This document shows positions 1-64,000 of a DNA stretch of 64,000 nt, piece by piece. The stretch's first letter is position 1. Each line of letters begins with the position of its first letter. Source of the DNA: Bartonella apihabitans (GTDB lineage: Bacteria > Pseudomonadota > Alphaproteobacteria > Rhizobiales > Rhizobiaceae); NCBI RefSeq assembly GCF_030758755.1, contig NZ_CP132387.1, positions 496,001 through 560,000 of the forward strand, written 5' to 3'. Under the pieces are notes generated by a model that ran no database searches, had not been told where the DNA came from, and saw only the letters and a list, made by a program, of their open reading frames with translations. The position numbers and the translations under genes are program-made.

Positions 1-1482
1 GTTATCGGTGACGGCGCAATGTCTGCTGGCATGGCTTATGAAGCGATGAACAATGCCGGTTCGCTTGATGCACGGCTTATTGTTATTCTTAACGATAACG
101 ATATGTCGATTGCTCCGCCAACCGGCGCTATGAGTGCCTATCTTGCACGACTGGTTTCAAGCCCTTCATACCGTAATCTGCGTGAACGCGCCAAAGCTTT
201 AAGTAAAAAGCTTCCCAAATTTTTCTGGGATAAAGCCCGTCGCGGGGAAGAATTTGCTCGTGGTTTTCTAACCGGCGGAACGCTGTTTGAAGAGCTGGGT
301 TTCTACTATGTCGGACCGATCGACGGTCACAATATCGAGCATCTCCTGCCGGTTTTGAAAAATGTCCGCGAACATCCGAATGGTCCGGTTCTTGTTCATG
401 TTGTTACACGCAAAGGCAAGGGCTATGCACCGGCTGAAGCAGCAAGTGACAAATATCACGGCGTTAGCCGTTTCAATGTTGTGACCGGTGAACAAATAAA
501 GGTTCAGAGCAAAGCTCCCTCCTATACCAAAGTATTTGCCGATTCTTTGATTAAAGAAGCAACGCTTGACGACAAGATTGTTGCTGTTACTGCAGCAATG
601 CCTTCCGGAACGGGGCTCGACAAATTTGCCAAAAAGTTTCCGGAACGAATGTTCGATGTCGGTATTGCCGAGCAACATGCGGTCACTTTTGCAGCCGGTA
701 TGTCTTGTGAAGGGCTCAAACCTTTCGTGGCAATCTATTCCACATTTCTCCAGCGTGCTTATGACCAGATTGTTCATGACGTTTCCATACAACAATTGCC
801 GGTGAAATTTGCAATTGACCGTGCCGGTTTTGTCGGTGCCGATGGTTCAACCCATGCCGGAAGTTATGACACGGTGTTTTTGTCGGCACTTCCGGGCTTT
901 GTTGTCATGGCACCTTCCGACGAATTGGAATTGATGAATATGGTGCGTACAGCCGCAGCCTATGATCAGGGGCCGATTTCATTCCGCTATCCACGTGGTG
1001 AAGGCGTAGGTCTCAAATTGCCGGAGCGTGGCGAACTGATCGAAATTGGTAAGGGACGCATTCTTCGCGAGGGGAATAAAGTGGCATTATTGGGCTTCGG
1101 TACCCGTTTGCAGGAGGCTCTTGCTGCCGCCGATGAATTGGGAGCCGCAGGTCTTTCGACAACTGTTGCAGATGCCCGTTTTGCAAAACCGCTCGACGAA
1201 GATCTTGTCCGTCGCCTTGCGCTTGAGCACGAGGTTCTTGTCACAATCGAAGAAGGGGCCGCCGGAGGTTTTGGTGCACAAGTCTTGCAATTCCTCGCAA
1301 GGGATGGATTGCTCGATAAAGGGCTAAAAATTCGCACAATGACATTGCCGGATAAATATCTCTATCATGGCCCGCAAGCGAAAGTTCTTGCCGATGTTGG
1401 TCTTGATAAAACCGGTATTGTCAATACAGTCTTTGCCGCTCTCGGGCGCGAAGCATTGGTGACACCACAAATTCGGGCCTGA
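1..1482 (+). CDS. dxs: 1-deoxy-D-xylulose-5-phosphate synthase, 5'-truncated by window edge
   Basis: Thiamine-diphosphate enzyme that condenses pyruvate with glyceraldehyde 3-phosphate, the first step of the non-mevalonate isoprenoid pathway and a source of precursor for thiamine and pyridoxal. The frame is open from base 1, so the upstream part of the gene lies outside the window; 493 codons are visible of a protein normally about 640 residues long. The visible part opens with the ThDP/Mg site ([18 protein letters not shown]), followed by the transketolase pyrimidine-binding domain ([28 protein letters not shown]) and the C-terminal transketolase domain. The next gene, tlyA, starts one base after the stop, which suggests one transcript. 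Its product also feeds ispH at 10.8 kb. The identification is secure. Confidence 0.97.
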
Positions 1483-1483
1483 A

Positions 1484-2233
1484 ATGCCGGAACGGCTAAG
1501 ATTGGACACGCTTCTCGTTGAAAGAAATTTCTTTTCAACACGTTCACGCGCCCGGGATGCCATTGCGCGAGGTACTGTAACCATCAATGGCATTGTTGTG
1601 AAAAAAGCAGGGCAAGCTGTTTTGGAAAACGCCGATATCGGCGTTTTCGACCCTGCTCAACATTATGTATCCCGTGCCGCTTTGAAACTTATTGCGGCAC
1701 TTTCATATTTTCCGGTTAAAACAGAGGGTGTAACCGCGCTTGATATCGGCGCTTCAACGGGAGGATTTACCGAGGTTTTGCTTGAAAAAGGGGCAAGTCA
1801 CGTCATAGCCGTTGATGTCGGTCACGGGCAACTCCACCCTTCACTTATTGGTCATCCGGCAATCACCCTTTATGAGGGGGTGAATGCTCGTGACCTTGAG
1901 AAAGCCCACTTGAAAAATCGTCACATTCAACTCGTCGTCTCGGATGTGAGTTTTATATCGCTAAAATTGGCGTTGCCACCGGCATTACATCTCGCTGAAA
2001 GTGGTGCGCAGGCAGTGCTTCTTGTCAAACCACAATTTGAAATCGGGCGCGAAGGGTTAGGGCGGGGCGGCATTGTCAAAGATCCATCCCGTGCAGAAAG
2101 TGTGGCTCACGAGCTTTTTAATTGGCTTGACGGGCTTGATAAGTGGCATGCAAAAGGGCTGATTGCTTCACCGATTGAAGGCGGTGACGGAAATCGCGAA
2201 TATTTACTTTTCGGAGAAAAAAGCAATGATTGA
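1484..2233 (+). CDS. tlyA: TlyA family rRNA methyltransferase
   Basis: Cytoplasmic SAM-dependent methyltransferase of the TlyA/hemolysin-A family, whose characterised members 2'-O-methylate 16S and/or 23S rRNA. The 249-residue protein has an N-terminal S4 RNA-binding domain (about residues 4-60, RLDTLLVERNFFSTRSRARD) and a C-terminal FtsJ-like Rossmann fold with the SAM motif ALDIGASTGGFTEVLL near residue 85 and VLLVKPQFEIGR further on. It begins one base after the dxs stop and overlaps the following methyltransferase by eight bases, so translation of the three genes is probably coupled. The 'hemolysin' name used for some homologues is historical; rRNA modification is the better-supported role. 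Confidence 0.93.
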   Translation: MPERLRLDTLLVERNFFSTRSRARDAIARGTVTINGIVVKKAGQAVLENADIGVFDPAQHYVSRAALKLIAALSYFPVKTEGVTALDIGASTGGFTEVLLEKGASHVIAVDVGHGQLHPSLIGHPAITLYEGVNARDLEKAHLKNRHIQLVVSDVSFISLKLALPPALHLAESGAQAVLLVKPQFEIGREGLGRGGIVKDPSRAESVAHELFNWLDGLDKWHAKGLIASPIEGGDGNREYLLFGEKSND

Positions 2234-3479
2234 AGAGGTCGTAATCGACCATGTCGGAGTCGCAGGTGATGGTGTTGCAAAGACGAAGCATGGCGCAGTC
2301 TATGTCCCGTTTGCGCTTCCTCAAGAAGTTGCCAATATCGCCGCTGAAAATGGTCACGGCACCATCATTGCTTTGAAAAAACGCTCGCCCGAAAGAGTTG
2401 AAGCAAAATGCAGACATTTTGAGGCCTGCGGTGGTTGTGCCTTGCAGCATTGGGCCGATCAACCCTACCAAATGTGGAAAAGATCTCTGGTTGTCGATGC
2501 ATTGGAGGGGAGAAAAATAACCACCAATGTGGATCCCGTTATTCCATGTGAGCCGCATACTCGCCGCCGTATGATATTGACCGCCCGTGTCACGCCGAAA
2601 GGACAAATTGTCGGTTTTAACCGCTACCAATCCCATGAAGTTGTCGCAATCGAGGAATGTCCTGTCTCGCGTCCGGAGCTTGTTGATGCACTTGGGGCAA
2701 TCAGATCAATTGCTGCTTTATTGGCAAATTACGCGAAGGAAATACGGATTAATGTGACACTGGCGGAAAACGGAATTGATGTCGCATTGGAGGGCTGTAA
2801 AATCAATGATGAAAAATTGCGCCAGCGGCTTGTAGAAGAGGGCTTGAAACAATCTTTCATACGTTTGACGGCAGATGGTGAAATCATCATAGAGAAAGAA
2901 AGACCGGAACTTCATTTCGGTTCGGCCGCTGTTGAATTGGCTCCGGGCGGTTTTTTGCAAGCGACCAAAGAAGCGGAAGAGTTTATGGCGAGCCTTGTCA
3001 TGCAAGGCTTGAAGAAAGCAAAAAATGCGGCCGATCTTTTTTCCGGTGCGGGCACATTTACATTCCGTATGGCCGAAAAAATGAAAGTTCATGCCGTTGA
3101 AAATGATGATGACGCTTTGAAAAGCCTTGATCGTGCCTATCGTCAATCGGTCGGGCTAAAGACTGTAACCTATGAAAAGCGGGATTTATTCCGTCGTCCG
3201 CTTTTGCCGCGTGAATTGGAAGCTTTTGACGGCCTTGTTTTTGACCCGCCACGGGCAGGTGCCGAAGAACAGGCGCGGGAAATTGCCAAAACGAATATCC
3301 CGCATGTGGTTGCGGTTTCCTGTAATCCGGTCACAATGGCGCGTGATTTATCTATTTTGATTGAGGGTGGCTACACAATTGAAAAGCTCGTGCCGATAGA
3401 CCAGTTTTTATGGTCACCCCATGTCGAGGCAGTTGCTTTACTCAAAAAGCGCAAGCCCAAACCGGGCTGGCGCCTTTAA
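2226..3479 (+). CDS. 23S rRNA (uracil-5-)-methyltransferase, RlmD/TrmA family
   Basis: SAM-dependent m5U methyltransferase of the TrmA/RlmC/RlmD superfamily, probably acting on 23S rRNA. The ATG at 2226 overlaps the tlyA stop and was chosen over an upstream in-frame start lying inside tlyA. The 417-residue product has a TRAM-like N-terminal beta domain, an iron-sulfur cysteine set C62-x5-C68-x2-C71 (the CGGC motif) with a further Cys in EECPVSRP, a SAM motif (DLFSGAGTFTF), the FDPPRAG motif and the catalytic cysteine in AVSCNPVTMARD. The cluster cysteines indicate an RlmD/RlmC-like rather than TrmA-like enzyme; which uridine is modified cannot be read from the sequence. Confidence 0.9.
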   Translation: MIEEVVIDHVGVAGDGVAKTKHGAVYVPFALPQEVANIAAENGHGTIIALKKRSPERVEAKCRHFEACGGCALQHWADQPYQMWKRSLVVDALEGRKITTNVDPVIPCEPHTRRRMILTARVTPKGQIVGFNRYQSHEVVAIEECPVSRPELVDALGAIRSIAALLANYAKEIRINVTLAENGIDVALEGCKINDEKLRQRLVEEGLKQSFIRLTADGEIIIEKERPELHFGSAAVELAPGGFLQATKEAEEFMASLVMQGLKKAKNAADLFSGAGTFTFRMAEKMKVHAVENDDDALKSLDRAYRQSVGLKTVTYEKRDLFRRPLLPRELEAFDGLVFDPPRAGAEEQAREIAKTNIPHVVAVSCNPVTMARDLSILIEGGYTIEKLVPIDQFLWSPHVEAVALLKKRKPKPGWRL

Positions 3480-3501
3480 AGAATTAAAACAACTATAATC
3501 T

Positions 3502-4725
3502 TTAGCATGATTTGATCTGCGGTGCAGTTTGCGGATTTTTATAGAAAACGGGGCGTAAATAAACACCGGCAGTGTTTCCGAAAAATGCCGCAGCAACCCA
3601 GAGCCAGCCATGCAAGCTTCCTGACGCAATGCCTGAAAAATATGCGCCGATATTGCAGCCGAAGCCAACGCGGGCACCATAGCCGAGAAGCAGACCGCCA
3701 ATAACGGCAGCGCATGCAGAGCCGATAGGCATGCGGAATTTAAATGCAAAACGGCCAGCGAGACCAGCGGCGAGCATTGCACCGGCAATAATGCCGAAAT
3801 CCATGACCGAAGTGACATTGGAAAATATGCTCGAGCTCAGGTTTTTGGCATTTCCGGGATTTTGCCAGAACTGCCAGCTTGCGACATCGATACCAAGAGC
3901 AGAGCTGATCTTCGCACCCCAGATCGGAAAGGCGCCAGCGATACTCCATGGCTTACCGGAAATGACCAGTGTCAGATAATTGAGGAGTGCCAGAGCAACG
4001 CCGCCCCAAACCATCGGCCAAGGGCCACGGAAAAAACGTTGTAAACCTTTATGAGTTGTCGCCTTTTCCTGTTCAAGCGCGCCGTGACGACGTTTTTCGA
4101 TGACGACTGTCAGTGCGGCAATAATTGCAAAGAGCACGAGCGAAACAATAATGCCTAATGGTGCGCCAAGGGTTTTGACCAATGACACGGGTTGTAATGC
4201 CGGCATATTTGCCCAGAATGAAGCATGTGCTGTTGAAACAAAACCGCCTAGAACAAAAAATGCGAGAACCAGAAGCATACGTGCATTACCGCCCCCGAGG
4301 GTAAACAACACGCCGGAAGCACAGCCACCGGCAAGTTGCATTCCCACGCCGAACATGAATGCTCCGATGATAACCGAAAGGCTTAATGGGGCGAGTGAGC
4401 CATTGACGGGGTGTCCGAAAACTTCCCCAAGGCTTAAAGTCGGGAAAAAAAGCAAAACGGCAATTGCCAGCATAAGCATTTGCACGCGCAAACCGCGCCC
4501 ACGACCTTCAAGGATGAAATTGCGCCAGGCGGACGTAAAGCCGAATGATGCATGGTAAAGCGTTATTCCAAGGGCTGCACCGACAAGAAGCAAAAGCCCT
4601 TGCTCAACGCTATAGCTAACCGAGAGCCAAATCGCGGCAAGCACAATGAATAAAGCGCTGATAATTTTGGGAAGTGTAAAATGATTAGACAGCTTTTGAG
4701 GCTGACCAGACACGACCGTGTACAT
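3502..4725 (-). CDS. YeeE/YedE family sulfur-compound (thiosulfate) transporter
   Basis: Polytopic inner-membrane protein of the YeeE/YedE (TsuA) family; characterised members take up thiosulfate. The 407-residue product has many hydrophobic segments and the two conserved cysteine motifs of the family, one in AGGCASGVLF in the first half and one in RVGFGCNIGAYFSG in the second half, arranged as an inverted internal repeat. The ATG at 4725 is preceded by GAAAGGAA at good spacing; a TTG 15 bases further out is less likely. It converges with the methyltransferase gene ending at 3479. No tusA-like sulfur carrier gene is next to it, so the exact substrate remains inferred from the family. Confidence 0.88.
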   Translation of the reverse strand: MYTVVSGQPQKLSNHFTLPKIISALFIVLAAIWLSVSYSVEQGLLLLVGAALGITLYHASFGFTSAWRNFILEGRGRGLRVQMLMLAIAVLLFFPTLSLGEVFGHPVNGSLAPLSLSVIIGAFMFGVGMQLAGGCASGVLFTLGGGNARMLLVLAFFVLGGFVSTAHASFWANMPALQPVSLVKTLGAPLGIIVSLVLFAIIAALTVVIEKRRHGALEQEKATTHKGLQRFFRGPWPMVWGGVALALLNYLTLVISGKPWSIAGAFPIWGAKISSALGIDVASWQFWQNPGNAKNLSSSIFSNVTSVMDFGIIAGAMLAAGLAGRFAFKFRMPIGSACAAVIGGLLLGYGARVGFGCNIGAYFSGIASGSLHGWLWVAAAFFGNTAGVYLRPVFYKNPQTAPQIKSC

Positions 4726-5249
4726 GGAATTTCCTTTCAATCATGAAAACCCTCACGGGGCGATTTCATTACTTTGCCTACAAAATTTGTTTTCTATTTT
4801 CAACGCAAACTATAGAAAAAACAAGATAATTACATCACGGATACAAATTTTTCCGAATTATTTTTCGCCAGATAAAGGGACGGGTTTTGCCATTGGACCG
4901 GTAAGGCGGCATCTGCAATGTTATACGGCAACCATTGCATATTTAAGAGAAACTATTTTGAATTGAAATCTGAACAGTAAAAAAAGCTATAAATAATAAA
5001 AGCAGGAGTTTGTTCGGGAGACGTGGAAAATAAGTATTTCCTTTCGTGTCCGACGCCGGAAGAGGTTGTTCTTGGAAACAACTTTGTTCGTTCGGGATTT
5101 CAAGCATAACGATCACGGTGGTTTCAAAAGGTTTAACCGATTTCATCATGATTTAATGTCCCCGCACTGGTCAGCCGACCGGAATGCAGGGTAAATGTTC
5201 AGCATTTCAGAAATGCGATAGGTTATGAAACAAGCTTGCATCAAGCCGT
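4726..5249. other. Non-coding spacer
   Basis: 524 bases between two minus-strand genes. Short ORFs here have poor composition and no recognisable product. The 4741-4900 side should hold the promoter of the sulfur transporter; no clear -35/-10 pair or terminator was recognised. Confidence 0.5.
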
Positions 5250-6662
5250 TCAAACGGCAGTGCCGCCAATCGTCATTGCATTGATACGCAAATGCGGAAG
5301 TCCGACACCGACAGGAACACTTTGGCCATTCTTGCCACAGGTACCGATGCCATTGTCAAGTTTGGGGTCGTTGCCGATCATTGTGATGCGTTTCATGGCT
5401 TCAGGGCCATTGCCGATAAGCGTAGCTCCTTTGATCGGGGCAACAATTTTGCCATTTCTGACACGATAGGCTTCGGTACATTCGAACACAAATTTTCCGG
5501 AAGTGATGTCAACCTGACCGCCACCGAAGGAAACGGCATAGATACCGTCCTTCAAGGAGCCGAGCACTTCTTCTGGTGTGTATTGGCCGCCTAACATCAT
5601 TGTATTGGTCATTCTGGGCATTGGTGCACAGGCATAGGATTCACGCCGTCCGTTGCCGGTGGGGCGCATACCCATCAAACGCGCATTAAGCCGGTCTTGC
5701 ATATAGCCGACAAGCTTTCCGTCTTCGATCAGAACATTACGTGCGGAAGGTGTTCCTTCGTCATCAACGGTAAGCGACCCACGACGCCCTGCAATCGAGC
5801 CGTCATCGATAACGGTTACACCTTTTGCAGCAACCTGTTGCCCCATGAGACCTGAAAAAGCAGAAGTCTTTTTACGGTTAAAATCGCCTTCAAGCCCATG
5901 TCCGACAGCTTCATGCAACATGACACCGGGCCACCCGCTTGCAAGAACAACGTCGAATGTGCCAGCCGGCGCAGGCTCGGCTTCAAGGTTTATCAGAGCC
6001 ATACGGAGCGCTTCATCGGCAGCCATTTGCCAATTGTCTTCGGTAATAAAGCGGTCGAAAGCTTCACGACCGCCACAGCCATAAAAGCCGTTTTCAAGTC
6101 TGTCACCTTTGGCTGCAACCACGGACACGGCAAGGCGCACAAGCGGGCGAACATCGCGTACAAGCTCGCCATCGGCACGTAAAATCTCGACCTGTTGCAA
6201 AGAACCGGCAAGCGATACAGAGACTTGCCGTACGGCATCATTTTTATTGCGAATATAGGAATTGATCTTTTGGAGGAGGGCAACTTTAGTTTGAAACGAA
6301 GGTTTAGAGAGCGGGTTTAATTCGTCATAAAGCTTTTTATTGGTACCACGTGGCGCTGCACCATAATTTCCTTGGTAACCGTTGGTGACAGCTTTTGCCG
6401 CATCAGACGCTCTTTTTAATGCCGCTTTTGTAAGCTCTCCGGAATGGGCGTAACCTGTTGCCTCACCCGCGACAGCACGTAAACCGAAGCCTTTATCCTG
6501 ATCGAAGGAACCATTTTTCAGTCGTCCATTGTCGAAAAGGAGCGATTTACTTTCCCGATATTCAAGAAACAGTTCTCCGTCATCAGCATTTTTCAACGTG
6601 TCCTTCACAATTGATTGGACATCATTGGCTCCAACGTCGAATTGTTCGATCAGCGGTTTCAT
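5250..6662 (-). CDS. tldD: Metalloprotease TldD
   Basis: TldD subunit of the TldD/TldE(PmbA) metalloprotease, known from other bacteria for maturation of modified peptides and degradation of unfolded or antitoxin proteins. The 470-residue product carries the zinc motif HEAVGHGLEGD in the middle and a glycine-rich C-terminal half (MLGGQYTPEEVLG, FGGGQVDITSG). The ATG at 6662 is preceded by ACAGGAAAATT; an in-frame extension upstream has no ribosome site. The partner pmbA/tldE is not in this window. Length is close to the usual 475-480. Confidence 0.95.
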   Translation of the reverse strand: MKPLIEQFDVGANDVQSIVKDTLKNADDGELFLEYRESKSLLFDNGRLKNGSFDQDKGFGLRAVAGEATGYAHSGELTKAALKRASDAAKAVTNGYQGNYGAAPRGTNKKLYDELNPLSKPSFQTKVALLQKINSYIRNKNDAVRQVSVSLAGSLQQVEILRADGELVRDVRPLVRLAVSVVAAKGDRLENGFYGCGGREAFDRFITEDNWQMAADEALRMALINLEAEPAPAGTFDVVLASGWPGVMLHEAVGHGLEGDFNRKKTSAFSGLMGQQVAAKGVTVIDDGSIAGRRGSLTVDDEGTPSARNVLIEDGKLVGYMQDRLNARLMGMRPTGNGRRESYACAPMPRMTNTMMLGGQYTPEEVLGSLKDGIYAVSFGGGQVDITSGKFVFECTEAYRVRNGKIVAPIKGATLIGNGPEAMKRITMIGNDPKLDNGIGTCGKNGQSVPVGVGLPHLRINAMTIGGTAV

Positions 6663-6785
6663 ATAATTTTCCTGTCTATCAAGCTGCCATTTGCATTGTT
6701 TATATAAAAACAACAAACGTGTTTATAAAGGCTGCTTCAAGCTTTGTTGACCGGGAAAAATTCCGGTTGAATAATATCGGCTTCA

Positions 6786-7337
6786 TTATTCTTTGGGTAA
6801 TGAATTATAGGCGTCTTTCAAACCATTGAGATCAATCATACCGCCAACGCCTTCTTCAGGTGTCGTGAATATGAAATAGGTTGCCATTTTCCCTTCAAGA
6901 AACGATTTGAGATCGTCATCTTTCAGGAATGCTTCTGCCACGCAATTGTCGCCGAGGCAGCGCCGATATTCCATTTTGCCCATGTCTTTATTATCAATCT
7001 TGATTCCCACACCCAGACGCAGTTCAACCCGGATCGGTACAAAGACACGCATAAGTGTTCCCTGATTCTTCGGCAGCTTATAAAGCGTTACACGAAAAGC
7101 AATATCCGGCCGGTTTTGCGCACGCACATTTTGTACAACTTCACATTGAACATTCGGGGTCCCCGGCGGCAAAGAACAGACTTTTGTCCATGCTCCAAAA
7201 GTTTTGGGAGCAGGTACATCCTGCTGGTTTGGTGCCTGCTGGTTTTGTGCCTGTGCTAAAGCAAGACAAAGTCCCATTATGGAAACTGAATACGCGGCAA
7301 CGCCACAAGCTCGTTTGAAGAATTGACGAAGTGACAT
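6786..7337 (-). CDS. Invasion-associated locus B (IalB) family protein
   Basis: Secreted or periplasmic protein of the IalB family (PF06776). In Bartonella the founding member is linked to erythrocyte invasion, but the family occurs throughout the Hyphomicrobiales and its molecular role is not settled. The ATG at 7337 follows GCAGGAGTTTCC; the frame is open upstream but without a start site. The 183-residue product starts with a signal peptide (residues 1-30, ending about LALAQAQ), followed by a low-complexity Q/P/N linker and the IalB domain with paired cysteines (KVCSLPPG, VQCEVV, CLGDNCVAEAF). It is divergent from the oxidase-like gene at 7614. Confidence 0.87.
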   Translation of the reverse strand: MSLRQFFKRACGVAAYSVSIMGLCLALAQAQNQQAPNQQDVPAPKTFGAWTKVCSLPPGTPNVQCEVVQNVRAQNRPDIAFRVTLYKLPKNQGTLMRVFVPIRVELRLGVGIKIDNKDMGKMEYRRCLGDNCVAEAFLKDDDLKSFLEGKMATYFIFTTPEEGVGGMIDLNGLKDAYNSLPKE

Positions 7338-7613
7338 GGAAACTCCTGCTCGAATCATCATGACGTTATCGCGCTTCAGCCTTTGTGAAAAGTGCCCAAG
7401 AGCTCTAGAACATAAACCATACACAACTGAAATAACATAGTGTTCAATTCTTGGGCGAGAACATGGCAAAAACTGGAAAATTTGACAAAATTGTCGTAAA
7501 GCTGTTTCTATTTGGGGCTGTTTGTCGCATTGTTTTGATATTGAAATGTTGTTAAAGCAATGAAAAAGAGGTTCCGCAATCAACAGATTGCTTGATATTA
7601 TTTGGCAAAATTG

Positions 7614-9092
7614 ATGTCTGAACACGTAAAAAGAAGTTTTTTTTCTTCGATATTAAATCCGGATAGCAAAACTATTGGCACCCTCTATCTGGTGCTTGCT
7701 ATTGTTGCCGGTGTTATCGGGGCAATATTTTCGTTTGTTTTGCGTCTGGCTTTGAACGGGACGAGTCTGGCTTTCCTTCCGGTTTCTTTGTCCGGTGACC
7801 CTGTCCTGTTGTCGTTCATGAACACTGCCCACGCGCTGATTCTCGTGTTCTTTATGGTTATGCCGGCGCTGGTTGGCGGTTTTGCCAACTGGTTTATTCC
7901 GTTAATGATCGGCACTCATAATGTCGCATTTCCCCGCGCAAATTTGTTGGCTTTCTTACTTTTGCCCCTCACAATTGTTTTAGGCTTTATGGCACTTTTG
8001 TCTATCGGTGATGAAAGCCGCTTCAAATTTTTAATGTTGGCAAGCGTTTTTGTCGGTTCGATTTCATTCATCATCAGTTTTGTCAATTTTATTACGACAA
8101 TTATCACAATGCGTGCCCCCGGCCTTACACTTTCACGTTTGCCGGTTTTTGTATGGTCGGTGCTTGTATCCTCTTTTCTGGGGCTGGTTTCGGTGCTGGC
8201 AATGCTTGCCGCTTTGACCGAACTGATTTTCAGTGGCTCTAGCACTGTCGGACAACTATCGATGATGGTATGGTTTTTCAGCCATCCGCAGATCTATGTT
8301 CTGTTATTGCCAGCCTTCGGGATTGTCAGTGAAATACTGGTGACCTTCTGCAAGCGTCGGCTGTGGATGGAAAATGCTGTGATTGCGGCGATGGTATTTA
8401 TCGGTGCTATCAGTCTGGTTCTCTGGATGAATGATCTCTTCCAATTCGAAAAACCCGAGATCATGGGGCATTATTTCAAGGTTGCGCTGCCTTTCGTTGT
8501 TCTGCCAACAGCGTTTATCCTCTTGAGCTGGCTGGTCACATTGTTAAAAAGCCGGTTTGAATTTAAAACGCCAATGCTCTGGGCAATGGGCTTTGTCTTT
8601 ATCGTACTGATGGGGCAAATTTCAGCGCTGCAACTTGTAACCACCGGAAATGCTGCGAACCAATGGAACCAGTCAGCCTTTGTTGCCCATTTCCATTACA
8701 TTCTCTCTTTAAGTGCAGTCTTTGCCATTTTTGCCGGCTGGTATTACTGGTTACCAAAAATGACGGGCTATATTTGCCGCAAATCCACAATGCAAGTGCA
8801 CTTCTGGTTATTGTTTATCGGCGTTAACGCCATTTTCCTGCCTCAACATCTCAATCAACTGAGCGGCGGAATTATTTTCAACCAGAATGCGCTAGGCGTT
8901 TCATCGTCTCTCGGCGCACTTCTCGCCGCTCTCTCGGTTGTTGTTTTTCTTTTTGGTTTGGCTGAAACCTTTATTACGAAACGGAAAGCACAAGATAATC
9001 CGTGGGGCGAGGGGGCTTTGACATTGGAATGGCAATTGCCGTCACCGCCAAACAAAGATGTCTGGGAAAAAGTGCCCGTTATTACAAAATAA
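7614..9092 (+). CDS. Divergent heme-copper oxidase subunit I homologue lacking CuB ligands
   Basis: Twelve-helix-type membrane protein clearly derived from cytochrome c oxidase subunit I (CtaD/CoxA): IGTLYLVLAIVAG, FFMVMPALVGGF, FKTPMLWAMGF and VAHFHYILSLSAVFAIFAGWYYW match the family, as does the DNPWGEGALTLEWQLPSPP tail. At 492 residues it is shorter than the usual 530-560. Heme ligands are kept: H73 (low-spin heme), H359 (high-spin heme), H361 (low-spin heme). One CuB histidine, H224, and the cross-link tyrosine Y228 remain in SHPQIY, but the His-His pair is N273-D274. The D-pathway aspartate is N103, the gating glutamate is Q226 and the K-pathway lysine is I302. Hence oxygen reduction with proton pumping of the normal kind is not expected, yet the frame is intact. 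ctaC is missing upstream. The ATG at 7614 has only a weak ribosome site; a TTG at 7602 is the alternative. Confidence 0.85.
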   Translation: MSEHVKRSFFSSILNPDSKTIGTLYLVLAIVAGVIGAIFSFVLRLALNGTSLAFLPVSLSGDPVLLSFMNTAHALILVFFMVMPALVGGFANWFIPLMIGTHNVAFPRANLLAFLLLPLTIVLGFMALLSIGDESRFKFLMLASVFVGSISFIISFVNFITTIITMRAPGLTLSRLPVFVWSVLVSSFLGLVSVLAMLAALTELIFSGSSTVGQLSMMVWFFSHPQIYVLLLPAFGIVSEILVTFCKRRLWMENAVIAAMVFIGAISLVLWMNDLFQFEKPEIMGHYFKVALPFVVLPTAFILLSWLVTLLKSRFEFKTPMLWAMGFVFIVLMGQISALQLVTTGNAANQWNQSAFVAHFHYILSLSAVFAIFAGWYYWLPKMTGYICRKSTMQVHFWLLFIGVNAIFLPQHLNQLSGGIIFNQNALGVSSSLGALLAALSVVVFLFGLAETFITKRKAQDNPWGEGALTLEWQLPSPPNKDVWEKVPVITK

Positions 9093-9657
9093 CGAGATCA
9101 TATTATAGCGAGATCATTAGCAAAATTTTTTGTACGGTCGACTATATCGACAATTTTGTACGGTCTACTATCCGGACGATTGCTGGCATTATGATACAGG
9201 GGATGGCTTTGGCAAAGAGTGAACATTGTCACTTCCCCATGAGATGTCAACACTCCTCAAGAGTTGCGAGGTGCTGCAATTCTGGCTGAACATACTGTTC
9301 GATCCGAAATAGGCAAATGCCGATAAAAGCGCTCGTTAAAATTATATTCCCAAGGTTTTTCGGGTTCAGTGCCACTCCGTCAACCAATGATCATTTCATT
9401 GAAATGGCGAGTTCCAAATAAGAATTCTCGAAAATTTATCGTATTTTCGTGATTTATCGGGTTGGTTCACAAAAGTGCGAGTGAATAACGGCGTGAAGAA
9501 ATTTATGCCCATATATCAATAAACAAATTTACGGTTGGTTTTTTTGCTAATATAGTTTCTATAGAAAGGGTTTATTTTGCCTGTGAAAAAAACAGATGAT
9601 ATGCAAGTTGATTTACAAAGTGTAGCCTGAAAGGGTGCGTAATAGAACGGTTTATAT
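9093..9657. other. Non-coding spacer inside the former oxidase operon
   Basis: 565 bases between the subunit I homologue and ctaB, where related genomes have only a short gap. No plausible ORF. It contains a near-identical 15-base direct repeat (9131-9145 and 9157-9171) and should carry a separate ctaB promoter. It may be residue of deleted or displaced sequence. Confidence 0.5.
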
Positions 9658-10602
9658 ATGTCTATATCAAAGCAAGAATCGCCTCAACCGCATATGCCGA
9701 TTGCTTCTCCGGCCGATGCGAATGACTATATAATTCTGTTAAAACCGCGGGTGATGTCACTTGTGGTCTTTACAGCTCTTGTCGGCATGATGGTTGCTCC
9801 CGAACCTATCAATCCGGTTTTAGGCTTTGTTGCGATTTTATGTATTGCTGTTGGCGGTGGAGCATCCGGTGCTTTGAATATGTGGTATGATGCCGACATT
9901 GATGCCATCATGAAACGCACCAGAAAACGTCCGATACCGGCTGGCAAGGTAACTGGCGGAGAAGTGCTGGTTTTCGGGCTTGTGCTTTCTGCCTTGTCAG
10001 TATTCACAATGGGCATTTTCATTAACTGGTTTTCGGCCGCATTCCTTGCCTTTACAATATTCTTTTATGTTGTGATTTATACAATGTGGCTGAAACGTTC
10101 GACACCGCAAAACATTGTTATTGGCGGTGCTGCCGGTGCTTTCCCTCCTATGATCGGCTGGGCAGCAGCAACAGGCACAATCAGTATCGAGAGCGTTATA
10201 TTATTCCTCATCATATTTATGTGGACCCCGCCGCATTTCTGGGCACTTTCGCTTTTTGTCACGACCGATTACGGGGAAGCGCATATCCCTATGATGCCTA
10301 ATGTGAAGGGTGAACGGTCGACCAAAAATCAGATATTGGTTTACGCGGTTCTCATGGCTCTTTGCGGTATCGCGCCTTATTTTTTAAGTTTTGCAGGCAT
10401 CACTTATGGAATTTTGTCAACGATTTTAGGTGTTATTTTTATCTATTATTCTTACGAGCTTTGGAAAACCGAACAACGTGAGCAAACAGTGGCAAAGGCA
10501 AAGAAATTGTTTTTCTTTTCGCTAATCTATCTCGCTGCACTCTTTGCTATATTACTCGTAGAATCGCTGGCTACTCGCCTCATAAGCTATTTGGGAGCGT
10601 GA
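9658..10602 (+). CDS. ctaB: Protoheme IX farnesyltransferase (heme O synthase)
   Basis: UbiA-type membrane prenyltransferase that adds a farnesyl group to protoheme, giving heme O for quinol oxidases and the precursor of heme A. The 314-residue protein has about nine membrane segments, the first Asp-rich loop [19 protein letters not shown] and the second active loop [21 protein letters not shown] coxF-like ORF follows three bases after its stop, as in intact alphaproteobacterial oxidase operons. With the aa3 subunit genes gone from the locus, a likely reason for keeping it is heme O supply for a bo3-type quinol oxidase encoded elsewhere; that is inference. Confidence 0.95.
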
Positions 10603-10604
10603 CA

Positions 10605-10751
10605 ATGGACGAGCAAAAGCATCTTGACCAGATTGCACTTACAGAAATTCAAAAAAAAGCTCAGCGCCATCGGGCAAAAGGTTTGGCTATAGCACTTTTC
10701 CTATTCGTTCTTCTTGTATATGCAGCCACAATGGCGCATTTGAGTGCCTGA
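10605..10751 (+). CDS. CoxF-like small membrane protein
   Basis: A 48-residue ORF too short for usual gene calling. It starts with ATG three bases after the ctaB stop. It has a charged N-terminal half (MDEQKHLDQIALTEIQKK) and one membrane helix (LAIALFLFVLLVYAATMAH). Position directly after ctaB, size and topology match the CoxF protein found between ctaB and ctaG in alphaproteobacteria. No function is established for it that I can name. Here ctaG does not follow; ispH does. Confidence 0.75.
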   Translation: MDEQKHLDQIALTEIQKKAQRHRAKGLAIALFLFVLLVYAATMAHLSA

Positions 10752-10794
10752 ACGTTTCAAGCCTTAGGTTAAGGGCGCTTCTCAAGGACAGGTT

Positions 10795-11814
10795 ATGATA
10801 TCGAAACCACCATTAACAATTCGCCTCTGCGGACCGCGCGGCTTTTGTGCCGGTGTCGACAGAGCAATACAGATCGTCATTCTCGCTTTGAAAAAATATG
10901 GTGCGCCGGTCTATGTGCGTCATGAAATTGTGCATAATCGCTATGTTGTAGAAGGCTTGCAGGCGCGGGGCGCAATTTTTGTTGAAGAGCTTGATGAAAT
11001 CCCCGCCGAACATCATAATCAACCGGTTATTTTTTCAGCCCATGGTGTGCCGAAATCGGTACCTGAAACCGCACGATTGCAAAATCTTTTTTATCTTGAT
11101 GCAACCTGTCCGCTGGTTTCAAAAGTGCATAAACAGGCTATGCGTCACCAGCGCAACGGGCATCATGTCATTCTGATTGGCCATTCCGGTCATCCCGAAG
11201 TTATCGGGACTATGGGGCAGGTTGACCCGGGAACTGTAACTTTGATTGAAAATGTTGAGGATGCCGAAAATTATCAGCCATTGCCCGGTCAAAAACTCGG
11301 ATTTGTCAGCCAGACAACTTTGTCTGTGGAAGACACGGCTGAAATTATCGCTGTATTGAAACAGCGGTTCCCCGATATTGAACCACCGGCTGCTGAATCG
11401 ATTTGCTATGCAACGACCAATCGTCAGGAAGCTGTGAGGGCAGCCGCTCCCGGCAGTGACCTGTTTTTGATTGTCGGTGCTCCGAATTCGTCTAATTCCC
11501 GCCGTCTGGTAGAGGTTGCCGAACGCTTCGGAGCCAAACGTTCCTTGCTCGTGCAACGCGCAGCCGAAATAGACTTTGATCATTTGGATAATGTCCATAC
11601 GGTCAGTCTTTCTGCCGGCGCATCGGCACCGGAAATAATTGTTGATGAAATCATTACTGCATTCAGAAAACGTTATGATGTCACTATAGAAATTGCAGAA
11701 ACTGCGGTCGAAAATGAAACCTTTTTGGTCAACAGGGAATTGCGGGAAGTCGTGTTGACGCCGGAAGATATGGAATTTGTCAATGGCAAAGGAATTCCCG
11801 ATAAAGACAAGTGA
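10795..11814 (+). CDS. ispH: 4-hydroxy-3-methylbut-2-enyl diphosphate reductase
   Basis: Iron-sulfur reductase for the last step of the non-mevalonate pathway, giving IPP and DMAPP. The 339-residue protein shows the family motifs: PRGFCAGVDRAI with the first cluster cysteine, HEIVHNRYVV, DATCPLVSKVH with the second, GHPEVIGTMGQ, and CYATTNRQEAV with the third. Start ATG at 10795. It lies 43 bases after the coxF-like ORF and ahead of thrB, an order common in Hyphomicrobiales where ispH follows the oxidase assembly genes. Heme O synthesis by CtaB draws on the same isoprenoid pool. Confidence 0.97.
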   Translation: MISKPPLTIRLCGPRGFCAGVDRAIQIVILALKKYGAPVYVRHEIVHNRYVVEGLQARGAIFVEELDEIPAEHHNQPVIFSAHGVPKSVPETARLQNLFYLDATCPLVSKVHKQAMRHQRNGHHVILIGHSGHPEVIGTMGQVDPGTVTLIENVEDAENYQPLPGQKLGFVSQTTLSVEDTAEIIAVLKQRFPDIEPPAAESICYATTNRQEAVRAAAPGSDLFLIVGAPNSSNSRRLVEVAERFGAKRSLLVQRAAEIDFDHLDNVHTVSLSAGASAPEIIVDEIITAFRKRYDVTIEIAETAVENETFLVNRELREVVLTPEDMEFVNGKGIPDKDK

Positions 11815-11847
11815 CAAAAGCATCAACTTGCTCGCAAGGGGCGGATA

Positions 11848-12807
11848 ATGGCTGTTTATACCGATATCAATGAAGACGAATTAAGAGAATTTTTAAGTGA
11901 TTATTCGATTGGTGCGCTGCAATCCTATAGAGGTATTGCCGAAGGTGTCGAAAATTCGAATTTTATGCTTCATACAGAAGCTGGACGTTTTATCCTCACA
12001 CTCTTTGAAAAACGTGTCAAAAAAGAGGAACTGCCATTCTACCTCGAATTGATGAATCATCTTGCAGGTAAAGGAATTTCCTGCCCGAAGCCTGTCAAAC
12101 GTAAAGACGGAAAAATGATTGGCGAACTCGTGGGAAGGCCCGCCACCATTGTATCTTTTCTGGAAGGTGTCTGGCTCAGAAAGCCGAATGTCGAACATTG
12201 TCGGGAAGTCGGTAAAGGAATGGCAGAAATGCATCTGGCAGGGCTTGATTTTCCGCTTAAACGAAAAAATAGCCTTTCTATCGAAGCCTGGCGCCCATTA
12301 TGGAATTTGAGCCGTGGACGTGCGGAAGAATTGGCATCCGGCCTCGTCAAGGAAATTGACAGGGAACTCGACTATCTCGAAAGCAATTGGCCACATGATT
12401 TACCTCAAGGCGTCATTCATGCCGACCTCTTCAACGACAATGTTTTCTTTCTGAACGATCATATGTCCGGCATTATAGATTTCTATTTTGCATGTACCGA
12501 TATGCTTGTCTATGATCTTGTCATTGCCCTTAATGCCTGGTGTTTCGAACGCGATTATTCGTATAATGTCACAAAAAGCGAGGCGATGCTCAAAGCTTAT
12601 TGTGCTGTTCGTCCGCTTCAGCAAAACGAGATTGACAATATACTGGTTCTCGCCCGTGGGGCGGCGATCAGATTTTTCCTCACCCGCCTTTATGATTGGT
12701 TCAACACACCGGCAAATAGTCTGGTTGTAAAAAAGGATCCGCTCGAATATTGGCGGAAATTGAATTTTTTCAGAGACGTCATTAAACCGTCTGAAATCGG
12801 TCTCTAA
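11848..12807 (+). CDS. thrB: Homoserine kinase, APH-fold (ThrB type II)
   Basis: ATP-dependent kinase converting homoserine to O-phosphohomoserine for threonine synthesis. The 319-residue product belongs to the aminoglycoside-phosphotransferase-like fold typical of alphaproteobacterial ThrB, not the GHMP fold of E. coli. Visible motifs are the catalytic loop [13 protein letters not shown] and the metal motif [12 protein letters not shown]. It is followed 15 bases later by rnhA, a conserved pairing. Threonine synthase, the next pathway enzyme, is encoded at 19.9 kb on the other strand. Confidence 0.94.
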
Positions 12808-12822
12808 ATCGCGGATGGTCCC

Positions 12823-13257
12823 TTGAAACAGGTCGAAATATTCACTGATGGCGCTTGTTCCGGCAATCCGGGACCGGGAGGTTGGGGAGTGCTCTTGCGC
12901 TGGAACGGGGTCACAAAAGAACTTTACGGCGGCGAAGCCGATACCACGAATAATCGTATGGAATTAACGGCTGCAATAAAGGCACTCAATGTGCTGAAAG
13001 AGTCCTGTAAAGTCGATCTCTATACTGATTCTGTCTATGTACGGAATGGCATTTCAAGCTGGATAGATAGCTGGAAGGCGAATAATTGGAAAACATCTGC
13101 AAAAAAACCGGTCAAGAATGCCGAGCTTTGGCAGCAATTGGATGAGGCGCGTTCGCGTCATAAAGTAAGCTGGCATTGGGTCAAAGGCCATGCAGGCCAC
13201 CCCGAAAACGAACGTTGTGACGAACTTGCCCGTAAGGGTGTTGCTGAAAACCGCTAA
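12823..13257 (+). CDS. rnhA: Ribonuclease HI
   Basis: Endonuclease cutting the RNA strand of RNA-DNA hybrids. The 144-residue protein has the four active-site acidic residues in [33 protein letters not shown] and NERCDELAR. The start is a TTG at 12823, since the residues after it (KQVEIFTDG) match the family N-terminus and the nearby ATG is out of frame. It closes the ispH-thrB-rnhA group and converges on the DsbD-like gene only 7 bases away. Confidence 0.95.
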
Positions 13258-13264
13258 ACGCTGT

Positions 13265-14074
13265 TCAATTTTTTTTATCAACGACCAATGTGCCGGTAAA
13301 GGCTATAGGTTCTGCATCAACGATATAAGTGATAGGCCGTGGGGAATTACTATTTTTTGAAATAATACGCGCTGAAAATATTATTTCATGAGCGCTTTTT
13401 TTTACAATTTCGGCAGGCCCGATTTCTTCCATTTTGCCATCAAGGAAAATTGCTTTTATCGTCTCGCCATCTATATGTTTCAAAGTTATGGTTATTGACT
13501 GTCCGTCTTCACGTGCAGAAATGTCAAGATTTCGAGGCTTGCTTTTCGGTAATTTATTTGCGGCCATAGCGAGAAGCGACGCTGGAAGCGGCGTTTTGTC
13601 ACTTACATCTGAAAAGTCGAATGGAATATTGACCGGAATACAGATTTCTTTGCATAAGCCTAAAGTGAACTGTCCTTTGAATGCTGCATTCTTCGTTTCT
13701 TTTTCAGCGCAAAATGGGAGCATTACCCCGCCTTTATAACCGATAGACCAATCATTACCGTCTATAAAGAGCTGAGGAACCGGAAATAAAATCTGGTAGT
13801 TTTTCGATGGTTGAAAGTCGAATTCTGGCGCCATGCCCGAACTCCCCGGATTTTGCCAATATGTTTTCCAACCCGGTTTGAGATCGACTTCTATTATTCC
13901 TTCAAAACGCTTGCTTTCTTTACCATTGTTCAGCGCAACACGCACACGCCCTCCATCAATTTCATGCCAGGGAGTGGCTAACAATTGAACAGGTGAATTT
14001 GTTTGTGCAAATGTCGGTAAAGATACAAACGAGGTGAAGACGAAAAAGGAAACCAGCTTTAAAAGAAAACGCAA
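13265..14074 (-). CDS. Periplasmic DsbD N-terminal-domain protein
   Basis: Predicted exported protein with the DsbD alpha-domain fold (DsbC/thiol-reductase-partner domain) but without the membrane and thioredoxin parts of full DsbD. The proposed start is TTG at 14074, preceded by GAGGATGGAGAA and giving a signal peptide RFLLKLVSFFVFTSF to about PTFAQ; an upstream TTG at 14122 would add charged residues ahead of it. The 269-residue product has PGWKTYWQNPG, a cysteine in PFCAEK and a pair in LGLCKEICIPV. A role in periplasmic thiol exchange is inferred; no partner gene is adjacent. Confidence 0.78.
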   Translation of the reverse strand: MRFLLKLVSFFVFTSFVSLPTFAQTNSPVQLLATPWHEIDGGRVRVALNNGKESKRFEGIIEVDLKPGWKTYWQNPGSSGMAPEFDFQPSKNYQILFPVPQLFIDGNDWSIGYKGGVMLPFCAEKETKNAAFKGQFTLGLCKEICIPVNIPFDFSDVSDKTPLPASLLAMAANKLPKSKPRNLDISAREDGQSITITLKHIDGETIKAIFLDGKMEEIGPAEIVKKSAHEIIFSARIISKNSNSPRPITYIVDAEPIAFTGTLVVDKKN

Positions 14075-14173
14075 TTCTCCATCCTCGTCATCAACTAACA
14101 ATTTATACAAGAGTTTTGTCAAAAAACTTCACTTTTTTCTTGCAACTCGTCAATGTACGATTACTTTTAAATT

Positions 14174-14776
14174 ATGGATAAAATTAGCACAATGAAAAAA
14201 CGCGACGGCTTTTTAAATGGCCATCTGCTTATTGCGATGCCGGGTATGGGAGATGAACGTTTTGCCCACGCGGTTATCTATATTTGTGCGCACTCTGACG
14301 AGGGCGCTATGGGGATTATGTTAAACCGGCGTAAGGACCTGAAATTTCCTGATCTTCTTTTACAGCTTGGCATTATTAATGCCGCTCAGGCTATCCATCT
14401 GCCGGAACCGATAAAACTTTTTCCGGTGAGAAATGGCGAACCTGTCGATCGTTCGCGCGGGTTTGTCCTTCATACAGATGATTATGCATGCCGGACAACT
14501 ATTCCTGTGACCCGTGATATCTGTCTGACATCGACAACAGATGTCTTGAAGGCAATGAGTATTGGCAAAGGGCCGCAACGCGCAATTATTGCACTCGGAT
14601 ATGCCGGCTGGGCAGGTGGTCAACTTGAAGCGGAAATCGCTGCCAATGGCTGGCTGACAAGCCCGGTTGATGCCGATTTCCTGTTTGCTCAGGATTTCGA
14701 CCATCAATATGAACAAAGCCTGAAGAAGATGGGTATCGACCCGACATTTCTCGTCGGACAGGCAGGACATGCTTGA
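14174..14776 (+). CDS. YqgE/AlgH family protein
   Basis: Cytoplasmic protein of the UPF0301/DUF179 (YqgE/AlgH) family, of unknown molecular role. The 200-residue sequence contains [13 protein letters not shown], the AMGIMLNRR motif and [15 protein letters not shown], all typical of the family. ATG at 14174 or 14192 are both possible starts. It is divergent from the DsbD-N gene and converges with the GGDEF/EAL gene. The roughly 250 bases after its stop hold no gene. Confidence 0.88.
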
Positions 14777-15030
14777 AAAAGACATGTGGCAGAAGCGAAA
14801 ATCTTTTTATTGTTCGGAAGCCCGTTTCAGCGAGTTTCTAAAAAAATTTGAAAAAACAACTTAATTTTTAAGGAAATCGGAGAGGCACTCCATAGGCTTT
14901 TCATTATTTTTGTGCCGATTATACTCTTCCGATAACCTCACTCTATCCTTTTAACCTGACCGGCTTTTTATCCCTTTGATGAGGTGAACCGGCCGGATGA
15001 TCGTGAACATATATTTCAGTAATTAAGGCC

Positions 15031-17911
15031 TTAAATTCCGGCTTTCGGATGTTTCGTGACAAGAGTGATAAGCTCTTCAACGCCCACCGGTTCGGTAAAT
15101 ACATTGCTTTGAACAAATTCGCAGCCTTCTTCACGCAACATAACGGCTTCGTTTTCCTTTTCGACCCCCTCGGCGATCACTTTCAGCTCGAGATCATGGG
15201 CCATTGTAATGATGGATTTCAACACCAGACGTTTCTTCGAACTATCGACTTCCAGAAGTGAACGATCGAGTTTTATCATATCGAATGGATAACGTAAGAG
15301 AAAGGCGAGAGAAGAATAGCCGGTACCGAAATTGTCGAGTGCAAGTCCGATGCCGAGTGCTTTGATCTTTTCAAGAAGATTGGATGATTGCTCGGGATTT
15401 TCTATCAGAATGGATTCTGACATTTCCATCATCAAGCGTCCCTTATTGACAGGATTGCGCATCAAAATTGCTTTCAATTCATTGATCAGTTCCTGATGAA
15501 CCATCTCTGCGCTCGGTATATTGACTGAAATAAAGAAGGATTGTTTCGGAAAACGATCCTGAATATGAGCGAGGTCTTCAACAACAGTTGACATAGCAAA
15601 TTTCGCAAGCGGCATGACGACTTGCTCACTTTCTGCCGTGTGAATGAAATCGACGGCCGACAAGTTGCCATGGCGGGGATGGTGCCATTCCATCAGCGCT
15701 TCAAAACCGACGATTTGTCCGTCATTGAGGTCAAGAACCGGATGGTAAAGCACTTTGATTTCGTTGCGTTGAAGCGCATAACGAATATCATTGCCCATGC
15801 TGTTACGCTCAAGCCCCAAAGTGCGGAAATTGGGACGGAAAGGTTCTATTTTATTGCCACCAGCTTTTTTGGCGTAAATCATCGCGAGTTCTGCGTCACT
15901 CAACATATCTTCGGCATTCGAATTGCCTTCGGTCCATGTGATGAGGCCGATAGATGCGGATAACTTGACTTCGCGTTCTGAAAAAATAATAGGAGCGGCA
16001 ACTGTTCTTTGCAATTGGTCAGCGAATGCTGCAATTTTGGCAGGATCGGTCTGGCTTGTGAGGACGATTGCAAAACGATCTGTCGAGAGGCGCGAAAGTG
16101 TATCTTCGGGTGTAATAAGGCGCCAGACGGCGCGCAATTGTCAGCAGAAATGTGTCACCGACCGACATGCCGAATTGATAATTTATATTACGAAAACCAT
16201 CAAAATCGATAACGAATACAGTCGGTCTGATCGGCCGACCTGCCACAGCAAGATTGACAAAAGTTTGCAGGTGATCAAGGAAAAGCTGCTGATTGGGCAA
16301 GCCTGTCAAATTATCATGGACAGAGTCTTGCAATAATCTTTCTTCCGCTTTCTTGTGATCGGTAACATTGACAAGTGTTCCCACCACCCGCACAATTTCT
16401 CCGTCAGAACCGATGACTGGTCTGGCTCTTAATGCAAACCAATAATAGTGTCCGTCGCCGGAACGCAAACGCAATGTTTGGTCAATCCGGCCTTTGCGGG
16501 TATCGAGAATCATATCGAGTATCGCACGAAAGCGATCCCGATCGTCGCTGTGCAAAGCTTCAACCCAGTTGCGGATTGTTCCATTCAATTCTCCCGCAGT
16601 GGAACCGAGATAAATCGAAAGATCGGGATTGATAACCACACGGTCACGTCTCACATCCCAATCCCAGACAATGTCGCCCGCTCCCATAACCGCAAGAGCC
16701 TGCCTTTCAAGATCGGAAAATATGCCTTGATGGAACGCGCCACCTGAAAACGCATGTTGCATAACCGTAAAGGCAATAAGAAGAACGATGAGAACCAGTC
16801 CGCCGGCAAGTGCAGGTTGAACAATATCATTATCAAGCTTGCCGGTTACACACACATAAGCTCCGCAAAGCCAAAAGATAATCAGAAGCCATGTCGGTAT
16901 CAACATAATGGCACGGTCGTAGCCGCGGATAGAAAGATAGCCAATGAGAACAATACCGAGTAGGGCGGTCAATCCGAAGGAAAGTCTGGCAATACCGGCT
17001 GCTCTTGTCGGGTCATAGACCGCGAAAGCTCCGAGTGCGCATAAAGCGATTATCCAGGCCGCCGCGCCATAGCTGAAATGGTAATGCCAGCGGTTTAAGT
17101 GGAGATAGGTAAAGAGAAAGATAAAGAGAGACGCAGCCAGTGCCACTTCCGTTGCCGCTCGCCACATCGGTTCGGTTTGCGCCGAGATAACGAATAATTT
17201 GTTCAAAAAATTGAAATCGATGCCGATATAGGCAAGCACTGCCCAGGCGACTGCTGCTGTTGCCGGAAAAAGGCCGGTTCCCCGCACCACAAAAAGAACA
17301 CTCAAGAGGAGGGCGAGAAGTCCGGAGATGCCAAGCAAAATACCGTGGTAGAGCGTATAAGAGTTAATTGTATCCTTATAAGCTTCCGGTTCCCACAAAT
17401 AGACCTGTGGCAGTTTTGATGAACCAAGTTCGGCAACCAGTGTGACAACCGCCCCCGGATTGATGGTAATTCTAAAAACATCCGAATCAGGACTGGATTG
17501 CCTATCAAGAGCAAAACCTTCAGACGGGGTGATAGATTGAATGCGCACCGAACCAAGATCGGGCCATAACAGGCCGGATCCTGCCATCCGATAATGCGGT
17601 GTAACAATCAGGCGGTCAATCTGGTCGTCGGTGGGGTTGGCTATGGCAAAAACCGCCCAGTCACTTTCTGCGTGGTCGCCATTGCCCTGCATTTCGATAC
17701 GCCGAACAATACCATCCGGTCCGGCCGCCGTCGATGTTTGAAAAGTGTTCCCCTTGATGTGGTGGATTTCGACAGCGCGGGATAAATCAAGTGCGGTATC
17801 TTGCGAAGATATTTTGACGGGTTCAACAGACAATGCCGACTGGCACAACAGGGCGATCATCCCCAGTGTCCAGAATATAAAAATAGATACGGTCTTGCCT
17901 ATAATCTTCAC
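15031..17911 (-). pseudogene. GGDEF-EAL membrane signalling protein, frameshifted
   Basis: Encodes a roughly 960-residue c-di-GMP-type regulator in two frames. The first, from a GTG at 17911 (GAGG upstream), covers a signal sequence, a periplasmic domain, about seven membrane helices, a PAS domain and the start of GGDEF, ending at 16019. The second (15031 to about 16137) continues GGDEF and EAL. The switch lies near 16125, between IARRL and RLITPEDTL, and equals one extra or two missing bases. Both catalytic domains look degenerate: GGDEF is STDRF, and the EAL metal motif DDFGTG is DNFGTG although EAL itself is kept. It follows the acetyltransferase in the usual thrC-M16-GNAT-GGDEF/EAL order. 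Before the frameshift it was probably a binding or sensing protein, not an active cyclase. Confidence 0.85.
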
Positions 17912-17923
17912 AACGCCTCACTT

Positions 17924-18536
17924 TCAAATTGACTTTATTGGTCTTTCGGTTTCCAGCAAAGAATAGAGGTAATGATCCTGCCATTCACCGTGAATTTTAA
18001 CATAAGCCCGCATCAGACCTTCTCTGACGAAACCACATTTCTCCAATAAAGCAATGGAACGTGTATTTGTCGGAACAGAGGCAGCTTGCAGACGATGTAA
18101 TTTGAGCTGTTGAAAAGAAAAATCAATCATCAGTTCCAAACTTTCATGCATAAAACCGTAGCCAATATTTCTCTCCGCACCAGTAACCGATCTCGCCTGA
18201 TTGTACGACCCCACGTCGAATGTTTCCGAGGCTTATTCCTCCGATAAGATGGTTTGTTTCGTTTGAAAACACGAAAAATACAAAAAATTGGCCATTTTTG
18301 CGACCTTCAATATAACGGTCGAGATGCGATTTATAACGGATAAGCGTATGGGCATCAGCCGGCCAAAGTGGTTCCCAAGGTTCCAGAAACGCACGGCTTT
18401 CGGTTCTCAGAGTTGCCCATTCCTGATAATCATCGAGCATAGGAAAACGCAGATAGATATGTTCCGCCTTCAAATTCGGGAGGCGGATTTTTTCCTGTTG
18501 TCTATGCGGCTGTCGCCGGAAGGGCATTTTGAACAT
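17924..18536 (-). pseudogene. RimJ-type GNAT acetyltransferase, frameshifted
   Basis: N-acetyltransferase of the GNAT/RimJ family, which acetylates protein N-termini such as ribosomal proteins. The N-terminal part (18536 to about 18168) has RFPMLDDYQEWATLR, FLEPWEP and EIGYWCGEKY; the C-terminal part in another frame has GYGFMHESLELM, RLQAASVPTNTRSI and LEKCGFVREGLMR, the acetyl-CoA and acceptor regions. Restoring two bases at about 18165 gives GEKY-IGYGFM, matching family spacing exactly, so a two-base deletion is the simplest event. It sits between the M16 peptidase and GGDEF/EAL genes on the same strand. If the sequence is right, the product loses half its acetyl-CoA site. Confidence 0.85.
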
Positions 18537-18559
18537 GCCATTGCCTTTCTGGCCGAACC

Positions 18560-19846
18560 TTAATAAGGACGCCGTCCGGCTCCCGAGGATAGAGCCGCGA
18601 CAAGATCACCATAACTCATAATTGGCCCGATTGCTCCCACTGCTGCCAATGTCGGTTTTGAATCAATAAATAAGCGTTCAGCCAAATCGGTCAATCTGTC
18701 AACAGTCAAAAGTGACAGACGTTCCAATGTCTCGGATGCCGGAATAGGACGACCATAAAGCAACATTTGCCTTGCAATCGTTTCGGCCCGGCTTGACGGA
18801 CTTTCTTGCGACATAATAAGACCGGCACGATATTGTTCGCGTGCACGATCAAGTTCTTTCTGGTCTATCTTTTCGCTGACCTTATAAAGCTGGTCCAGAA
18901 TAACGGGGATAAGGTCGCTAAGGCCGTCTTCGCTTGAAGCGGCATGAACGCCGAATAGCCCGATATCCGAAAATCCCCAATGAAAAGCGTAAATCGAATA
19001 ACAAAGCCCGCGTTTTTCACGCACTTCCTGAAATAAACGTGAAGACATCCCGCCACCGAGAATGATGGATAGTATTTGGGAAGCGTAATAATCGCGAATA
19101 TGATAGGCACGCCCTTCAAATCCCAAAAGCACCTGCGCATCTTTGAGATTTCGATATTCACGGAAATCGCCGCCAACATAATTGGCAAGATCGGCAAGGG
19201 GTGCCGGTGAATGGGCGCGATAACTGCCAAGCCGTTTTTCAACTTCTTTCACAAATGCCTGATGGTCAACGGCGCCTGTTGCCACAAAAATCATCCTGTC
19301 GGCGCTATAATGCTCGTTCATAAAATTCCGCAAATTATCGGAGGTCAATGCACGAACGGACTGGGCCGTGCCGAGAATCGGTCTGCCTATTGTTTGATGG
19401 CGGAATGCTGTTTCCGTAAAATGGTCGAACACAATATCTTCGGGCATGTCATTTGCAGCACCGATTTCTTGCAAAACAACCTGTTTTTCGCGTTCGAGCT
19501 CACCTTCGTCGAATTTCGGGGAAGTAATAATGTCGGCAAGAATATCGACAGCAAGGGGTACGTCATTTTTTAGTACACGTGCATAATATGCTGTGGTTTC
19601 AACGCTTGTTGCCGCATTGATTTCTCCGCCTACATCCTCGATCTCGGCAGCAATTTCATAGGCAGAGCGGTTTGCAGTGCCTTTGAAAGCCATGTGTTCG
19701 AGCATATGGGCAACGCCATGCTCGTCATATGTTTCGTTACGAGAGCCGGATTTTACCCAGATGCCGAGTGCAACACTCTCGATCTGGGGCATGGTATGCG
19801 TGACGATTGTCAAACCATTGCCAAGTCGGCTGATTTCTACACACAT
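18560..19846 (-). CDS. M16 family zinc peptidase (mitochondrial processing peptidase-like)
   Basis: Inverzincin-type metallopeptidase related to the beta subunit of mitochondrial processing peptidase. The 428-residue protein has the inverted zinc motif HMLEH in GVAHMLEHMAFKGT, the downstream glutamate region around ETTAYYARV, and the second half with GGGMSSRLFQEVREKRGLCYS. ATG at 19846 follows GAAGGAG. It is downstream of thrC with an 80-base gap, an arrangement conserved in Hyphomicrobiales. Cellular substrates are not known from sequence. Confidence 0.92.
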   Translation of the reverse strand: MCVEISRLGNGLTIVTHTMPQIESVALGIWVKSGSRNETYDEHGVAHMLEHMAFKGTANRSAYEIAAEIEDVGGEINAATSVETTAYYARVLKNDVPLAVDILADIITSPKFDEGELEREKQVVLQEIGAANDMPEDIVFDHFTETAFRHQTIGRPILGTAQSVRALTSDNLRNFMNEHYSADRMIFVATGAVDHQAFVKEVEKRLGSYRAHSPAPLADLANYVGGDFREYRNLKDAQVLLGFEGRAYHIRDYYASQILSIILGGGMSSRLFQEVREKRGLCYSIYAFHWGFSDIGLFGVHAASSEDGLSDLIPVILDQLYKVSEKIDQKELDRAREQYRAGLIMSQESPSSRAETIARQMLLYGRPIPASETLERLSLLTVDRLTDLAERLFIDSKPTLAAVGAIGPIMSYGDLVAALSSGAGRRPY

Positions 19847-19926
19847 ACGTGCGAAACTCCTTCATTCAAAACTTCAATAAAAAACCACATTATGCGTTGT
19901 CTGTCTTTTAGAAAAAATGAACAGGG

Positions 19927-21324
19927 TTAATGGCAGGCGCGTGACTTGCTGCCAATATAATCTTTCACTATTTTTTCATCATTCTTGAGTGTTTCATAGT
20001 GCTCGGGTCTTTCCATCAGTCCGTCGAGCCAATGGGGAAGTTTCGGCGTTATGCCGCACGAAGCTTTCACTGCATCGGGAAATTTTGCCGGATGAGCGGT
20101 AGAAAGAACCACCATAGGAATGGTTTCTTCCAAATGTTCACGCGCAACTTTGATAGCTATAGCTGTATGTGGATCGGCAAGATAATGGCTTTCCTTATAA
20201 AGTCGGTCGATCATATGGGCAGTTTCTGTTTCAGTGGAACGACCGGCCGAAAAGAGGGTGCGTATTTTTTCAAGTGCACTTTGATCTATCCGGAATTCGC
20301 CGGATTGTTTCAAACTTTCCATAGCATTGCGAATTGATACGGCATCGCGCCCCGAAGCTTCGAATAACAACCGTTCGAAATTGGAGGAAACCTGAATATC
20401 CATGGATGGAGAGGTGGTATGTTTCAACGAGTGGATTTTATAAACCCCTGTTGCAAGTGTACGCACCAGAATATCATTGTCGTTTGTTGCAATGACGAGA
20501 TGGGCAATGGGAAGCCCCATACGGGAAGCAACAAAGGCCGCAAAAATGTCACCGAAATTACCGGTAGGAACAGTAAAAGATATCGCTCTGTCAGGAGCAC
20601 CAAGTGAAATTGCCGAAGTAAAGTAATAGACAATTTGCGCCATGATGCGCGCCCAATTGATCGAATTGACGCCGGAAAGAGCCGTTTTATCGCGGAAAGC
20701 ATGGTCGTTGAACATCGCTTTTACCAATGCCTGACAATCATCAAAGTTTCCTTCAATAGCCAGTGCATGGACATTGGCATTTTTATTGGTTGTCATCTGG
20801 CGTTGTTGCACCGGCGATACATGACCTTTTGGAAAAAGAATAAAAATATCGCAGCGTTCGCGTCCGGCAAAGGCTTCAATTGCTGCCCCGCCGGTATCAC
20901 CCGAGGTTGCACCGATAATTGTTGCCCGCTTGTTCTGCCGGTTTAGTATATGATCCATCAATCGGCCAAGTAATTGCATGGCAACATCTTTGAATGCCAA
21001 GGTACGACCATGAAAGAGTTCAAGTATGAATTCATTTGTATTGGTCTGGACAAGAGGGCAAACTGCGGGATGACGGAATGTTTGATAGGCTTCGTCAACC
21101 ATGGCATCAAAATCGACGCGCTCGATATCTCCTTCTACGAACGGCCAAAGAAGGGTTTTGGCAATTGTTGCATAGGATTTTCCCCGTAAAGCTTTTAACG
21201 AAGACGGTGAAAAATGCGGATAAGTTTCAGGCAAATAAAGCCCGCCGTCACGCGCGAGACCGGTCATAACTGTATCGGAAAAGCCGAGTACCGGCGCATT
21301 GGCTCTCGTGCTGATATATTTCAT
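19927..21324 (-). CDS. thrC: Threonine synthase
   Basis: PLP enzyme that converts O-phosphohomoserine to threonine, completing the pathway that uses ThrB (11.8 kb). The 465-residue protein is of the longer, E. coli-like class. Visible are the N-terminal STRANAPVLGFSDTVMTGLARDGGLYLPE, the PLP lysine in GRTLAFKDVAMQLLG, ATSGDTGGAAIEAF, and the phosphate-binding VPTGNFGDIFA. Start ATG at 21324. It heads a minus-strand series with the M16 peptidase. Confidence 0.97.
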   Translation of the reverse strand: MKYISTRANAPVLGFSDTVMTGLARDGGLYLPETYPHFSPSSLKALRGKSYATIAKTLLWPFVEGDIERVDFDAMVDEAYQTFRHPAVCPLVQTNTNEFILELFHGRTLAFKDVAMQLLGRLMDHILNRQNKRATIIGATSGDTGGAAIEAFAGRERCDIFILFPKGHVSPVQQRQMTTNKNANVHALAIEGNFDDCQALVKAMFNDHAFRDKTALSGVNSINWARIMAQIVYYFTSAISLGAPDRAISFTVPTGNFGDIFAAFVASRMGLPIAHLVIATNDNDILVRTLATGVYKIHSLKHTTSPSMDIQVSSNFERLLFEASGRDAVSIRNAMESLKQSGEFRIDQSALEKIRTLFSAGRSTETETAHMIDRLYKESHYLADPHTAIAIKVAREHLEETIPMVVLSTAHPAKFPDAVKASCGITPKLPHWLDGLMERPEHYETLKNDEKIVKDYIGSKSRACH

Positions 21325-21513
21325 TCACATACTCCTCGGCTTATCAACAAACGTAAAATGTTTGCCTTCGCATTATTTTACAACCTTTACGGGACTGAAA
21401 ACGTCCTCTATTTTACCAGACTTGCCAAAATATATAAAAAGCGAGACAACAACAAATCACTCTTTTCAAACGCTGATATAGACCAGGTTTACTAGTTGAG
21501 GAAAGTCCACTTC

Positions 21514-22058
21514 ATGGATAAAAATTCGATTTATCGTTTTTCATTCGGCTTTGGCCTTATTATTGCTGCTTCGTCACTTCTCTCCGGATGCTTTATCCAT
21601 AAGAAAGTTGACAATGTGCCGCCAGAGCCAAAAATTACCGAAGCACAATTGCGTGCATATTGCCCTATCGTTCTCATGCGCGACAATACGGCGTTTTATG
21701 ATGTTTATGAACGTGGCGGGGAGGGGGACGCCAATAAAGTCATGTATCAGGCCGCTATCAGAGATGTTACCAGAACCTGCAACACCTCGGACACAACCTT
21801 ATCCATGACAGTTGCAGCCTCGGGGCGGGTGGTGCCGGACCGATGTTTAAAAAAGGCACCGTGTCACTCCCGATCAGGGTCACAGTTATGCAAGGCGATT
21901 CTGTAATCTATTCGAAATTGCGTAACTATCCTGTTGAAATCAGTAACGGGGTTGATGCGACACAATTCATCTTTTCGGATGATCAAATTTCATTTCCAAA
22001 ACCGACAGCGAAAAATATCCGTATTTTTGTCGGATATGACAGAGATCAGAAAAAATAA
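21514..22058 (+). pseudogene. Small lipoprotein gene, frameshifted
   Basis: ATG at 21514, preceded by GAGGAAAG, begins a signal peptide with lipobox LSGC, so the product would be a lipid-anchored envelope protein of about 180 residues. The first frame ends at 21906; the second runs on to 22058 through MFKKGTVSLPIRV and IRIFVGYDRDQKK. Adding one G to the run at about 21821 joins them in a smooth sequence (SGAGGAGPMFKKG), so a one-base deletion in a G tract is the likely cause. I do not recognise the family with certainty. A clear terminator follows at 22135. Confidence 0.75.
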
Positions 22059-22134
22059 TTGCTTGCAAGAAATGCGGGCGAGGTTCCGGCAAAAACGGAA
22101 CTGCCCTTACGACTTGGAAAACGTCAAGAGTTAT

Positions 22135-22172
22135 AAAACACCGGAAGAATATAACGCTTCCGGTGTTTTTTT
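22135..22172 (+). terminator. Rho-independent terminator after the lipoprotein gene
   Basis: A perfect 13-base stem (AAAACACCGGAAG with CTTCCGGTGTTTT) around a 9-base loop, followed by a T run. The A tract on the other side means it could also work on the minus strand. Confidence 0.9.
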
Positions 22173-22347
22173 GAGCTTTTTCGCGATTAAACTTTTTGAC
22201 CGGATTATCTTTTAGCGCCAAAAGATTTCCTGATAAATGAAAAGACACTTTCAGAAATCGTCATATTGGCACGTTCAAAATGCTGATTTCGGATAAACGT
22301 AAAAGAACTATTCTCGCTTAACCATTGTGGCCGTCAAACTTAGTAGC

Positions 22348-23040
22348 TCATATATCCTTCCACTCGGACAAAGCTTTGAGAACGGCCGGTAGATCCACGT
22401 GATGTGCAATGACTGTTTCGGCTCCGGCTTCGGTTAAAACATCTGCAAGGCCGTGATAGGCGTGGGAACCGCCGGTAAAGCCTACAACACGCATTCCGGC
22501 TTTGACGGCACCGCGAACACCATGAACCGAATCTTCGATAACAATTGTATTTTCAGGCTTAGCGTGCATTTTTTTTGCCGCATAAAGATAGACATCGGGA
22601 GCCGGCTTTACTTTTTTCGTTCCAACTTCGGGTGCAGAAAAAATCTTGTTTTCAAAAAGATCGTAGAGACCGGTAATAGTAAGCATGCGCTTAATGTCTT
22701 CTGATCGCGAATTCGAGCAGATACAATAAGGATAGAGTTTGGCAACAGCTTCGACAGCCTCTCGTGCACCATCAATGCCGAGTAATTCATCTTGCATGCG
22801 CTTTTTGAAAAGTTCGGGAACCTGTTCGATCAGACCGACTGACAGGGGAACATCCGAATGTTTTTCAATTTCTTTGAGAATATCGAGAAAAATAAGCCCT
22901 GCATAACGTTCCGATATTTCCTCGGGTGTTATTTCAACACCTGCTTCTGCCAATAATTGCGATTCAATCTGGGCCGCCAGATATTCCGAATCAACAAGGA
23001 CTCCATCACAATCAAAAATAACAAGATCTATCTGCGGCAT
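22348..23040 (-). CDS. HAD-superfamily phosphatase/phosphomutase-like hydrolase
   Basis: Haloacid-dehalogenase-like hydrolase of the beta-phosphoglucomutase/GS1 subgroup, cytoplasmic, probably acting on a small phosphorylated metabolite. The 230-residue protein has the nucleophile motif FDCDGVLVDSE at the N-terminus, a helical cap, CSNSRSEDI as motif II, the lysine in KKVKPAPDVYLYAAKKM and the acidic motif VIEDSVHGVRGAVKAGM. Start ATG at 23040. The substrate cannot be assigned; no biosynthetic neighbours. Confidence 0.85.
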   Translation of the reverse strand: MPQIDLVIFDCDGVLVDSEYLAAQIESQLLAEAGVEITPEEISERYAGLIFLDILKEIEKHSDVPLSVGLIEQVPELFKKRMQDELLGIDGAREAVEAVAKLYPYCICSNSRSEDIKRMLTITGLYDLFENKIFSAPEVGTKKVKPAPDVYLYAAKKMHAKPENTIVIEDSVHGVRGAVKAGMRVVGFTGGSHAYHGLADVLTEAGAETVIAHHVDLPAVLKALSEWKDI

Positions 23041-24538
<1,498 letters not shown>

Positions 24539-24579
24539 ACTTCGAATGGCCGGATAACCTCCAGTCTCCGGTCTTACAC

Positions 24580-24615
24580 AAAAGGCGTGCGCATGAATTG
24601 CGCCGCCTTTTTATT
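24580..24615. terminator. Bidirectional terminator between ccrM and mutY
   Basis: Stem AAAAGGCG-(T)-GCGC paired with GCGC-CGCCTTTT around ATGAATT, with A's on one side and a T run on the other. It lies between two converging genes and can serve both. Confidence 0.85.
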
Positions 24616-24639
24616 TTTGCGCTTATTTTTGAATTTTAT

Positions 24640-25746
24640 TTATTTTGAAAATTGCAATGCGTGTTTTTGTGGTGTCCGATTTTTTCTTGTTTTGGATTTA
24701 AAAATTTCGGGGAAGGCAACGGCAATTGCTTTTTTCATGACCGTTGGCAGGGCTTCATTGTTAAGATGATCCAACCGGCACCACCAACCATTTCCGGCTT
24801 TTGTTTTTTCAACATTTTCAGCCAAATAGACATCAAGCGTGAGAGAAAAATGGGTAAAAATATGATGAGCCTGTCCTTTGAATAACCAGTTTCCGCTAAA
24901 TGGTGCGTCGGCAACAGAATAAGTTTGTTGATCGCCGAACTGATTGGGGATTTGTGTCATTCCTCCAAGCAGCCCTGAACTATGCCGTTTTTCCAGATAA
25001 ATTTCATCGTTTCTGCTTAACGCTATAAAAGCAACACCGCTGCGTTGCGGCCTCTTTATCTTTGGTGGTTTGACAGGAAATGCCTCGGGCCTTGCCATTT
25101 TTTTAGCTTTGCAAAGGCTTTCAACAGGACAAATCATGCATTTCGGTTCGCGTGGGGTGCAAATCGATGCACCGAGATCCATCATGCTCTGTGCAAAATC
25201 TCCGCAACGTGTAGATGGTGTCAGATCTTGCGTCTTGTTTCTTATAATTGTTTTTGCCTGCGGCAATGGCACTTCAATGGCAAAGAGGCGAGCAACAATC
25301 CGTTCGACATTTCCGTCAACGACAGCAGCCGGCTGATTATAGGCAATTGAAAGAATAGCGGCTGCTGTATAATCGCCAATTCCGGGAAGTTTTTTCAACT
25401 TTTCGAGCGAATACGGGAATATGCCATCATAGTCGGTTGCAACTTGTTCAGCACATTTTTTAAGATTTCTTGCGCGTGAATAGTAACCAAGGCCGGCCCA
25501 AGCTTTCAGCACATCTTCAAGATCGGCTTTCGCGAGACTAAAAATATCAGGCCACTTGGTGACAAACTTTTTGAAATAAGGTTTTACAGCCTCGACCGTG
25601 GTTTGTTGCAACATCACTTCCGACAGCCAAACCCGATAAGGATCAGGTTTTTCACCGTTCAAAAAATCGGCCGGAGCAATCCGCCATGGTAATGTTCGAT
25701 GATAGTGATCATACCAGAAAAGTAGCTTGTCGGAAAAATCTGTCAT
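24640..25746 (-). CDS. mutY: A/G-specific adenine DNA glycosylase
   Basis: Base-excision repair enzyme that removes adenine mispaired with 8-oxoguanine. ATG at 25746 is preceded by TTGGAGAAATTC; the frame stays open to 26043 but without family similarity. The 368-residue protein has EVMLQQTTVEAV, the helix-hairpin-helix LPGIGDYTAAAI with catalytic Asp in AAVVDGNVERIVAR, the iron-sulfur cysteines C-x6-C-x2-C-x5-C in ICTPREPKCMICPVESLC, and a C-terminal NUDIX-like MutT domain. In relatives dciA-dsbA-smc lie just across the divergent spacer; here two other genes intervene. Confidence 0.96.
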   Translation of the reverse strand: MTDFSDKLLFWYDHYHRTLPWRIAPADFLNGEKPDPYRVWLSEVMLQQTTVEAVKPYFKKFVTKWPDIFSLAKADLEDVLKAWAGLGYYSRARNLKKCAEQVATDYDGIFPYSLEKLKKLPGIGDYTAAAILSIAYNQPAAVVDGNVERIVARLFAIEVPLPQAKTIIRNKTQDLTPSTRCGDFAQSMMDLGASICTPREPKCMICPVESLCKAKKMARPEAFPVKPPKIKRPQRSGVAFIALSRNDEIYLEKRHSSGLLGGMTQIPNQFGDQQTYSVADAPFSGNWLFKGQAHHIFTHFSLTLDVYLAENVEKTKAGNGWWCRLDHLNNEALPTVMKKAIAVAFPEIFKSKTRKNRTPQKHALQFSK

Positions 25747-26174
25747 GAATTTCTCCAACCATAATTTATCTGAAAAATCAAAAGAAAAGGTAGCGAGCCA
25801 ATGCCGAGTTCTCCGTTTTGAGACGTCCAGGTTGAGAAAGATTAAGCGTTTCGGTTCCTGATAAACTGCTAGAACGTCTGAAAATGTTTGTAAAACCACG
25901 AAAAACAACGAATGACGCCTATCTGATAAATGCGTTCTCTCCGCAAGGATATCGTTTGAAATAGATAATTCTTGATAAAAAGCGGTTTTTGATATCGGTT
26001 CCACGATTAATATACGAATGCCTATAAAATATTTCCGAACCAATGTCAGGCAATCAAAATTGTTTACATCGGAGCCGCTAATGGTTAATTTGGAAGCCGC
26101 TTTTTAAAGCTAAGGTCGAGAATGGCGCCGTGTCCGTTTGAGCCCGTTTTCGTAAATTGATTGTCGAGGGCACC
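25747..26174. other. Spacer between mutY and the polysaccharide islet
   Basis: 428 bases between divergent genes. The first 300 lack stops in the mutY frame but show no recognisable protein. Promoters for mutY and for the islet must lie here; none was identified clearly. Confidence 0.45.
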
Positions 26175-26942
26175 GTGAATATTCCCGTTTATATTATCAA
26201 TCTTGATCGCTCGAAAGAACGCTTCAATAAAGTTGCACAATCTGCCGAAGCGGCGGGGCTCGATTTTCATCGTATACCGGCGGTTGATGGCAGCAAGATC
26301 AATTTTCAGAATATGCCGGAAATTGATGTTAAACGGTTCCAACGTTACCACGGGAAGAATATTCTTCCCGGAGAAGCCGGATGCTATTTAAGTCATTTGC
26401 AAGCGTTATCTGTTATAGCAAATGGCCGGTCTCCTTATGCTGTCATCGTGGAGGACGATGTCGGATTTCATCAGGACTTTAACAAAATTATCAGAAAGCT
26501 CTCTGAAGTCGACGGGTGGGATGTCATAAAATTGGCCAATCATCGTAACCGGATTTTTCATAAAATGATGGATATTACCGACGAAGTGTCTATCGGCCGA
26601 TATTTACATGGCCCGTTGGGGAGCGCCGCAGCCTATATGGTAACCCGCGAGGGAGCAAAGAAACTTCTTGATAAATTGACTCCGATGCGTCTTCCTTATG
26701 ATGTTGCGCTTGAACGCGGTTGGAGCGGGTTCGAAGTTTTCTCGACGAACAAGAATATCGTATATTTTTTTGATGTTGATTATTCGACAATCTTGGAGGG
26801 AAGAAAAACCTATCGTGATATGCGATTATCGAAATGGAAACAGATTAGCCCCCTGTTTTTCCGGATATCTGATTATATCCGTCGTATCATTTACGGACTT
26901 CAGCCTTCCGGTTTGAAACTTCAAGATAGGGTAAAAAAATGA
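26175..26942 (+). CDS. Glycosyltransferase family 25 (LPS/LOS sugar transferase)
   Basis: Cytoplasmic glycosyltransferase of the GT25 family, whose members add sugars such as galactose to lipooligosaccharide. GTG at 26175 (TCGAGGG upstream) gives NIPVYIINLDRSKERF, the family start. The 255-residue protein has GEAGCYLSHLQAL, the acidic motif VIVEDDVGF and PLGSAAAYMVTREGAKKLL. Its stop overlaps the ATG of the epimerase by four bases. The pair sits between mutY and dciA, where relatives usually have nothing, so it looks like an acquired or moved surface-polysaccharide unit. Confidence 0.88.
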   Translation: MNIPVYIINLDRSKERFNKVAQSAEAAGLDFHRIPAVDGSKINFQNMPEIDVKRFQRYHGKNILPGEAGCYLSHLQALSVIANGRSPYAVIVEDDVGFHQDFNKIIRKLSEVDGWDVIKLANHRNRIFHKMMDITDEVSIGRYLHGPLGSAAAYMVTREGAKKLLDKLTPMRLPYDVALERGWSGFEVFSTNKNIVYFFDVDYSTILEGRKTYRDMRLSKWKQISPLFFRISDYIRRIIYGLQPSGLKLQDRVKK

Positions 26943-27913
26943 AAGCAATTGTCACAGGTGCAGCCGGTTTTATCGGTTTTGCAACGACAAAAGAACTCTT
27001 GAAGCAAGGTTTCGAGGTTATCGGGGTCGATAACCTGAACGATTATTATTCTGTGTCACTCAAAAAAGCACGTCTCGAGGAGATAAACAAAAATTCTTCA
27101 TTCCGTTTTGTTCTGGCCGACATAGCCAATAAAGAACAAGTCGAACGGGCGATCGGAAATGAAAAAAATGTAGATGTTATTGTTCATTTGGCGGCACAGG
27201 CAGGGGTGCGTTACTCCATAGAAAATCCTTCAGCATATGTAAGTGCAAATGTCGAAGGTGAAGTCAGAATTTTCGAACAGGCGTTGAAGTTTGAGTCCTG
27301 TCCACCGGTCGTCTATGCAAGCTCGTCATCTGTATATGGCGCTAACAGAAAGATACCCTTTTCCGAAGAAGACAGAGTCGATGATCCGGTTTCGGTTTAT
27401 GCTGCAACAAAAAGGGCTGGCGAGTTACTTGCCCGCTCCTATGCCCATGTTCACAAGCTCAAAACAACCGGATTAAGATTTTTTACGGTCTATGGCCCAT
27501 GGGGGAGACCCGATATGGCTCCTTGGCTTTTTACCGACGCTATTCTGGCTGGCCGTCCGATAAAACTGTTTAACTATGGTAAAATGCAGCGTGATTTTAC
27601 CTTTATTGACGATATTGTACGCGGCGTTATGTCTGTGATACAAAAAATTATAAATGAACCGGAAAAAGTGGCCGATATCTACAATCTTGGCAATAACCAG
27701 CCGGTTCAACTATTGGAATTTGTTGCAGCAATCGAAGATGCAACAGGAAAAAAAGCGCTTACCGAACTTTGTCCTATGCCGCCTGCGGATGTTGAAAAAA
27801 CCTATGCCGATATTTCACGGGCTGAAAGGGATTTAGGTTTTCATCCGACAATGTCGATCAGAGAAGGCATGGCAAGGTTCGTTCAATGGTTTAAATATTA
27901 TCAGGGCAAATGA
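26939..27913 (+). CDS. NAD-dependent epimerase, probable UDP-glucuronate 4-epimerase
   Basis: Extended short-chain dehydrogenase of the UDP-sugar epimerase type. The 324-residue protein has the NAD motif TGAAGFIGFATTKELL, DNLNDYYSVSLKKARL (characteristic of UDP-glucuronate epimerases), HLAAQAGVRYSIENP, the catalytic YAATKRAGE (Y-x3-K), RFFTVYGPWGRPDMA and QRDFTFIDDIV. The likely product is UDP-galacturonate for a surface glycan. Start overlaps the GT25 stop (ATGA), and its own stop overlaps the dciA start, so the three genes are translationally coupled. Confidence 0.9.
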   Translation: MKAIVTGAAGFIGFATTKELLKQGFEVIGVDNLNDYYSVSLKKARLEEINKNSSFRFVLADIANKEQVERAIGNEKNVDVIVHLAAQAGVRYSIENPSAYVSANVEGEVRIFEQALKFESCPPVVYASSSSVYGANRKIPFSEEDRVDDPVSVYAATKRAGELLARSYAHVHKLKTTGLRFFTVYGPWGRPDMAPWLFTDAILAGRPIKLFNYGKMQRDFTFIDDIVRGVMSVIQKIINEPEKVADIYNLGNNQPVQLLEFVAAIEDATGKKALTELCPMPPADVEKTYADISRAERDLGFHPTMSIREGMARFVQWFKYYQGK

Positions 27914-28434
27914 TGGGGTGGAAACCGAAAAAACGACATTTTTCTTCACTTGCTGAAACAAGTTCAAAATTGCTTGATCCCATTTTGCGTAAAAAAACGG
28001 GTCTCAGTCTTGAACTTATGACAAATTGGCCACTTCTTGTCGGCGAGGATATTGCTGATAGCACAATGCCTTTGAAAATCATATGGGCACGGCGTGCGAG
28101 CATCGATGATCCATTTAAACCGGCAACGCTTGTTGTCGGCTGCGAAGCTTACGCGGCGATGATTTTAACCCATGAAACGCATGAGGTTCTTCAGCGGATA
28201 AATGCATTTTTTGGTTTTGTTGCAATCAATCGTATAAAAATAGAACAACATAGTATTAAAAAAGAGGAAGTTGTCCGCTCGGGGCCTCTTCCGGTCGACG
28301 ACAATGATCGCAAGCAGATTGACGAACTGACATGCCGGATAGAAAATGATGCCCTGCGCAATTCTTTGAAAGATTTGGGGCTATCTATTTTCGCACAGAA
28401 ACATTCTGTTTGTGACAAAAAATTTAATAATTAG
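27910..28434 (+). CDS. DUF721/DciA-like protein
   Basis: Protein of the DUF721 family; DciA members load the replicative helicase in bacteria lacking DnaC. The 174-residue sequence has SSKLLDPILRKKTGLS near the start and LMTNWPLLVGEDIADSTMP, the conserved core. Two starts compete: the ATG at 27910, overlapping the epimerase stop, and the ATG at 27913. It normally follows mutY and precedes dsbA and smc; the downstream part of that order is kept here. Confidence 0.85.
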   Translation: MMGWKPKKRHFSSLAETSSKLLDPILRKKTGLSLELMTNWPLLVGEDIADSTMPLKIIWARRASIDDPFKPATLVVGCEAYAAMILTHETHEVLQRINAFFGFVAINRIKIEQHSIKKEEVVRSGPLPVDDNDRKQIDELTCRIENDALRNSLKDLGLSIFAQKHSVCDKKFNN

Positions 28435-28534
28435 CTCAAGACAATTATTGGTCTATGACTTATAAAAATAATAAAGCTTGCCTTCAGAATAGCGAGTTTC
28501 AAGTTTGAACGAAATAAAAAGAAAAGGTAATATT

Positions 28535-29227
28535 ATGCTTAATACGAAAAACAGTCGACGTCTCCGTTGTTTTGCCGCCGCTTTCGGGTTGGCTGCAACG
28601 ACCTGTTTTGCTGTTTTGCCTTCTTTTGGCGCCGATAATAAACCTGCCGAAACCAAAACAGTCGAGGTCAAGTCTGTCGGAACAGTTGATATGACAAAAC
28701 TGCTGGAACCGGGCAAAGGCAAAGAAATGGTAGAAGGTAAAGCAGATGCGCCGGTTACAATTGTGGAATATGCATCGCTCACATGTTCCCATTGTGGAGA
28801 TTTCTATAGAGAAACATTGCCGTCTATTCGTGACAAATACATTAAAACCGGCAAGGCACGTTTGGTATTCCGGGAATTCGCTTATGATGCAAGGGCACAG
28901 GCAGGCTATATGCTCGCCCGCTGTGTTCCGGAAGACCGTTATTTCCCGATGTTACAGGTTCTTTTTGAACGGCAGATGGAATGGGCTGCCGCCGATGATG
29001 CATTGCCTCCTTTGAAAAAGATTGCGGCCCTGGCAGGACTTGACGAAAATGGCGTGGAAGCCTGTTTGAAAAACCAGTCGGTTCTGGATGAAGTGAAAAG
29101 CTCTTTCGAACGCGGAAAAGAATTCGGCGTTACTTCGACACCGACATTTTTTATCAATGGCAAGAAGTATGAAGGCGCATTGTCTGTGGACGAGATGTCG
29201 TCTGTGATAGATAGTTTTCTAAAATAA
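28535..29227 (+). CDS. DsbA-family thiol:disulfide oxidoreductase
   Basis: Periplasmic thioredoxin-fold protein, probably forming or shuffling disulfides in exported proteins. ATG at 28535 gives a signal peptide (residues about 1-36, ending PSFGAD); a TTG at 28505 is less likely. The 230-residue protein has the active-site CSHC in ASLTCSHCGDFY, the cis-proline in STPTFFING and a helical insert between. The motif is CSHC, not the CPHC of E. coli DsbA, which is common in this alphaproteobacterial group. A strong terminator follows, separating it from smc. Confidence 0.92.
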   Translation: MLNTKNSRRLRCFAAAFGLAATTCFAVLPSFGADNKPAETKTVEVKSVGTVDMTKLLEPGKGKEMVEGKADAPVTIVEYASLTCSHCGDFYRETLPSIRDKYIKTGKARLVFREFAYDARAQAGYMLARCVPEDRYFPMLQVLFERQMEWAAADDALPPLKKIAALAGLDENGVEACLKNQSVLDEVKSSFERGKEFGVTSTPTFFINGKKYEGALSVDEMSSVIDSFLK

Positions 29228-29241
29228 GAAAAATATGTCAT

Positions 29242-29276
29242 AAAAAGGATGCAGAAGATGAGCTGCATCCTTTTTT
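29242..29276 (+). terminator. Rho-independent terminator after dsbA
   Basis: A 13-base stem AAAAAGGATGCAG / CTGCATCCTTTTT with an 8-base loop and a T run, 15 bases after the dsbA stop. Confidence 0.9.
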
Positions 29277-29295
29277 CTAATTCGTAGGTAGGTTT

Positions 29296-32200
29296 ATGCA
29301 GTTTACGAAACTGCGACTGGTCGGTTTTAAATCCTTTGTTGAAGCCCAGGAATTCGTGATAGAACGTGGGCTAACGGGCGTCGTCGGCCCTAATGGATGT
29401 GGAAAATCCAATCTTGTTGAATCTCTTCGCTGGGTCATGGGAGAGAATTCTTATAAAAACATGCGCGCTTCCGGCATGGATGACGTGATTTTTTCCGGCT
29501 CGGCAACACGCCCGCCCCGTAATTTTGCTGAAGTAACGCTGTTTCTTGATAATTCCGATCGCAGCGCTCCTGCGGCTTTTAATGATGCAGATGAATTACA
29601 GGTTTCTCGCCGCATCGAGAGAGATTTAGGTTCGGTATACCGGATCAATGGCAAAGAAGTGCGGGCGAAAGATGTCCAGTTATTGTTTGCTGACCAGTCA
29701 ACGGGAGCGCGTTCTCCTTCCATGGTCGGTCAGGGACGTATTGGCGAACTTATACAGGCAAAGCCACAGGCACGCCGTGCTTTATTGGAAGAAGCGGCAG
29801 GCGTTTCGGGCCTTCATTCGCGCCGTCATGAAGCGGAATTACGCCTGAAGGCGGCGGAAGGCAATCTTGATAGACTTGAAGATGTTGTGGGAGACCTTTC
29901 ATCGCGGATTGAAAGTTTGAAGCGCCAGTCACGGCAGGCAAATCGCTTCAAAGCTCTTTCGGCAGAAATCAGGCAGGCAGAAGCCGGACTCTTCTATTTG
30001 CGCTGGTCTGAAAACAAAACACAAGAAGTCGAAGCAACGACGATACTCAATAGTGCGACGATGCTCGTCGCAGAAAAAGCTCAGGCACATATGCGTGCCG
30101 AAAAAGCACAGGAAGAAAGCAAAAATAAACTTCCTCCCTTGCGAGAGGAAGCAGCCAGAGCCTCTGCCGCTCATCAAAGATTAAGCCTTGAACTGAAACA
30201 ACTTGATGAGGAGAAAAGTCGCAATCGTCAACGACAATTGGATCTGATGCGCAGGCTTGAACAGCTTGACTCCGACATTGCTCGTGAAGAACAGCTTGCA
30301 AAAGACAATGAACAAAGTCTGGAAAGGCTGGTTGACGAGGAAGAGACGTTGAAGCTTGAAGCTGAAAACCAGCAGGAAACCGAAATAGAGCTTAATGTTT
30401 TTTATGAAGAGCAACAAAGCCGGTTGAATAATAGTGAAGCCGAGGCAGGCGAGCTTACCAAAATGCTGGCAGAGGCGAGGGCTGAAAAAGCAAGAATACT
30501 TGATCAGATTACCGACTTTACGAAACGCGGCGAGCGGCTTGACGAAACGATTGCCGAGGTCAAACAGCAGATTGGAATTTTGAAGGCAGAGCTTGATTCT
30601 TCAGACAAGATCGGTGAGGCGCGGGCTGCATTGACTGAAGCAGAAGCGCAACTTGCAGAAAATGAAGAACTGCTACAGACATGCGAACTTGATACTGAAA
30701 AAGCGCGGGAAGAAGAAAATGCTGCCCGTCCTGCGGTTTCCGATTGTCGCGATCAATTAAATGCCCTCACCACAGAAGCACGTACTCTCGAACAGCTCCT
30801 GAATAGCTCGATCAGCGGAGAATTTCCGCCAGTGGTTGATGAAATTACTGTAGACGACGGTTTGGAAATTGCGCTGGGGGCGGCCTTGGGTGATGACCTT
30901 GAAGGATCACTCGACGAGGGCGCCCCGCTTTTTTGGAGCGGTTATAAAGGCAAATATGATAATCCGGCTCTTCCAAATGGTGTCAAACCATTGGCCGATT
31001 TTGTAAAAGCTCCGGAGGAACTGGGCCGAGCACTTGCCCAGATCGGTGTTGTAGACGAGGAAGAGGGCGAAAGGCTACAGCCGGAATTAAAAGTCGGGCA
31101 AAAACTGGTAAGCCGCCATGGTGCCGTCTGGCGTTGGGACGGCTTAAGAGCACGAGCCGATGCGCCTACAGCAAGTGCGCAACGTCTGGCTCAAAAAAAT
31201 CGGCTTCAAGTTTTGTCGCATCTCGTCGATGAGGCGAAAAGAGCGTTGGCCAAAGCAGAAGAAAAACTCGCTCAATTGTCAAAGAAAGCAGGAGATGCAC
31301 AGCTTTACGAACGTGAAATACGGGCAAAACTACGCTCGTCCCGCGACAAATGTGAGGAAGCGCGACAGCTCTATACGAGAATTGAACGTGAACATTCCGA
31401 ACATCGTTTGCGTCTTTCTGCGCTGGAAGAGAATGCTTTAAATCTTGGCCAGGAGAAAGCCGAGAACGCCAGAAAACTTGAAGCTGTTTCGAGCGAACAA
31501 GAGAAATTGCCCGATATCACCTCTATTGAAGAAAAACTAAAAATTTTTTCTGAAAAAATTTCTTCCGAGCGGAAAATGGTTTCGGAAGCCTTGGCTAAAC
31601 TTCAAAATTGGAAGCAGAACGCTAGCGCTCGTATACGCAGGCTTGAAGTTATTGGTTCGGAAAGGAAAAATTGGCTGAACCGCATCGAAAACGCAAAAAA
31701 TCAGATAAAATCTTTAAAAGCCCGTCGCGAAGAAGCAATGGTTGAAGCAGAACAATTGGCCGAAACACCGGAGGGAATCGAGGAAAAGCGGCAAAAATTG
31801 CTTGATGCAATTGCTAAAACAGCACAGGACGGACATGTGATTATGGATCGCTTGGCCGAGGCGGAGGCAATCCAGACAACGCTTGATAAACAGACTTCGG
31901 AAGCCTTTGCCAAATTGTCTACAAGCCGCGAGGAACGTGCACGCGCAGAAGAGCGGCTTAATGCGGCGGTCGATCGCCGCAAAGATATTGAAGCAAGAAT
32001 TAGCGAAGCCTTGAACTGCCCACCACATGAAACACTGCGTCTCGCGGGGTTTTCTCTGGAAGGAGAAATGCCCGACATTGAAACGCTTGACCATAAACTC
32101 GAGCGATTGCGTATCGAACGCGAACGCTTGGGAGCAGTCAATCTGCGTGCCGACGAGGAAGAAAAAGAGCTGCGTTCGCGATTCGATTCAATTACCGATG

Positions 32201-32754
32201 AACGCGATGATGTGGTTGAAGCAATCAAAAAGCTACGGGTTGCAATTGTCAATCTCAATCGCGAAGGACGGGAACGTCTGCTTTCGGCCTTTACCAGAGT
32301 GAATGAACAGTTCCAGCGTCTCTATCACCATCTTTTTGGCGGTGGTACCGCCGAACTGCAACTGATCGAGTCGGATGACCCTCTGGATGCCGGTGTCGAG
32401 ATTTTGGCACGACCTCCGGGGAAAAAACCGCAAACCATGACATTATTGTCCGGCGGCGAACAAGCATTGACGGCGATGGCTCTGATATTTGCTGTATTTT
32501 TGACCAGTCCTGCACCGATCTGTGTCCTTGACGAGGTTGATGCACCGCTCGACGATCACAATGTCGAACGTTATTGCAATTTGATGGAAGAAATGGCGAA
32601 ATCGACTGAAACACGTTTTGTCGTCATCACCCATAACCCGATTACGATGGCGCGGATGAACCGCCTGTTCGGCGTGACAATGGGCGAGCAGGGGGTTTCA
32701 CAGCTCGTATCGGTTGATTTGCAAACTGCAGAAAAAATGCGTGACGTCAGTTAA
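29296..32754 (+). CDS. smc: Chromosome segregation protein SMC
   Basis: Structural-maintenance-of-chromosomes ATPase that, with ScpA and ScpB, organises and helps segregate the chromosome. The 1152-residue protein has the Walker A motif VGPNGCGKSNLVESLRW at the N-terminus, two long coiled-coil stretches rich in E, K, Q and R (about residues 170-490 and 640-930), a hinge between (around residues 500-620), and the C-terminal signature LLSGGEQALTAMAL with Walker B CVLDEVDAPLDD. The gene starts with ATG at 29296 (AGGTAGG upstream), 20 bases after the terminator. Confidence 0.97.
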   Translation: MQFTKLRLVGFKSFVEAQEFVIERGLTGVVGPNGCGKSNLVESLRWVMGENSYKNMRASGMDDVIFSGSATRPPRNFAEVTLFLDNSDRSAPAAFNDADELQVSRRIERDLGSVYRINGKEVRAKDVQLLFADQSTGARSPSMVGQGRIGELIQAKPQARRALLEEAAGVSGLHSRRHEAELRLKAAEGNLDRLEDVVGDLSSRIESLKRQSRQANRFKALSAEIRQAEAGLFYLRWSENKTQEVEATTILNSATMLVAEKAQAHMRAEKAQEESKNKLPPLREEAARASAAHQRLSLELKQLDEEKSRNRQRQLDLMRRLEQLDSDIAREEQLAKDNEQSLERLVDEEETLKLEAENQQETEIELNVFYEEQQSRLNNSEAEAGELTKMLAEARAEKARILDQITDFTKRGERLDETIAEVKQQIGILKAELDSSDKIGEARAALTEAEAQLAENEELLQTCELDTEKAREEENAARPAVSDCRDQLNALTTEARTLEQLLNSSISGEFPPVVDEITVDDGLEIALGAALGDDLEGSLDEGAPLFWSGYKGKYDNPALPNGVKPLADFVKAPEELGRALAQIGVVDEEEGERLQPELKVGQKLVSRHGAVWRWDGLRARADAPTASAQRLAQKNRLQVLSHLVDEAKRALAKAEEKLAQLSKKAGDAQLYEREIRAKLRSSRDKCEEARQLYTRIEREHSEHRLRLSALEENALNLGQEKAENARKLEAVSSEQEKLPDITSIEEKLKIFSEKISSERKMVSEALAKLQNWKQNASARIRRLEVIGSERKNWLNRIENAKNQIKSLKARREEAMVEAEQLAETPEGIEEKRQKLLDAIAKTAQDGHVIMDRLAEAEAIQTTLDKQTSEAFAKLSTSREERARAEERLNAAVDRRKDIEARISEALNCPPHETLRLAGFSLEGEMPDIETLDHKLERLRIERERLGAVNLRADEEEKELRSRFDSITDERDDVVEAIKKLRVAIVNLNREGRERLLSAFTRVNEQFQRLYHHLFGGGTAELQLIESDDPLDAGVEILARPPGKKPQTMTLLSGGEQALTAMALIFAVFLTSPAPICVLDEVDAPLDDHNVERYCNLMEEMAKSTETRFVVITHNPITMARMNRLFGVTMGEQGVSQLVSVDLQTAEKMRDVS

Positions 32755-32944
32755 TACTTTATGGTCAAGCTTTTGTTATTCAATCGATTTGGTTGAATTG
32801 TAAAAAAAATTGATGTTGGTATTAGACTAAATGTCATTTAAGCTAGGGACGAAAGTTGAAAACTGTATTTCTTCTTTGTGGGGAAGCACGAATTTCATAT
32901 TTGAATATGAACCAGTCAAATCAATCGGAGGATATTTGTTTAAA

Positions 32945-35611
32945 ATGACAAAATGGGTTTACAGCTTTGGTAATGGAAAGGCTGACGGGGCGGCATCGGA
33001 ACGTAACCTTTTGGGCGGCAAGGGAGCAAATTTGGCAGAAATGAGCAATCTCGGATTGCCCGTTCCTCCCGGTTTTACAATTACCACAGAAGTCTGCACC
33101 TATTTTTATAATAACAATAAAACCTATCCGGACAAACTTGTTGAAACTGTTCAAAAGTGCCTCGCAGAGGTCGGTAAACTGACAGGGCGCCGTTTTGGTG
33201 ACAAAGACAAGCCTTTACTGGTTTCGGTGCGTTCGGGTGCTCGTGCGTCCATGCCAGGCATGATGGATACAGTGTTGAACCTCGGTCTCAATGATGAAAC
33301 AGTCAAAGCAATTGCAAGAGAAACGGGTGATGAACGTTTTGCTTATGATAGCTATCGGCGTTTTATCCAGATGTATTCAAATGTTGTGCTCGGGCTTGAT
33401 GGCGCATTATTTGAAGAAATTATTGATGATGCCAAAGCGCGTCACGGTTATGAGGTCGATACCGAGATGACAGCCAAAGATTGGCAGGATGTCATCGTTT
33501 CCTATAAGGAATGTGTCGAAAAAGAAATGGGAGAGCCATTTCCCCAAGACCCCGAAAAACAGCTTTGGGGAGCAATTAGCGCCGTTTTCCTGAGCTGGAT
33601 GACACCACGAGCTGTTACCTATCGTGAACTTCACGATATTCCTGAAAGCTGGGGCACGGCCGTTAATGTTCAGGCAATGGTGTTCGGCAATATGGGGGAT
33701 GATTCGGCGACAGGTGTTGCTTTTACCCGCAACCCGTCGACAGGTGAAAATGCACTTTTCGGAGAATTTCTTGTCAATGCACAAGGGGAAGATGTTGTCG
33801 CCGGTATCAGAACACCACAGAATATAACCGAGGCTGCGCGTATTGCTGCCGGTTCCGACAAGCCGTCGCTCGAAAAGACTTTGCCGCAAGCCTTTGCTGC
33901 CTTTAATGATATTGCCCATAAACTCGAAAAACATTATCGCGACATGCAAGACATGGAATTTACCATTGAAAAGGGTAAATTGTGGATGTTGCAAACCCGT
34001 ATCGGCAAACGTACAGCGCGTGCAGCACTCAAAATGGCTGTCGATATGGTCGAGGAAGGGCTGATTGACCGTACCGAAGCAATCGCGCGTATTGATCCGA
34101 AGTCGCTTGACCAGCTTCTCCATCCGACACTTGACCCCAAAGCTAAAAAAATAGTCTTGGGAACAGGTCTCCCGGCTTCTCCGGGGGCAGCCACCGGCGA
34201 AATTGTTTTTTCATCCGAGGAAGCAGAAAATGCTACCAAAGAAGGACATAAGGTCGTTTTGGTCCGGGTGGAAACAAGTCCGGAAGATATTAACGGTATG
34301 CATGTGGCAGAAGGTGTTTTGACGACACGTGGCGGTATGACGAGCCATGCCGCTGTTGTTGCCCGTGGAATGGGAAAACCTTGTGTTTCAGGTGCAGGAA
34401 ATATTCATATCGATTACCGCGCTGGCACACTGAAAGCGGGTGGTGAAACCTTCCATCGCGGAGATATTATAACAATCGACGGTGGTAATGGCGAAATTTA
34501 CAAAGGCAAAGTTGCCATGTTGCAACCGAAGATGTCGGGTGATTTTGCCAAACTCATGTCTTGGGCCGATGAAAAACGGCGCATGCATGTTTGCGCAAAT
34601 GCCGAAACACCGCAAGACGCGAGAATGGCCCGTTCGTTCGGGGCAGAAGGTATCGGGCTTTGCCGTACCGAACATATGTTTTTTGCCGGAGACCGTATCA
34701 TTTCAATGCGTGAAATGATTTTGGCCAATGACGAAGAAGGGCGCCGTAAAGCATTGGCAAAGCTCTTGCCTATGCAGCGTTCGGACTTTGTCGAATTGTT
34801 CGAAATCATGCATGGTCTTCCTGTGACAATAAGACTGTTGGATCCCCCGCTTCATGAATTCTTGCCGAAAACGGATGTCGAGGTTGCCGAAGTTGCCAAA
34901 GCAATGTCAATTCCGGCCGAGGTGATCAAAGAGAGAGCCGCCGAGCTTCACGAATTCAATCCGATGCTCGGGCTACGCGGCTGCCGTCTGGCAATTACCT
35001 ATCCTGAAATTGCCGAAATGCAGGCGCGGGCGATTTTTGAAGCTGCAATAGAGGCAGCAAAAGCTACAAAAGAAACTGTTATACCTGAAATCATGGTGCC
35101 ATTGGTAGCACTCAAGGCAGAACTCGATTACGTCAAGGAACGCATTGATGAAACAGCCAAAGCGGTCATGAAAGAACATGGCGTAACCATAAAATATCTA
35201 GTTGGAACCATGATAGAATTGCCGAGAGCCGCAATCTGTGCTGCCGAGATTGCCAAATCGGCCGAGTTTTTCTCTTTCGGCACCAATGATCTGACACAGA
35301 CGACGTTCGGTATTTCACGTGATGATGCTGGCCCATTCCTTTCAACCTATATTAAAAAAGGCTTGTTGGAACAGGATCCGTTTGTCTCGATCGATCGTGA
35401 TGGCGTCGGTGAACTTGTCAAGATAGGAGCAACACGGGGAAGAAGCCAACGGCATAATATCAAACTTGGCATTTGTGGCGAACATGGCGGAGATCCTGCG
35501 TCAATCGATTTGTGTGAAGAAAACGGATTGAACTATGTTTCCTGCTCGCCATTCCGTGTGCCGATAGCAAGGCTTGCCGCTGCACAAGCGGCAATCAGAC
35601 ACCAGAAGTAG
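32945..35611 (+). CDS. ppdK: Pyruvate, phosphate dikinase
   Basis: Interconverts pyruvate and phosphoenolpyruvate using ATP and phosphate, important for gluconeogenesis in Hyphomicrobiales. The ATG at 32945 gives MTKWVYSFGNGKADG as in the family; a TTG at 32936 sits closer to the GGAGG and may be the true initiator. The 888-residue protein has the ATP-grasp domain (GGKGANLAEMSNLGLPVPPG, VRSGARASMPGMMDT), the phospho-histidine in GGMTSHAAVVARGMGKPC and the PEP/pyruvate barrel with the catalytic cysteine in GICGEHGGDP. Spacing of 7 bases to the next gene suggests co-transcription. Confidence 0.97.
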   Translation: MTKWVYSFGNGKADGAASERNLLGGKGANLAEMSNLGLPVPPGFTITTEVCTYFYNNNKTYPDKLVETVQKCLAEVGKLTGRRFGDKDKPLLVSVRSGARASMPGMMDTVLNLGLNDETVKAIARETGDERFAYDSYRRFIQMYSNVVLGLDGALFEEIIDDAKARHGYEVDTEMTAKDWQDVIVSYKECVEKEMGEPFPQDPEKQLWGAISAVFLSWMTPRAVTYRELHDIPESWGTAVNVQAMVFGNMGDDSATGVAFTRNPSTGENALFGEFLVNAQGEDVVAGIRTPQNITEAARIAAGSDKPSLEKTLPQAFAAFNDIAHKLEKHYRDMQDMEFTIEKGKLWMLQTRIGKRTARAALKMAVDMVEEGLIDRTEAIARIDPKSLDQLLHPTLDPKAKKIVLGTGLPASPGAATGEIVFSSEEAENATKEGHKVVLVRVETSPEDINGMHVAEGVLTTRGGMTSHAAVVARGMGKPCVSGAGNIHIDYRAGTLKAGGETFHRGDIITIDGGNGEIYKGKVAMLQPKMSGDFAKLMSWADEKRRMHVCANAETPQDARMARSFGAEGIGLCRTEHMFFAGDRIISMREMILANDEEGRRKALAKLLPMQRSDFVELFEIMHGLPVTIRLLDPPLHEFLPKTDVEVAEVAKAMSIPAEVIKERAAELHEFNPMLGLRGCRLAITYPEIAEMQARAIFEAAIEAAKATKETVIPEIMVPLVALKAELDYVKERIDETAKAVMKEHGVTIKYLVGTMIELPRAAICAAEIAKSAEFFSFGTNDLTQTTFGISRDDAGPFLSTYIKKGLLEQDPFVSIDRDGVGELVKIGATRGRSQRHNIKLGICGEHGGDPASIDLCEENGLNYVSCSPFRVPIARLAAAQAAIRHQK

Positions 35612-35618
35612 GTATTGG

Positions 35619-36416
35619 ATGTTGCAATATATTCACCGGTGCATTTTTGCCGGTATCATAAGTCTGTGCGTACCGGCTATAAGTCTGGCCGGTACGAGCG
35701 AACCATCACTGCATATAGAAAAAGGTGAAGCTTCGAGTCCGCAAGTTGCTTTGACACTTGATTTATGTATGGGTGATATTGATCATCGCATTTTCGACAC
35801 TCTTGTTACCCATCGGATTAAAGCCACTTTATTTGTTACAGCCCGTTGGTTGCAACGCAACAAGCAAACGGTCGAAGTCATCAAGGCGCATCCTGATCTG
35901 TTCGAACTGGAAAATCATGGCAAAAATCATATTCCCGCTATTGATAACCAGCCCGATATTTATGGCTTGAAGACGGCTGGCAGTCTCAAGGCTGTGTGTG
36001 AAGAGGTCAAAGGCGGCGAAGAAAGCTTGGTAGCAGCCGGTTTTCCGGAGCCAAACTGGTACCGTGATGCATCTGCACGTTATTCAAAAGACGCAATCAA
36101 ACTTGTTCATGACATGGGCTATGAGATAGGCGGTTTTTCTCTCAATGCCGATATGGGTGCATCACTACCGGCAAAAACTGTTGCCGCACGTATTTCATCT
36201 GCTAAGAATGGGGATGTCATTATCGCCCATATGAACCAACCCAAACGCGCATCGGGGCAGGGTGTCGCAATTGGTATTCTGGAGCTTCAGAAAAGGGGCT
36301 TCAGATTTGTAAAATTGTCAGATGCGGTAAAACCGGTGAATAGACAGGCGAGCCTTGAGGATTGCAATGTGTTGAAACAAACGGATGCATTGCAGAAAAC
36401 AGTTGTTGGACAATGA
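35619..36416 (+). CDS. Polysaccharide deacetylase family protein
   Basis: Exported NodB-fold (CE4) protein, probably removing acetyl groups from a cell-wall or capsule sugar. ATG at 35619 is eight bases after the ppdK stop and gives a signal peptide (CIFAGIISLCVPAISLAG). The 265-residue protein has the metal motif as TLDLCMGDIDHR, a variant shared by a subgroup in place of TFDDGP, and the second motif ENHGKNH. The substrate is unknown. Its stop overlaps the start of the DUF1499 gene by four bases. Confidence 0.85.
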   Translation: MLQYIHRCIFAGIISLCVPAISLAGTSEPSLHIEKGEASSPQVALTLDLCMGDIDHRIFDTLVTHRIKATLFVTARWLQRNKQTVEVIKAHPDLFELENHGKNHIPAIDNQPDIYGLKTAGSLKAVCEEVKGGEESLVAAGFPEPNWYRDASARYSKDAIKLVHDMGYEIGGFSLNADMGASLPAKTVAARISSAKNGDVIIAHMNQPKRASGQGVAIGILELQKRGFRFVKLSDAVKPVNRQASLEDCNVLKQTDALQKTVVGQ

Positions 36417-37198
36417 GAAAAAAATACGTTCGCTTGACATCATATGCTGCTTCATGGTCGCCTCGTTTCGGTGGCTTAAGTCTTTTGCTGCTTGTCATTT
36501 CAAGTCTTCTGCACCGGTTTTCATTTATCCGGACAAATGTTTTCCTCATTCTGTCAGCACTGGCCGGAGTGTTTGCCCTGACGGCTTTGGCTTTGGCGTT
36601 AAAAGGTCTTTTTGACCTTTGGAAAAATGGTGATCGTGGCGGGCTAAAATCGTTAAAAGGCATTGTCTATTCGTTCATAACCCTCACACCGATTGCGGCT
36701 TTTCTGTTAATGTGGTCTGTTATGCCGCCGCTTGCCGATATTTCGACTGATACCGACACGCCACCACGTTTCATTGCAGGGACGAGACCGGTTGATGCTT
36801 TACCTGTTGCGGTTGATTTGTCCGGTCAGGCTCCATTGCAATTAAAAGAATGGCCGGAACTTTCCGGCCGCCGTTATGACGGCTCTCCCGATCGTATTTT
36901 GAAATCGGTACGCAATGTTCTTGATGCCGAGGGGTGGCCAATCAAGGCTCAACGTGGTGTCGATGGCGAAGACGAGCAGCTTTTTGTAGAAACAGAAGCG
37001 AAAACTTTTTATCTGGGGTTCGCATCCGACATCGTTATCAGATTGACCGATGAAGGCGATACAACTTTCGTGGATATGCGTTCCGCCTCCCGTTATTTGT
37101 CGCGTGATCTCGGGGTAAATGCTGCATTCATTCTTTCATTTATGGATGCACTGGACACAGAAATGCTCTCGACGCCGGTTGATCAGGACAAAGAATAA
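36413..37198 (+). CDS. DUF1499 membrane protein
   Basis: A 261-residue protein with three N-terminal membrane helices (SLLLLVISSLLHRFSF, LILSALAGVFALTALALA, VYSFITLTPIAAFLLMW) and a C-terminal DUF1499 domain (PDRILKSVRNVLDAEGWPI, DIVIRLTDEGDTTFVDMRSASR, DLGVNAAFILSFMDAL). ATG at 36413 overlaps the previous stop (ATGA). Its 3' end overlaps the converging MBL gene by 16 bases. DUF1499 has no established biochemical role that I can name. Confidence 0.85.
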   Translation: MRKKYVRLTSYAASWSPRFGGLSLLLLVISSLLHRFSFIRTNVFLILSALAGVFALTALALALKGLFDLWKNGDRGGLKSLKGIVYSFITLTPIAAFLLMWSVMPPLADISTDTDTPPRFIAGTRPVDALPVAVDLSGQAPLQLKEWPELSGRRYDGSPDRILKSVRNVLDAEGWPIKAQRGVDGEDEQLFVETEAKTFYLGFASDIVIRLTDEGDTTFVDMRSASRYLSRDLGVNAAFILSFMDALDTEMLSTPVDQDKE

Positions 37199-38088
37199 CA
37201 GCTTTGAAGCGCTATTCTCCCTTCAACTTTGACAATCCCCCTCGCGACTAAAAATTCCAAATGGGCAAGTACCGAAAGCGTTGCTGCTTTTAGGAGCCGC
37301 TGGTCGAGCTTGCGGTAAATCGCGCTGACAATCTGCTCGATCGTGCGGTCACCAATGGACAGTCGCTCTATAATTGCGCGTTCACGCATTTTCCTGTGCG
37401 CAATAATGGCACGAACATAGGCTTTCGGGTTGGTGACGGCTCCTCCATGACCGGGCAAATAAATTTTGTCTTCCCGTCGGGCGAGCTTATCAAGTGATTC
37501 CATATAATCCCTCATTGAACCATCAGGCGGGGCAACGAGCGTTGTCGACCACGCCATAACGTGGTCGCCGGTAAAAACTATACCGGTTTCACCCAGTGCA
37601 TAGGCCGTATGATTGGCCATGTGGCCGGGTGTGGTAATAGACGTAAGTTCCCATCCATCTCCCTTGATTGATTCACCATCTCCAAGAAAGATATCGGGAG
37701 TGAAGTTTTTGTCACAACTGGCGTCAACGGTCATTGCGGGGTCTGAGACTTCAAGGGATGCCGGACGATAAGCACCTTCTGCAACAATTGCGCCGCCTGT
37801 CAATTCACTCAGTCGTTTTGCTATCCCGCTATGATCACTATGGCTATGTGTAATGAAAATGTAATTGAGAGGGCGACCATCAATGACCCGAAGCAAGGTT
37901 GCCAATTGTTCTTCATCTTCAGGACCGGGGTCAATAATCGCCAGTTCGTCATTGCCAAGGATATAACTATTCGTGCCGGTAAATGTAAACGGAGAGGGAT
38001 TATGGGCTGTCAGTCGCCTGACATTATTTTGAAGCAACACCGCACGCCCGTAATGGGGAGAGAACTCATCGTTAAAACTTATCGACAT
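37183..38088 (-). CDS. Metallo-beta-lactamase-fold hydrolase (LACTB2-like)
   Basis: Zinc-dependent hydrolase of the MBL superfamily. The ATG at 38088 follows CAGGAAAAGCCG. The 301-residue protein has the zinc motif THSHSDHSG, further ligands in TPGHMANH and FTGDHVM, the late histidine in LPGHGGAV, and a C-terminal winged-helix domain (IYRKLDQRLLKAATLSVLAHLEFL). This layout matches LACTB2-like hydrolases, some of which cut RNA; substrate here is unknown. Confidence 0.88.
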   Translation of the reverse strand: MSISFNDEFSPHYGRAVLLQNNVRRLTAHNPSPFTFTGTNSYILGNDELAIIDPGPEDEEQLATLLRVIDGRPLNYIFITHSHSDHSGIAKRLSELTGGAIVAEGAYRPASLEVSDPAMTVDASCDKNFTPDIFLGDGESIKGDGWELTSITTPGHMANHTAYALGETGIVFTGDHVMAWSTTLVAPPDGSMRDYMESLDKLARREDKIYLPGHGGAVTNPKAYVRAIIAHRKMRERAIIERLSIGDRTIEQIVSAIYRKLDQRLLKAATLSVLAHLEFLVARGIVKVEGRIALQSCYSLS

Positions 38089-38696
38089 CGGCTTTTCCTG
38101 TGAACATACGGACTTTGTGAATATCCGGTCAAACTTGACTGCAAACTTCAGTGTGAACATTCTCTCGTCAAATCACTAGTGCAGTTGTGATTAAGTTCAC
38201 AAATTCGGAAAAATACAATCTCTAAATCTTTATGGAAAACGGAATAGAATAATTTGTCTAATAATTTTGAAAATATACCAATCAAAAAAATCGGAATAGA
38301 CATTTATTTTACCGAGAAATTTTTCAAATCCGAACATAGCGGTATATTCTTGAATTTGTTGCCGTAGCATCTTGAAGAAAATGCCGAGAGCTAAAGAAAA
38401 AACGGGAGCCGGGGCGGTTTTCTGCTTCGTTGTTTTTGCATTGCTGTCAATGCCCAGACTGGTAAGATCAATAGTGAACGGGGTTAACAGCCCCGAACCT
38501 TCGTTTCTGGAAAAATTCGGTTTCGTAAAAATAATCTCGTCAACAAACGCGGCTTGATAGTGCATTGCAATCAATGTCTTGAAACAATGTTTGCAAGTTT
38601 TTTAGCAAAAAAAAGGTTGCACGTGCTCTCAGACATATTGCACATTCTTTTCGAACTCGTTATAAGGCGCGCAGGAAGTGTGCCGTGCATACTTTT
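38089..38696. other. Long spacer upstream of tRNA-Gln
   Basis: 608 bases. Short ORFs on both strands overlap each other between about 38230 and 38574 and none has recognisable similarity. It holds the divergent promoters for the MBL gene and tRNA-Gln. I see no phage integrase or attachment-site copy. Confidence 0.45.
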
Positions 38697-38771
38697 TGGG
38701 GTATAGCCAAGCGGTAAGGCACCGGTTTTTGGTCCCGGCATTCCCTGGTTCGAATCCAGGTACCCCAGCCA
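38697..38771 (+). tRNA. tRNA-Gln (anticodon TTG)
   Basis: 75 bases with CCA encoded. Acceptor stem TGGGGTA pairs with TACCCCA, followed by discriminator G. The D arm is GCCAAGCGGTAAGGC, the anticodon loop TTTTGGT gives TTG, and the T arm is CCTGGTTCGAATCCAGG. The anticodon stem CCGGT/CCCGG has a T·C mismatch at its innermost pair (31-39), where A-T would be expected. Confidence 0.96.
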
Positions 38772-38846
38772 TTTATCTCCAAAAGCCACTTATCTTTGAA
38801 AAATTGAAGCTTTAATCCGTGAAATACGGTTGAAAGCAATCTTTTG

Positions 38847-38881
38847 CCCGAAGCTCAATAATCTTTTGAGCAATGTTCGGG
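38847..38881. other. Stem-loop downstream of tRNA-Gln
   Basis: CCCGAA-GCTCA pairs with TGAGC-(AATG)-TTCGGG. It is 75 bases after the tRNA and has no T run, so it is not a typical terminator; it could be a processing structure or chance. Confidence 0.4.
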
Positions 38882-38959
38882 AGGATTTTCCCGATTTGCA
38901 AAAGGTTTATAATCTATCTTGAAATAGGAAATTTCGGCGATAGGACAAAGGCCAAATCA

Positions 38960-39193
38960 TCACCGTTTCATATTAATGATTTGTGCCATGGTTTCATCGG
39001 CAATCTGGAAAACCCGGAAATTTGCTTTGAAATTATGTTCGGCCAAATCCATATCAACCATATCGTCGCCGGCATCATATGTCTCACGACCGACGGTCGT
39101 TCCAACGGCGACATTTTGGGCAACCTGATTGAGTGTATCCGCTTGTCTGTTCATACCACCGACCGAAATGCGCATTGCTAAATCAATAGACAT
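38960..39193 (-). CDS. Short flagellar rod-like protein
   Basis: ATG at 39193, preceded by GAAGGA, encodes only 77 residues. The N-terminal part (GGMNRQADTLNQVAQNVA) resembles the start of flagellar axial proteins, and the C-terminal part (DLAEHNFKANFRVFQIADE) resembles the end of FlgC/FlgG-like rod proteins, so the two termini that pack together are present and the central domain is absent. No flagellar gene is near. It may be an internally deleted relic or a small protein in its own right; function unknown. Confidence 0.6.
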   Translation of the reverse strand: MSIDLAMRISVGGMNRQADTLNQVAQNVAVGTTVGRETYDAGDDMVDMDLAEHNFKANFRVFQIADETMAQIINMKR

Positions 39194-39289
39194 TGAATTC
39201 AATCCTTCTGTTGACGATAGGAAATACTTCAACAGGTTAAATATAATACATCCGATGGTTGATTTCCAGAGCGAGGAAACAACTAAAAA

Positions 39290-40317
39290 TTAAAGCCAAC
39301 CTTTTTTTCTGAAATATAAAATCGGTATAACGGCAGAAATAATCATGAGAAAAAGAGCAAAGGGATAACCCCATTTTTCATTGAGTTCCGGCATAAATTG
39401 GAAATTCATTCCATAGATGGAGGCAACCAGTGTCGGCGGCATGAAACCGACAGCAGCGACCGAGAAGAATTTGATAATGGCATTTTGTTCTGTTGAAATC
39501 ATTCCGACGACAGTATCAAGAAGAAATGTCATTTTTGCCGAGAGAAAATCTGCATAATGTTCAAGTGACTGCGTATCCTGTTCAAGCGATTTGACAGTCG
39601 TTTTCATATCCTTTTTGGGTGTTACCGTTTTGCCATCAGCTTCAATATATTTCGGCGTAACGGTTTTTCCATAAGCCTCGACATATACAAGAAGGCGGCT
39701 AACACCGGCAATGCTTTCTCTAACCATTGAAAGCAACGTACCCTGATTGCCGATCTGGTTGAGAATCTTGCGAAAATCCACAGTCGACATCGGCATGGCG
39801 CTTCATCCCGATGGAAGATGTTGCGCGAGGCCTTTTCGATGCGGGCCGAAACCGCTTCAAGAAGATCGGCAAGCCGATCTGTTGCAGCTTCCATTACGGC
39901 GGTCAAAATCGTCAAGCCGGTACATTGCTGGGTGATAACGCCGTTACCTGCTTTTGTGACACGCAAAATAAAGAGTTCGACAGCTTGCGGGTGGCTATAA
40001 CGCACTGTAACAAGCCGCGAACCCGTCAAAATGAAGGTGACCGGTGCAATATCGCGCTTGTCTCCATCAACGGTATAAATCAATGGAGCGGTCATATATT
40101 GCGCTCCATTTTCCATATAAAAGCGGCTCAATTCTTCAATCTCCGTCATATCATCATAAGTCGGTATAGGAATGCCGAGCCACTTTTCGAGCTCTTTTTC
40201 TTCTCCCGCAGTCGGATCGGAAAGATCAATCCACAGCACGTCATTTTCAGGCGTTCCGTCTTCTTTCAAGGGGACTTCAACAAGACGGTCAGTTGCGGAA
40301 CGGAAACTGCGGATCAT
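39290..40317 (-). pseudogene. CorA magnesium/cobalt channel gene, frameshifted
   Basis: CorA-family divalent cation channel split over two frames. The N-terminal frame (40317 to about 39790) has the cytoplasmic domain through ARIEKASRNIF; the C-terminal frame (about 39796 to 39290) has the long helix, the two membrane segments and the selectivity motif YGMNF, ending with the charged FRKKGWL tail usual for CorA. The break is at about 39790-39798, equal to one missing base. The C-terminal part also carries a tandem 12-residue duplication (Y-[VI]-E-A-x-GKTVTPK twice). It starts three bases after the stop of the mutase-like gene, so both were probably one transcript. Confidence 0.85.
39614..39685 (-). 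repeat. Two-copy 36-bp tandem repeat inside the corA-like gene
   Basis: Units 39650-39685 and 39614-39649 encode YVEAYGKTVTPK and YIEADGKTVTPK. The repeat keeps frame and lies in the stalk helix region of the CorA cytoplasmic domain, where an insertion of 12 residues would lengthen the helix or form a loop. Confidence 0.85.
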
Positions 40318-40320
40318 ATA

Positions 40321-41635
40321 TTAATCCTTTGTGATTTCGACCGGAGCGATTTTTTGTACTTCCAGAAAGTCCTGATCCCAACGTCCTGATACCAACGGGT
40401 GACAATGGGAGATACCTTCTGCCTCAAAATGCACAGGTTTGGTATCAACAATGCCAGTCACTCCATCATCGGCTTGCCGATATTCGGATGTGCCGATAAT
40501 GGCGCGCTCATTTTTGTGATAACTCGCCAGTCTGAGATCGCGCGCTTCTTCAATACGTTTAGCCAGATTGCCGTCGATCAGGCTTTGCATGACGCCGCCT
40601 TCATCTTCAAGACGGGTAAATTCAACCCACGCAGCTTCGGCGAGAGCATCCGCATCATTATCGCGGCAACTCGTGCTTTTTGCAAGCGGGCTGGCAAGCT
40701 CTTTGATAAAGATGAGCTGGCTATTGCGGGCAATGCGTCGCGCCGTTTGATCCGGCAGACCGAAAACAAAACTGTATGGCAATACGGATAATGAAGAAGC
40801 ACCCCCTAAAATTGCAGCATAGGCCGCAATGGAGGAACGGGAAATATTGTTAAAAGCATCCTGTCTTGTCATCATCCGCATGGAGGTCTCCACATGAATG
40901 ACCGCAGGAAATGGTGACGAGACGCCACGTTCACCCTGAAGGCGCCGCCAAAGCAACCTTATGGCCCGCATTTTCGCAAGTCCCATAACCGGATCTTCGT
41001 CAAGTGCTGTAGCAAAACCGATATGCGGCAAAGCATAGATAATATGGTGACGTGCTTCTTCAACCATTTTTAAATGGGCAAGAGCAACCGACAACATAGC
41101 GCCGATTTCCTGTGCCGGAGTAGCACCCGCATTATGATCAGGGGCGCCCGTCTGCCTCAAGCACAACACCCGGAATGCCCGAGGAAAAGAACACCGACAT
41201 TGATTGCGGTAGAGAAGCTTTCAATGCTTCAATAGACATTTTGAGCTTGCCTGTTGTCGCTAGAACAGCGGTCGGATCGGTGCTGAAAGTAAGTTTCGTT
41301 CGCGTCGGATTTATGCGCCGATGCTGGAGATAATCGATAAAGCTATCCGCAATAACGCGGCCATGAGGGTGATTGTCTAAACGGATATGCAAGCCATCAA
41401 GACTTACACCATCAAAAAGGGTCGGTATTGTTTCAGCTTTGGCTGGCAAACCGAAACCGTAAGCACTATTTGCGCCCTCGAAAACAAGCGAGATGCCGGT
41501 TGCACCATTGGCTATATCTTCTTTAAGTTGGAAGCGGGCGCGTTCGATATCCGGATCGTCGGCACGTTGCATGACAGACCAGCCTGCCTGACGGGATGTT
41601 ACATTGTCGGATGGATGGGACTGTTTCGAGCTCAT
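40321..41635 (-). pseudogene. Methylmalonyl-CoA mutase small-subunit-like gene, truncated and frameshifted
   Basis: The ATG at 41635 begins a sequence matching the barrel domain of the methylmalonyl-CoA mutase beta (small) subunit: AGWSVMQRADDPDIERA, NGATGISLVFEGANSAYGFGLP, SGIPGVVLEADGRP. At about 41150 one extra C in a C run creates an immediate TGA; the other frame continues with DHNAGATPAQEIGAML and onward to 40321. The usual N-terminal stretch before the barrel is absent, with two TAG codons in frame just upstream of the start, and no cobalamin-binding domain is seen at the C-terminus. The catalytic large subunit is not in the window. Most likely a decaying gene. Confidence 0.78.
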
Positions 41636-42162
41636 AAGCAAATCAAAATCCTACTAAATCAATTTCACACCATCTGTTAAGAGGTTAATATAACACAATC
41701 ACAAAGCCCTAAATGGTGCAAGACAAACCTATTGCAATTTCCTTGAGAATTCATTTAACAAAAAATAATTGCCATGCCAAAAAATGCTACCCATAAAAAA
41801 GACAAAAAATGAATATTGAATTTTATAAGCGTATAAAAATAAGAAAAATAAATTTAAAAGTTAATAAAAAATAATTGTATATAAATAATATTTGAGTTAA
41901 TATTTATTTTATTTAATTTTTCAAAATTATTATATTATAATTATTTAAAATTATATTATGACGTTTATGGTAAAATATTTTTTTTAAAATCAATGTAATA
42001 TAAATCATTAATATGAAAAACGGTTAGATATATAATAGGAATACTTTTTGTGTGGTGAAAAAATTTTTTAATATGTGTTGCATCACATAAAAGGCTTATT
42101 GAATTTGTCTAATGCTGGTACATTTAAAAAATCGAGAAAACATGCCGAGGGATTAATTGGGT
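41636..42162. other. Very AT-rich spacer
   Basis: 527 bases between divergent frameshifted genes. From 41821 to 42000 I count only 16 G or C in 180 bases, far below the neighbouring genes. Long A and T runs and many TTAAT/ATTAA steps are present; no ORF, tRNA or clear repeat array. It must contain the promoter of the DUF853 gene. Confidence 0.8.
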
Positions 42163-43684
42163 ATGATCGACAAGAGCGGAATTTTTTTAGGCGCCAGTCA
42201 CCAGAAGCAGGATAATGCGTTAAAACCCGAATATATATGGCTCAAATATGCAAACCGTCATGGTTTGATAACAGGTGCCACGGGAACAGGAAAAACTGTA
42301 ACGCTGCAGGTTATTGCCAAATCTTTTGCAGCCGCCGGTGTACCGGCCTTTTGCGCAGATGTGAAAGGCGATCTGTCGGGTATAGCAAAACCCGGTATTC
42401 TGAACGACAAGGTTCGTTCGCGCGCTCAAAGTGTCGGGCTTTCATCAATCGACATGAAAGCCCCGCCGGTCATTTTTTGGGGCCTTTTTCGGCGTTGACG
42501 GGCATCCGATCAGAGCAACTGTGTCTGAAATGGGGCCATTGCTGCTCTCCCGCCTCATGGATTTGACACAAGCACAAGAAGGTGTGTTGAATATTGCATT
42601 CCGTGTTGCCGATGACGAAGGACTGTTGTTGCTTGATCTGAAAGATTTGCAGGCAATGCTCAACCACGTTGGAGAAAAGGCCGCCGAGCTTTCCACGCGC
42701 TATGGCAATATTTCGAAATCGTCTGTTGGCTCCATTCAACGCCAATTATTGGTGTTCGAGGAGCAGGGCGGCGAACATTTTTTCGGTGAACCATCCCTGA
42801 AGCTTGAAGATATCATGCGTACAACGGCTGATGGACGGGGTTTTGTCAGCGTGCTTGCTGCCGATAAACTTATGTCCAATCCACGTCTTTATTCGACCTT
42901 TCTTTTGTGGTTGATGTCGGAACTATTCGAACAACTGCCTGAAGTTGGCGATCCTGAAAAACCACGCCTTGTCTTCTTTTTTGATGAAGCTCATCTCCTG
43001 TTCGATAATGCGCCAAAAGCTCTGATCGAACGTATTGAACAGGTGGTCCGCTTGATCCGGTCAAAGGGGGTCGGCATCTATTTTATTTCGCAAAATCCTT
43101 TGGATGTGCCGGAATCGGTTCTGTCGCAACTCGGAAATCGTATTCAGCATGCCTTGCGTGTCTATACGCCGCGCGAGATTGCGGCTGTCAAAGCCGCAGC
43201 ATCTACTTTTCGTGCCAATCCCGATTTTGACACGATGAAAGCGATCTCCGATCTCGGAACGGGTGAAGCGCTGGTATCCACTTTGGAAGACAAAGGCGTT
43301 CCATCCATAGTTGAGCGAACAACCATTCGCCCACCTGCATCGCAAATTGGCCCAATTACCGCTGAAGAGCGGCAAAATTTTATAAAAACAAGTCCTGTGA
43401 GTGGAAAATATGACGAGACGGTTGATCGTCAGTCAGCTTACGAGATGTTGCAGAAGAACACAGAAGAAAAGCAATCGAATAATGATCAGCAGGAAGGGGG
43501 AAGTTTCTGGGATACAATTTTCGGAGAGGATAAAAAGAACAGTCGCGGTCAATCCGTTGCTGAGACCGCAGTCAAGTCGATTACGCGCACAGCCGCAAAT
43601 TCGATTGGGCGTTCACTTGCAAAGGCTGGCGAACAATATGTGCGCGGCTTATTAGGCAATCTCCTCGGCGGTAAACGGAAATAA
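42163..43684 (+). pseudogene. HerA-like ATPase, DUF853 (YjgR) family, frameshifted
   Basis: Cytoplasmic P-loop ATPase of the HerA/FtsK superfamily, DUF853 branch. The start is ATG at 42163 (GAGG upstream). Walker A is GATGTGKTVTLQ near residue 38, Walker B LVFFFDEAHLLFDN, and the C-terminal end is low-complexity followed by a basic helix (NSIGRSLAKAGEQYVRGLLG). At about 42485 a T5 run where T4 is expected turns FWDLFG-type sequence into LFRR and a stop; removing one T restores VIFWGLFGVDGHPIRATVSEMGP. Apart from that the gene is complete at about 507 residues, as in relatives. Confidence 0.88.
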
Positions 43685-44095
43685 ACCGGAATAATCGTGC
43701 GGCAAAATAATTGCACGGATTATGTTCCTTATATTCGTTTGGAAATGGTACTTATACACGTTCGGAAATGGTCCCTTCATTTTAAAACGCGTATGGGTGT
43801 GTGTCTTTTGCCAATCAAAAGCAAGCGCAGTTCCTTTAGACCGCATTGACACATATTCAGCAAAACGCATTTAATCGGGTGTGCCTGTTATCAATGACCG
43901 TTGTCGCGAATTTATCATAAAATATGATAGAGACCGAACAATGCCTGATTTGGTTTGTGGCAACTTCTCGTAATGTGCACACTCATAATGTGCACAAAAT
44001 TTCGAAATAAGACCAGACTGGAATTGCCGAAGAACAAAACAGAATGCAAAGCTTGCAAATCAACCTGTTGGCAATTTGCGCGTATCTTCTCAAGC
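43685..44095. other. Convergent spacer with short repeats
   Basis: 411 bases. Two motifs recur: CGTT[TC]GGAAATGGT at about 43736 and 43760, and TAATGTGCACA at 43971-43981 and 43986-43996, the latter with a palindromic core TGTGCACA. No ORF is convincing. Confidence 0.5.
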
Positions 44096-44794
44096 CTATA
44101 CGACAAGCACGGGTGCTTTTTCCGGAACCCTTTCATAGAGGTCCACAATATCCTGATTAATTAACCGGACACACCCAGAAGACGCACGCTTGCCTATAGA
44201 GGACCAGTCGGGTGAACCATGAAGCCGGTAGAGCGTGTCTTTTCCATTCTGGTAAATATAAAGCGCGCGCGCACCAAGCGGATTTTTCAGTCCCGGTTTC
44301 ATGCCGCCATTTTCAGCGCTATATTTTTTTAACTGCGGTTGGCGTGCAATCATATCGGCGGGAGGTGTCCATGTCGGCCATTTACGTTTATATTCAATAA
44401 TACCACGACCAGACCACGCAAAACCTTCTTTTCCGACGCTGACACCGTAACGGATAGCTTTGCCGTTAAGACGAACCAGATAAAGATAACGGCGTTTGGT
44501 GTCGACGACAATCGTTCCGGGTTGTTCGCCTGTCGGATCATCAACAATCTGACGCAAGAATTGTGGATCAATGTGTTGGTAAGGAATGGCTGGAAGCACA
44601 AAATCACCATCGCGACTTTCGGCATACATTGATGCAAAAGGGACAAGCGCATTGTTGTCAACAGTTGGTTGTGGTTTTACGGGTGCGAGTTCAATCTCCT
44701 TGAAGCCTGATGGCATACAGGCGGAAAGACCGGCCATTGTTGCACCGATCGATATTGATTTTAAAAAAAAGCGGCGCGAAAGGGGAGAGGACAT
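44096..44794 (-). CDS. L,D-transpeptidase (YkuD), predicted Tat-exported lipoprotein
   Basis: Cell-wall enzyme of the ErfK/YbiS/YkuD family forming 3-3 crosslinks or anchoring outer-membrane proteins to peptidoglycan. The 232-residue protein starts with a twin-arginine signal (SRRFFLKSIS) running into the lipobox LSAC, so it is predicted to be exported folded and lipid-anchored. The YkuD catalytic region is RLHGSPDWSSIGKRASSGCVRL, with the catalytic Cys in SSGCVRL. Start ATG at 44794. It is downstream of nothing on its strand and is divergent from sodB. Confidence 0.9.
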   Translation of the reverse strand: MSSPLSRRFFLKSISIGATMAGLSACMPSGFKEIELAPVKPQPTVDNNALVPFASMYAESRDGDFVLPAIPYQHIDPQFLRQIVDDPTGEQPGTIVVDTKRRYLYLVRLNGKAIRYGVSVGKEGFAWSGRGIIEYKRKWPTWTPPADMIARQPQLKKYSAENGGMKPGLKNPLGARALYIYQNGKDTLYRLHGSPDWSSIGKRASSGCVRLINQDIVDLYERVPEKAPVLVV

Positions 44795-45155
44795 TAATCA
44801 ATCCAATTTGTTTGCGATTGTTCATGTTTGCCGCATAAAAGTTAAGAACAGACAAACAATTATGTTTTAATATCAAACAATTGACATAGGTTACCAAGCG
44901 GTTTTCACGGTTAACCGTTGCTCGCCGAATATACGGGAAAAATGTCGTTATTCAATTTATAGGCTGCCGCTCGAAATCCTAAAGGAGTATGTTGATTGTC
45001 TGCTTCCTTATTCGGAAGGATAAGGAGACGGAAATCCGGTTTATCCGGTCAAACTCTTGTGAAAGCGGCAATTTCCCTTGCTTTTGGTGCATGAGCGCAC
45101 CAAATAAATAACCGCACCTATTCCGGGAGAGAATATATTTTAAGGAGTATTGAAA
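44795..45155. promoter_or_regulatory. Upstream region of sodB with two hairpins
   Basis: 361 bases between divergent genes. Inverted repeats are CCTTAT/ATAAGG (45006-45025) and TTTGGTGC/GCACCAAA (45083-45104), the second about 37 bases before the sodB ribosome site. They may be operators or leader structures; I cannot assign a regulator. Confidence 0.45.
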
Positions 45156-45752
45156 ATGGCTTTCGAATTGCCTGAACTACCCTATGCTTATGAAGCACTT
45201 CAGCCTTATATGTCACGCGAGACACTTGAATATCACCATGACAAGCACCATCAAGCCTATGTTACCAATGGCAATAAATTGCTGAAGGATTCAGGACTTG
45301 AAGGTAAAAGCCTTGAAGAAATTGTCAAAGCAAGCTTTGGCAAAAATCAGGGTCTCTTCAACAATGCAGCACAACACTACAATCATACCCATTTCTGGAA
45401 ATGGATGAAGAAAGATGGCGGTGGCAAGAAACTACCGGCAAAACTGCAAAAAGCGATTGATAGCGATTTGGGTGGTTATGACAAATTCCGTTCAGACTTT
45501 CTTGCTGCCGGTGCGGCCCAATTCGGTTCGGGATGGGCTTGGCTTGCTGTAAAAAACGGGAAGTTGGAAATTTCGAAGACACCAAATGGAGAAAACCCGC
45601 TGGTTCATGGTGCAACGCCTATTCTTGGCGTCGACGTTTGGGAACACTCTTATTACATTGATTATCGTAATGCCCGTCCGAAATATCTCGAGGCATTTGT
45701 CGATCATCTGATTAATTGGGATTACGTGTTGGAGCTTTTTGAAAAAGCCTGA
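45156..45752 (+). CDS. sodB: Superoxide dismutase (Fe type)
   Basis: Dismutates superoxide in the cytoplasm. ATG at 45156 follows AAGGAG; a TTG two codons earlier is an artefact of the open frame. The 198-residue protein has metal ligands in YHHDKHHQAYV, NHTHFW and VDVWEHSYYIDY. The glutamine in NNAAQHYNH and AAQFGSGWAWL point to the iron rather than the manganese type. A terminator follows 25 bases after the stop. Confidence 0.96.
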   Translation: MAFELPELPYAYEALQPYMSRETLEYHHDKHHQAYVTNGNKLLKDSGLEGKSLEEIVKASFGKNQGLFNNAAQHYNHTHFWKWMKKDGGGKKLPAKLQKAIDSDLGGYDKFRSDFLAAGAAQFGSGWAWLAVKNGKLEISKTPNGENPLVHGATPILGVDVWEHSYYIDYRNARPKYLEAFVDHLINWDYVLELFEKA

Positions 45753-45777
45753 TCTATTTTTCATAAACAATTCAAAG

Positions 45778-45809
45778 AGCCACCATTTTCACAATGGTGG
45801 CTTTTTTAT
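45778..45809. terminator. Terminator after sodB
   Basis: Stem CCACCATT / AATGGTGG with loop TTCAC, a one-base bulge near the base, and a T run. It sits between sodB and the converging Cys-protein gene. Confidence 0.82.
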
Positions 45810-45834
45810 TGCATGAGAAAATTCACTTCAATTG

Positions 45835-46173
45835 TTAGAACTTGGTGCACATGCTCGCATCAATGGATTTATCATTATAAAGATAATTCATTGTTTTTAG
45901 CCAAGATTTGCATTCGTTCATCGTTTTAAAACAACGATAGCGCTCGACCGGCATAAGACCGGAGCCGCGGTTTTGAAACGGAGTTTGTTCCCATCCACGG
46001 AAAAAACCGGCAACAATGCCACTTCCCTTGGGCGGAGTTGAACAACGTTTCCCTGCATATTCACTGGTCATATTTGCGACTTTTGCAGGGTCTCGACCAC
46101 TTGCATAGACGCTTTGGGACATTGTGAAAAGCCCGAGGCCAATTGCGGTAAAAACAATCAATCCGTTTTTCAT
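45835..46173 (-). CDS. Secreted Cys-containing protein of unknown family, copy A
   Basis: ATG at 46173 preceded by AAGGAGGCC. The 112-residue product has a signal peptide (KNGLIVFTAIGLGLFTMSQSVYAS) and a compact domain with four cysteines: EYAGKRCSTPPKGSGIVAG, ERYRCFKTMNECKSWL and a C-terminal CTKF. It is a tandem paralogue of the next gene, sharing about half its residues, with a 33-base gap between them. I do not recognise the family. The even number of cysteines suggests two disulfides in the periplasm or outside the cell. Likely co-transcribed with copy B. Confidence 0.82.
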   Translation of the reverse strand: MKNGLIVFTAIGLGLFTMSQSVYASGRDPAKVANMTSEYAGKRCSTPPKGSGIVAGFFRGWEQTPFQNRGSGLMPVERYRCFKTMNECKSWLKTMNYLYNDKSIDASMCTKF

Positions 46174-46206
46174 GAAGAAAAGGCCTCCTTGTGCCATTTC
46201 AATTTA

Positions 46207-46521
46207 TCAAAATCTTGTACATTTGGTAGCCCTTGGCGGTGGTGAGCCATAGAGTGACTCCATTGTATAAAGCCAGCCACGGCATTCATCCATCGATTTG
46301 AAACATCTGAACCGGTCGACAGGAACGAAACCGTCAGAGCTTACAATCGGGTTATCCGTAACGCCGCTAAAATATCCCGCCACAATGCCACTTCCTTTGG
46401 CCGGCGTATTGCAACGGCTGCCGGCATATTCATCAACATCTTTCCTGATACCGGCAGCATATGCCGGTGACAGGAAAAAGCCGATCATGAGCAACAGCAA
46501 TAAGCATGAAGTTTTCGTCAT
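46207..46521 (-). CDS. Secreted Cys-containing protein of unknown family, copy B
   Basis: ATG at 46521; the ribosome site is weak (GGAATAG). The 104-residue product has a signal peptide (MTKTSCLLLLLMIGFFLSPAYAA) and the same domain as copy A: EYAGSRCNTPAKGSGIVAGYFSG, DRFRCFKSMDECRGWLYTM and a C-terminal CTRF. Upstream in the operon relative to copy A. Unknown function; the duplicated, exported, cysteine-paired design fits an envelope or host-facing factor, which is inference only. Confidence 0.82.
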   Translation of the reverse strand: MTKTSCLLLLLMIGFFLSPAYAAGIRKDVDEYAGSRCNTPAKGSGIVAGYFSGVTDNPIVSSDGFVPVDRFRCFKSMDECRGWLYTMESLYGSPPPRATKCTRF

Positions 46522-46922
46522 TCGGTCGCTATTCCATAAAACTGCGGAGAGGTTTCATGTTGCCTTTCAAAACAGCACCCTTTCAAAAGAGCTATATGAA
46601 ATCATTTGGTACGTTTATGAGCAATAGACAAGTGCATTGTTCGTTTTGCTTAAAAAATATATCGGTACGGATAACCGGTTAAAGCATGACTGTTCTGATT
46701 GGAGTTGCAGGCACTTTTTGCCTCTTTAGTCATCGGTTACAAAGGACAATGAAAAATTCAGGAAAAGTTGTGTGAAAGACGGATTGTTCAAGAAAAATTG
46801 TGGGGACAGCGAAGAATTCAGGAAAAATTGTCCCGTGGCAAGGCGGCTCCCGATCTCAAGAAATATGAAAGATCAGGTAAGCCGCCTTTAATCCGGTAAT
46901 TTTCAAAACGATAACAGAAGGC
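46522..46922. other. Spacer with 30-bp repeats and an inverted repeat
   Basis: 401 bases between two minus-strand genes. It contains three copies of a 16-base motif at exact 30-base spacing (see 46756-46845) and the inverted repeat AGGCGGCT / AGCCGCCT at 46841-46887, which may act as a terminator for oligopeptidase B in the minus direction. No gene. Confidence 0.6.
46756..46845. repeat. Three-copy 30-bp degenerate tandem repeat
   Basis: The core motif ATTCAGGAAAAATTGT occurs at 46756, 46786 and 46816 with one or two changes per copy; the 14 bases between cores are less conserved. Regular spacing suggests iterons or the repeated end of a lost insertion sequence. Confidence 0.8.
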
Positions 46923-49010
46923 CTAAATCTTTCCTGCTACTTTAAGGATGAAAGCGTAAATATAAGCACTTTCTTCGAGTCGTGAAAAGCGTCCTGACGC
47001 ACCGGCATGACCGGAATCCATATTTGTTCTGAGCAGAATCGGATTGTCCCCTGTTGCAAATTCTCTCAATTTGGCAACCCACTTCGCCGGTTCCCAATAG
47101 GTTACGCGCGGATCCGTGAGTCCTGCCATGGCAAGAATAGCAGGGTAATTTTGTGCACGAACATTATCATAGGGAGAATAGGAAGCTATCAGCTTGTAAT
47201 CTTCCTTTGATGCCAGCGGATTTCCCCATTCCGGCCATTCGGGAGGTGTGAGTGGAAGGGTGGCGTCAAGCATTGTCGATAATACGTCAACAAACGGAAC
47301 AATAGCGACGATTCCGGCATAATCTTCAGGAGCCATATTGGCAACTGCACCCATCAACATGCCACCGGCCGACCCGCCTTCTGCAATTAATCTCGCGTGA
47401 GAAGTGAAATGATTGGCAACCAAAAAACGTCCGCAGGCAATGAAGTCGGTGAAAGTATTCCGTTTAAAAAGGTGCTTTCCTTTTTCGTACCAGTCGAAGC
47501 CTTTTTCTTTTCCACCCCTGATATGTGCAATTGCATAGACAAAGCCACGATCGACCAAAGATAATGCATTGCTATTGAAGCTGTCAGGAATAGAAATTCC
47601 ATAGGCTCCGTAGCCATAAAGAAGACAAGGGGCGCTGCCATCGAGTTTCGTATCTTTATGATAAAAAAGTGAGATGGGAATTTCGGCACCGTCTTCGGCT
47701 TTGGCCATTAAACGGCGTGTTATATAATTTTTTGGTTCGTGACCCGAGGGCACTTCTTGCCGTTTTAACATGACGCGCTGTCTCGTCGTCATATCATAAT
47801 CATAAAGCTCGGACGGAGTGGTCATAGACGAATAAGCAAAACGGATTGTCTCGCTGTCATATTCTGCTGCACCGTGAAGCGTTAGGGAATATGTTTCTTC
47901 CTCGAACTCAATAGCATGTATCGAGCCGTCACGACGATCAAGCAACTCAATTCTGGGAAGACCATCGCGTCGTTCAAGCCAGACAAGAAAATTCTTGTAA
48001 GCATCATGGGCAAGAATAAGTCTCGATGGTTGATGAGGAACAACCTCGACCCAATTTTCTTCGGTCGGTTTGTCAAAAGGAGCCGACATGATTTTGAAGT
48101 CTTTGGCACCATCTATATTGGTCAGAATATAAAAAATATCGCCGCCTTCAGTCAGGCTATATTCAACGCCTTTTTGACGTTTTCTGACGCATTTCGGTGT
48201 GGCCATTGGCTCTTTTGCCGGAATAAGCCAAACCTCCGAAGTTTCATGGTCGTGAATATCGATATAAATGACATCGTTGAGAGAGGATCCGCCGACGCCT
48301 AGAAAAAAGCCCGGATCTTTTTCTTCAAATATTAACTTGTCAACGCTCTGGTCGGTTCCGATTTTATGGTAGTAGAGTTTTGATGGACGATGATTTTCAT
48401 CAACATTGGTATAGAAAAAACCTTCGGAATTTGCATCCCACACAACATCTCCGGAAGTATTGATAATATTTTCTGTAGTGTCCATGAGCGACGTCATGTC
48501 GCGTAACTTTATTGTATAAAATTCAGACCCCTTGTCGTCATACGTCCATGCGCACTTACTATGGTTAGGAGAATGTTGCACAGCTCCGAGCCGGAAATAA
48601 TATTTCCCCTTGGCCAATGCATCACCGTCAACATAGACGCTCGCTTTTCCGCCTTCACGCGGTGTTCTGAAATAATGCGGTTGTTCACCTCCGGTTGTGA
48701 ACGAAACACCATAAGCATAAGAGCCGTCTTTTACCGGAACCGAACTGTCATCTTCCTTGATGCGCCCCTTCATTTCCGAAAAGAGCTGTTTTTGTAAGTC
48801 TATTGTATCGGCCATCCAGGCTTTTTGATAAGCATTTTCCTCTTCCAGATGGGTGCGTATTTCCTTATCAAGCAAAGCAGGGGTTTTAAAAACATCTTGC
48901 CAGTTTTTTGCTCTCAACCAATTGTAGAAGTCGTGACGTATGATGCCGTGATGCTCTTCTGAATGGTCAATTTTTTTTGTTTTAGGTGGGAAAGTTATTG
49001 ATTCGGTCAT
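46923..49010 (-). CDS. ptrB: Oligopeptidase B (S9 prolyl-oligopeptidase family)
   Basis: Serine peptidase that cuts short peptides after basic residues. The 695-residue protein has an N-terminal beta-propeller region (residues about 80-410) and a C-terminal alpha/beta-hydrolase domain with the nucleophile in AEGGSAGGMLMGAVAN, the Asp region GLTDPRVTYWEPAKW and the His in DSGHAGASGRF. ATG at 49010. It is 31 bases downstream of msrB on the same strand, so both may be co-transcribed. Confidence 0.94.
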   Translation of the reverse strand: MTESITFPPKTKKIDHSEEHHGIIRHDFYNWLRAKNWQDVFKTPALLDKEIRTHLEEENAYQKAWMADTIDLQKQLFSEMKGRIKEDDSSVPVKDGSYAYGVSFTTGGEQPHYFRTPREGGKASVYVDGDALAKGKYYFRLGAVQHSPNHSKCAWTYDDKGSEFYTIKLRDMTSLMDTTENIINTSGDVVWDANSEGFFYTNVDENHRPSKLYYHKIGTDQSVDKLIFEEKDPGFFLGVGGSSLNDVIYIDIHDHETSEVWLIPAKEPMATPKCVRKRQKGVEYSLTEGGDIFYILTNIDGAKDFKIMSAPFDKPTEENWVEVVPHQPSRLILAHDAYKNFLVWLERRDGLPRIELLDRRDGSIHAIEFEEETYSLTLHGAAEYDSETIRFAYSSMTTPSELYDYDMTTRQRVMLKRQEVPSGHEPKNYITRRLMAKAEDGAEIPISLFYHKDTKLDGSAPCLLYGYGAYGISIPDSFNSNALSLVDRGFVYAIAHIRGGKEKGFDWYEKGKHLFKRNTFTDFIACGRFLVANHFTSHARLIAEGGSAGGMLMGAVANMAPEDYAGIVAIVPFVDVLSTMLDATLPLTPPEWPEWGNPLASKEDYKLIASYSPYDNVRAQNYPAILAMAGLTDPRVTYWEPAKWVAKLREFATGDNPILLRTNMDSGHAGASGRFSRLEESAYIYAFILKVAGKI

Positions 49011-49041
49011 TATCAGTCCTGAAATATAGTTCTCTGTTTGA

Positions 49042-49461
49042 TCACTTTTCTGTTTTGTCTTGTTGATATTTCAGAGAATAACCGTTCATGCAATAACGCA
49101 ATCCTGTAGGTTCGGGGCCATCAGGAAAAACATGCCCGAGATGGGAACCACAATCTGCACATAAAACTTCGGTACGTTCCATGCCGTGGGAATAATCCTG
49201 CTGCAAGACGACAGCATCGGCATTAATGGGGCGAAAGAAACTCGGCCAACCACTACCGGATTCATATTTCGTTTCCGAGCGATAGAGAGGTTTTCCGCAG
49301 CATACACAATAAAATGTTCCAGGCTTCGACGTGTCGAATTCAGGGCCTGAAAAAGCCCGTTCGGTACCGTGATTACGAGTAATTTCATATTGTGTAGGCG
49401 TTAGTTCTTTACGCCATTCTTCGTCAGACTTGTTTACTTTGAAATGATGAGGCTTCGTCAT
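49042..49461 (-). CDS. msrB: Peptide-methionine (R)-S-oxide reductase
   Basis: Repairs methionine-R-sulfoxide in proteins. The 139-residue protein has two zinc CxxC pairs ([11 protein letters not shown] and [11 protein letters not shown]), the substrate region ESGSGWPSF and the catalytic cysteine in [10 protein letters not shown]. Start ATG at 49461. With sodB nearby it belongs to oxidative-stress defence, though the genes are not one operon. Confidence 0.96.
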
Positions 49462-49874
49462 AATTTATCCTTGTGGAACAAAAACATATTACAGATTAAG
49501 TGGGCTAAGAGCTTTGACAGTCGAAACAATTGCTGCTAAAAGTCAAGCGAATTAGGGGTCACTTTCGTAATATGGTATCTATGTGTAAGAAATACAATTT
49601 ATACTGAAATGATGTGTCGGTTTTTACCGATACAATGGTAAAAATGGGACAAAGTGCCTTAATTTAAATATATTTGTTCAAGACAACTTGTTGTGGTCTG
49701 ACAAAAAACGCAAAAATAAATGTTAAATCAGTATGGAACCTTTATTTTATAGAATTGTTTCCCAATTGTAATTGACAAGGTTTCTTACCTAGCTATATGA
49801 AAGTCAACATTTGCTTGCTACTTTGCAGAAAGCAGGCTGGAATAACATAAGTAAAATAAAAAAAGGATAAGAAG
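49462..49874. other. Upstream region of the mucR-like gene
   Basis: 413 bases, AT-rich, without a convincing ORF. Divergent promoters for msrB and the MucR gene are expected. MucR/Ros proteins commonly bind AT-rich sites in their own promoters, so autoregulation here is plausible but not shown. Confidence 0.5.
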
Positions 49875-50312
49875 ATGGATGATCAAGCCGTCAGCGAGAA
49901 TGAGAGCGATTTCATTGTTACACTGGTTGCTGATGTTGTAGCTGCTTATGTCGGCAATAACTCAATCAGACCAGGTGAATTGCCGAGTTTAATCGCAGAC
50001 GTTCACGCTGCATTTGTTAAAGCGGGTGGCGAAACAGCTGGCGAAGCGGAAGTCGAAAAACAGAAGCCGGCAGTCAACCCGAAGCGTTCGGTTTTCCCCG
50101 ACTACATTATCTGTTTGGAAGATGGTAAAAAGTTCAAGTCACTCAAGCGCCACTTGATGACACATTATGAACTTACTCCGGAACAGTATCGCGAGAAGTG
50201 GGACCTGGATCCTAATTATCCAATGGTTGCCCCCAATTATGCGGAAGCCCGTTCTTCTCTTGCAAAACAAATGGGATTAGGACGTAAACCCGGCAAAAGA
50301 AAATCGAAATAA
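49875..50312 (+). CDS. MucR/Ros-family zinc-finger-type transcription regulator
   Basis: DNA-binding regulator of the Ros/MucR family, which controls surface polysaccharide, virulence and cell-cycle genes in Hyphomicrobiales. The 145-residue protein has a helical oligomerisation domain at the N-terminus and the prokaryotic zinc-finger region YIICLEDGKKFKSLKRHLMTHYE. The second zinc ligand is Asp (CLED) in place of Cys (CLEC), a variant known in Ros homologues. The tail LTPEQYREKWDL and YAEARSSLAKQMGLGRK is typical. ATG at 49875 follows AAAAGGATAAGAAG. A strong terminator follows. Confidence 0.94.
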   Translation: MDDQAVSENESDFIVTLVADVVAAYVGNNSIRPGELPSLIADVHAAFVKAGGETAGEAEVEKQKPAVNPKRSVFPDYIICLEDGKKFKSLKRHLMTHYELTPEQYREKWDLDPNYPMVAPNYAEARSSLAKQMGLGRKPGKRKSK

Positions 50313-50334
50313 TATTGTTTTCAGCGTGAAAAAC

Positions 50335-50372
50335 AAAACGGGTGCATTCGGTTAATGCGCCCGTTTTTTTTA
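50335..50372 (+). terminator. Rho-independent terminator after the mucR-like gene
   Basis: A 14-base stem AAAACGGGTGCATT / AATGCGCCCGTTTT (one T-G pair), loop CGGTT, then a T run. Confidence 0.92.
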
Positions 50373-50450
50373 ATCGATTAGAATCAGCTTGCTTGATCAA
50401 TCAGAGATTGAATGGAAAGCACTTCCAAATCCGCATGCAGGATTAATTCA

Positions 50451-50873
50451 TTAGTTCTTTAATGTATTTTCGGCTTCAAGACGAATACGCTCGACCATAG
50501 AGCGCAAACCATTTGAACGTTGGGGCGTTAAATTCTCGTCAAGGCCCAATGTTTTCAAGACTTTTTCAATATCGGCATCACGAATTTCCGATGCCCGTTT
50601 TCCCGAATAGTAAGTAATGAGGATATAGACCAGACCACGCACAATATGAGCGTCTGAATCGCCTTTAAAGGTCATAACGGGATCGTGTCCCGAACCGTGT
50701 TCGGTAACGAGCCAGACCTGACTCACACAGCCGGGAACTTTATGGGCTTCATCACGTGATTCTTCCGGATAGGGCGGAAGCTCTCTTCCCAGTTCAATGA
50801 CATAGCGGTATCTATCTTCCCAATCATCAAGGAGAGAAAAACTTTCCAGAATATCGTCAATTGAATCGGTCAT
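50451..50873 (-). CDS. sufE: Cysteine desulfuration protein SufE
   Basis: Sulfur acceptor that takes persulfide from SufS for iron-sulfur cluster assembly. ATG at 50873 gives MTDSIDDILESFSLLDDWEDRYRYVIELGR, the family start; a longer open frame to 50921 lacks support. The 140-residue protein has the acceptor cysteine in HKVPGCVSQVWL and the C-terminal SNGLRSMVERIR. The rest of the suf genes are not in the window, which is common for sufE in this group. Confidence 0.95.
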   Translation of the reverse strand: MTDSIDDILESFSLLDDWEDRYRYVIELGRELPPYPEESRDEAHKVPGCVSQVWLVTEHGSGHDPVMTFKGDSDAHIVRGLVYILITYYSGKRASEIRDADIEKVLKTLGLDENLTPQRSNGLRSMVERIRLEAENTLKN

Positions 50874-51021
50874 TATTATTTGTCTGCTTTGTCTTTGATG
50901 TCTGAATTTACGCTGGAACATTTACTCCGTTTTAGAAAAAAAGTAAATTTTCTAACGGCATAATCATTTCCGCTGAAACATCAAAACGTCGGGAACAACT
51001 GCTTCTGAAAAAACTACCGGT

Positions 51022-51519
51022 TTATTGGGGCTTCTGCGACGGGGGCATTTTTTTCTCCTCCTGCTCCGCCGGTTGTTTATGACCGGCAGCAGAAGGTGTC
51101 AGAGATTTGATTGACCCGTTTTTGTTGTCGACCTTTTTATTATCGACTTTATTCGAGTGCTCCTCGTGGTCATTTTCCGGCGTTATCGAACCGGTATTGA
51201 TGTTTTCAGGAGGCAGTTTGTTTTCACCTTTGTCGCTTCCGAATGTTCTGTCGAGATATTCGTAAGCAATGCGTGCGCCGTCACGTGCGCGCTCGCCGAG
51301 AGAACCAAAAAATGTTTTTCCGGTCTCGCATGTGTCTGAATTGCGTTCACAAAAATTACCGAGGTCATTGACTGTATCTTTTACCGCCAACAATGCTTCA
51401 ACAGTGTTCATATATTGATCAGGCTGGGACCCGTTATTTTTTCCGGAAGTTCCCAGGAAAGATATGACGACCAGAAAAAGGGTAAGAAAACAGAATGACT
51501 TGATAAAAAAACGTATCAT
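51022..51519 (-). CDS. DUF5330 family membrane-anchored protein
   Basis: A 165-residue protein with an N-terminal hydrophobic helix (IKSFCFLTLFLVVISFLG), the DUF5330 core (ALLAVKDTVNDLGNFCERN, CETGKTFFGSLGERARDGA, IAYEYLDRTF) with two cysteines, and a long low-complexity polar tail rich in K, N and E. ATG at 51519. The family is found in Hyphomicrobiales and has no known role. It follows sufE on the same strand order but with a 150-base gap. Confidence 0.82.
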   Translation of the reverse strand: MIRFFIKSFCFLTLFLVVISFLGTSGKNNGSQPDQYMNTVEALLAVKDTVNDLGNFCERNSDTCETGKTFFGSLGERARDGARIAYEYLDRTFGSDKGENKLPPENINTGSITPENDHEEHSNKVDNKKVDNKNGSIKSLTPSAAGHKQPAEQEEKKMPPSQKPQ

Positions 51520-51828
51520 GACGCCCCGACATAACGCAGTTACAAATAAGCAGGATGGAGCTGAGACTAACCGTTTATGATTGACGAAATATTTACAGAA
51601 ACAGAATTTTGCCTGTCAAATTTCTAATTTTTCCAGCTTTATCTGTGAAGTTGTTAACCATAATGGCAAACAGATTACGCAACACTGCACCATGATCTAT
51701 TTATTATCTTTTCATTAAAAAGTTGTCGTCAGATTAGCATCAAACAAGCGAAAAATTGTTTTTGATCGGCAATGCCACACCCGAAAGGGTTTGATAGTGC
51801 TGAAAACAACAAGGTGTAAATCGGAACA
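51520..51828. other. Spacer upstream of the histidine kinase
   Basis: 309 bases between divergent genes, AT-rich; promoters are expected in both directions. Nothing else recognised. Confidence 0.4.
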
Positions 51829-52977
51829 ATGGAAACATTGAATGCTATTCTAAAGGTAAATAGTCAGGGCACGGTGCTGGAAAATGCCTTGCCAGACTGT
51901 TTTTTGGGATGTCTCAAGCAAAGCGAAGCTTTGTCTGACCATGTCCATATCAATGATCGCATTATATTTCTGTCATTTTTGGCAGATGTCCGGGAAAACC
52001 GTCTGGCCTCGCCTATAACAATTCGTATGAATGGTCGTGACCGCACCCGATTTATTTCGGTTTTGATTCATTGTCTGTCGGTTCACGAGAATTCGATTGC
52101 ACTTGCTATAGAAGCCAATAGCAAGGAAATCGGTAGTCTCGGCATGAATGCGGTTTCACCTTTTACGCAGGCCGCCCATGAAATGCGCACACCGTTGAAT
52201 GCAATATTGGGTTTTGCCGATTTGCTCGATTATCTTGATCAACAAGATAAGGAAAATACCAAGCAGCATGAATATATCGCAATGATAAAAAAAGCCGGTA
52301 ATCACCTGCTTGATATTGTCAATAAGACATTGAAGGATCGTGACCGATCGACAGATGATATTGTTTCTGAAATCTGCTCTGTCGGGAGCGTATTAACTGA
52401 AACATTGGAACTGACTTTACCGCTCCATGGTCACAGGAAAATAGCGGTCAAGGGTGCTGCAACACCGGTTGCTTGCTGTCTTGATGCATTATCGTTCCGT
52501 CAGATATGTTTCAATTTGATATCCAACGCCATCAAATATAGCCGTGACGATGGACATATCGGCGTTACCATCGCCATTCCCGACAATGAATATTGTGAAA
52601 TTACAGTTGAAGATGACGGCATCGGAATGGATGAGCAACATATTGCTCGTCTGGGGTTGCCATTTTTGCGTGCGTCGGATGCTGTTGCCTGTAAAATCGA
52701 AGGTGTCGGACTAGGGCTGGCAATGGTATTCGATCTTGTCAAACGAGCCAAAGGTCAGATCACTTTCGAAAGCGAGAAAGGTAAGGGCACAAGGGTAAAG
52801 TTGCTTTTGCCTATCATGCAGGAAAATTCTGCCGGTTCAATTCAAACCTCGAAAATCGATATTGTTAGCAGCGATGCGGCCGCTAACAACGCATATATTT
52901 TAACTCCAGAAACACAACTTGGAAACAATGGTAAGACTACGAAAAACACCACGAAACCAAACCGCAAAACGGCATAG
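51829..52977 (+). CDS. Sensor histidine kinase without membrane segments
   Basis: Soluble histidine kinase of 382 residues. An N-terminal PAS-like region (1-105) precedes the HisKA domain with the phospho-acceptor H117 in AAHEMRTPLNAILGF; the HATPase domain has FNLISNAIKYS (N box), VEDDGIGMD (G1) and GVGLGLAM (G2). No transmembrane helix is evident. It resembles PdhS/DivJ-type cell-cycle kinases in its HisKA motif. The cognate regulator is not adjacent. The 3' end overlaps the peptidoglycan-binding gene by 50 bases, so the two are probably coupled. Confidence 0.85.
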   Translation: METLNAILKVNSQGTVLENALPDCFLGCLKQSEALSDHVHINDRIIFLSFLADVRENRLASPITIRMNGRDRTRFISVLIHCLSVHENSIALAIEANSKEIGSLGMNAVSPFTQAAHEMRTPLNAILGFADLLDYLDQQDKENTKQHEYIAMIKKAGNHLLDIVNKTLKDRDRSTDDIVSEICSVGSVLTETLELTLPLHGHRKIAVKGAATPVACCLDALSFRQICFNLISNAIKYSRDDGHIGVTIAIPDNEYCEITVEDDGIGMDEQHIARLGLPFLRASDAVACKIEGVGLGLAMVFDLVKRAKGQITFESEKGKGTRVKLLLPIMQENSAGSIQTSKIDIVSSDAAANNAYILTPETQLGNNGKTTKNTTKPNRKTA

Positions 52978-53882
52978 CCTCGTTTTATCTATTCTTGCCG
53001 GATTGGGTCATTTGCTGCGTCTATTTGCGGGGTGGATTTTCCGTCATGCTCGCAAGAATCCGCTTATGGCCTGCGGTTTTTTTCTGTTTGTAGTCGGATT
53101 TGGTTTTGTTACTTTCAACGCGTTGTTTTATCAAAGTGCGAGCCAACGAACAGTTTTTATCCAGACACGGCCTCTCGTAAATCAGAATACAAATGCGACA
53201 ATTCAGAATGCTCCTGAAAAAGCAGCGCAATCGTCGAATACAACTCCTGATACGGTAGCAACATCTTCATCAACACAGTCAAATGTTGCCCCGAATGCGG
53301 ATAAAACTTTACCCGATAATAATCCCGAAAATTTGCTGGATATTCAGAAAAAACTTGCAGCCATGGGACTTTATGATGGTCCGCTTGACGGGCTGGATGA
53401 GACCGAAAACGCGAAATGCTATCGCCTTATGGCATCAAAATTCAAAACCGGTTACAGGTCAGGGAGAAAGCCAAAAACAGCACGACGATATTGCCTCGCT
53501 CATTAGCGGCGCATTATCTAAGAATGATAATGTTGATCACGTGACAACCCAGTCTCTTTCCGACCCGAAAACGTCTCTGCCATCTACCCCAGAGGCGAAT
53601 GATGTTGTTAACGAAAAGACGATACCGCAAACGAACGCCTCGAAGGGCGAAGCAAAACACGATAATGCGGCCAATAATTTCAAAGCAAATACGGCCGACG
53701 TTATGCGTGTTCAGGCGGGTTTAAGAGCTTTTGGAGACGATCACGTTGTGGTCACCGGTACCGAAGACGACAACACTGCTGAGGCGTTAAAAAATTTTCA
53801 AAAAATGTTTAGCCTGACAGTTACCGGCAAGATCAATCAGGAAGTGATTGACAAGATGAAGGATATCGGCCTCATAGGCTAG
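52928..53882 (+). pseudogene. Membrane-anchored peptidoglycan-binding protein, frameshifted
   Basis: ATG at 52928 lies inside the kinase end. The first frame has a basic start, a membrane helix (MACGFFLFVVGFGFVTF), a polar linker and a PG_binding_1 repeat up to GLYDGPLDGLD; it ends at 53506. The other frame continues this repeat as PKTRNAIALWHQNSK and goes on to a second PG_binding_1 repeat (ADVMRVQAGLRAFG, VTGKINQEVIDKM) ending 53882. Removing one A at about 53400 gives DGLDGPKTRNAI, the usual motif, so a one-base insertion is the simplest event. Unlike most others in the window this one is not in a homopolymer run. Confidence 0.85.
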
Positions 53883-54116
53883 CAGGAACAACCTCGAGTG
53901 GGGGAGAATAATTGCTTTCCGAAACATGCTTTTCGACTGCGAAAGCTTCACTACCACTCGAAATTTTTGTTCGATATTCGATATTGTTTATCAAGGGATT
54001 GTCGCTTTTGCTTGGAAAAATGATTACAAGGTAGAATACAGTCGGCAAGCTCTATTGTTTCCTCTCTGCCGGACTTTATCATTATAATCATTCTGTATAA
54101 TTTTGCGGAGTAATGA

Positions 54117-54464
54117 ATGCGTTTGACATCGGATTTCTGGACCGCAGCCTTAATGCGAAGGGTTCGCGCAGAAGGCGGTTTTGCCTATCTAACCCGTCGC
54201 GGGTCCAATGAAGCCGGTACAATTTTTATTCTTGATCGCCGGTCAAATGGCCACGTCGATCTTTATGGGCCGGCGCCGCAAAGCTTTTATACAGAAGACT
54301 CCGATCGCGACGAGAGGTGTTTTATTAAAATTCTGGCTGACGTTGAAGAAACAGTTGCTGTCGGGAAACTCGAAAAAGAATTGGAATTTGATGCCGATTT
54401 ATGGTTGGTCGAATTCGAAAATTATAATCCTTTAACATTGCCTTTTAATACAGTGGACGCATGA
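54117..54464 (+). CDS. DUF1491 family protein
   Basis: A 115-residue cytoplasmic protein matching DUF1491 (LTSDFWTAALMRRV, GGFAYLTRRGSNEAGTIFI, DLYGPAPQS, WLVEFEN). The order kinase, peptidoglycan-binding protein, DUF1491, DUF1254, DUF1214, PBP is familiar from Hyphomicrobiales. Role unknown. It converges on the DUF1254 gene with five bases between. Confidence 0.85.
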   Translation: MRLTSDFWTAALMRRVRAEGGFAYLTRRGSNEAGTIFILDRRSNGHVDLYGPAPQSFYTEDSDRDERCFIKILADVEETVAVGKLEKELEFDADLWLVEFENYNPLTLPFNTVDA

Positions 54465-54469
54465 AACGC

Positions 54470-55003
54470 CTAATAGTCGAGTGTCTGACAATGGACATGA
54501 TTGATAAAGTCGTTGTCAACATTGGTCATTTTCATTTTTAAACTGCGCAGGATAACAAATCCCTCGCTTAGATCTTCACCAACAAGAACAGAATTTTCGG
54601 CGTCAACGGGTGTTGACTGTTTCAATTCCATGATTTGTCCGGGATTGCCGATCACCAGATCAAGTTTTCCGTTCGGCATGGTATGATTGTTCAAACTGTA
54701 GAAATTCATTCCGTTGCGATCATAAACCGACATTGACCAGAAAGGCGCAGTTCCTTCAGCCATAATATGGACGGGGCCGTCATCCAGATTAAAACGACAT
54801 GCCCGCAAACGGAACAAAGGATCGCTCGCAACAACAATCGGATTATCTTTGGAAAGGGGAGCAAAATTATATTTATTATCGGCAGCGTCGAGCCGCTTCC
54901 AAATATTGAGTTCACTATAATGCGGAACCATCAATACCACACAAATGTGCACAATAACGGCGCCGACAATTCCGACCAACAATGCATAGATCAGTCTAGT
55001 CAC
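54470..55003 (-). CDS. DUF1254 family membrane protein
   Basis: The start is a GTG at 55003, preceded by GGGAGAG; it overlaps the DUF1214 stop by eight bases, which indicates coupling. The 177-residue protein has one N-terminal helix (LIYALLVGIVGAVIVHICVV) and a periplasmic DUF1254-like domain (DPLFRLRACRFNLDDGPV, PFWSMSVYDRNGMNFYS). Unknown function; always found with DUF1214 in this group. Confidence 0.83.
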   Translation of the reverse strand: MTRLIYALLVGIVGAVIVHICVVLMVPHYSELNIWKRLDAADNKYNFAPLSKDNPIVVASDPLFRLRACRFNLDDGPVHIMAEGTAPFWSMSVYDRNGMNFYSLNNHTMPNGKLDLVIGNPGQIMELKQSTPVDAENSVLVGEDLSEGFVILRSLKMKMTNVDNDFINHVHCQTLDY

Positions 55004-55592
55004 AGTCGCTCTCTCCCGTCGGAACAACCTCTACTGAAGGCATATCCAGTTTCTGAAGGGCAGTCGAGGTAACAATTGGGGTATCATAAAGGGTCAATAT
55101 CAATCCATATTCGCTTCTGCCCCGGGTCGCCAACCAGTTTCTTGGCTGTGCATTCGGGGAAATAAGAACGCTTAATGTGCCATCCGGATTCCAGATAACA
55201 CTGTCACTCGACAATTCGGTAGGAAGCTTGTCGTCAATCCATTGCGCGCGCAGTTCATGATCGGCGGCATAGAGAGTGAATAATCTGGTTTCGGGTAAAA
55301 AGCCTTTCAGCCGGTAAGTGCATTGATCTTTTAGAGGATGATTGCGGTTATCCCGCCAAAGCTGGAAAACCAGTCCTTCGGTTCGCCCTAAAGAAATGTC
55401 GCCACGTCTGGCAGCTCTGGCGCGGGCATAAGCGTCTGCTTCTTCGGTTCCTGCCAGCGGATAGGCTTCCCACTGGCCAATTTTTAACCGTCCGAAGCCG
55501 TCAAATGTGTCGAGAATATAGCTGACACTCCACGCTCCTCCGCCAATGGCTATAACAAGGCTCAAAATGACGAGAAATATACGATAAAACAT
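54996..55592 (-). CDS. DUF1214 family membrane protein
   Basis: A 198-residue protein with an N-terminal helix (IFLVILSLVIAIGGGAWSV) and a DUF1214 domain (TFDGFGRLKIGQWEAYPL, LGRTEGLVFQLW, SDSVIWNPDGTLSVLISP, NWLATRGRSEYGLILTLYDTP). Start ATG at 55592. It is 32 bases downstream of the PBP gene and coupled to DUF1254 at its 3' end, so the three form a minus-strand operon. Envelope role inferred from context. Confidence 0.85.
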   Translation of the reverse strand: MFYRIFLVILSLVIAIGGGAWSVSYILDTFDGFGRLKIGQWEAYPLAGTEEADAYARARAARRGDISLGRTEGLVFQLWRDNRNHPLKDQCTYRLKGFLPETRLFTLYAADHELRAQWIDDKLPTELSSDSVIWNPDGTLSVLISPNAQPRNWLATRGRSEYGLILTLYDTPIVTSTALQKLDMPSVEVVPTGESDCD

Positions 55593-55624
55593 AAATTGTC
55601 TGTCCTGTTTATGAGCTATCTGTC

Positions 55625-57790
55625 TTAGCGTATCTGACTTGTTGAAGATGAAACAACATGTGCCGAACTCGCCGGAGTTAGAAGCGGAGCCTTTTGAAAC
55701 TCGTCAATAAGCGATTGAATGACTTTTGATGAACCGGGGGATAGCACTTGCGGAAGATCAGGAGCAATATTTTCGTTTGCATTATTGTCTTTAGATTGTT
55801 TTGCATTGGAAAGAATTGAATTTTCAACACCGAATAGCGGTTTGATTGTAATATTCTGATGGGCGTAGAGCATAATACGATCCCACATCATCGCCGGAAC
55901 GACACCGCCAAAAGCACGGTTCATTGATGAGAAATCGTCGTTTCCCATCCACACAGCGCCCGTATAATTTCCGGTAAAACCGACAAACCATGCGTCACGA
56001 TAAGCTTGCGATGTTCCGGTTTTGCCTGCGACGAGTGTCATTGGCAATTGTGCCCGTTTTCCCGAGCCACGTGTGGTCACGCCAACCATCATCTGGTTCA
56101 TATAGGCTGCGGATTGGGCGCTCATGACACGGTGGGGTTTATCACCATCACGAGACCAGTCCCATATAACCTTGCCGTCGGTTGTCATGACCTGTGTAAA
56201 ACCATGACGGTTACCTGCCATGCCGCCATTTGCAAAAACATTAAAACCGGTTGCCTGATCCATTGGTGTCATGTTGGATGTGCCAAGTACCATGGTTTTA
56301 TGGGAAAAAATATTGGCATCAATACCCATATTTTTAATGAGGTCGCGGATCGGCTGGGTGTCGCGGTTAAGATATTGATATGTAATACGAACAGGTACTG
56401 TATTGATCGAGAAAGCCAAAGCAGTCGCAAGATCGACATTGCCGCTATAACGGCCGGAATTGTTTTTGGGAGACCAGCCGCCCCAGTTGATCGGTGCATC
56501 CGAAATGATTGTCTTCGGGGTTAGTCCACGTTCCATGGCTACAGCATAGACATAAGGTTTGAAAGACGAACCCGGTTGTCTTCCGCCTTGGGTCGCACGG
56601 TTGAATTGACTTTGTTGATAGTCACGCCCGCCGACAATTGCCCGCACCGATCCGTCATTGTCCAAAATAACGGCTGCTGCTTGGGTAGCCTTATATTGTG
56701 GGCCGTATTGCTGAAGATGATATTCAATTGATTCTTCGGTTGCTTTCTGGATGCCTTGATCGAGCGTGGTGCGCACAATGACATTATGACTGGGCAATTT
56801 ATTGCCGAGTTTGCGTACCTCGTCGAAAGCCCAATCGAGAAAATAGTTTGGCTCGTTATTATCCAGTTCTGTTACAACACTGGCAGGGTGGCGTCTGGCA
56901 CCGATAACTTGACCCTCGGTCATCAGACCGTCGTCGACAAGATTGGACAATACCACGTTGGCACGTGCGCGCGCGGCTGGCAAATTGACGTGGGGGGCAT
57001 ATTTGCCGGGTGCTTTGAAAAGGCCGGCAAGCATTGCAGCTTCTGCAAGCGAAACGTCGCGAATATCTTTTCCGAAATAAAATCGGGATGCGGCGGCAAT
57101 GCCGAAAGCGCCACCGCCCATATAGGCGCGGTCAAGATAAAGCTGCAATATCTGCTTCTTGGAAAGATTGGCTTCAAGCCATATAGCCAGATATGCTTCC
57201 TTGATCTTGCGCTCGAGCGTTCTTTCGTTACTCAGAAAAAGGTTCTTGGCTAATTGTTGAGTAAGCGTGGAACCACCCTGAACCACCCCGTGAGCACGTA
57301 AATTCTGGCTAAATGCCCGTGAAAGGCCGTAAAAATCAATTCCCCAATGCTCAAAAAAACGGCGGTCTTCGGTCGCAAGAACGGCTTTGATGACAAAATC
57401 GGGCATTTCTTCAATCGGTACCGGTTCACCATGTAAAGAACCGCGACTTCCGATGTAATTACCGTGCCTGTCAAGAAAATTGACGGCAAAATCTTCAGGT
57501 GAATGCCAGTCCTTTTTTGTCAATGTAAAAACAGAAACACCGATGAACGTGAAAATGGCAAAACCGATGAGACCGAGAGTTAATCCTTCGTCGAGAATTT
57601 CGACAAGCAATCTTTTAAAGCCACGTACACGAAAGCGACGTGAAATGATTGTCGCATTTTCCCAGAAGGTCGCAAGTTTGCTGCGAAGACGGTAAAAACC
57701 CGTATCGATTAATGAGTCGAGTTCGATGAGACGTGGGCTACGGAAGCGCTTTCTTTTATTTTTGTTATGATTTTTTTTGAAACCGAACAT
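55625..57790 (-). CDS. Class A penicillin-binding protein (glycosyltransferase/transpeptidase)
   Basis: Bifunctional peptidoglycan synthase of 721 residues. ATG at 57790; the TTG upstream is out of favour. A basic cytoplasmic tail precedes one helix (GLIGFAIFTFIGVSVF). The GT51 domain has ATEDRRFFEHWGIDFYG and QGGSTLTQQLAKN; the transpeptidase domain has SSFK in QPGSSFKPYVYA, SIN in AFSINTVPV and KTG in VAGKTGTSQA. The C-terminal 60 residues are polar and low complexity. It is close in layout to PBP1b-type proteins of Hyphomicrobiales. Confidence 0.94.
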   Translation of the reverse strand: MFGFKKNHNKNKRKRFRSPRLIELDSLIDTGFYRLRSKLATFWENATIISRRFRVRGFKRLLVEILDEGLTLGLIGFAIFTFIGVSVFTLTKKDWHSPEDFAVNFLDRHGNYIGSRGSLHGEPVPIEEMPDFVIKAVLATEDRRFFEHWGIDFYGLSRAFSQNLRAHGVVQGGSTLTQQLAKNLFLSNERTLERKIKEAYLAIWLEANLSKKQILQLYLDRAYMGGGAFGIAAASRFYFGKDIRDVSLAEAAMLAGLFKAPGKYAPHVNLPAARARANVVLSNLVDDGLMTEGQVIGARRHPASVVTELDNNEPNYFLDWAFDEVRKLGNKLPSHNVIVRTTLDQGIQKATEESIEYHLQQYGPQYKATQAAAVILDNDGSVRAIVGGRDYQQSQFNRATQGGRQPGSSFKPYVYAVAMERGLTPKTIISDAPINWGGWSPKNNSGRYSGNVDLATALAFSINTVPVRITYQYLNRDTQPIRDLIKNMGIDANIFSHKTMVLGTSNMTPMDQATGFNVFANGGMAGNRHGFTQVMTTDGKVIWDWSRDGDKPHRVMSAQSAAYMNQMMVGVTTRGSGKRAQLPMTLVAGKTGTSQAYRDAWFVGFTGNYTGAVWMGNDDFSSMNRAFGGVVPAMMWDRIMLYAHQNITIKPLFGVENSILSNAKQSKDNNANENIAPDLPQVLSPGSSKVIQSLIDEFQKAPLLTPASSAHVVSSSTSQIR

Positions 57791-58127
57791 GAAACGCAAT
57801 CCGTGTAATTGAATACGTTGTTAAACCAACGATAAAACGAGCCTTTATATTATCGTATCCGAGCCAAGGAACGAAACAGTTTTTTCTCTCTTTAGGATTA
57901 AAATACGGTGAAAGGTTAAGACCGCAATCGAACAATTTTTCAATTGAACCCGACGCATTGCGCTCACATTGAAAAATGGGCATTTCTCCTAATATTATAG
58001 AGAAACAACAACCGTAATTTGCAAAAAGCGGTTTTTTAAGGAATTATAGAATGTTGGATGGATCGGACAGTAAATAACGGGTTTGTTCATTTTATATTCA
58101 GGTTAAATAGGGTATGAGTGCACTATC
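57791..58127. other. Divergent promoter region between the PBP and feuN genes
   Basis: 337 bases, no convincing ORF. Promoters for the PBP operon and for feuNPQ must lie here; no specific operator recognised. Confidence 0.45.
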
Positions 58128-58358
58128 ATGAAAAAATATCTGTTTTTTTTAATTATGACATCTCTTGCCGGCATAACAACAGCCCATGCGGCCGATTGCA
58201 CAGAAGTGGGAAAGCGTGTTGCAACCGAGCAGGGCGGAACTTTGGCGCGCGCTACACTTGATACACAAAATGGCAATACATGCGTTGTCATTGTGCTGAT
58301 ACCTGCCCGTGATGGTGAAAAGCCGCGTCGCGTTGAAGTTGCTGTTCCCGCCAATTAG
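58128..58358 (+). CDS. Small periplasmic FeuN-like protein
   Basis: A 76-residue protein with a signal peptide (KKYLFFLIMTSLAGITTAHAA) and a short domain with two cysteines (DCTEVGKRVATEQGG, NTCVVIVLIPARDGEKPRRVEV). It lies 21 bases ahead of a FeuP-type regulator. In Sinorhizobium meliloti a small periplasmic protein in this position, FeuN, restrains the FeuPQ two-component system. Size, export signal and position support the same role here; sequence identity cannot be judged without a comparison. Confidence 0.75.
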   Translation: MKKYLFFLIMTSLAGITTAHAADCTEVGKRVATEQGGTLARATLDTQNGNTCVVIVLIPARDGEKPRRVEVAVPAN

Positions 58359-58379
58359 AAATAAGCCGGAAAATAATCC

Positions 58380-59045
58380 ATGCGAATTCTCGTGGTAGAG
58401 GATGATCGGGAACTCAACCGTCAGCTCGTTGCAGCGCTCAACAGTGCAGGCTATGTCGTGGATCATGCTTATGACGGGGAAGAAGGCTATTTTCTCGGCG
58501 ATACAAAATCTTATGATGCGGTTGTTCTTGATATCGGTTTGCCGAAAATGGATGGTATCAGTATCGTCGAACGTTGGCGCGAAAATTCACGTTCAATGCC
58601 GGTGTTGATTTTGACAGCCCGTGACCGCTGGTCGGACAAAGTTGCCGGTATCGATGCGGGTGCCGATGATTACGTAACAAAACCTTTTCACATGGAAGAA
58701 GTTCTGGCACGATTGCGTGCATTGATCAGACGCGCTTCAGGTCATGCTTCGAGTGAACTTGTTTGTGGCCCTGTGGTGCTTGATACCAAGACATCGCGTG
58801 TGATAGTCGATGACAACCAGATTAAATTGACTTCGCTCGAATTTGCCCTTCTATCCTATCTCATGCATCATCAGGGGGAGATTATTTCACGAACCGATTT
58901 GACAGAGCATCTTTATGATCAGGATTTTGATAGAGATTCCAATACGATAGAGGTGTTTATCGGACGGCTCCGTAAGAAACTCGGAGTTGATGTCATAGAA
59001 ACCATCCGCGGTATGGGATACCGCTTGAAGTCTCCGGAAAAATAG
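58380..59045 (+). CDS. feuP: OmpR-family response regulator FeuP
   Basis: DNA-binding response regulator of 221 residues. The receiver domain has the phospho-acceptor D51 (AVVLDIGLPKMDG), the Thr of LILTARD and the Lys of DDYVTKPFH; the winged-helix output domain has SLEFALLSYLMHH and RDSNTIEVFIGRLRKKLG. In Rhizobiaceae FeuP controls export of cyclic beta-glucan and other envelope functions. It precedes the kinase gene by 13 bases. The name rests on gene order and domain type. Confidence 0.88.
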   Translation: MRILVVEDDRELNRQLVAALNSAGYVVDHAYDGEEGYFLGDTKSYDAVVLDIGLPKMDGISIVERWRENSRSMPVLILTARDRWSDKVAGIDAGADDYVTKPFHMEEVLARLRALIRRASGHASSELVCGPVVLDTKTSRVIVDDNQIKLTSLEFALLSYLMHHQGEIISRTDLTEHLYDQDFDRDSNTIEVFIGRLRKKLGVDVIETIRGMGYRLKSPEK

Positions 59046-59058
59046 CGGCGGCTTGTCG

Positions 59059-60513
59059 ATGAAAACAGTCAAGGGTGAGACCGGATTTAAGCTTCTTTTC
59101 AAAACTGTTAGTAAATCGCTGGGGCTGCGCGTCAATATATTTCTGACATTGTGGATTATTGCGGCATTGGCATTTATCTCTGTTGTCAGTCTCGTATTTT
59201 ATCGCCAATCCAACAATGATTATATGGAACGGATTTTAACCGCCCATCTCTATAGTCTGATTTCGTCAGTCAGTGTCTCGTCTGACGGAAAATTACAGGG
59301 AAATCCGGAATTGGGAGATATCCGGTATTCTGACCCATCCTCCGGGTGGTATTGGGAAGTTGTTGCCCTATCGGGAAATTTGAAGGGCAGATTGACGTCT
59401 TCATCTTTAGGAGCGCGCAAGATTTCTTCTCCAAGTGAAAAAACCGAACCTTTCGACCCGAAATTTTTCCGCTCCTATCGGGCAAACGGGCCTGATAACC
59501 AGCATTTGCGGGTTGTGGAAAGCGACATTATTCTGGATAACAAAAACCGTGTTGCGCGCTTTCGGGTTATGGGCAACATTGATGAAACACGCGCCGGTCT
59601 CGATAAATTCAAAACAACGTTACTTCTATATCTGTCTTTGTTCGGCGTTGCGAGTATTCTGATAAATCTGGTGATAATCTATATCAGTCTTCGGCCTTTG
59701 CAACGCATACAACATTCATTGGCAGATATTCGCGCTGGTAAAGCCAATCATCTTGATACCGATTTGCCACTTGAAGTTATGCCCCTTGTCGGAGAAATGA
59801 ACGCTCTCATTGACAATAATCAACGTATTGTCGAACGTTTTCGTGTTCAGGTGGGAAATCTTGCCCATTCATTGAAAACACCATTGTCGGTTATGGGCAA
59901 TGAAATCGATCAGTTGAACGAGAAGAATTCGGCTCTTTCTTCGTCGAGCGTAAAATTGTTGAAAGAACAAACTGGCATTATGCGCGCCCAGATTGAACGC
60001 TATTTGCAGCGCGCACGCATTGCCGCCCAACGTGATAGTGTCATCTATCGCACACCGTTGCGCCCATTATTGGAACGACTTGTGAGAGTTATGGGCAAAC
60101 TCTATCCTTCCAAAGAAATAACGCTCTCTATGAACGAGGCCGATATTATTTTTATCGGAGAAAAAGAAGATATCGAGGAGATGGTTGGAAATATACTGGA
60201 AAACGCGTGTAAATGGGCTCGAAAACATGTCGTTTTACGCTGTGAAACGGCAAACGACAAAATGAGGGAAGCGGGCTCTGTGCACCCGATGTTTACACTT
60301 TCTGTTGAAGACGATGGCCCCGGGCTTCCGATAAACCGGCAGCATGAAGCCCTTGAACGTGGAAAAAGACTGGATGAAAGCAAGCCCGGAACCGGACTTG
60401 GCCTTTCAATCGTTGCCGAACTCGTGGGCGAATATGACGGAGATGTTGAATTGTCGGTTTCTAAACTTGGGGGGCTTTGCGTAACCTTGAGGCTGCCTTA
60501 CGCAAAATCTTGA
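59059..60513 (+). CDS. feuQ: Sensor histidine kinase FeuQ
   Basis: Membrane sensor kinase of 484 residues paired with FeuP. ATG at 59059 is preferred over the TTG at 59053. Two membrane helices (LTLWIIAALAFISVVSLVF and LLLYLSLFGVASILINLVII) flank a periplasmic domain of about 140 residues; a HAMP-like linker leads to the HisKA motif LAHSLKTPLSVM and an HATPase domain with LENACKWA, VEDDGPGLP and GTGLGLSI. The PhoQ-like architecture fits sensing of envelope conditions, with FeuN as a likely periplasmic modulator. Confidence 0.9.
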   Translation: MKTVKGETGFKLLFKTVSKSLGLRVNIFLTLWIIAALAFISVVSLVFYRQSNNDYMERILTAHLYSLISSVSVSSDGKLQGNPELGDIRYSDPSSGWYWEVVALSGNLKGRLTSSSLGARKISSPSEKTEPFDPKFFRSYRANGPDNQHLRVVESDIILDNKNRVARFRVMGNIDETRAGLDKFKTTLLLYLSLFGVASILINLVIIYISLRPLQRIQHSLADIRAGKANHLDTDLPLEVMPLVGEMNALIDNNQRIVERFRVQVGNLAHSLKTPLSVMGNEIDQLNEKNSALSSSSVKLLKEQTGIMRAQIERYLQRARIAAQRDSVIYRTPLRPLLERLVRVMGKLYPSKEITLSMNEADIIFIGEKEDIEEMVGNILENACKWARKHVVLRCETANDKMREAGSVHPMFTLSVEDDGPGLPINRQHEALERGKRLDESKPGTGLGLSIVAELVGEYDGDVELSVSKLGGLCVTLRLPYAKS

Positions 60514-60631
60514 ATTCCATCAATCTTGAAGGTTCCGCCAATCTCGAGAAATTGCGAGAACGTGATAAAAGCAAATATCCTCATGAGATAGCAATTTTCC
60601 GCATAAGGAAATTATTGCACTCCGAATAATA

Positions 60632-61999
60632 TCAGTGATGTGTAGTCGAGCTGCTCATAGCTATATACTGACCATGTGCTATTGCGTGGGCGACCTTTGT
60701 TTCATGGAAAGGTAACTTGTAGCGATCGCGCAATAATTCCCCCTGCTGCGGATATCTATAGAGGCCTCGCTTTTCCAGAAGTGGAATTACAGTTTCGGCA
60801 AAAATATCTATATCAAACGGTAACGCAGGAAAGAGCACGTTAAAACCGTCTGCAGCTCCGTTTTCAAACCACTCTTGCATTGTATCGGCTACTTCTTCTG
60901 GCGTCCCTACGACGAGAAGATGTCCGCGTGAACACATGAAACGTTCGATCATCTGTCTTAGCGTAAGTTTGCGTAAACGTGCGTCGGCAAGTATTAGTCG
61001 TGTACGGCTTGGTGTCTTTTCCTCATCGGCCAATTTCAGGAAACTATCCGGTAAAGCTTTATCAAGCGGAAATTCTGACAAATCTTTATTAAAAATATAA
61101 GAGAGACGGCGAATACCGGATTTCGGAACGGCAAAACTGTTCAGATATTTAAATTTTGCTTCTGCTTCTTCATGTGTCTTTCCGATAACCGGAACAATTC
61201 CCGGAAACACCAGTATATCATCATCATGACGGCCACTTTTTTTTGCCCGTTCTTTGATATCCTGATAATATTTTCGCGCGCCGGTGATATTGGATTGAAC
61301 GGTAAATGCGAGATCGGCGTAGCAGGCAGCAAAGGAACGTCCGATTTCGGATGCGCCGCCTTGCGCCAATAAAGGCTTTACCTGAGGAGAGCGCGGAACA
61401 GTGAGCGGGCCGATAGAACGCGTATATGAACCGGTATAATTGGCACCATGAACAGCCGAAGGGTCAAGGTAAAGGCCGGATTTCTTGTCAGCTATACGGG
61501 CTCCCGGTTGCCAGCTTTCCCAAAGTGCCATAACCGCATTCAAAACATCTTCCGCCCGTGCATAACGTTCCTGACACGGAGCGATGACATCCCGCCCGAA
61601 ATTTTTTGCTTCCGACAATGTGGTTGATGTCACAATATTCCATCCCACGCGCCCGTTTGAAATATGGTCAAGCGAAGCAAATCTCCGTGCTATGTGATAG
61701 GGATGATCGAATGTCGTTGATGCAGTACCGATAAGACCTATTTTTTCGGTGGTTGCGGCCAATGCCGAAAGGACAACAACTGTATCAAGTGCACCACTGA
61801 CACTGTTTTTCGGTTCGTGCTGGAGAGCGAGAATATCTCCTAAAAATAAGGAATCGAACTGGCCTTTTTCGACACGTTTTGCAATATCGGTCCAGTAAGA
61901 CAAGCGGGTAATTGCCAATGGATCGACATCCGGCAAACGCCAGGAAGCTATGTGACTTCCCAAACCGAACACCATGGCGTTCAAATACATCCGCCGCAT
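60632..61999 (-). CDS. LLM-class flavin-dependent monooxygenase (NtaA/SnaA/DszA type)
   Basis: FMNH2-dependent oxygenase of 455 residues. Family motifs are RLPDVDPLAITRLSYW, FDSLFLGDILALQHE, TASTTFDHPYHIARRFASLDHIS, GRVGWNIVTS and the C-terminal DGFNVLFPALP. Members oxidise nitrilotriacetate, dibenzothiophene sulfone, sulfonates and similar compounds; the substrate here is not evident. ATG at 61999 follows AGGATTGATCA. No flavin reductase or transporter is adjacent, which leaves its role open; a desulfonation or scavenging role is only a guess. Confidence 0.88.
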   Translation of the reverse strand: MRRMYLNAMVFGLGSHIASWRLPDVDPLAITRLSYWTDIAKRVEKGQFDSLFLGDILALQHEPKNSVSGALDTVVVLSALAATTEKIGLIGTASTTFDHPYHIARRFASLDHISNGRVGWNIVTSTTLSEAKNFGRDVIAPCQERYARAEDVLNAVMALWESWQPGARIADKKSGLYLDPSAVHGANYTGSYTRSIGPLTVPRSPQVKPLLAQGGASEIGRSFAACYADLAFTVQSNITGARKYYQDIKERAKKSGRHDDDILVFPGIVPVIGKTHEEAEAKFKYLNSFAVPKSGIRRLSYIFNKDLSEFPLDKALPDSFLKLADEEKTPSRTRLILADARLRKLTLRQMIERFMCSRGHLLVVGTPEEVADTMQEWFENGAADGFNVLFPALPFDIDIFAETVIPLLEKRGLYRYPQQGELLRDRYKLPFHETKVAHAIAHGQYIAMSSSTTHH

Positions 62000-62234
62000 T
62001 GATCAATCCTCTTATATTTTTAACGGAAAAATAGAATAATTGTTTCTTTTAATGCGGAATATACGTTATTTTGTTGCCAAAATTCCATAAAACATTCCGT
62101 GAGTATCAATATCCCGTTGTTTTTTAATTACTTTTTCTGCACATTGTATCCCGCTTTGTGACGAAAAAAAGTTTTGTAATCGTGCTTTTAACCCGATATG
62201 AGAAACTCCGGGGGCGAAATTTGATGGTGTCAGC

Positions 62235-62642
62235 ATGAATATACGCAGTCTAGTCCTGTTGGTTTCGTTAGGAATTTTATCAGCTTGCAGTCATGGTCGT
62301 GCACCCGCTGGCACTGTTGTTCCGGCAAATACACGTGTTATCTTACAAACAATGGGTAACGGATTATTGGGAACATCCATACAATCGCTTTCTTCGGCTG
62401 ATCGCAAACAGGCGCTCGAAGCCGAGTATAAAGCACTGGAATATACCGATGCAGGAAAAACAGTGAGCTGGACATCGACCAAGGAAGGGACATCGGGAAG
62501 TGTCACCCCCGGTCAGCCTTATCAGGTCGGATCGCAAAATTGTCGCCAATACAGCCACTCTTTTGTCATTAATGGTGTTCCGCAAACGGTTCATGGTAGT
62601 GCATGTCGTAATGTAAACGGCACATGGTCGCCGCTCATTTGA
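62235..62642 (+). CDS. Small outer-membrane lipoprotein, 17-kDa-antigen-like
   Basis: A 135-residue lipoprotein with signal peptide and lipobox LSAC at residues 15-18. The mature part (GLLGTSIQSLSSADRKQALEAE, GQPYQVGSQNCRQYSHSF, GSACRNVNGTW) resembles the surface-antigen family related to the rickettsial 17-kDa protein but lacks a long glycine-zipper stretch. Two cysteines may form a disulfide. Start ATG at 62235. Monocistronic, ahead of ccmI. Confidence 0.75.
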   Translation: MNIRSLVLLVSLGILSACSHGRAPAGTVVPANTRVILQTMGNGLLGTSIQSLSSADRKQALEAEYKALEYTDAGKTVSWTSTKEGTSGSVTPGQPYQVGSQNCRQYSHSFVINGVPQTVHGSACRNVNGTWSPLI

Positions 62643-62741
62643 CACATTTGATCAATTAAAAGTGAAATATTCAATCAATTTGGCGAGAGAAAACACCAAG
62701 GGTTCTAGTTTTTTCTTGAACGTTTCTATATTGAACTCATC

Positions 62742-63896
62742 ATGACATTCTGGGTTTTTGTATCTATTTTTGTAGCCATTGTTACTATGGTTGTGCTCTA
62801 TGCCGTAAGTAGCCCGTTAAGAAAAGGGCAAGAGCGGTCGGTTGTCGATTCCCTCTCTTCCGACATTGAAATCTATAAGAACCAGTTGTCCGAAGTTGAT
62901 GCCGATTTGCAAAGAGATCTCATCGACAAAGAAAGTGCAGAAGAAGTCCGGCTTGAACTTTCCCGCAATATATTGGCTGCGGAAAAGCAGAAAAAACAGG
63001 CAGATTTTATCAATAAACGCAGTCGCGGATTAAAAACTGTAATCACAGTGGCAATTTTTTGTGTCCCGCTGATTACACTTGGCTGTTATTTATTTTTGGG
63101 AAGTCCCGGTCTTGAAAGCCACCCTTTCAACGATCTCATGATAAAAGATCCGTCAAATTTGACTGCCGAAGAGAGGCTTGTTCGTACCGAAGCACTTTTT
63201 GCGCGCAATCCCGATAATGGGAAATTGGCAGATGAACTGGCAACCGGCTATCTTGTAGAAGGGCGTTTTCAGGATGCTGTCAATACATATGTCAGTGCCT
63301 TGCGGTTAAACGGGGAATCTGCCCCGCGGCTTGTCGGCTATGGTATGGCGCTTGCCGGTTATAATGGTGGAACAATCAACGAAGATGCCAAAGAAAGTTT
63401 TCAAAAAGCAGCGAAACTGGCGCCCGACGATTTTTATCCGCGACTTTTCATTGCTGAATCGCTTCGGCAAGACGGTAAATTCGATGACGCCATTGCAGAA
63501 TTGAAAAATTATCTTTCCGGTCCGGTTAAAGACAATGTCGCTCGCAAGCGCGTTGAAGAAACAATCAAGGAATTGGAAAAAGCAAAAGCCGATTCCACCT
63601 CACCAAAGAATTCGACAGAAAATGGAAAAACCACCGCGCCCGCAGAAAACGGTTCTGTTGGCGAGCAGGATGAAATAAACAATGGCATTTACGCTATGGT
63701 TGGAAAACTTGCGCAAAGACTTGAACAAAATCCGGACAATCTTGAAGGGTGGAAACAATTGATTCATTCTTGGCTCGTTTTGAAGGAAACCGAAAAGGCA
63801 AGAAATGCGTTAAAAGAGGGACAATCAAAACTTACAAAAGATAAAGCCTTAGAGCTTGAAACTTATGCCAAAGAACAAGGGTTGGCGTTAGAGTGA
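62742..63896 (+). CDS. ccmI: Cytochrome c biogenesis protein CcmI
   Basis: Membrane protein that holds apocytochrome c for heme attachment. The 384-residue protein has two helices (WVFVSIFVAIVTMVVLYAV and VITVAIFCVPLITLGCYLFL) separated by a cytoplasmic coiled-coil loop with ADLQRDLIDKESAEEVRLEL, then a periplasmic TPR domain (residues about 160-380). The start is ATG at 62742. ccmE follows 19 bases downstream, the standard alphaproteobacterial ccmIEFH order. Its presence shows that c-type cytochromes are made even though the aa3 oxidase locus is eroded. Confidence 0.93.
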   Translation: MTFWVFVSIFVAIVTMVVLYAVSSPLRKGQERSVVDSLSSDIEIYKNQLSEVDADLQRDLIDKESAEEVRLELSRNILAAEKQKKQADFINKRSRGLKTVITVAIFCVPLITLGCYLFLGSPGLESHPFNDLMIKDPSNLTAEERLVRTEALFARNPDNGKLADELATGYLVEGRFQDAVNTYVSALRLNGESAPRLVGYGMALAGYNGGTINEDAKESFQKAAKLAPDDFYPRLFIAESLRQDGKFDDAIAELKNYLSGPVKDNVARKRVEETIKELEKAKADSTSPKNSTENGKTTAPAENGSVGEQDEINNGIYAMVGKLAQRLEQNPDNLEGWKQLIHSWLVLKETEKARNALKEGQSKLTKDKALELETYAKEQGLALE

Positions 63897-63915
63897 AAGT
63901 CAGGAATACAAGATT

Positions 63916-64000
63916 ATGAGCAATGAAACAGCCGTACGTTTGACAATCCAGAAAGGGTTGCGGCGTCGTAAGACCAAACGTCTGATGATGATATTGGGTG
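63916..64000 (+). CDS. ccmE: Cytochrome c maturation heme chaperone CcmE, 3'-truncated by window edge
   Basis: ATG at 63916 begins a basic N-terminus (RLTIQKGLRRRKTKRLMMIL) leading into the single membrane anchor of CcmE; the rest lies beyond the window. Position directly after ccmI and the arginine/lysine-rich start support the call. The heme-binding histidine is not visible. Confidence 0.78.
   Translation, partial: MSNETAVRLTIQKGLRRRKTKRLMMILG

Follow-up and report, generated by a model that had tools for sequence, protein, structure and literature searches.

The locus described here raises the question of what becomes of an oxidase subunit once the chemistry that defines its family has been given up. 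Heme-copper oxidases are generally regarded as having invariable metal sites, and the available part of one source describes a sextet of histidines as the signature of the superfamily (PMC3413370). In the window, by which we mean the whole 64,000-nucleotide stretch of Bartonella apihabitans DNA that was analyzed, a homologue of cytochrome c oxidase subunit I, referred to below as ctaD*, has been retained as an orphan, with the copper pair and the proton paths discarded.

Fold and metal-site residues of ctaD*

The ctaD* frame is open from its ATG to its stop codon and encodes 492 aa (Table 1). The product matches the Pfam COX1 family (E value, 2e-73) and has the 12-helix fold of the heme-copper oxidase superfamily, its nearest solved structures being the subunit I chains of mitochondrial and alphaproteobacterial cytochrome c oxidases. 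The CtaD equivalog scored best among the NCBIfam profiles (TIGR02891), with 324.6 bits under a cut-off of 670.75 (the Rhizobium CtaD control scored 737.4). The CyoB and QoxB equivalogs gave 215.2 of 1020.35 and 219.9 of 1015.5 bits, respectively, and no NOR family was among the matches at 1e-3, leaving no sign of kinship with qNOR. A promoter scan found 4 candidates, with 4.3 expected from shuffles.

Table 1. The ctaD* locus and its key codons (nucleotide positions counted from the first letter of the window)
Feature	Position	Strand	Evidence
tldD/pmbA-family gene, upstream anchor of the locus	5250..6716	-	PmbA/TldD domains; synteny
ialB-family gene, upstream neighbor kept in the ancestral locus	6786..7625	-	PF06776; synteny
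ctaD*, CuB-less orphan cytochrome c oxidase subunit I homologue	7614..9092	+	Open frame; PF00115
H73 codon, low-spin heme ligand position	7830..7832	+	Codon read; 17/17 CuB-less rows, lost in G100
N103 codon, D-pathway Asp position	7920..7922	+	Asn in 16/17 CuB-less rows; Asp in G204 and G100
HPQIY motif with H224 (third CuB ligand, kept), Q226, and Y228	8283..8297	+	CuB-less rows compared
Q226 codon, gating Glu position	8289..8291	+	Codon read in the DNA
N273-D274 at the CuB His-His pair	8430..8435	+	ND/QD/SD in 14 Bartonella; QN/QT in sister genera; HH in 111/111 other rows
I302 codon, K-pathway Lys position	8517..8519	+	Ile in 16/17 and Leu in 1/17 CuB-less rows
H359 (high-spin heme ligand position) and H361 (low-spin)	8688..8696	+	Codons 8688-8690 and 8694-8696; H359 in 16/17 and H361 in 17/17 rows
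ctaB, UbiA-family heme O synthase type, downstream neighbor	9658..10602	+	PF01040, E 5e-63; synteny
CoxF-like small membrane protein, 48 aa	10605..10751	+	Open reading frame; no Pfam match
ispH (LytB), downstream anchor of the locus	10795..11814	+	PF02401; synteny

The roles assigned to residues are those of the Rhodobacter, Paracoccus, and bovine enzymes. The codons in the DNA agree with an initial annotation, which had called a CtaD homologue with H73, H359, and H361 in place and had placed Asn-Asp at the CuB pair, together with Q226, N103, and I302; both the K-pathway Lys and the D-pathway Asp of CtaD are thus replaced. That annotation overlooked H224 and Y228, which are still present in the HPxxY motif. 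Its view that structure was preserved along with the frame holds for the frame and the fold but not for three periplasmic loops: the GGGWTxYPPL segment that links TM3 to TM4 and the MPRR loop are missing, as is the greater part of the TM5-6 loop. We take the MPRR, His-Asp, and GGGWT residues to be those that hold the heme propionates and the Mg site.

It had also seen a selective loss of the catalytic center, a reading that the wider comparison shows to be overstated. We compared 17 CuB-less rows (G100 was left out) with 22 hand-picked canonical rows (L163 and 21 of 111). Of the 248 columns invariant in the canonical rows, 51 were kept in all 17 CuB-less rows, 65 were changed in all of them, and the rest were mixed. 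The periplasmic loops are among the 65 changed columns, so the loss is not confined to the active site.

Locus organization and partner genes

Rhizobium (L031) and 14 genomes of the family share the canonical order tldD-ialB-ctaC-ctaD-ctaB-ctaG-ctaE-surf1-ispH-thrB-rnhA (the name thrB, and coxF for the 48-aa protein in Table 1, are putative). All eleven genes were found in 14 of these 15 loci; tldD is partial at the edge of L180, and L168 stops at a contig end after ctaE. In the window and in the loci of B. apihabitans, B. apis, B. choladocola, and B. tamiae, ctaC, ctaG, ctaE, and surf1 are missing, and ctaD and ctaB remain. The canonical relatives have ctaG, ctaE, and surf1 between ctaB and ispH, where the window has none of them. 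The partner genes expected of an aa3 subunit I (ctaC, ctaE, and ctaG) are therefore absent from the ctaD* locus, and the loci of G120, G166, G204, and G100, the bearers outside Bartonella, likewise gave no match to ctaC, ctaG, ctaE, or surf1. Three Bartonella loci without ctaD* (G022, G009, and G036) run tldD-ialB-ctaB-ispH.

CtaG (PF04442) was found in none of 61 genus genomes, subunit II (PF00116) had matches in 59, and subunit III (PF00510) had matches in 60. The window genome (G000; 2.74 Mb, B. apihabitans group) carries two COX1 genes, ctaD* and cyoB, and its only subunit II and III matches flank cyoB. Its CyoB scores 1031 bits, above the CyoB cut-off of 1020.35, and has retained HPEVY, HH, Lys, and Asp. 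In 12 of the 14 ctaD*-bearing Bartonella genomes, the subunit II and III matches share a contig and are separated by about 3 kb, an arrangement like that of a cyo operon. In G006, the two fall on different contigs, and G012 has neither and no cyoB match (G012 and another bearer, G018, are 86 and 85% complete, respectively). Since these matches are of the Cyo type and ctaC and ctaE are missing, ctaD* is an orphan. All 61 of the 61 genus genomes contain heme A synthase (PF02628), which therefore does not track ctaD*, and ctaB adjoins ctaD* in every bearer read.

Several other frames deserve separate mention. The heme A synthase gene of the window genome, which lies outside the window (G000:C3:839594-840554; L147), is split into two overlapping frames and forms a single open frame in the same-species genome G080; the split may be an assembly indel. 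In the complete genome of B. choladocola, ctaB (L029, 11045-11985) is apparently split into two overlapping frames. At 15031-17911 (-) in the window, two overlapping open reading frames seem to divide one PAS-GGDEF-EAL protein, with GGDEF parts in both frames, and a frame break is possible there. A protein with a DsbD N-terminal domain (13265-14122, -) sits beside rnhA; the Bartonella loci read all retain this neighbor, with identities of 40-51%.

Distribution and residue pattern of the CuB-less copies

Matches at a cut-off of 1e-70 were found in 111 of the 121 genomes covered by the family search. Within Bartonella, ctaD* was present in 14 of 71 genomes, with a stop-free frame in all 14; its absence from the other 57 holds for this threshold, since the degenerate copy of G100 was missed at the same limit. 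A looser search (0.001) returned only Cyo-type matches in 28 of 37 genus genomes. Outside Bartonella, ctaD* occurs in G120, G166, G204, and G100, from three genera (g51, g97, and g31), each genome having one further COX1 match and one COX2 match adjacent to each other. A search of a plasmid collection gave 906 records, all below 60% identity. We take B. apihabitans, B. choladocola, and B. apis to be bee-gut bacteria and other Bartonella to be blood-borne.

Residues were read in 30 loci of the 111 matching genomes, the window being one of them, and in G166, G204, and G150, whose CtaD is canonical. A residue alignment of 136 rows, duplicates of the same gene included, comprised 111 rows canonical at all thirteen positions and 25 CuB-less rows. 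Every Bartonella copy (14/14) and every sister-genus copy (4/4) was CuB-less, as was none of the 111 other CtaD rows, so the state reflects neither sequencing error nor chance. Sequencing error was further rejected on the recurrence of the same residues in 14 assemblies, and a gene unique to the window genome was rejected because 14 Bartonella genomes carry it. The CuB-less ctaD* is a family-wide state of Bartonellaceae, not a single odd gene.

Within this state, residues vary by lineage. Among the Bartonella genomes, 10 have Asn-Asp as the CuB pair and 3 have Gln-Asp, and B. tamiae has Ser-Asp; the pair reads Gln-Asn in G120, G204, and G100 and Gln-Thr in G166. Asp274 is thus present in all 14 Bartonella genomes, and the sister genera have Asn or Thr instead. 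Of the 17 CuB-less rows, 5 have Gln and 12 have Glu at position 226, and Gln226 is a local trait (5 of 14 Bartonella genomes, with Glu in the other 9); at position 228, 14 rows have Tyr and 3 have Phe. H224, like H73 and H361, is kept in 17 of 17 rows, and the single row lacking H359 is that of G204, with Asn.

Four of the six histidines of the sextet are accordingly present in all 14 Bartonella copies, three in G204, and none in G100 (L199, 6930-8267, -; G100:C2), where a 446-codon frame is nonetheless open in a genome of 1.1 Mb. The initial claim that all heme ligands were kept stands for the 14 Bartonella copies but fails in these two. The heme ligands H73, H359, and H361 are retained in Bartonella and two of the three sister genera, and the ligand losses fall in the small genomes of genus g31.

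Origin of ctaD*

The initial annotation had proposed alignment and tree placement as checks. In the ctaD trees, a branch supported at 100/100 set the CuB-less rows apart, under long-branch warnings, and the long branches leave the inner order of the sister genera unsure. A tree of five neighbor genes, which included three Bartonella genomes without ctaD* and L037 with only 18% of the columns, united Bartonella and the other three genera at 100/100. On this tree, two changes account for the states canonical, CuB-less, and no ctaD: a remodelling along the stem and a single loss within Bartonella. The three sampled genomes that lack ctaD* have as their sister B. tamiae, in which it is retained (support, 81/69). 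These data fit one remodelling before the Bartonellaceae ancestor, followed by loss in other Bartonella.

On this reconstruction, ctaD* would be a vertical descendant of the A-type cytochrome c oxidase subunit I in the Bartonellaceae ancestor. Comparison with canonical loci shows that subunits II and III, CtaG, and Surf1 were dropped from the locus and subunit I retained alone. Its remodelling removed two of the three CuB ligands, the K-pathway Lys, the D-pathway Asp in most rows, and those periplasmic loops that face subunit II, with the fold retained. Horizontal gain was rejected, as ctaD* occupies the position that ctaD has in the 15 canonical comparator loci and the gene and neighbor trees agree. 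Judged by the trees, the orphan subunit I has been held since before the common ancestor of Bartonellaceae, and purifying selection on it was measured in Bartonella.

Selection on ctaD*

The Nei-Gojobori omega of ctaD* was 0.07-0.16 over bee-group pairs, compared with 0.007-0.050 for tldD, 0.018-0.053 for ispH, and 0.023-0.116 for ctaB; these ranges leave out pairs with infinite dS, and dS was saturated for most B. tamiae pairs. In the bee group, therefore, ctaD* evolves faster than its neighbors yet far from neutrally and is no plain pseudogene; a recent pseudogene was rejected on the same values. Omega near 1 or frame breaks in sister strains had been named at the outset as marks of a pseudogene, and we found neither, the frame being uninterrupted in 14 of 14 Bartonella copies. 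For a frame like that of G100, the probability of surviving stop-free under neutrality was 0.108 with 0.05 changes per site and 0.006 with 0.1, so the ligand-less G100 copy is unlikely to be long dead. Re-use instead of decay is supported in Bartonella.

Proposed function and alternatives

Because the CuB pair and the proton routes are lost, we infer, with work on mutants as a guide, that ctaD* cannot reduce O2 to water while pumping protons. It probably does a job other than burning O2. Our tentative reading is that Bartonella ctaD* may be a diheme membrane cytochrome, redox or gas-binding in role, that descended from an A-type subunit I by remodelling. The ligand residues present in Bartonella make the binding of two hemes plausible: a low-spin, six-coordinate heme would sit on H73 and H361, and a five-coordinate heme on H359 would face a polar distal pocket formed by H224, residues 273 and 274, and Glu or Gln226. 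Such a protein might bind a small oxidant or gas (NO, O2, or peroxide) or pass single electrons, perhaps received from bc1-linked cytochrome c via heme edges no longer covered by the missing loops. The deletions could have opened these edges to the periplasm for direct electron entry or could have weakened heme binding.

The distribution of cytochrome c1 (PF02167) gives a hint on electron supply to ctaD*. It was found in 13 of the 14 ctaD*-bearing Bartonella genomes, the miss being the incomplete G018. Seven of the 57 genus genomes without ctaD* were chosen for comparison; c1 was intact in three, and a fourth (G015) holds stop-ridden pieces, scored as lost for their stops though a profile match exists. 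With G015 so counted and kinship ignored, the association had a Fisher p of 0.025, or 0.007 without G018. Outside Bartonella, the link fails: c1 is present in G120, G166, and the ligand-less G100 and missing in G204. Two genomes with a single COX1 gene, G099 and G170, also have cytochrome c1. The c1 remnant of G015 (G015:C1:249967-250615) hints that bc1 is decaying there, and c1 is missing in G022, G009, and G004.

A fuller version of the diheme reading, in which a single-subunit, copper-free diheme cytochrome fed by bc1-linked cytochrome c would react with NO, peroxide, or O2 without proton pumping and some members would shed their hemes stepwise, is in our estimate unlikely. Several findings count against the diheme reading: G204 has Asn359 and no c1 match; G100 has none of the six histidines and yet an open frame and c1; ctaD* was lost in other Bartonella, with ctaA and ctaB retained in the loci read; and the gene evolves faster than its neighbors and has lost the MPRR, His-Asp, and GGGWT residues. 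The two-heme part is weakened by the ligand losses in G204 and G100 and by the loss of the putative propionate residues. The reuse as a diheme protein first proposed for the window therefore holds as regards non-decay and the ligands kept in Bartonella, and the G204 and G100 copies weaken it.

The rival that survives best, although we consider it somewhat unlikely, is a pseudo-enzyme in which the fold would be kept for a non-redox job, such as docking with CtaB/CtaA or Cyo during heme delivery or assembly, and heme would be dispensable. The open frames of G100 and G204, with six histidines and H359 gone, respectively, and the low neutral survival probabilities agree with it, as does the constant presence of ctaB next door. 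Against it, Bartonella without ctaD* retain ctaA and ctaB along with a Cyo-type oxidase and so have no need of such a helper, and a heme-free job would not require the three heme-ligand histidines that 16 of 17 rows keep together.

Alternatively, ctaD* could be a slow relic, a dying gene whose frame survives by chance. Its rate relative to the neighbors, the lost partner genes, its deletion in other Bartonella, and the ligand losses in the small g31 genomes would all suit a relic; the omega values, the frames open in every Bartonella and sister copy, and the 51 canonical-invariant columns conserved throughout argue against one, and we regard it as improbable.

Two further readings appear very improbable. 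An alternative or replacement subunit I of the Cyo quinol oxidase, yielding an isoform with altered activity, would match the Cyo-like adjacent subunit II and III genes of the bearers and the precedent of the orphan CcoN4 of Pseudomonas aeruginosa, which serves alternative oxidase isoforms in the part of the study available (PMC5697931), but the loops facing subunit II are deleted, the CtaD score exceeds the CyoB score, and O2 would not be reduced without CuB. Equally doubtful is another metal on H224 and Asp274 (and Tyr228), or an NO dismutase-like reaction of two NO molecules without outside electrons or protons. H224 in all rows and Asp274 throughout Bartonella would accord with such a site, and putative NO dismutases share a His-to-Asn ligand, a Glu-to-Gln change, an altered proton channel, and the absence of electron entry (PMC3413370, available part); against this, the sister genera have Asn or Thr in place of Asp274, 3 of 17 rows have Phe in place of Tyr228, two metal ligands rather than one are gone, and ctaD* derives from CtaD and matched no NOR family in NCBIfam.

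Significance and comparison with known systems

If bc1 electrons do feed a diheme ctaD*, the protein would represent a new class within the heme-copper superfamily in Bartonellaceae, and if hemes were shed stepwise, its lineages would form a natural series from an oxidase to a heme-less membrane protein. Lineages with four, three, and zero metal-type histidines are available, and ctaD* offers a natural setting in which to see what the fold is capable of once CuB is gone. Labelling it simply as cytochrome c oxidase subunit I would lead metabolic models astray. The gene also raises the question of where the retained bc1 electrons go in genomes in which ctaD* is the sole cytochrome c oxidase relative.

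According to the available parts of three sources, B. tamiae alone among the Bartonellaceae has a bd oxidase (PMC5322542), the bd system was lost within Bartonella (PMC4013037), and one reduced symbiont among planthopper Bartonellaceae has cytochrome c oxidase genes, given without residue detail (PMC12661939). A term search of the available text of a review on oxidase assembly factors found no mention of Bartonella (PMC9145763). The initial annotation knew of no described system of this type, and the open-licence literature that we searched, outside which most subscription papers fall, likewise yielded no account of an orphan CtaD devoid of CuB.

The closest known protein is subunit I of the aa3 oxidases (CtaD/CoxA, TIGR02891), with which ctaD* shares whole-length homology, locus position, fold, and four of the six metal-type histidines. 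Unlike that subunit, ctaD* lacks the CuB His pair, the K-pathway Lys, mostly the D-pathway Asp, and the periplasmic loops, has no subunits II and III at its locus, and scores under the equivalog cut-off. The putative NO dismutases, related to qNOR, resemble it in a changed metal ligand and proton channel and in lacking electron entry, which shows that the superfamily can accommodate such swaps (PMC3413370, available part); they lose one His and derive from qNOR, whereas ctaD* loses two and derives from CtaD. CcoN4, an orphan cbb3 subunit, is likewise a lone catalytic-subunit homologue outside a full operon, kept for a special role, but according to the available part of that study it forms part of respiring isoforms (PMC5697931), whereas ctaD* has neither copper ligands nor partners of its own type. 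Finally, the Rhodobacter oxidase mutants E286Q (1m57), K362M (3om3), and D132A (3omi) are changed at the same three positions as ctaD*; these are single lesions in whole complexes, whereas in ctaD* several are fixed together in a lone subunit.
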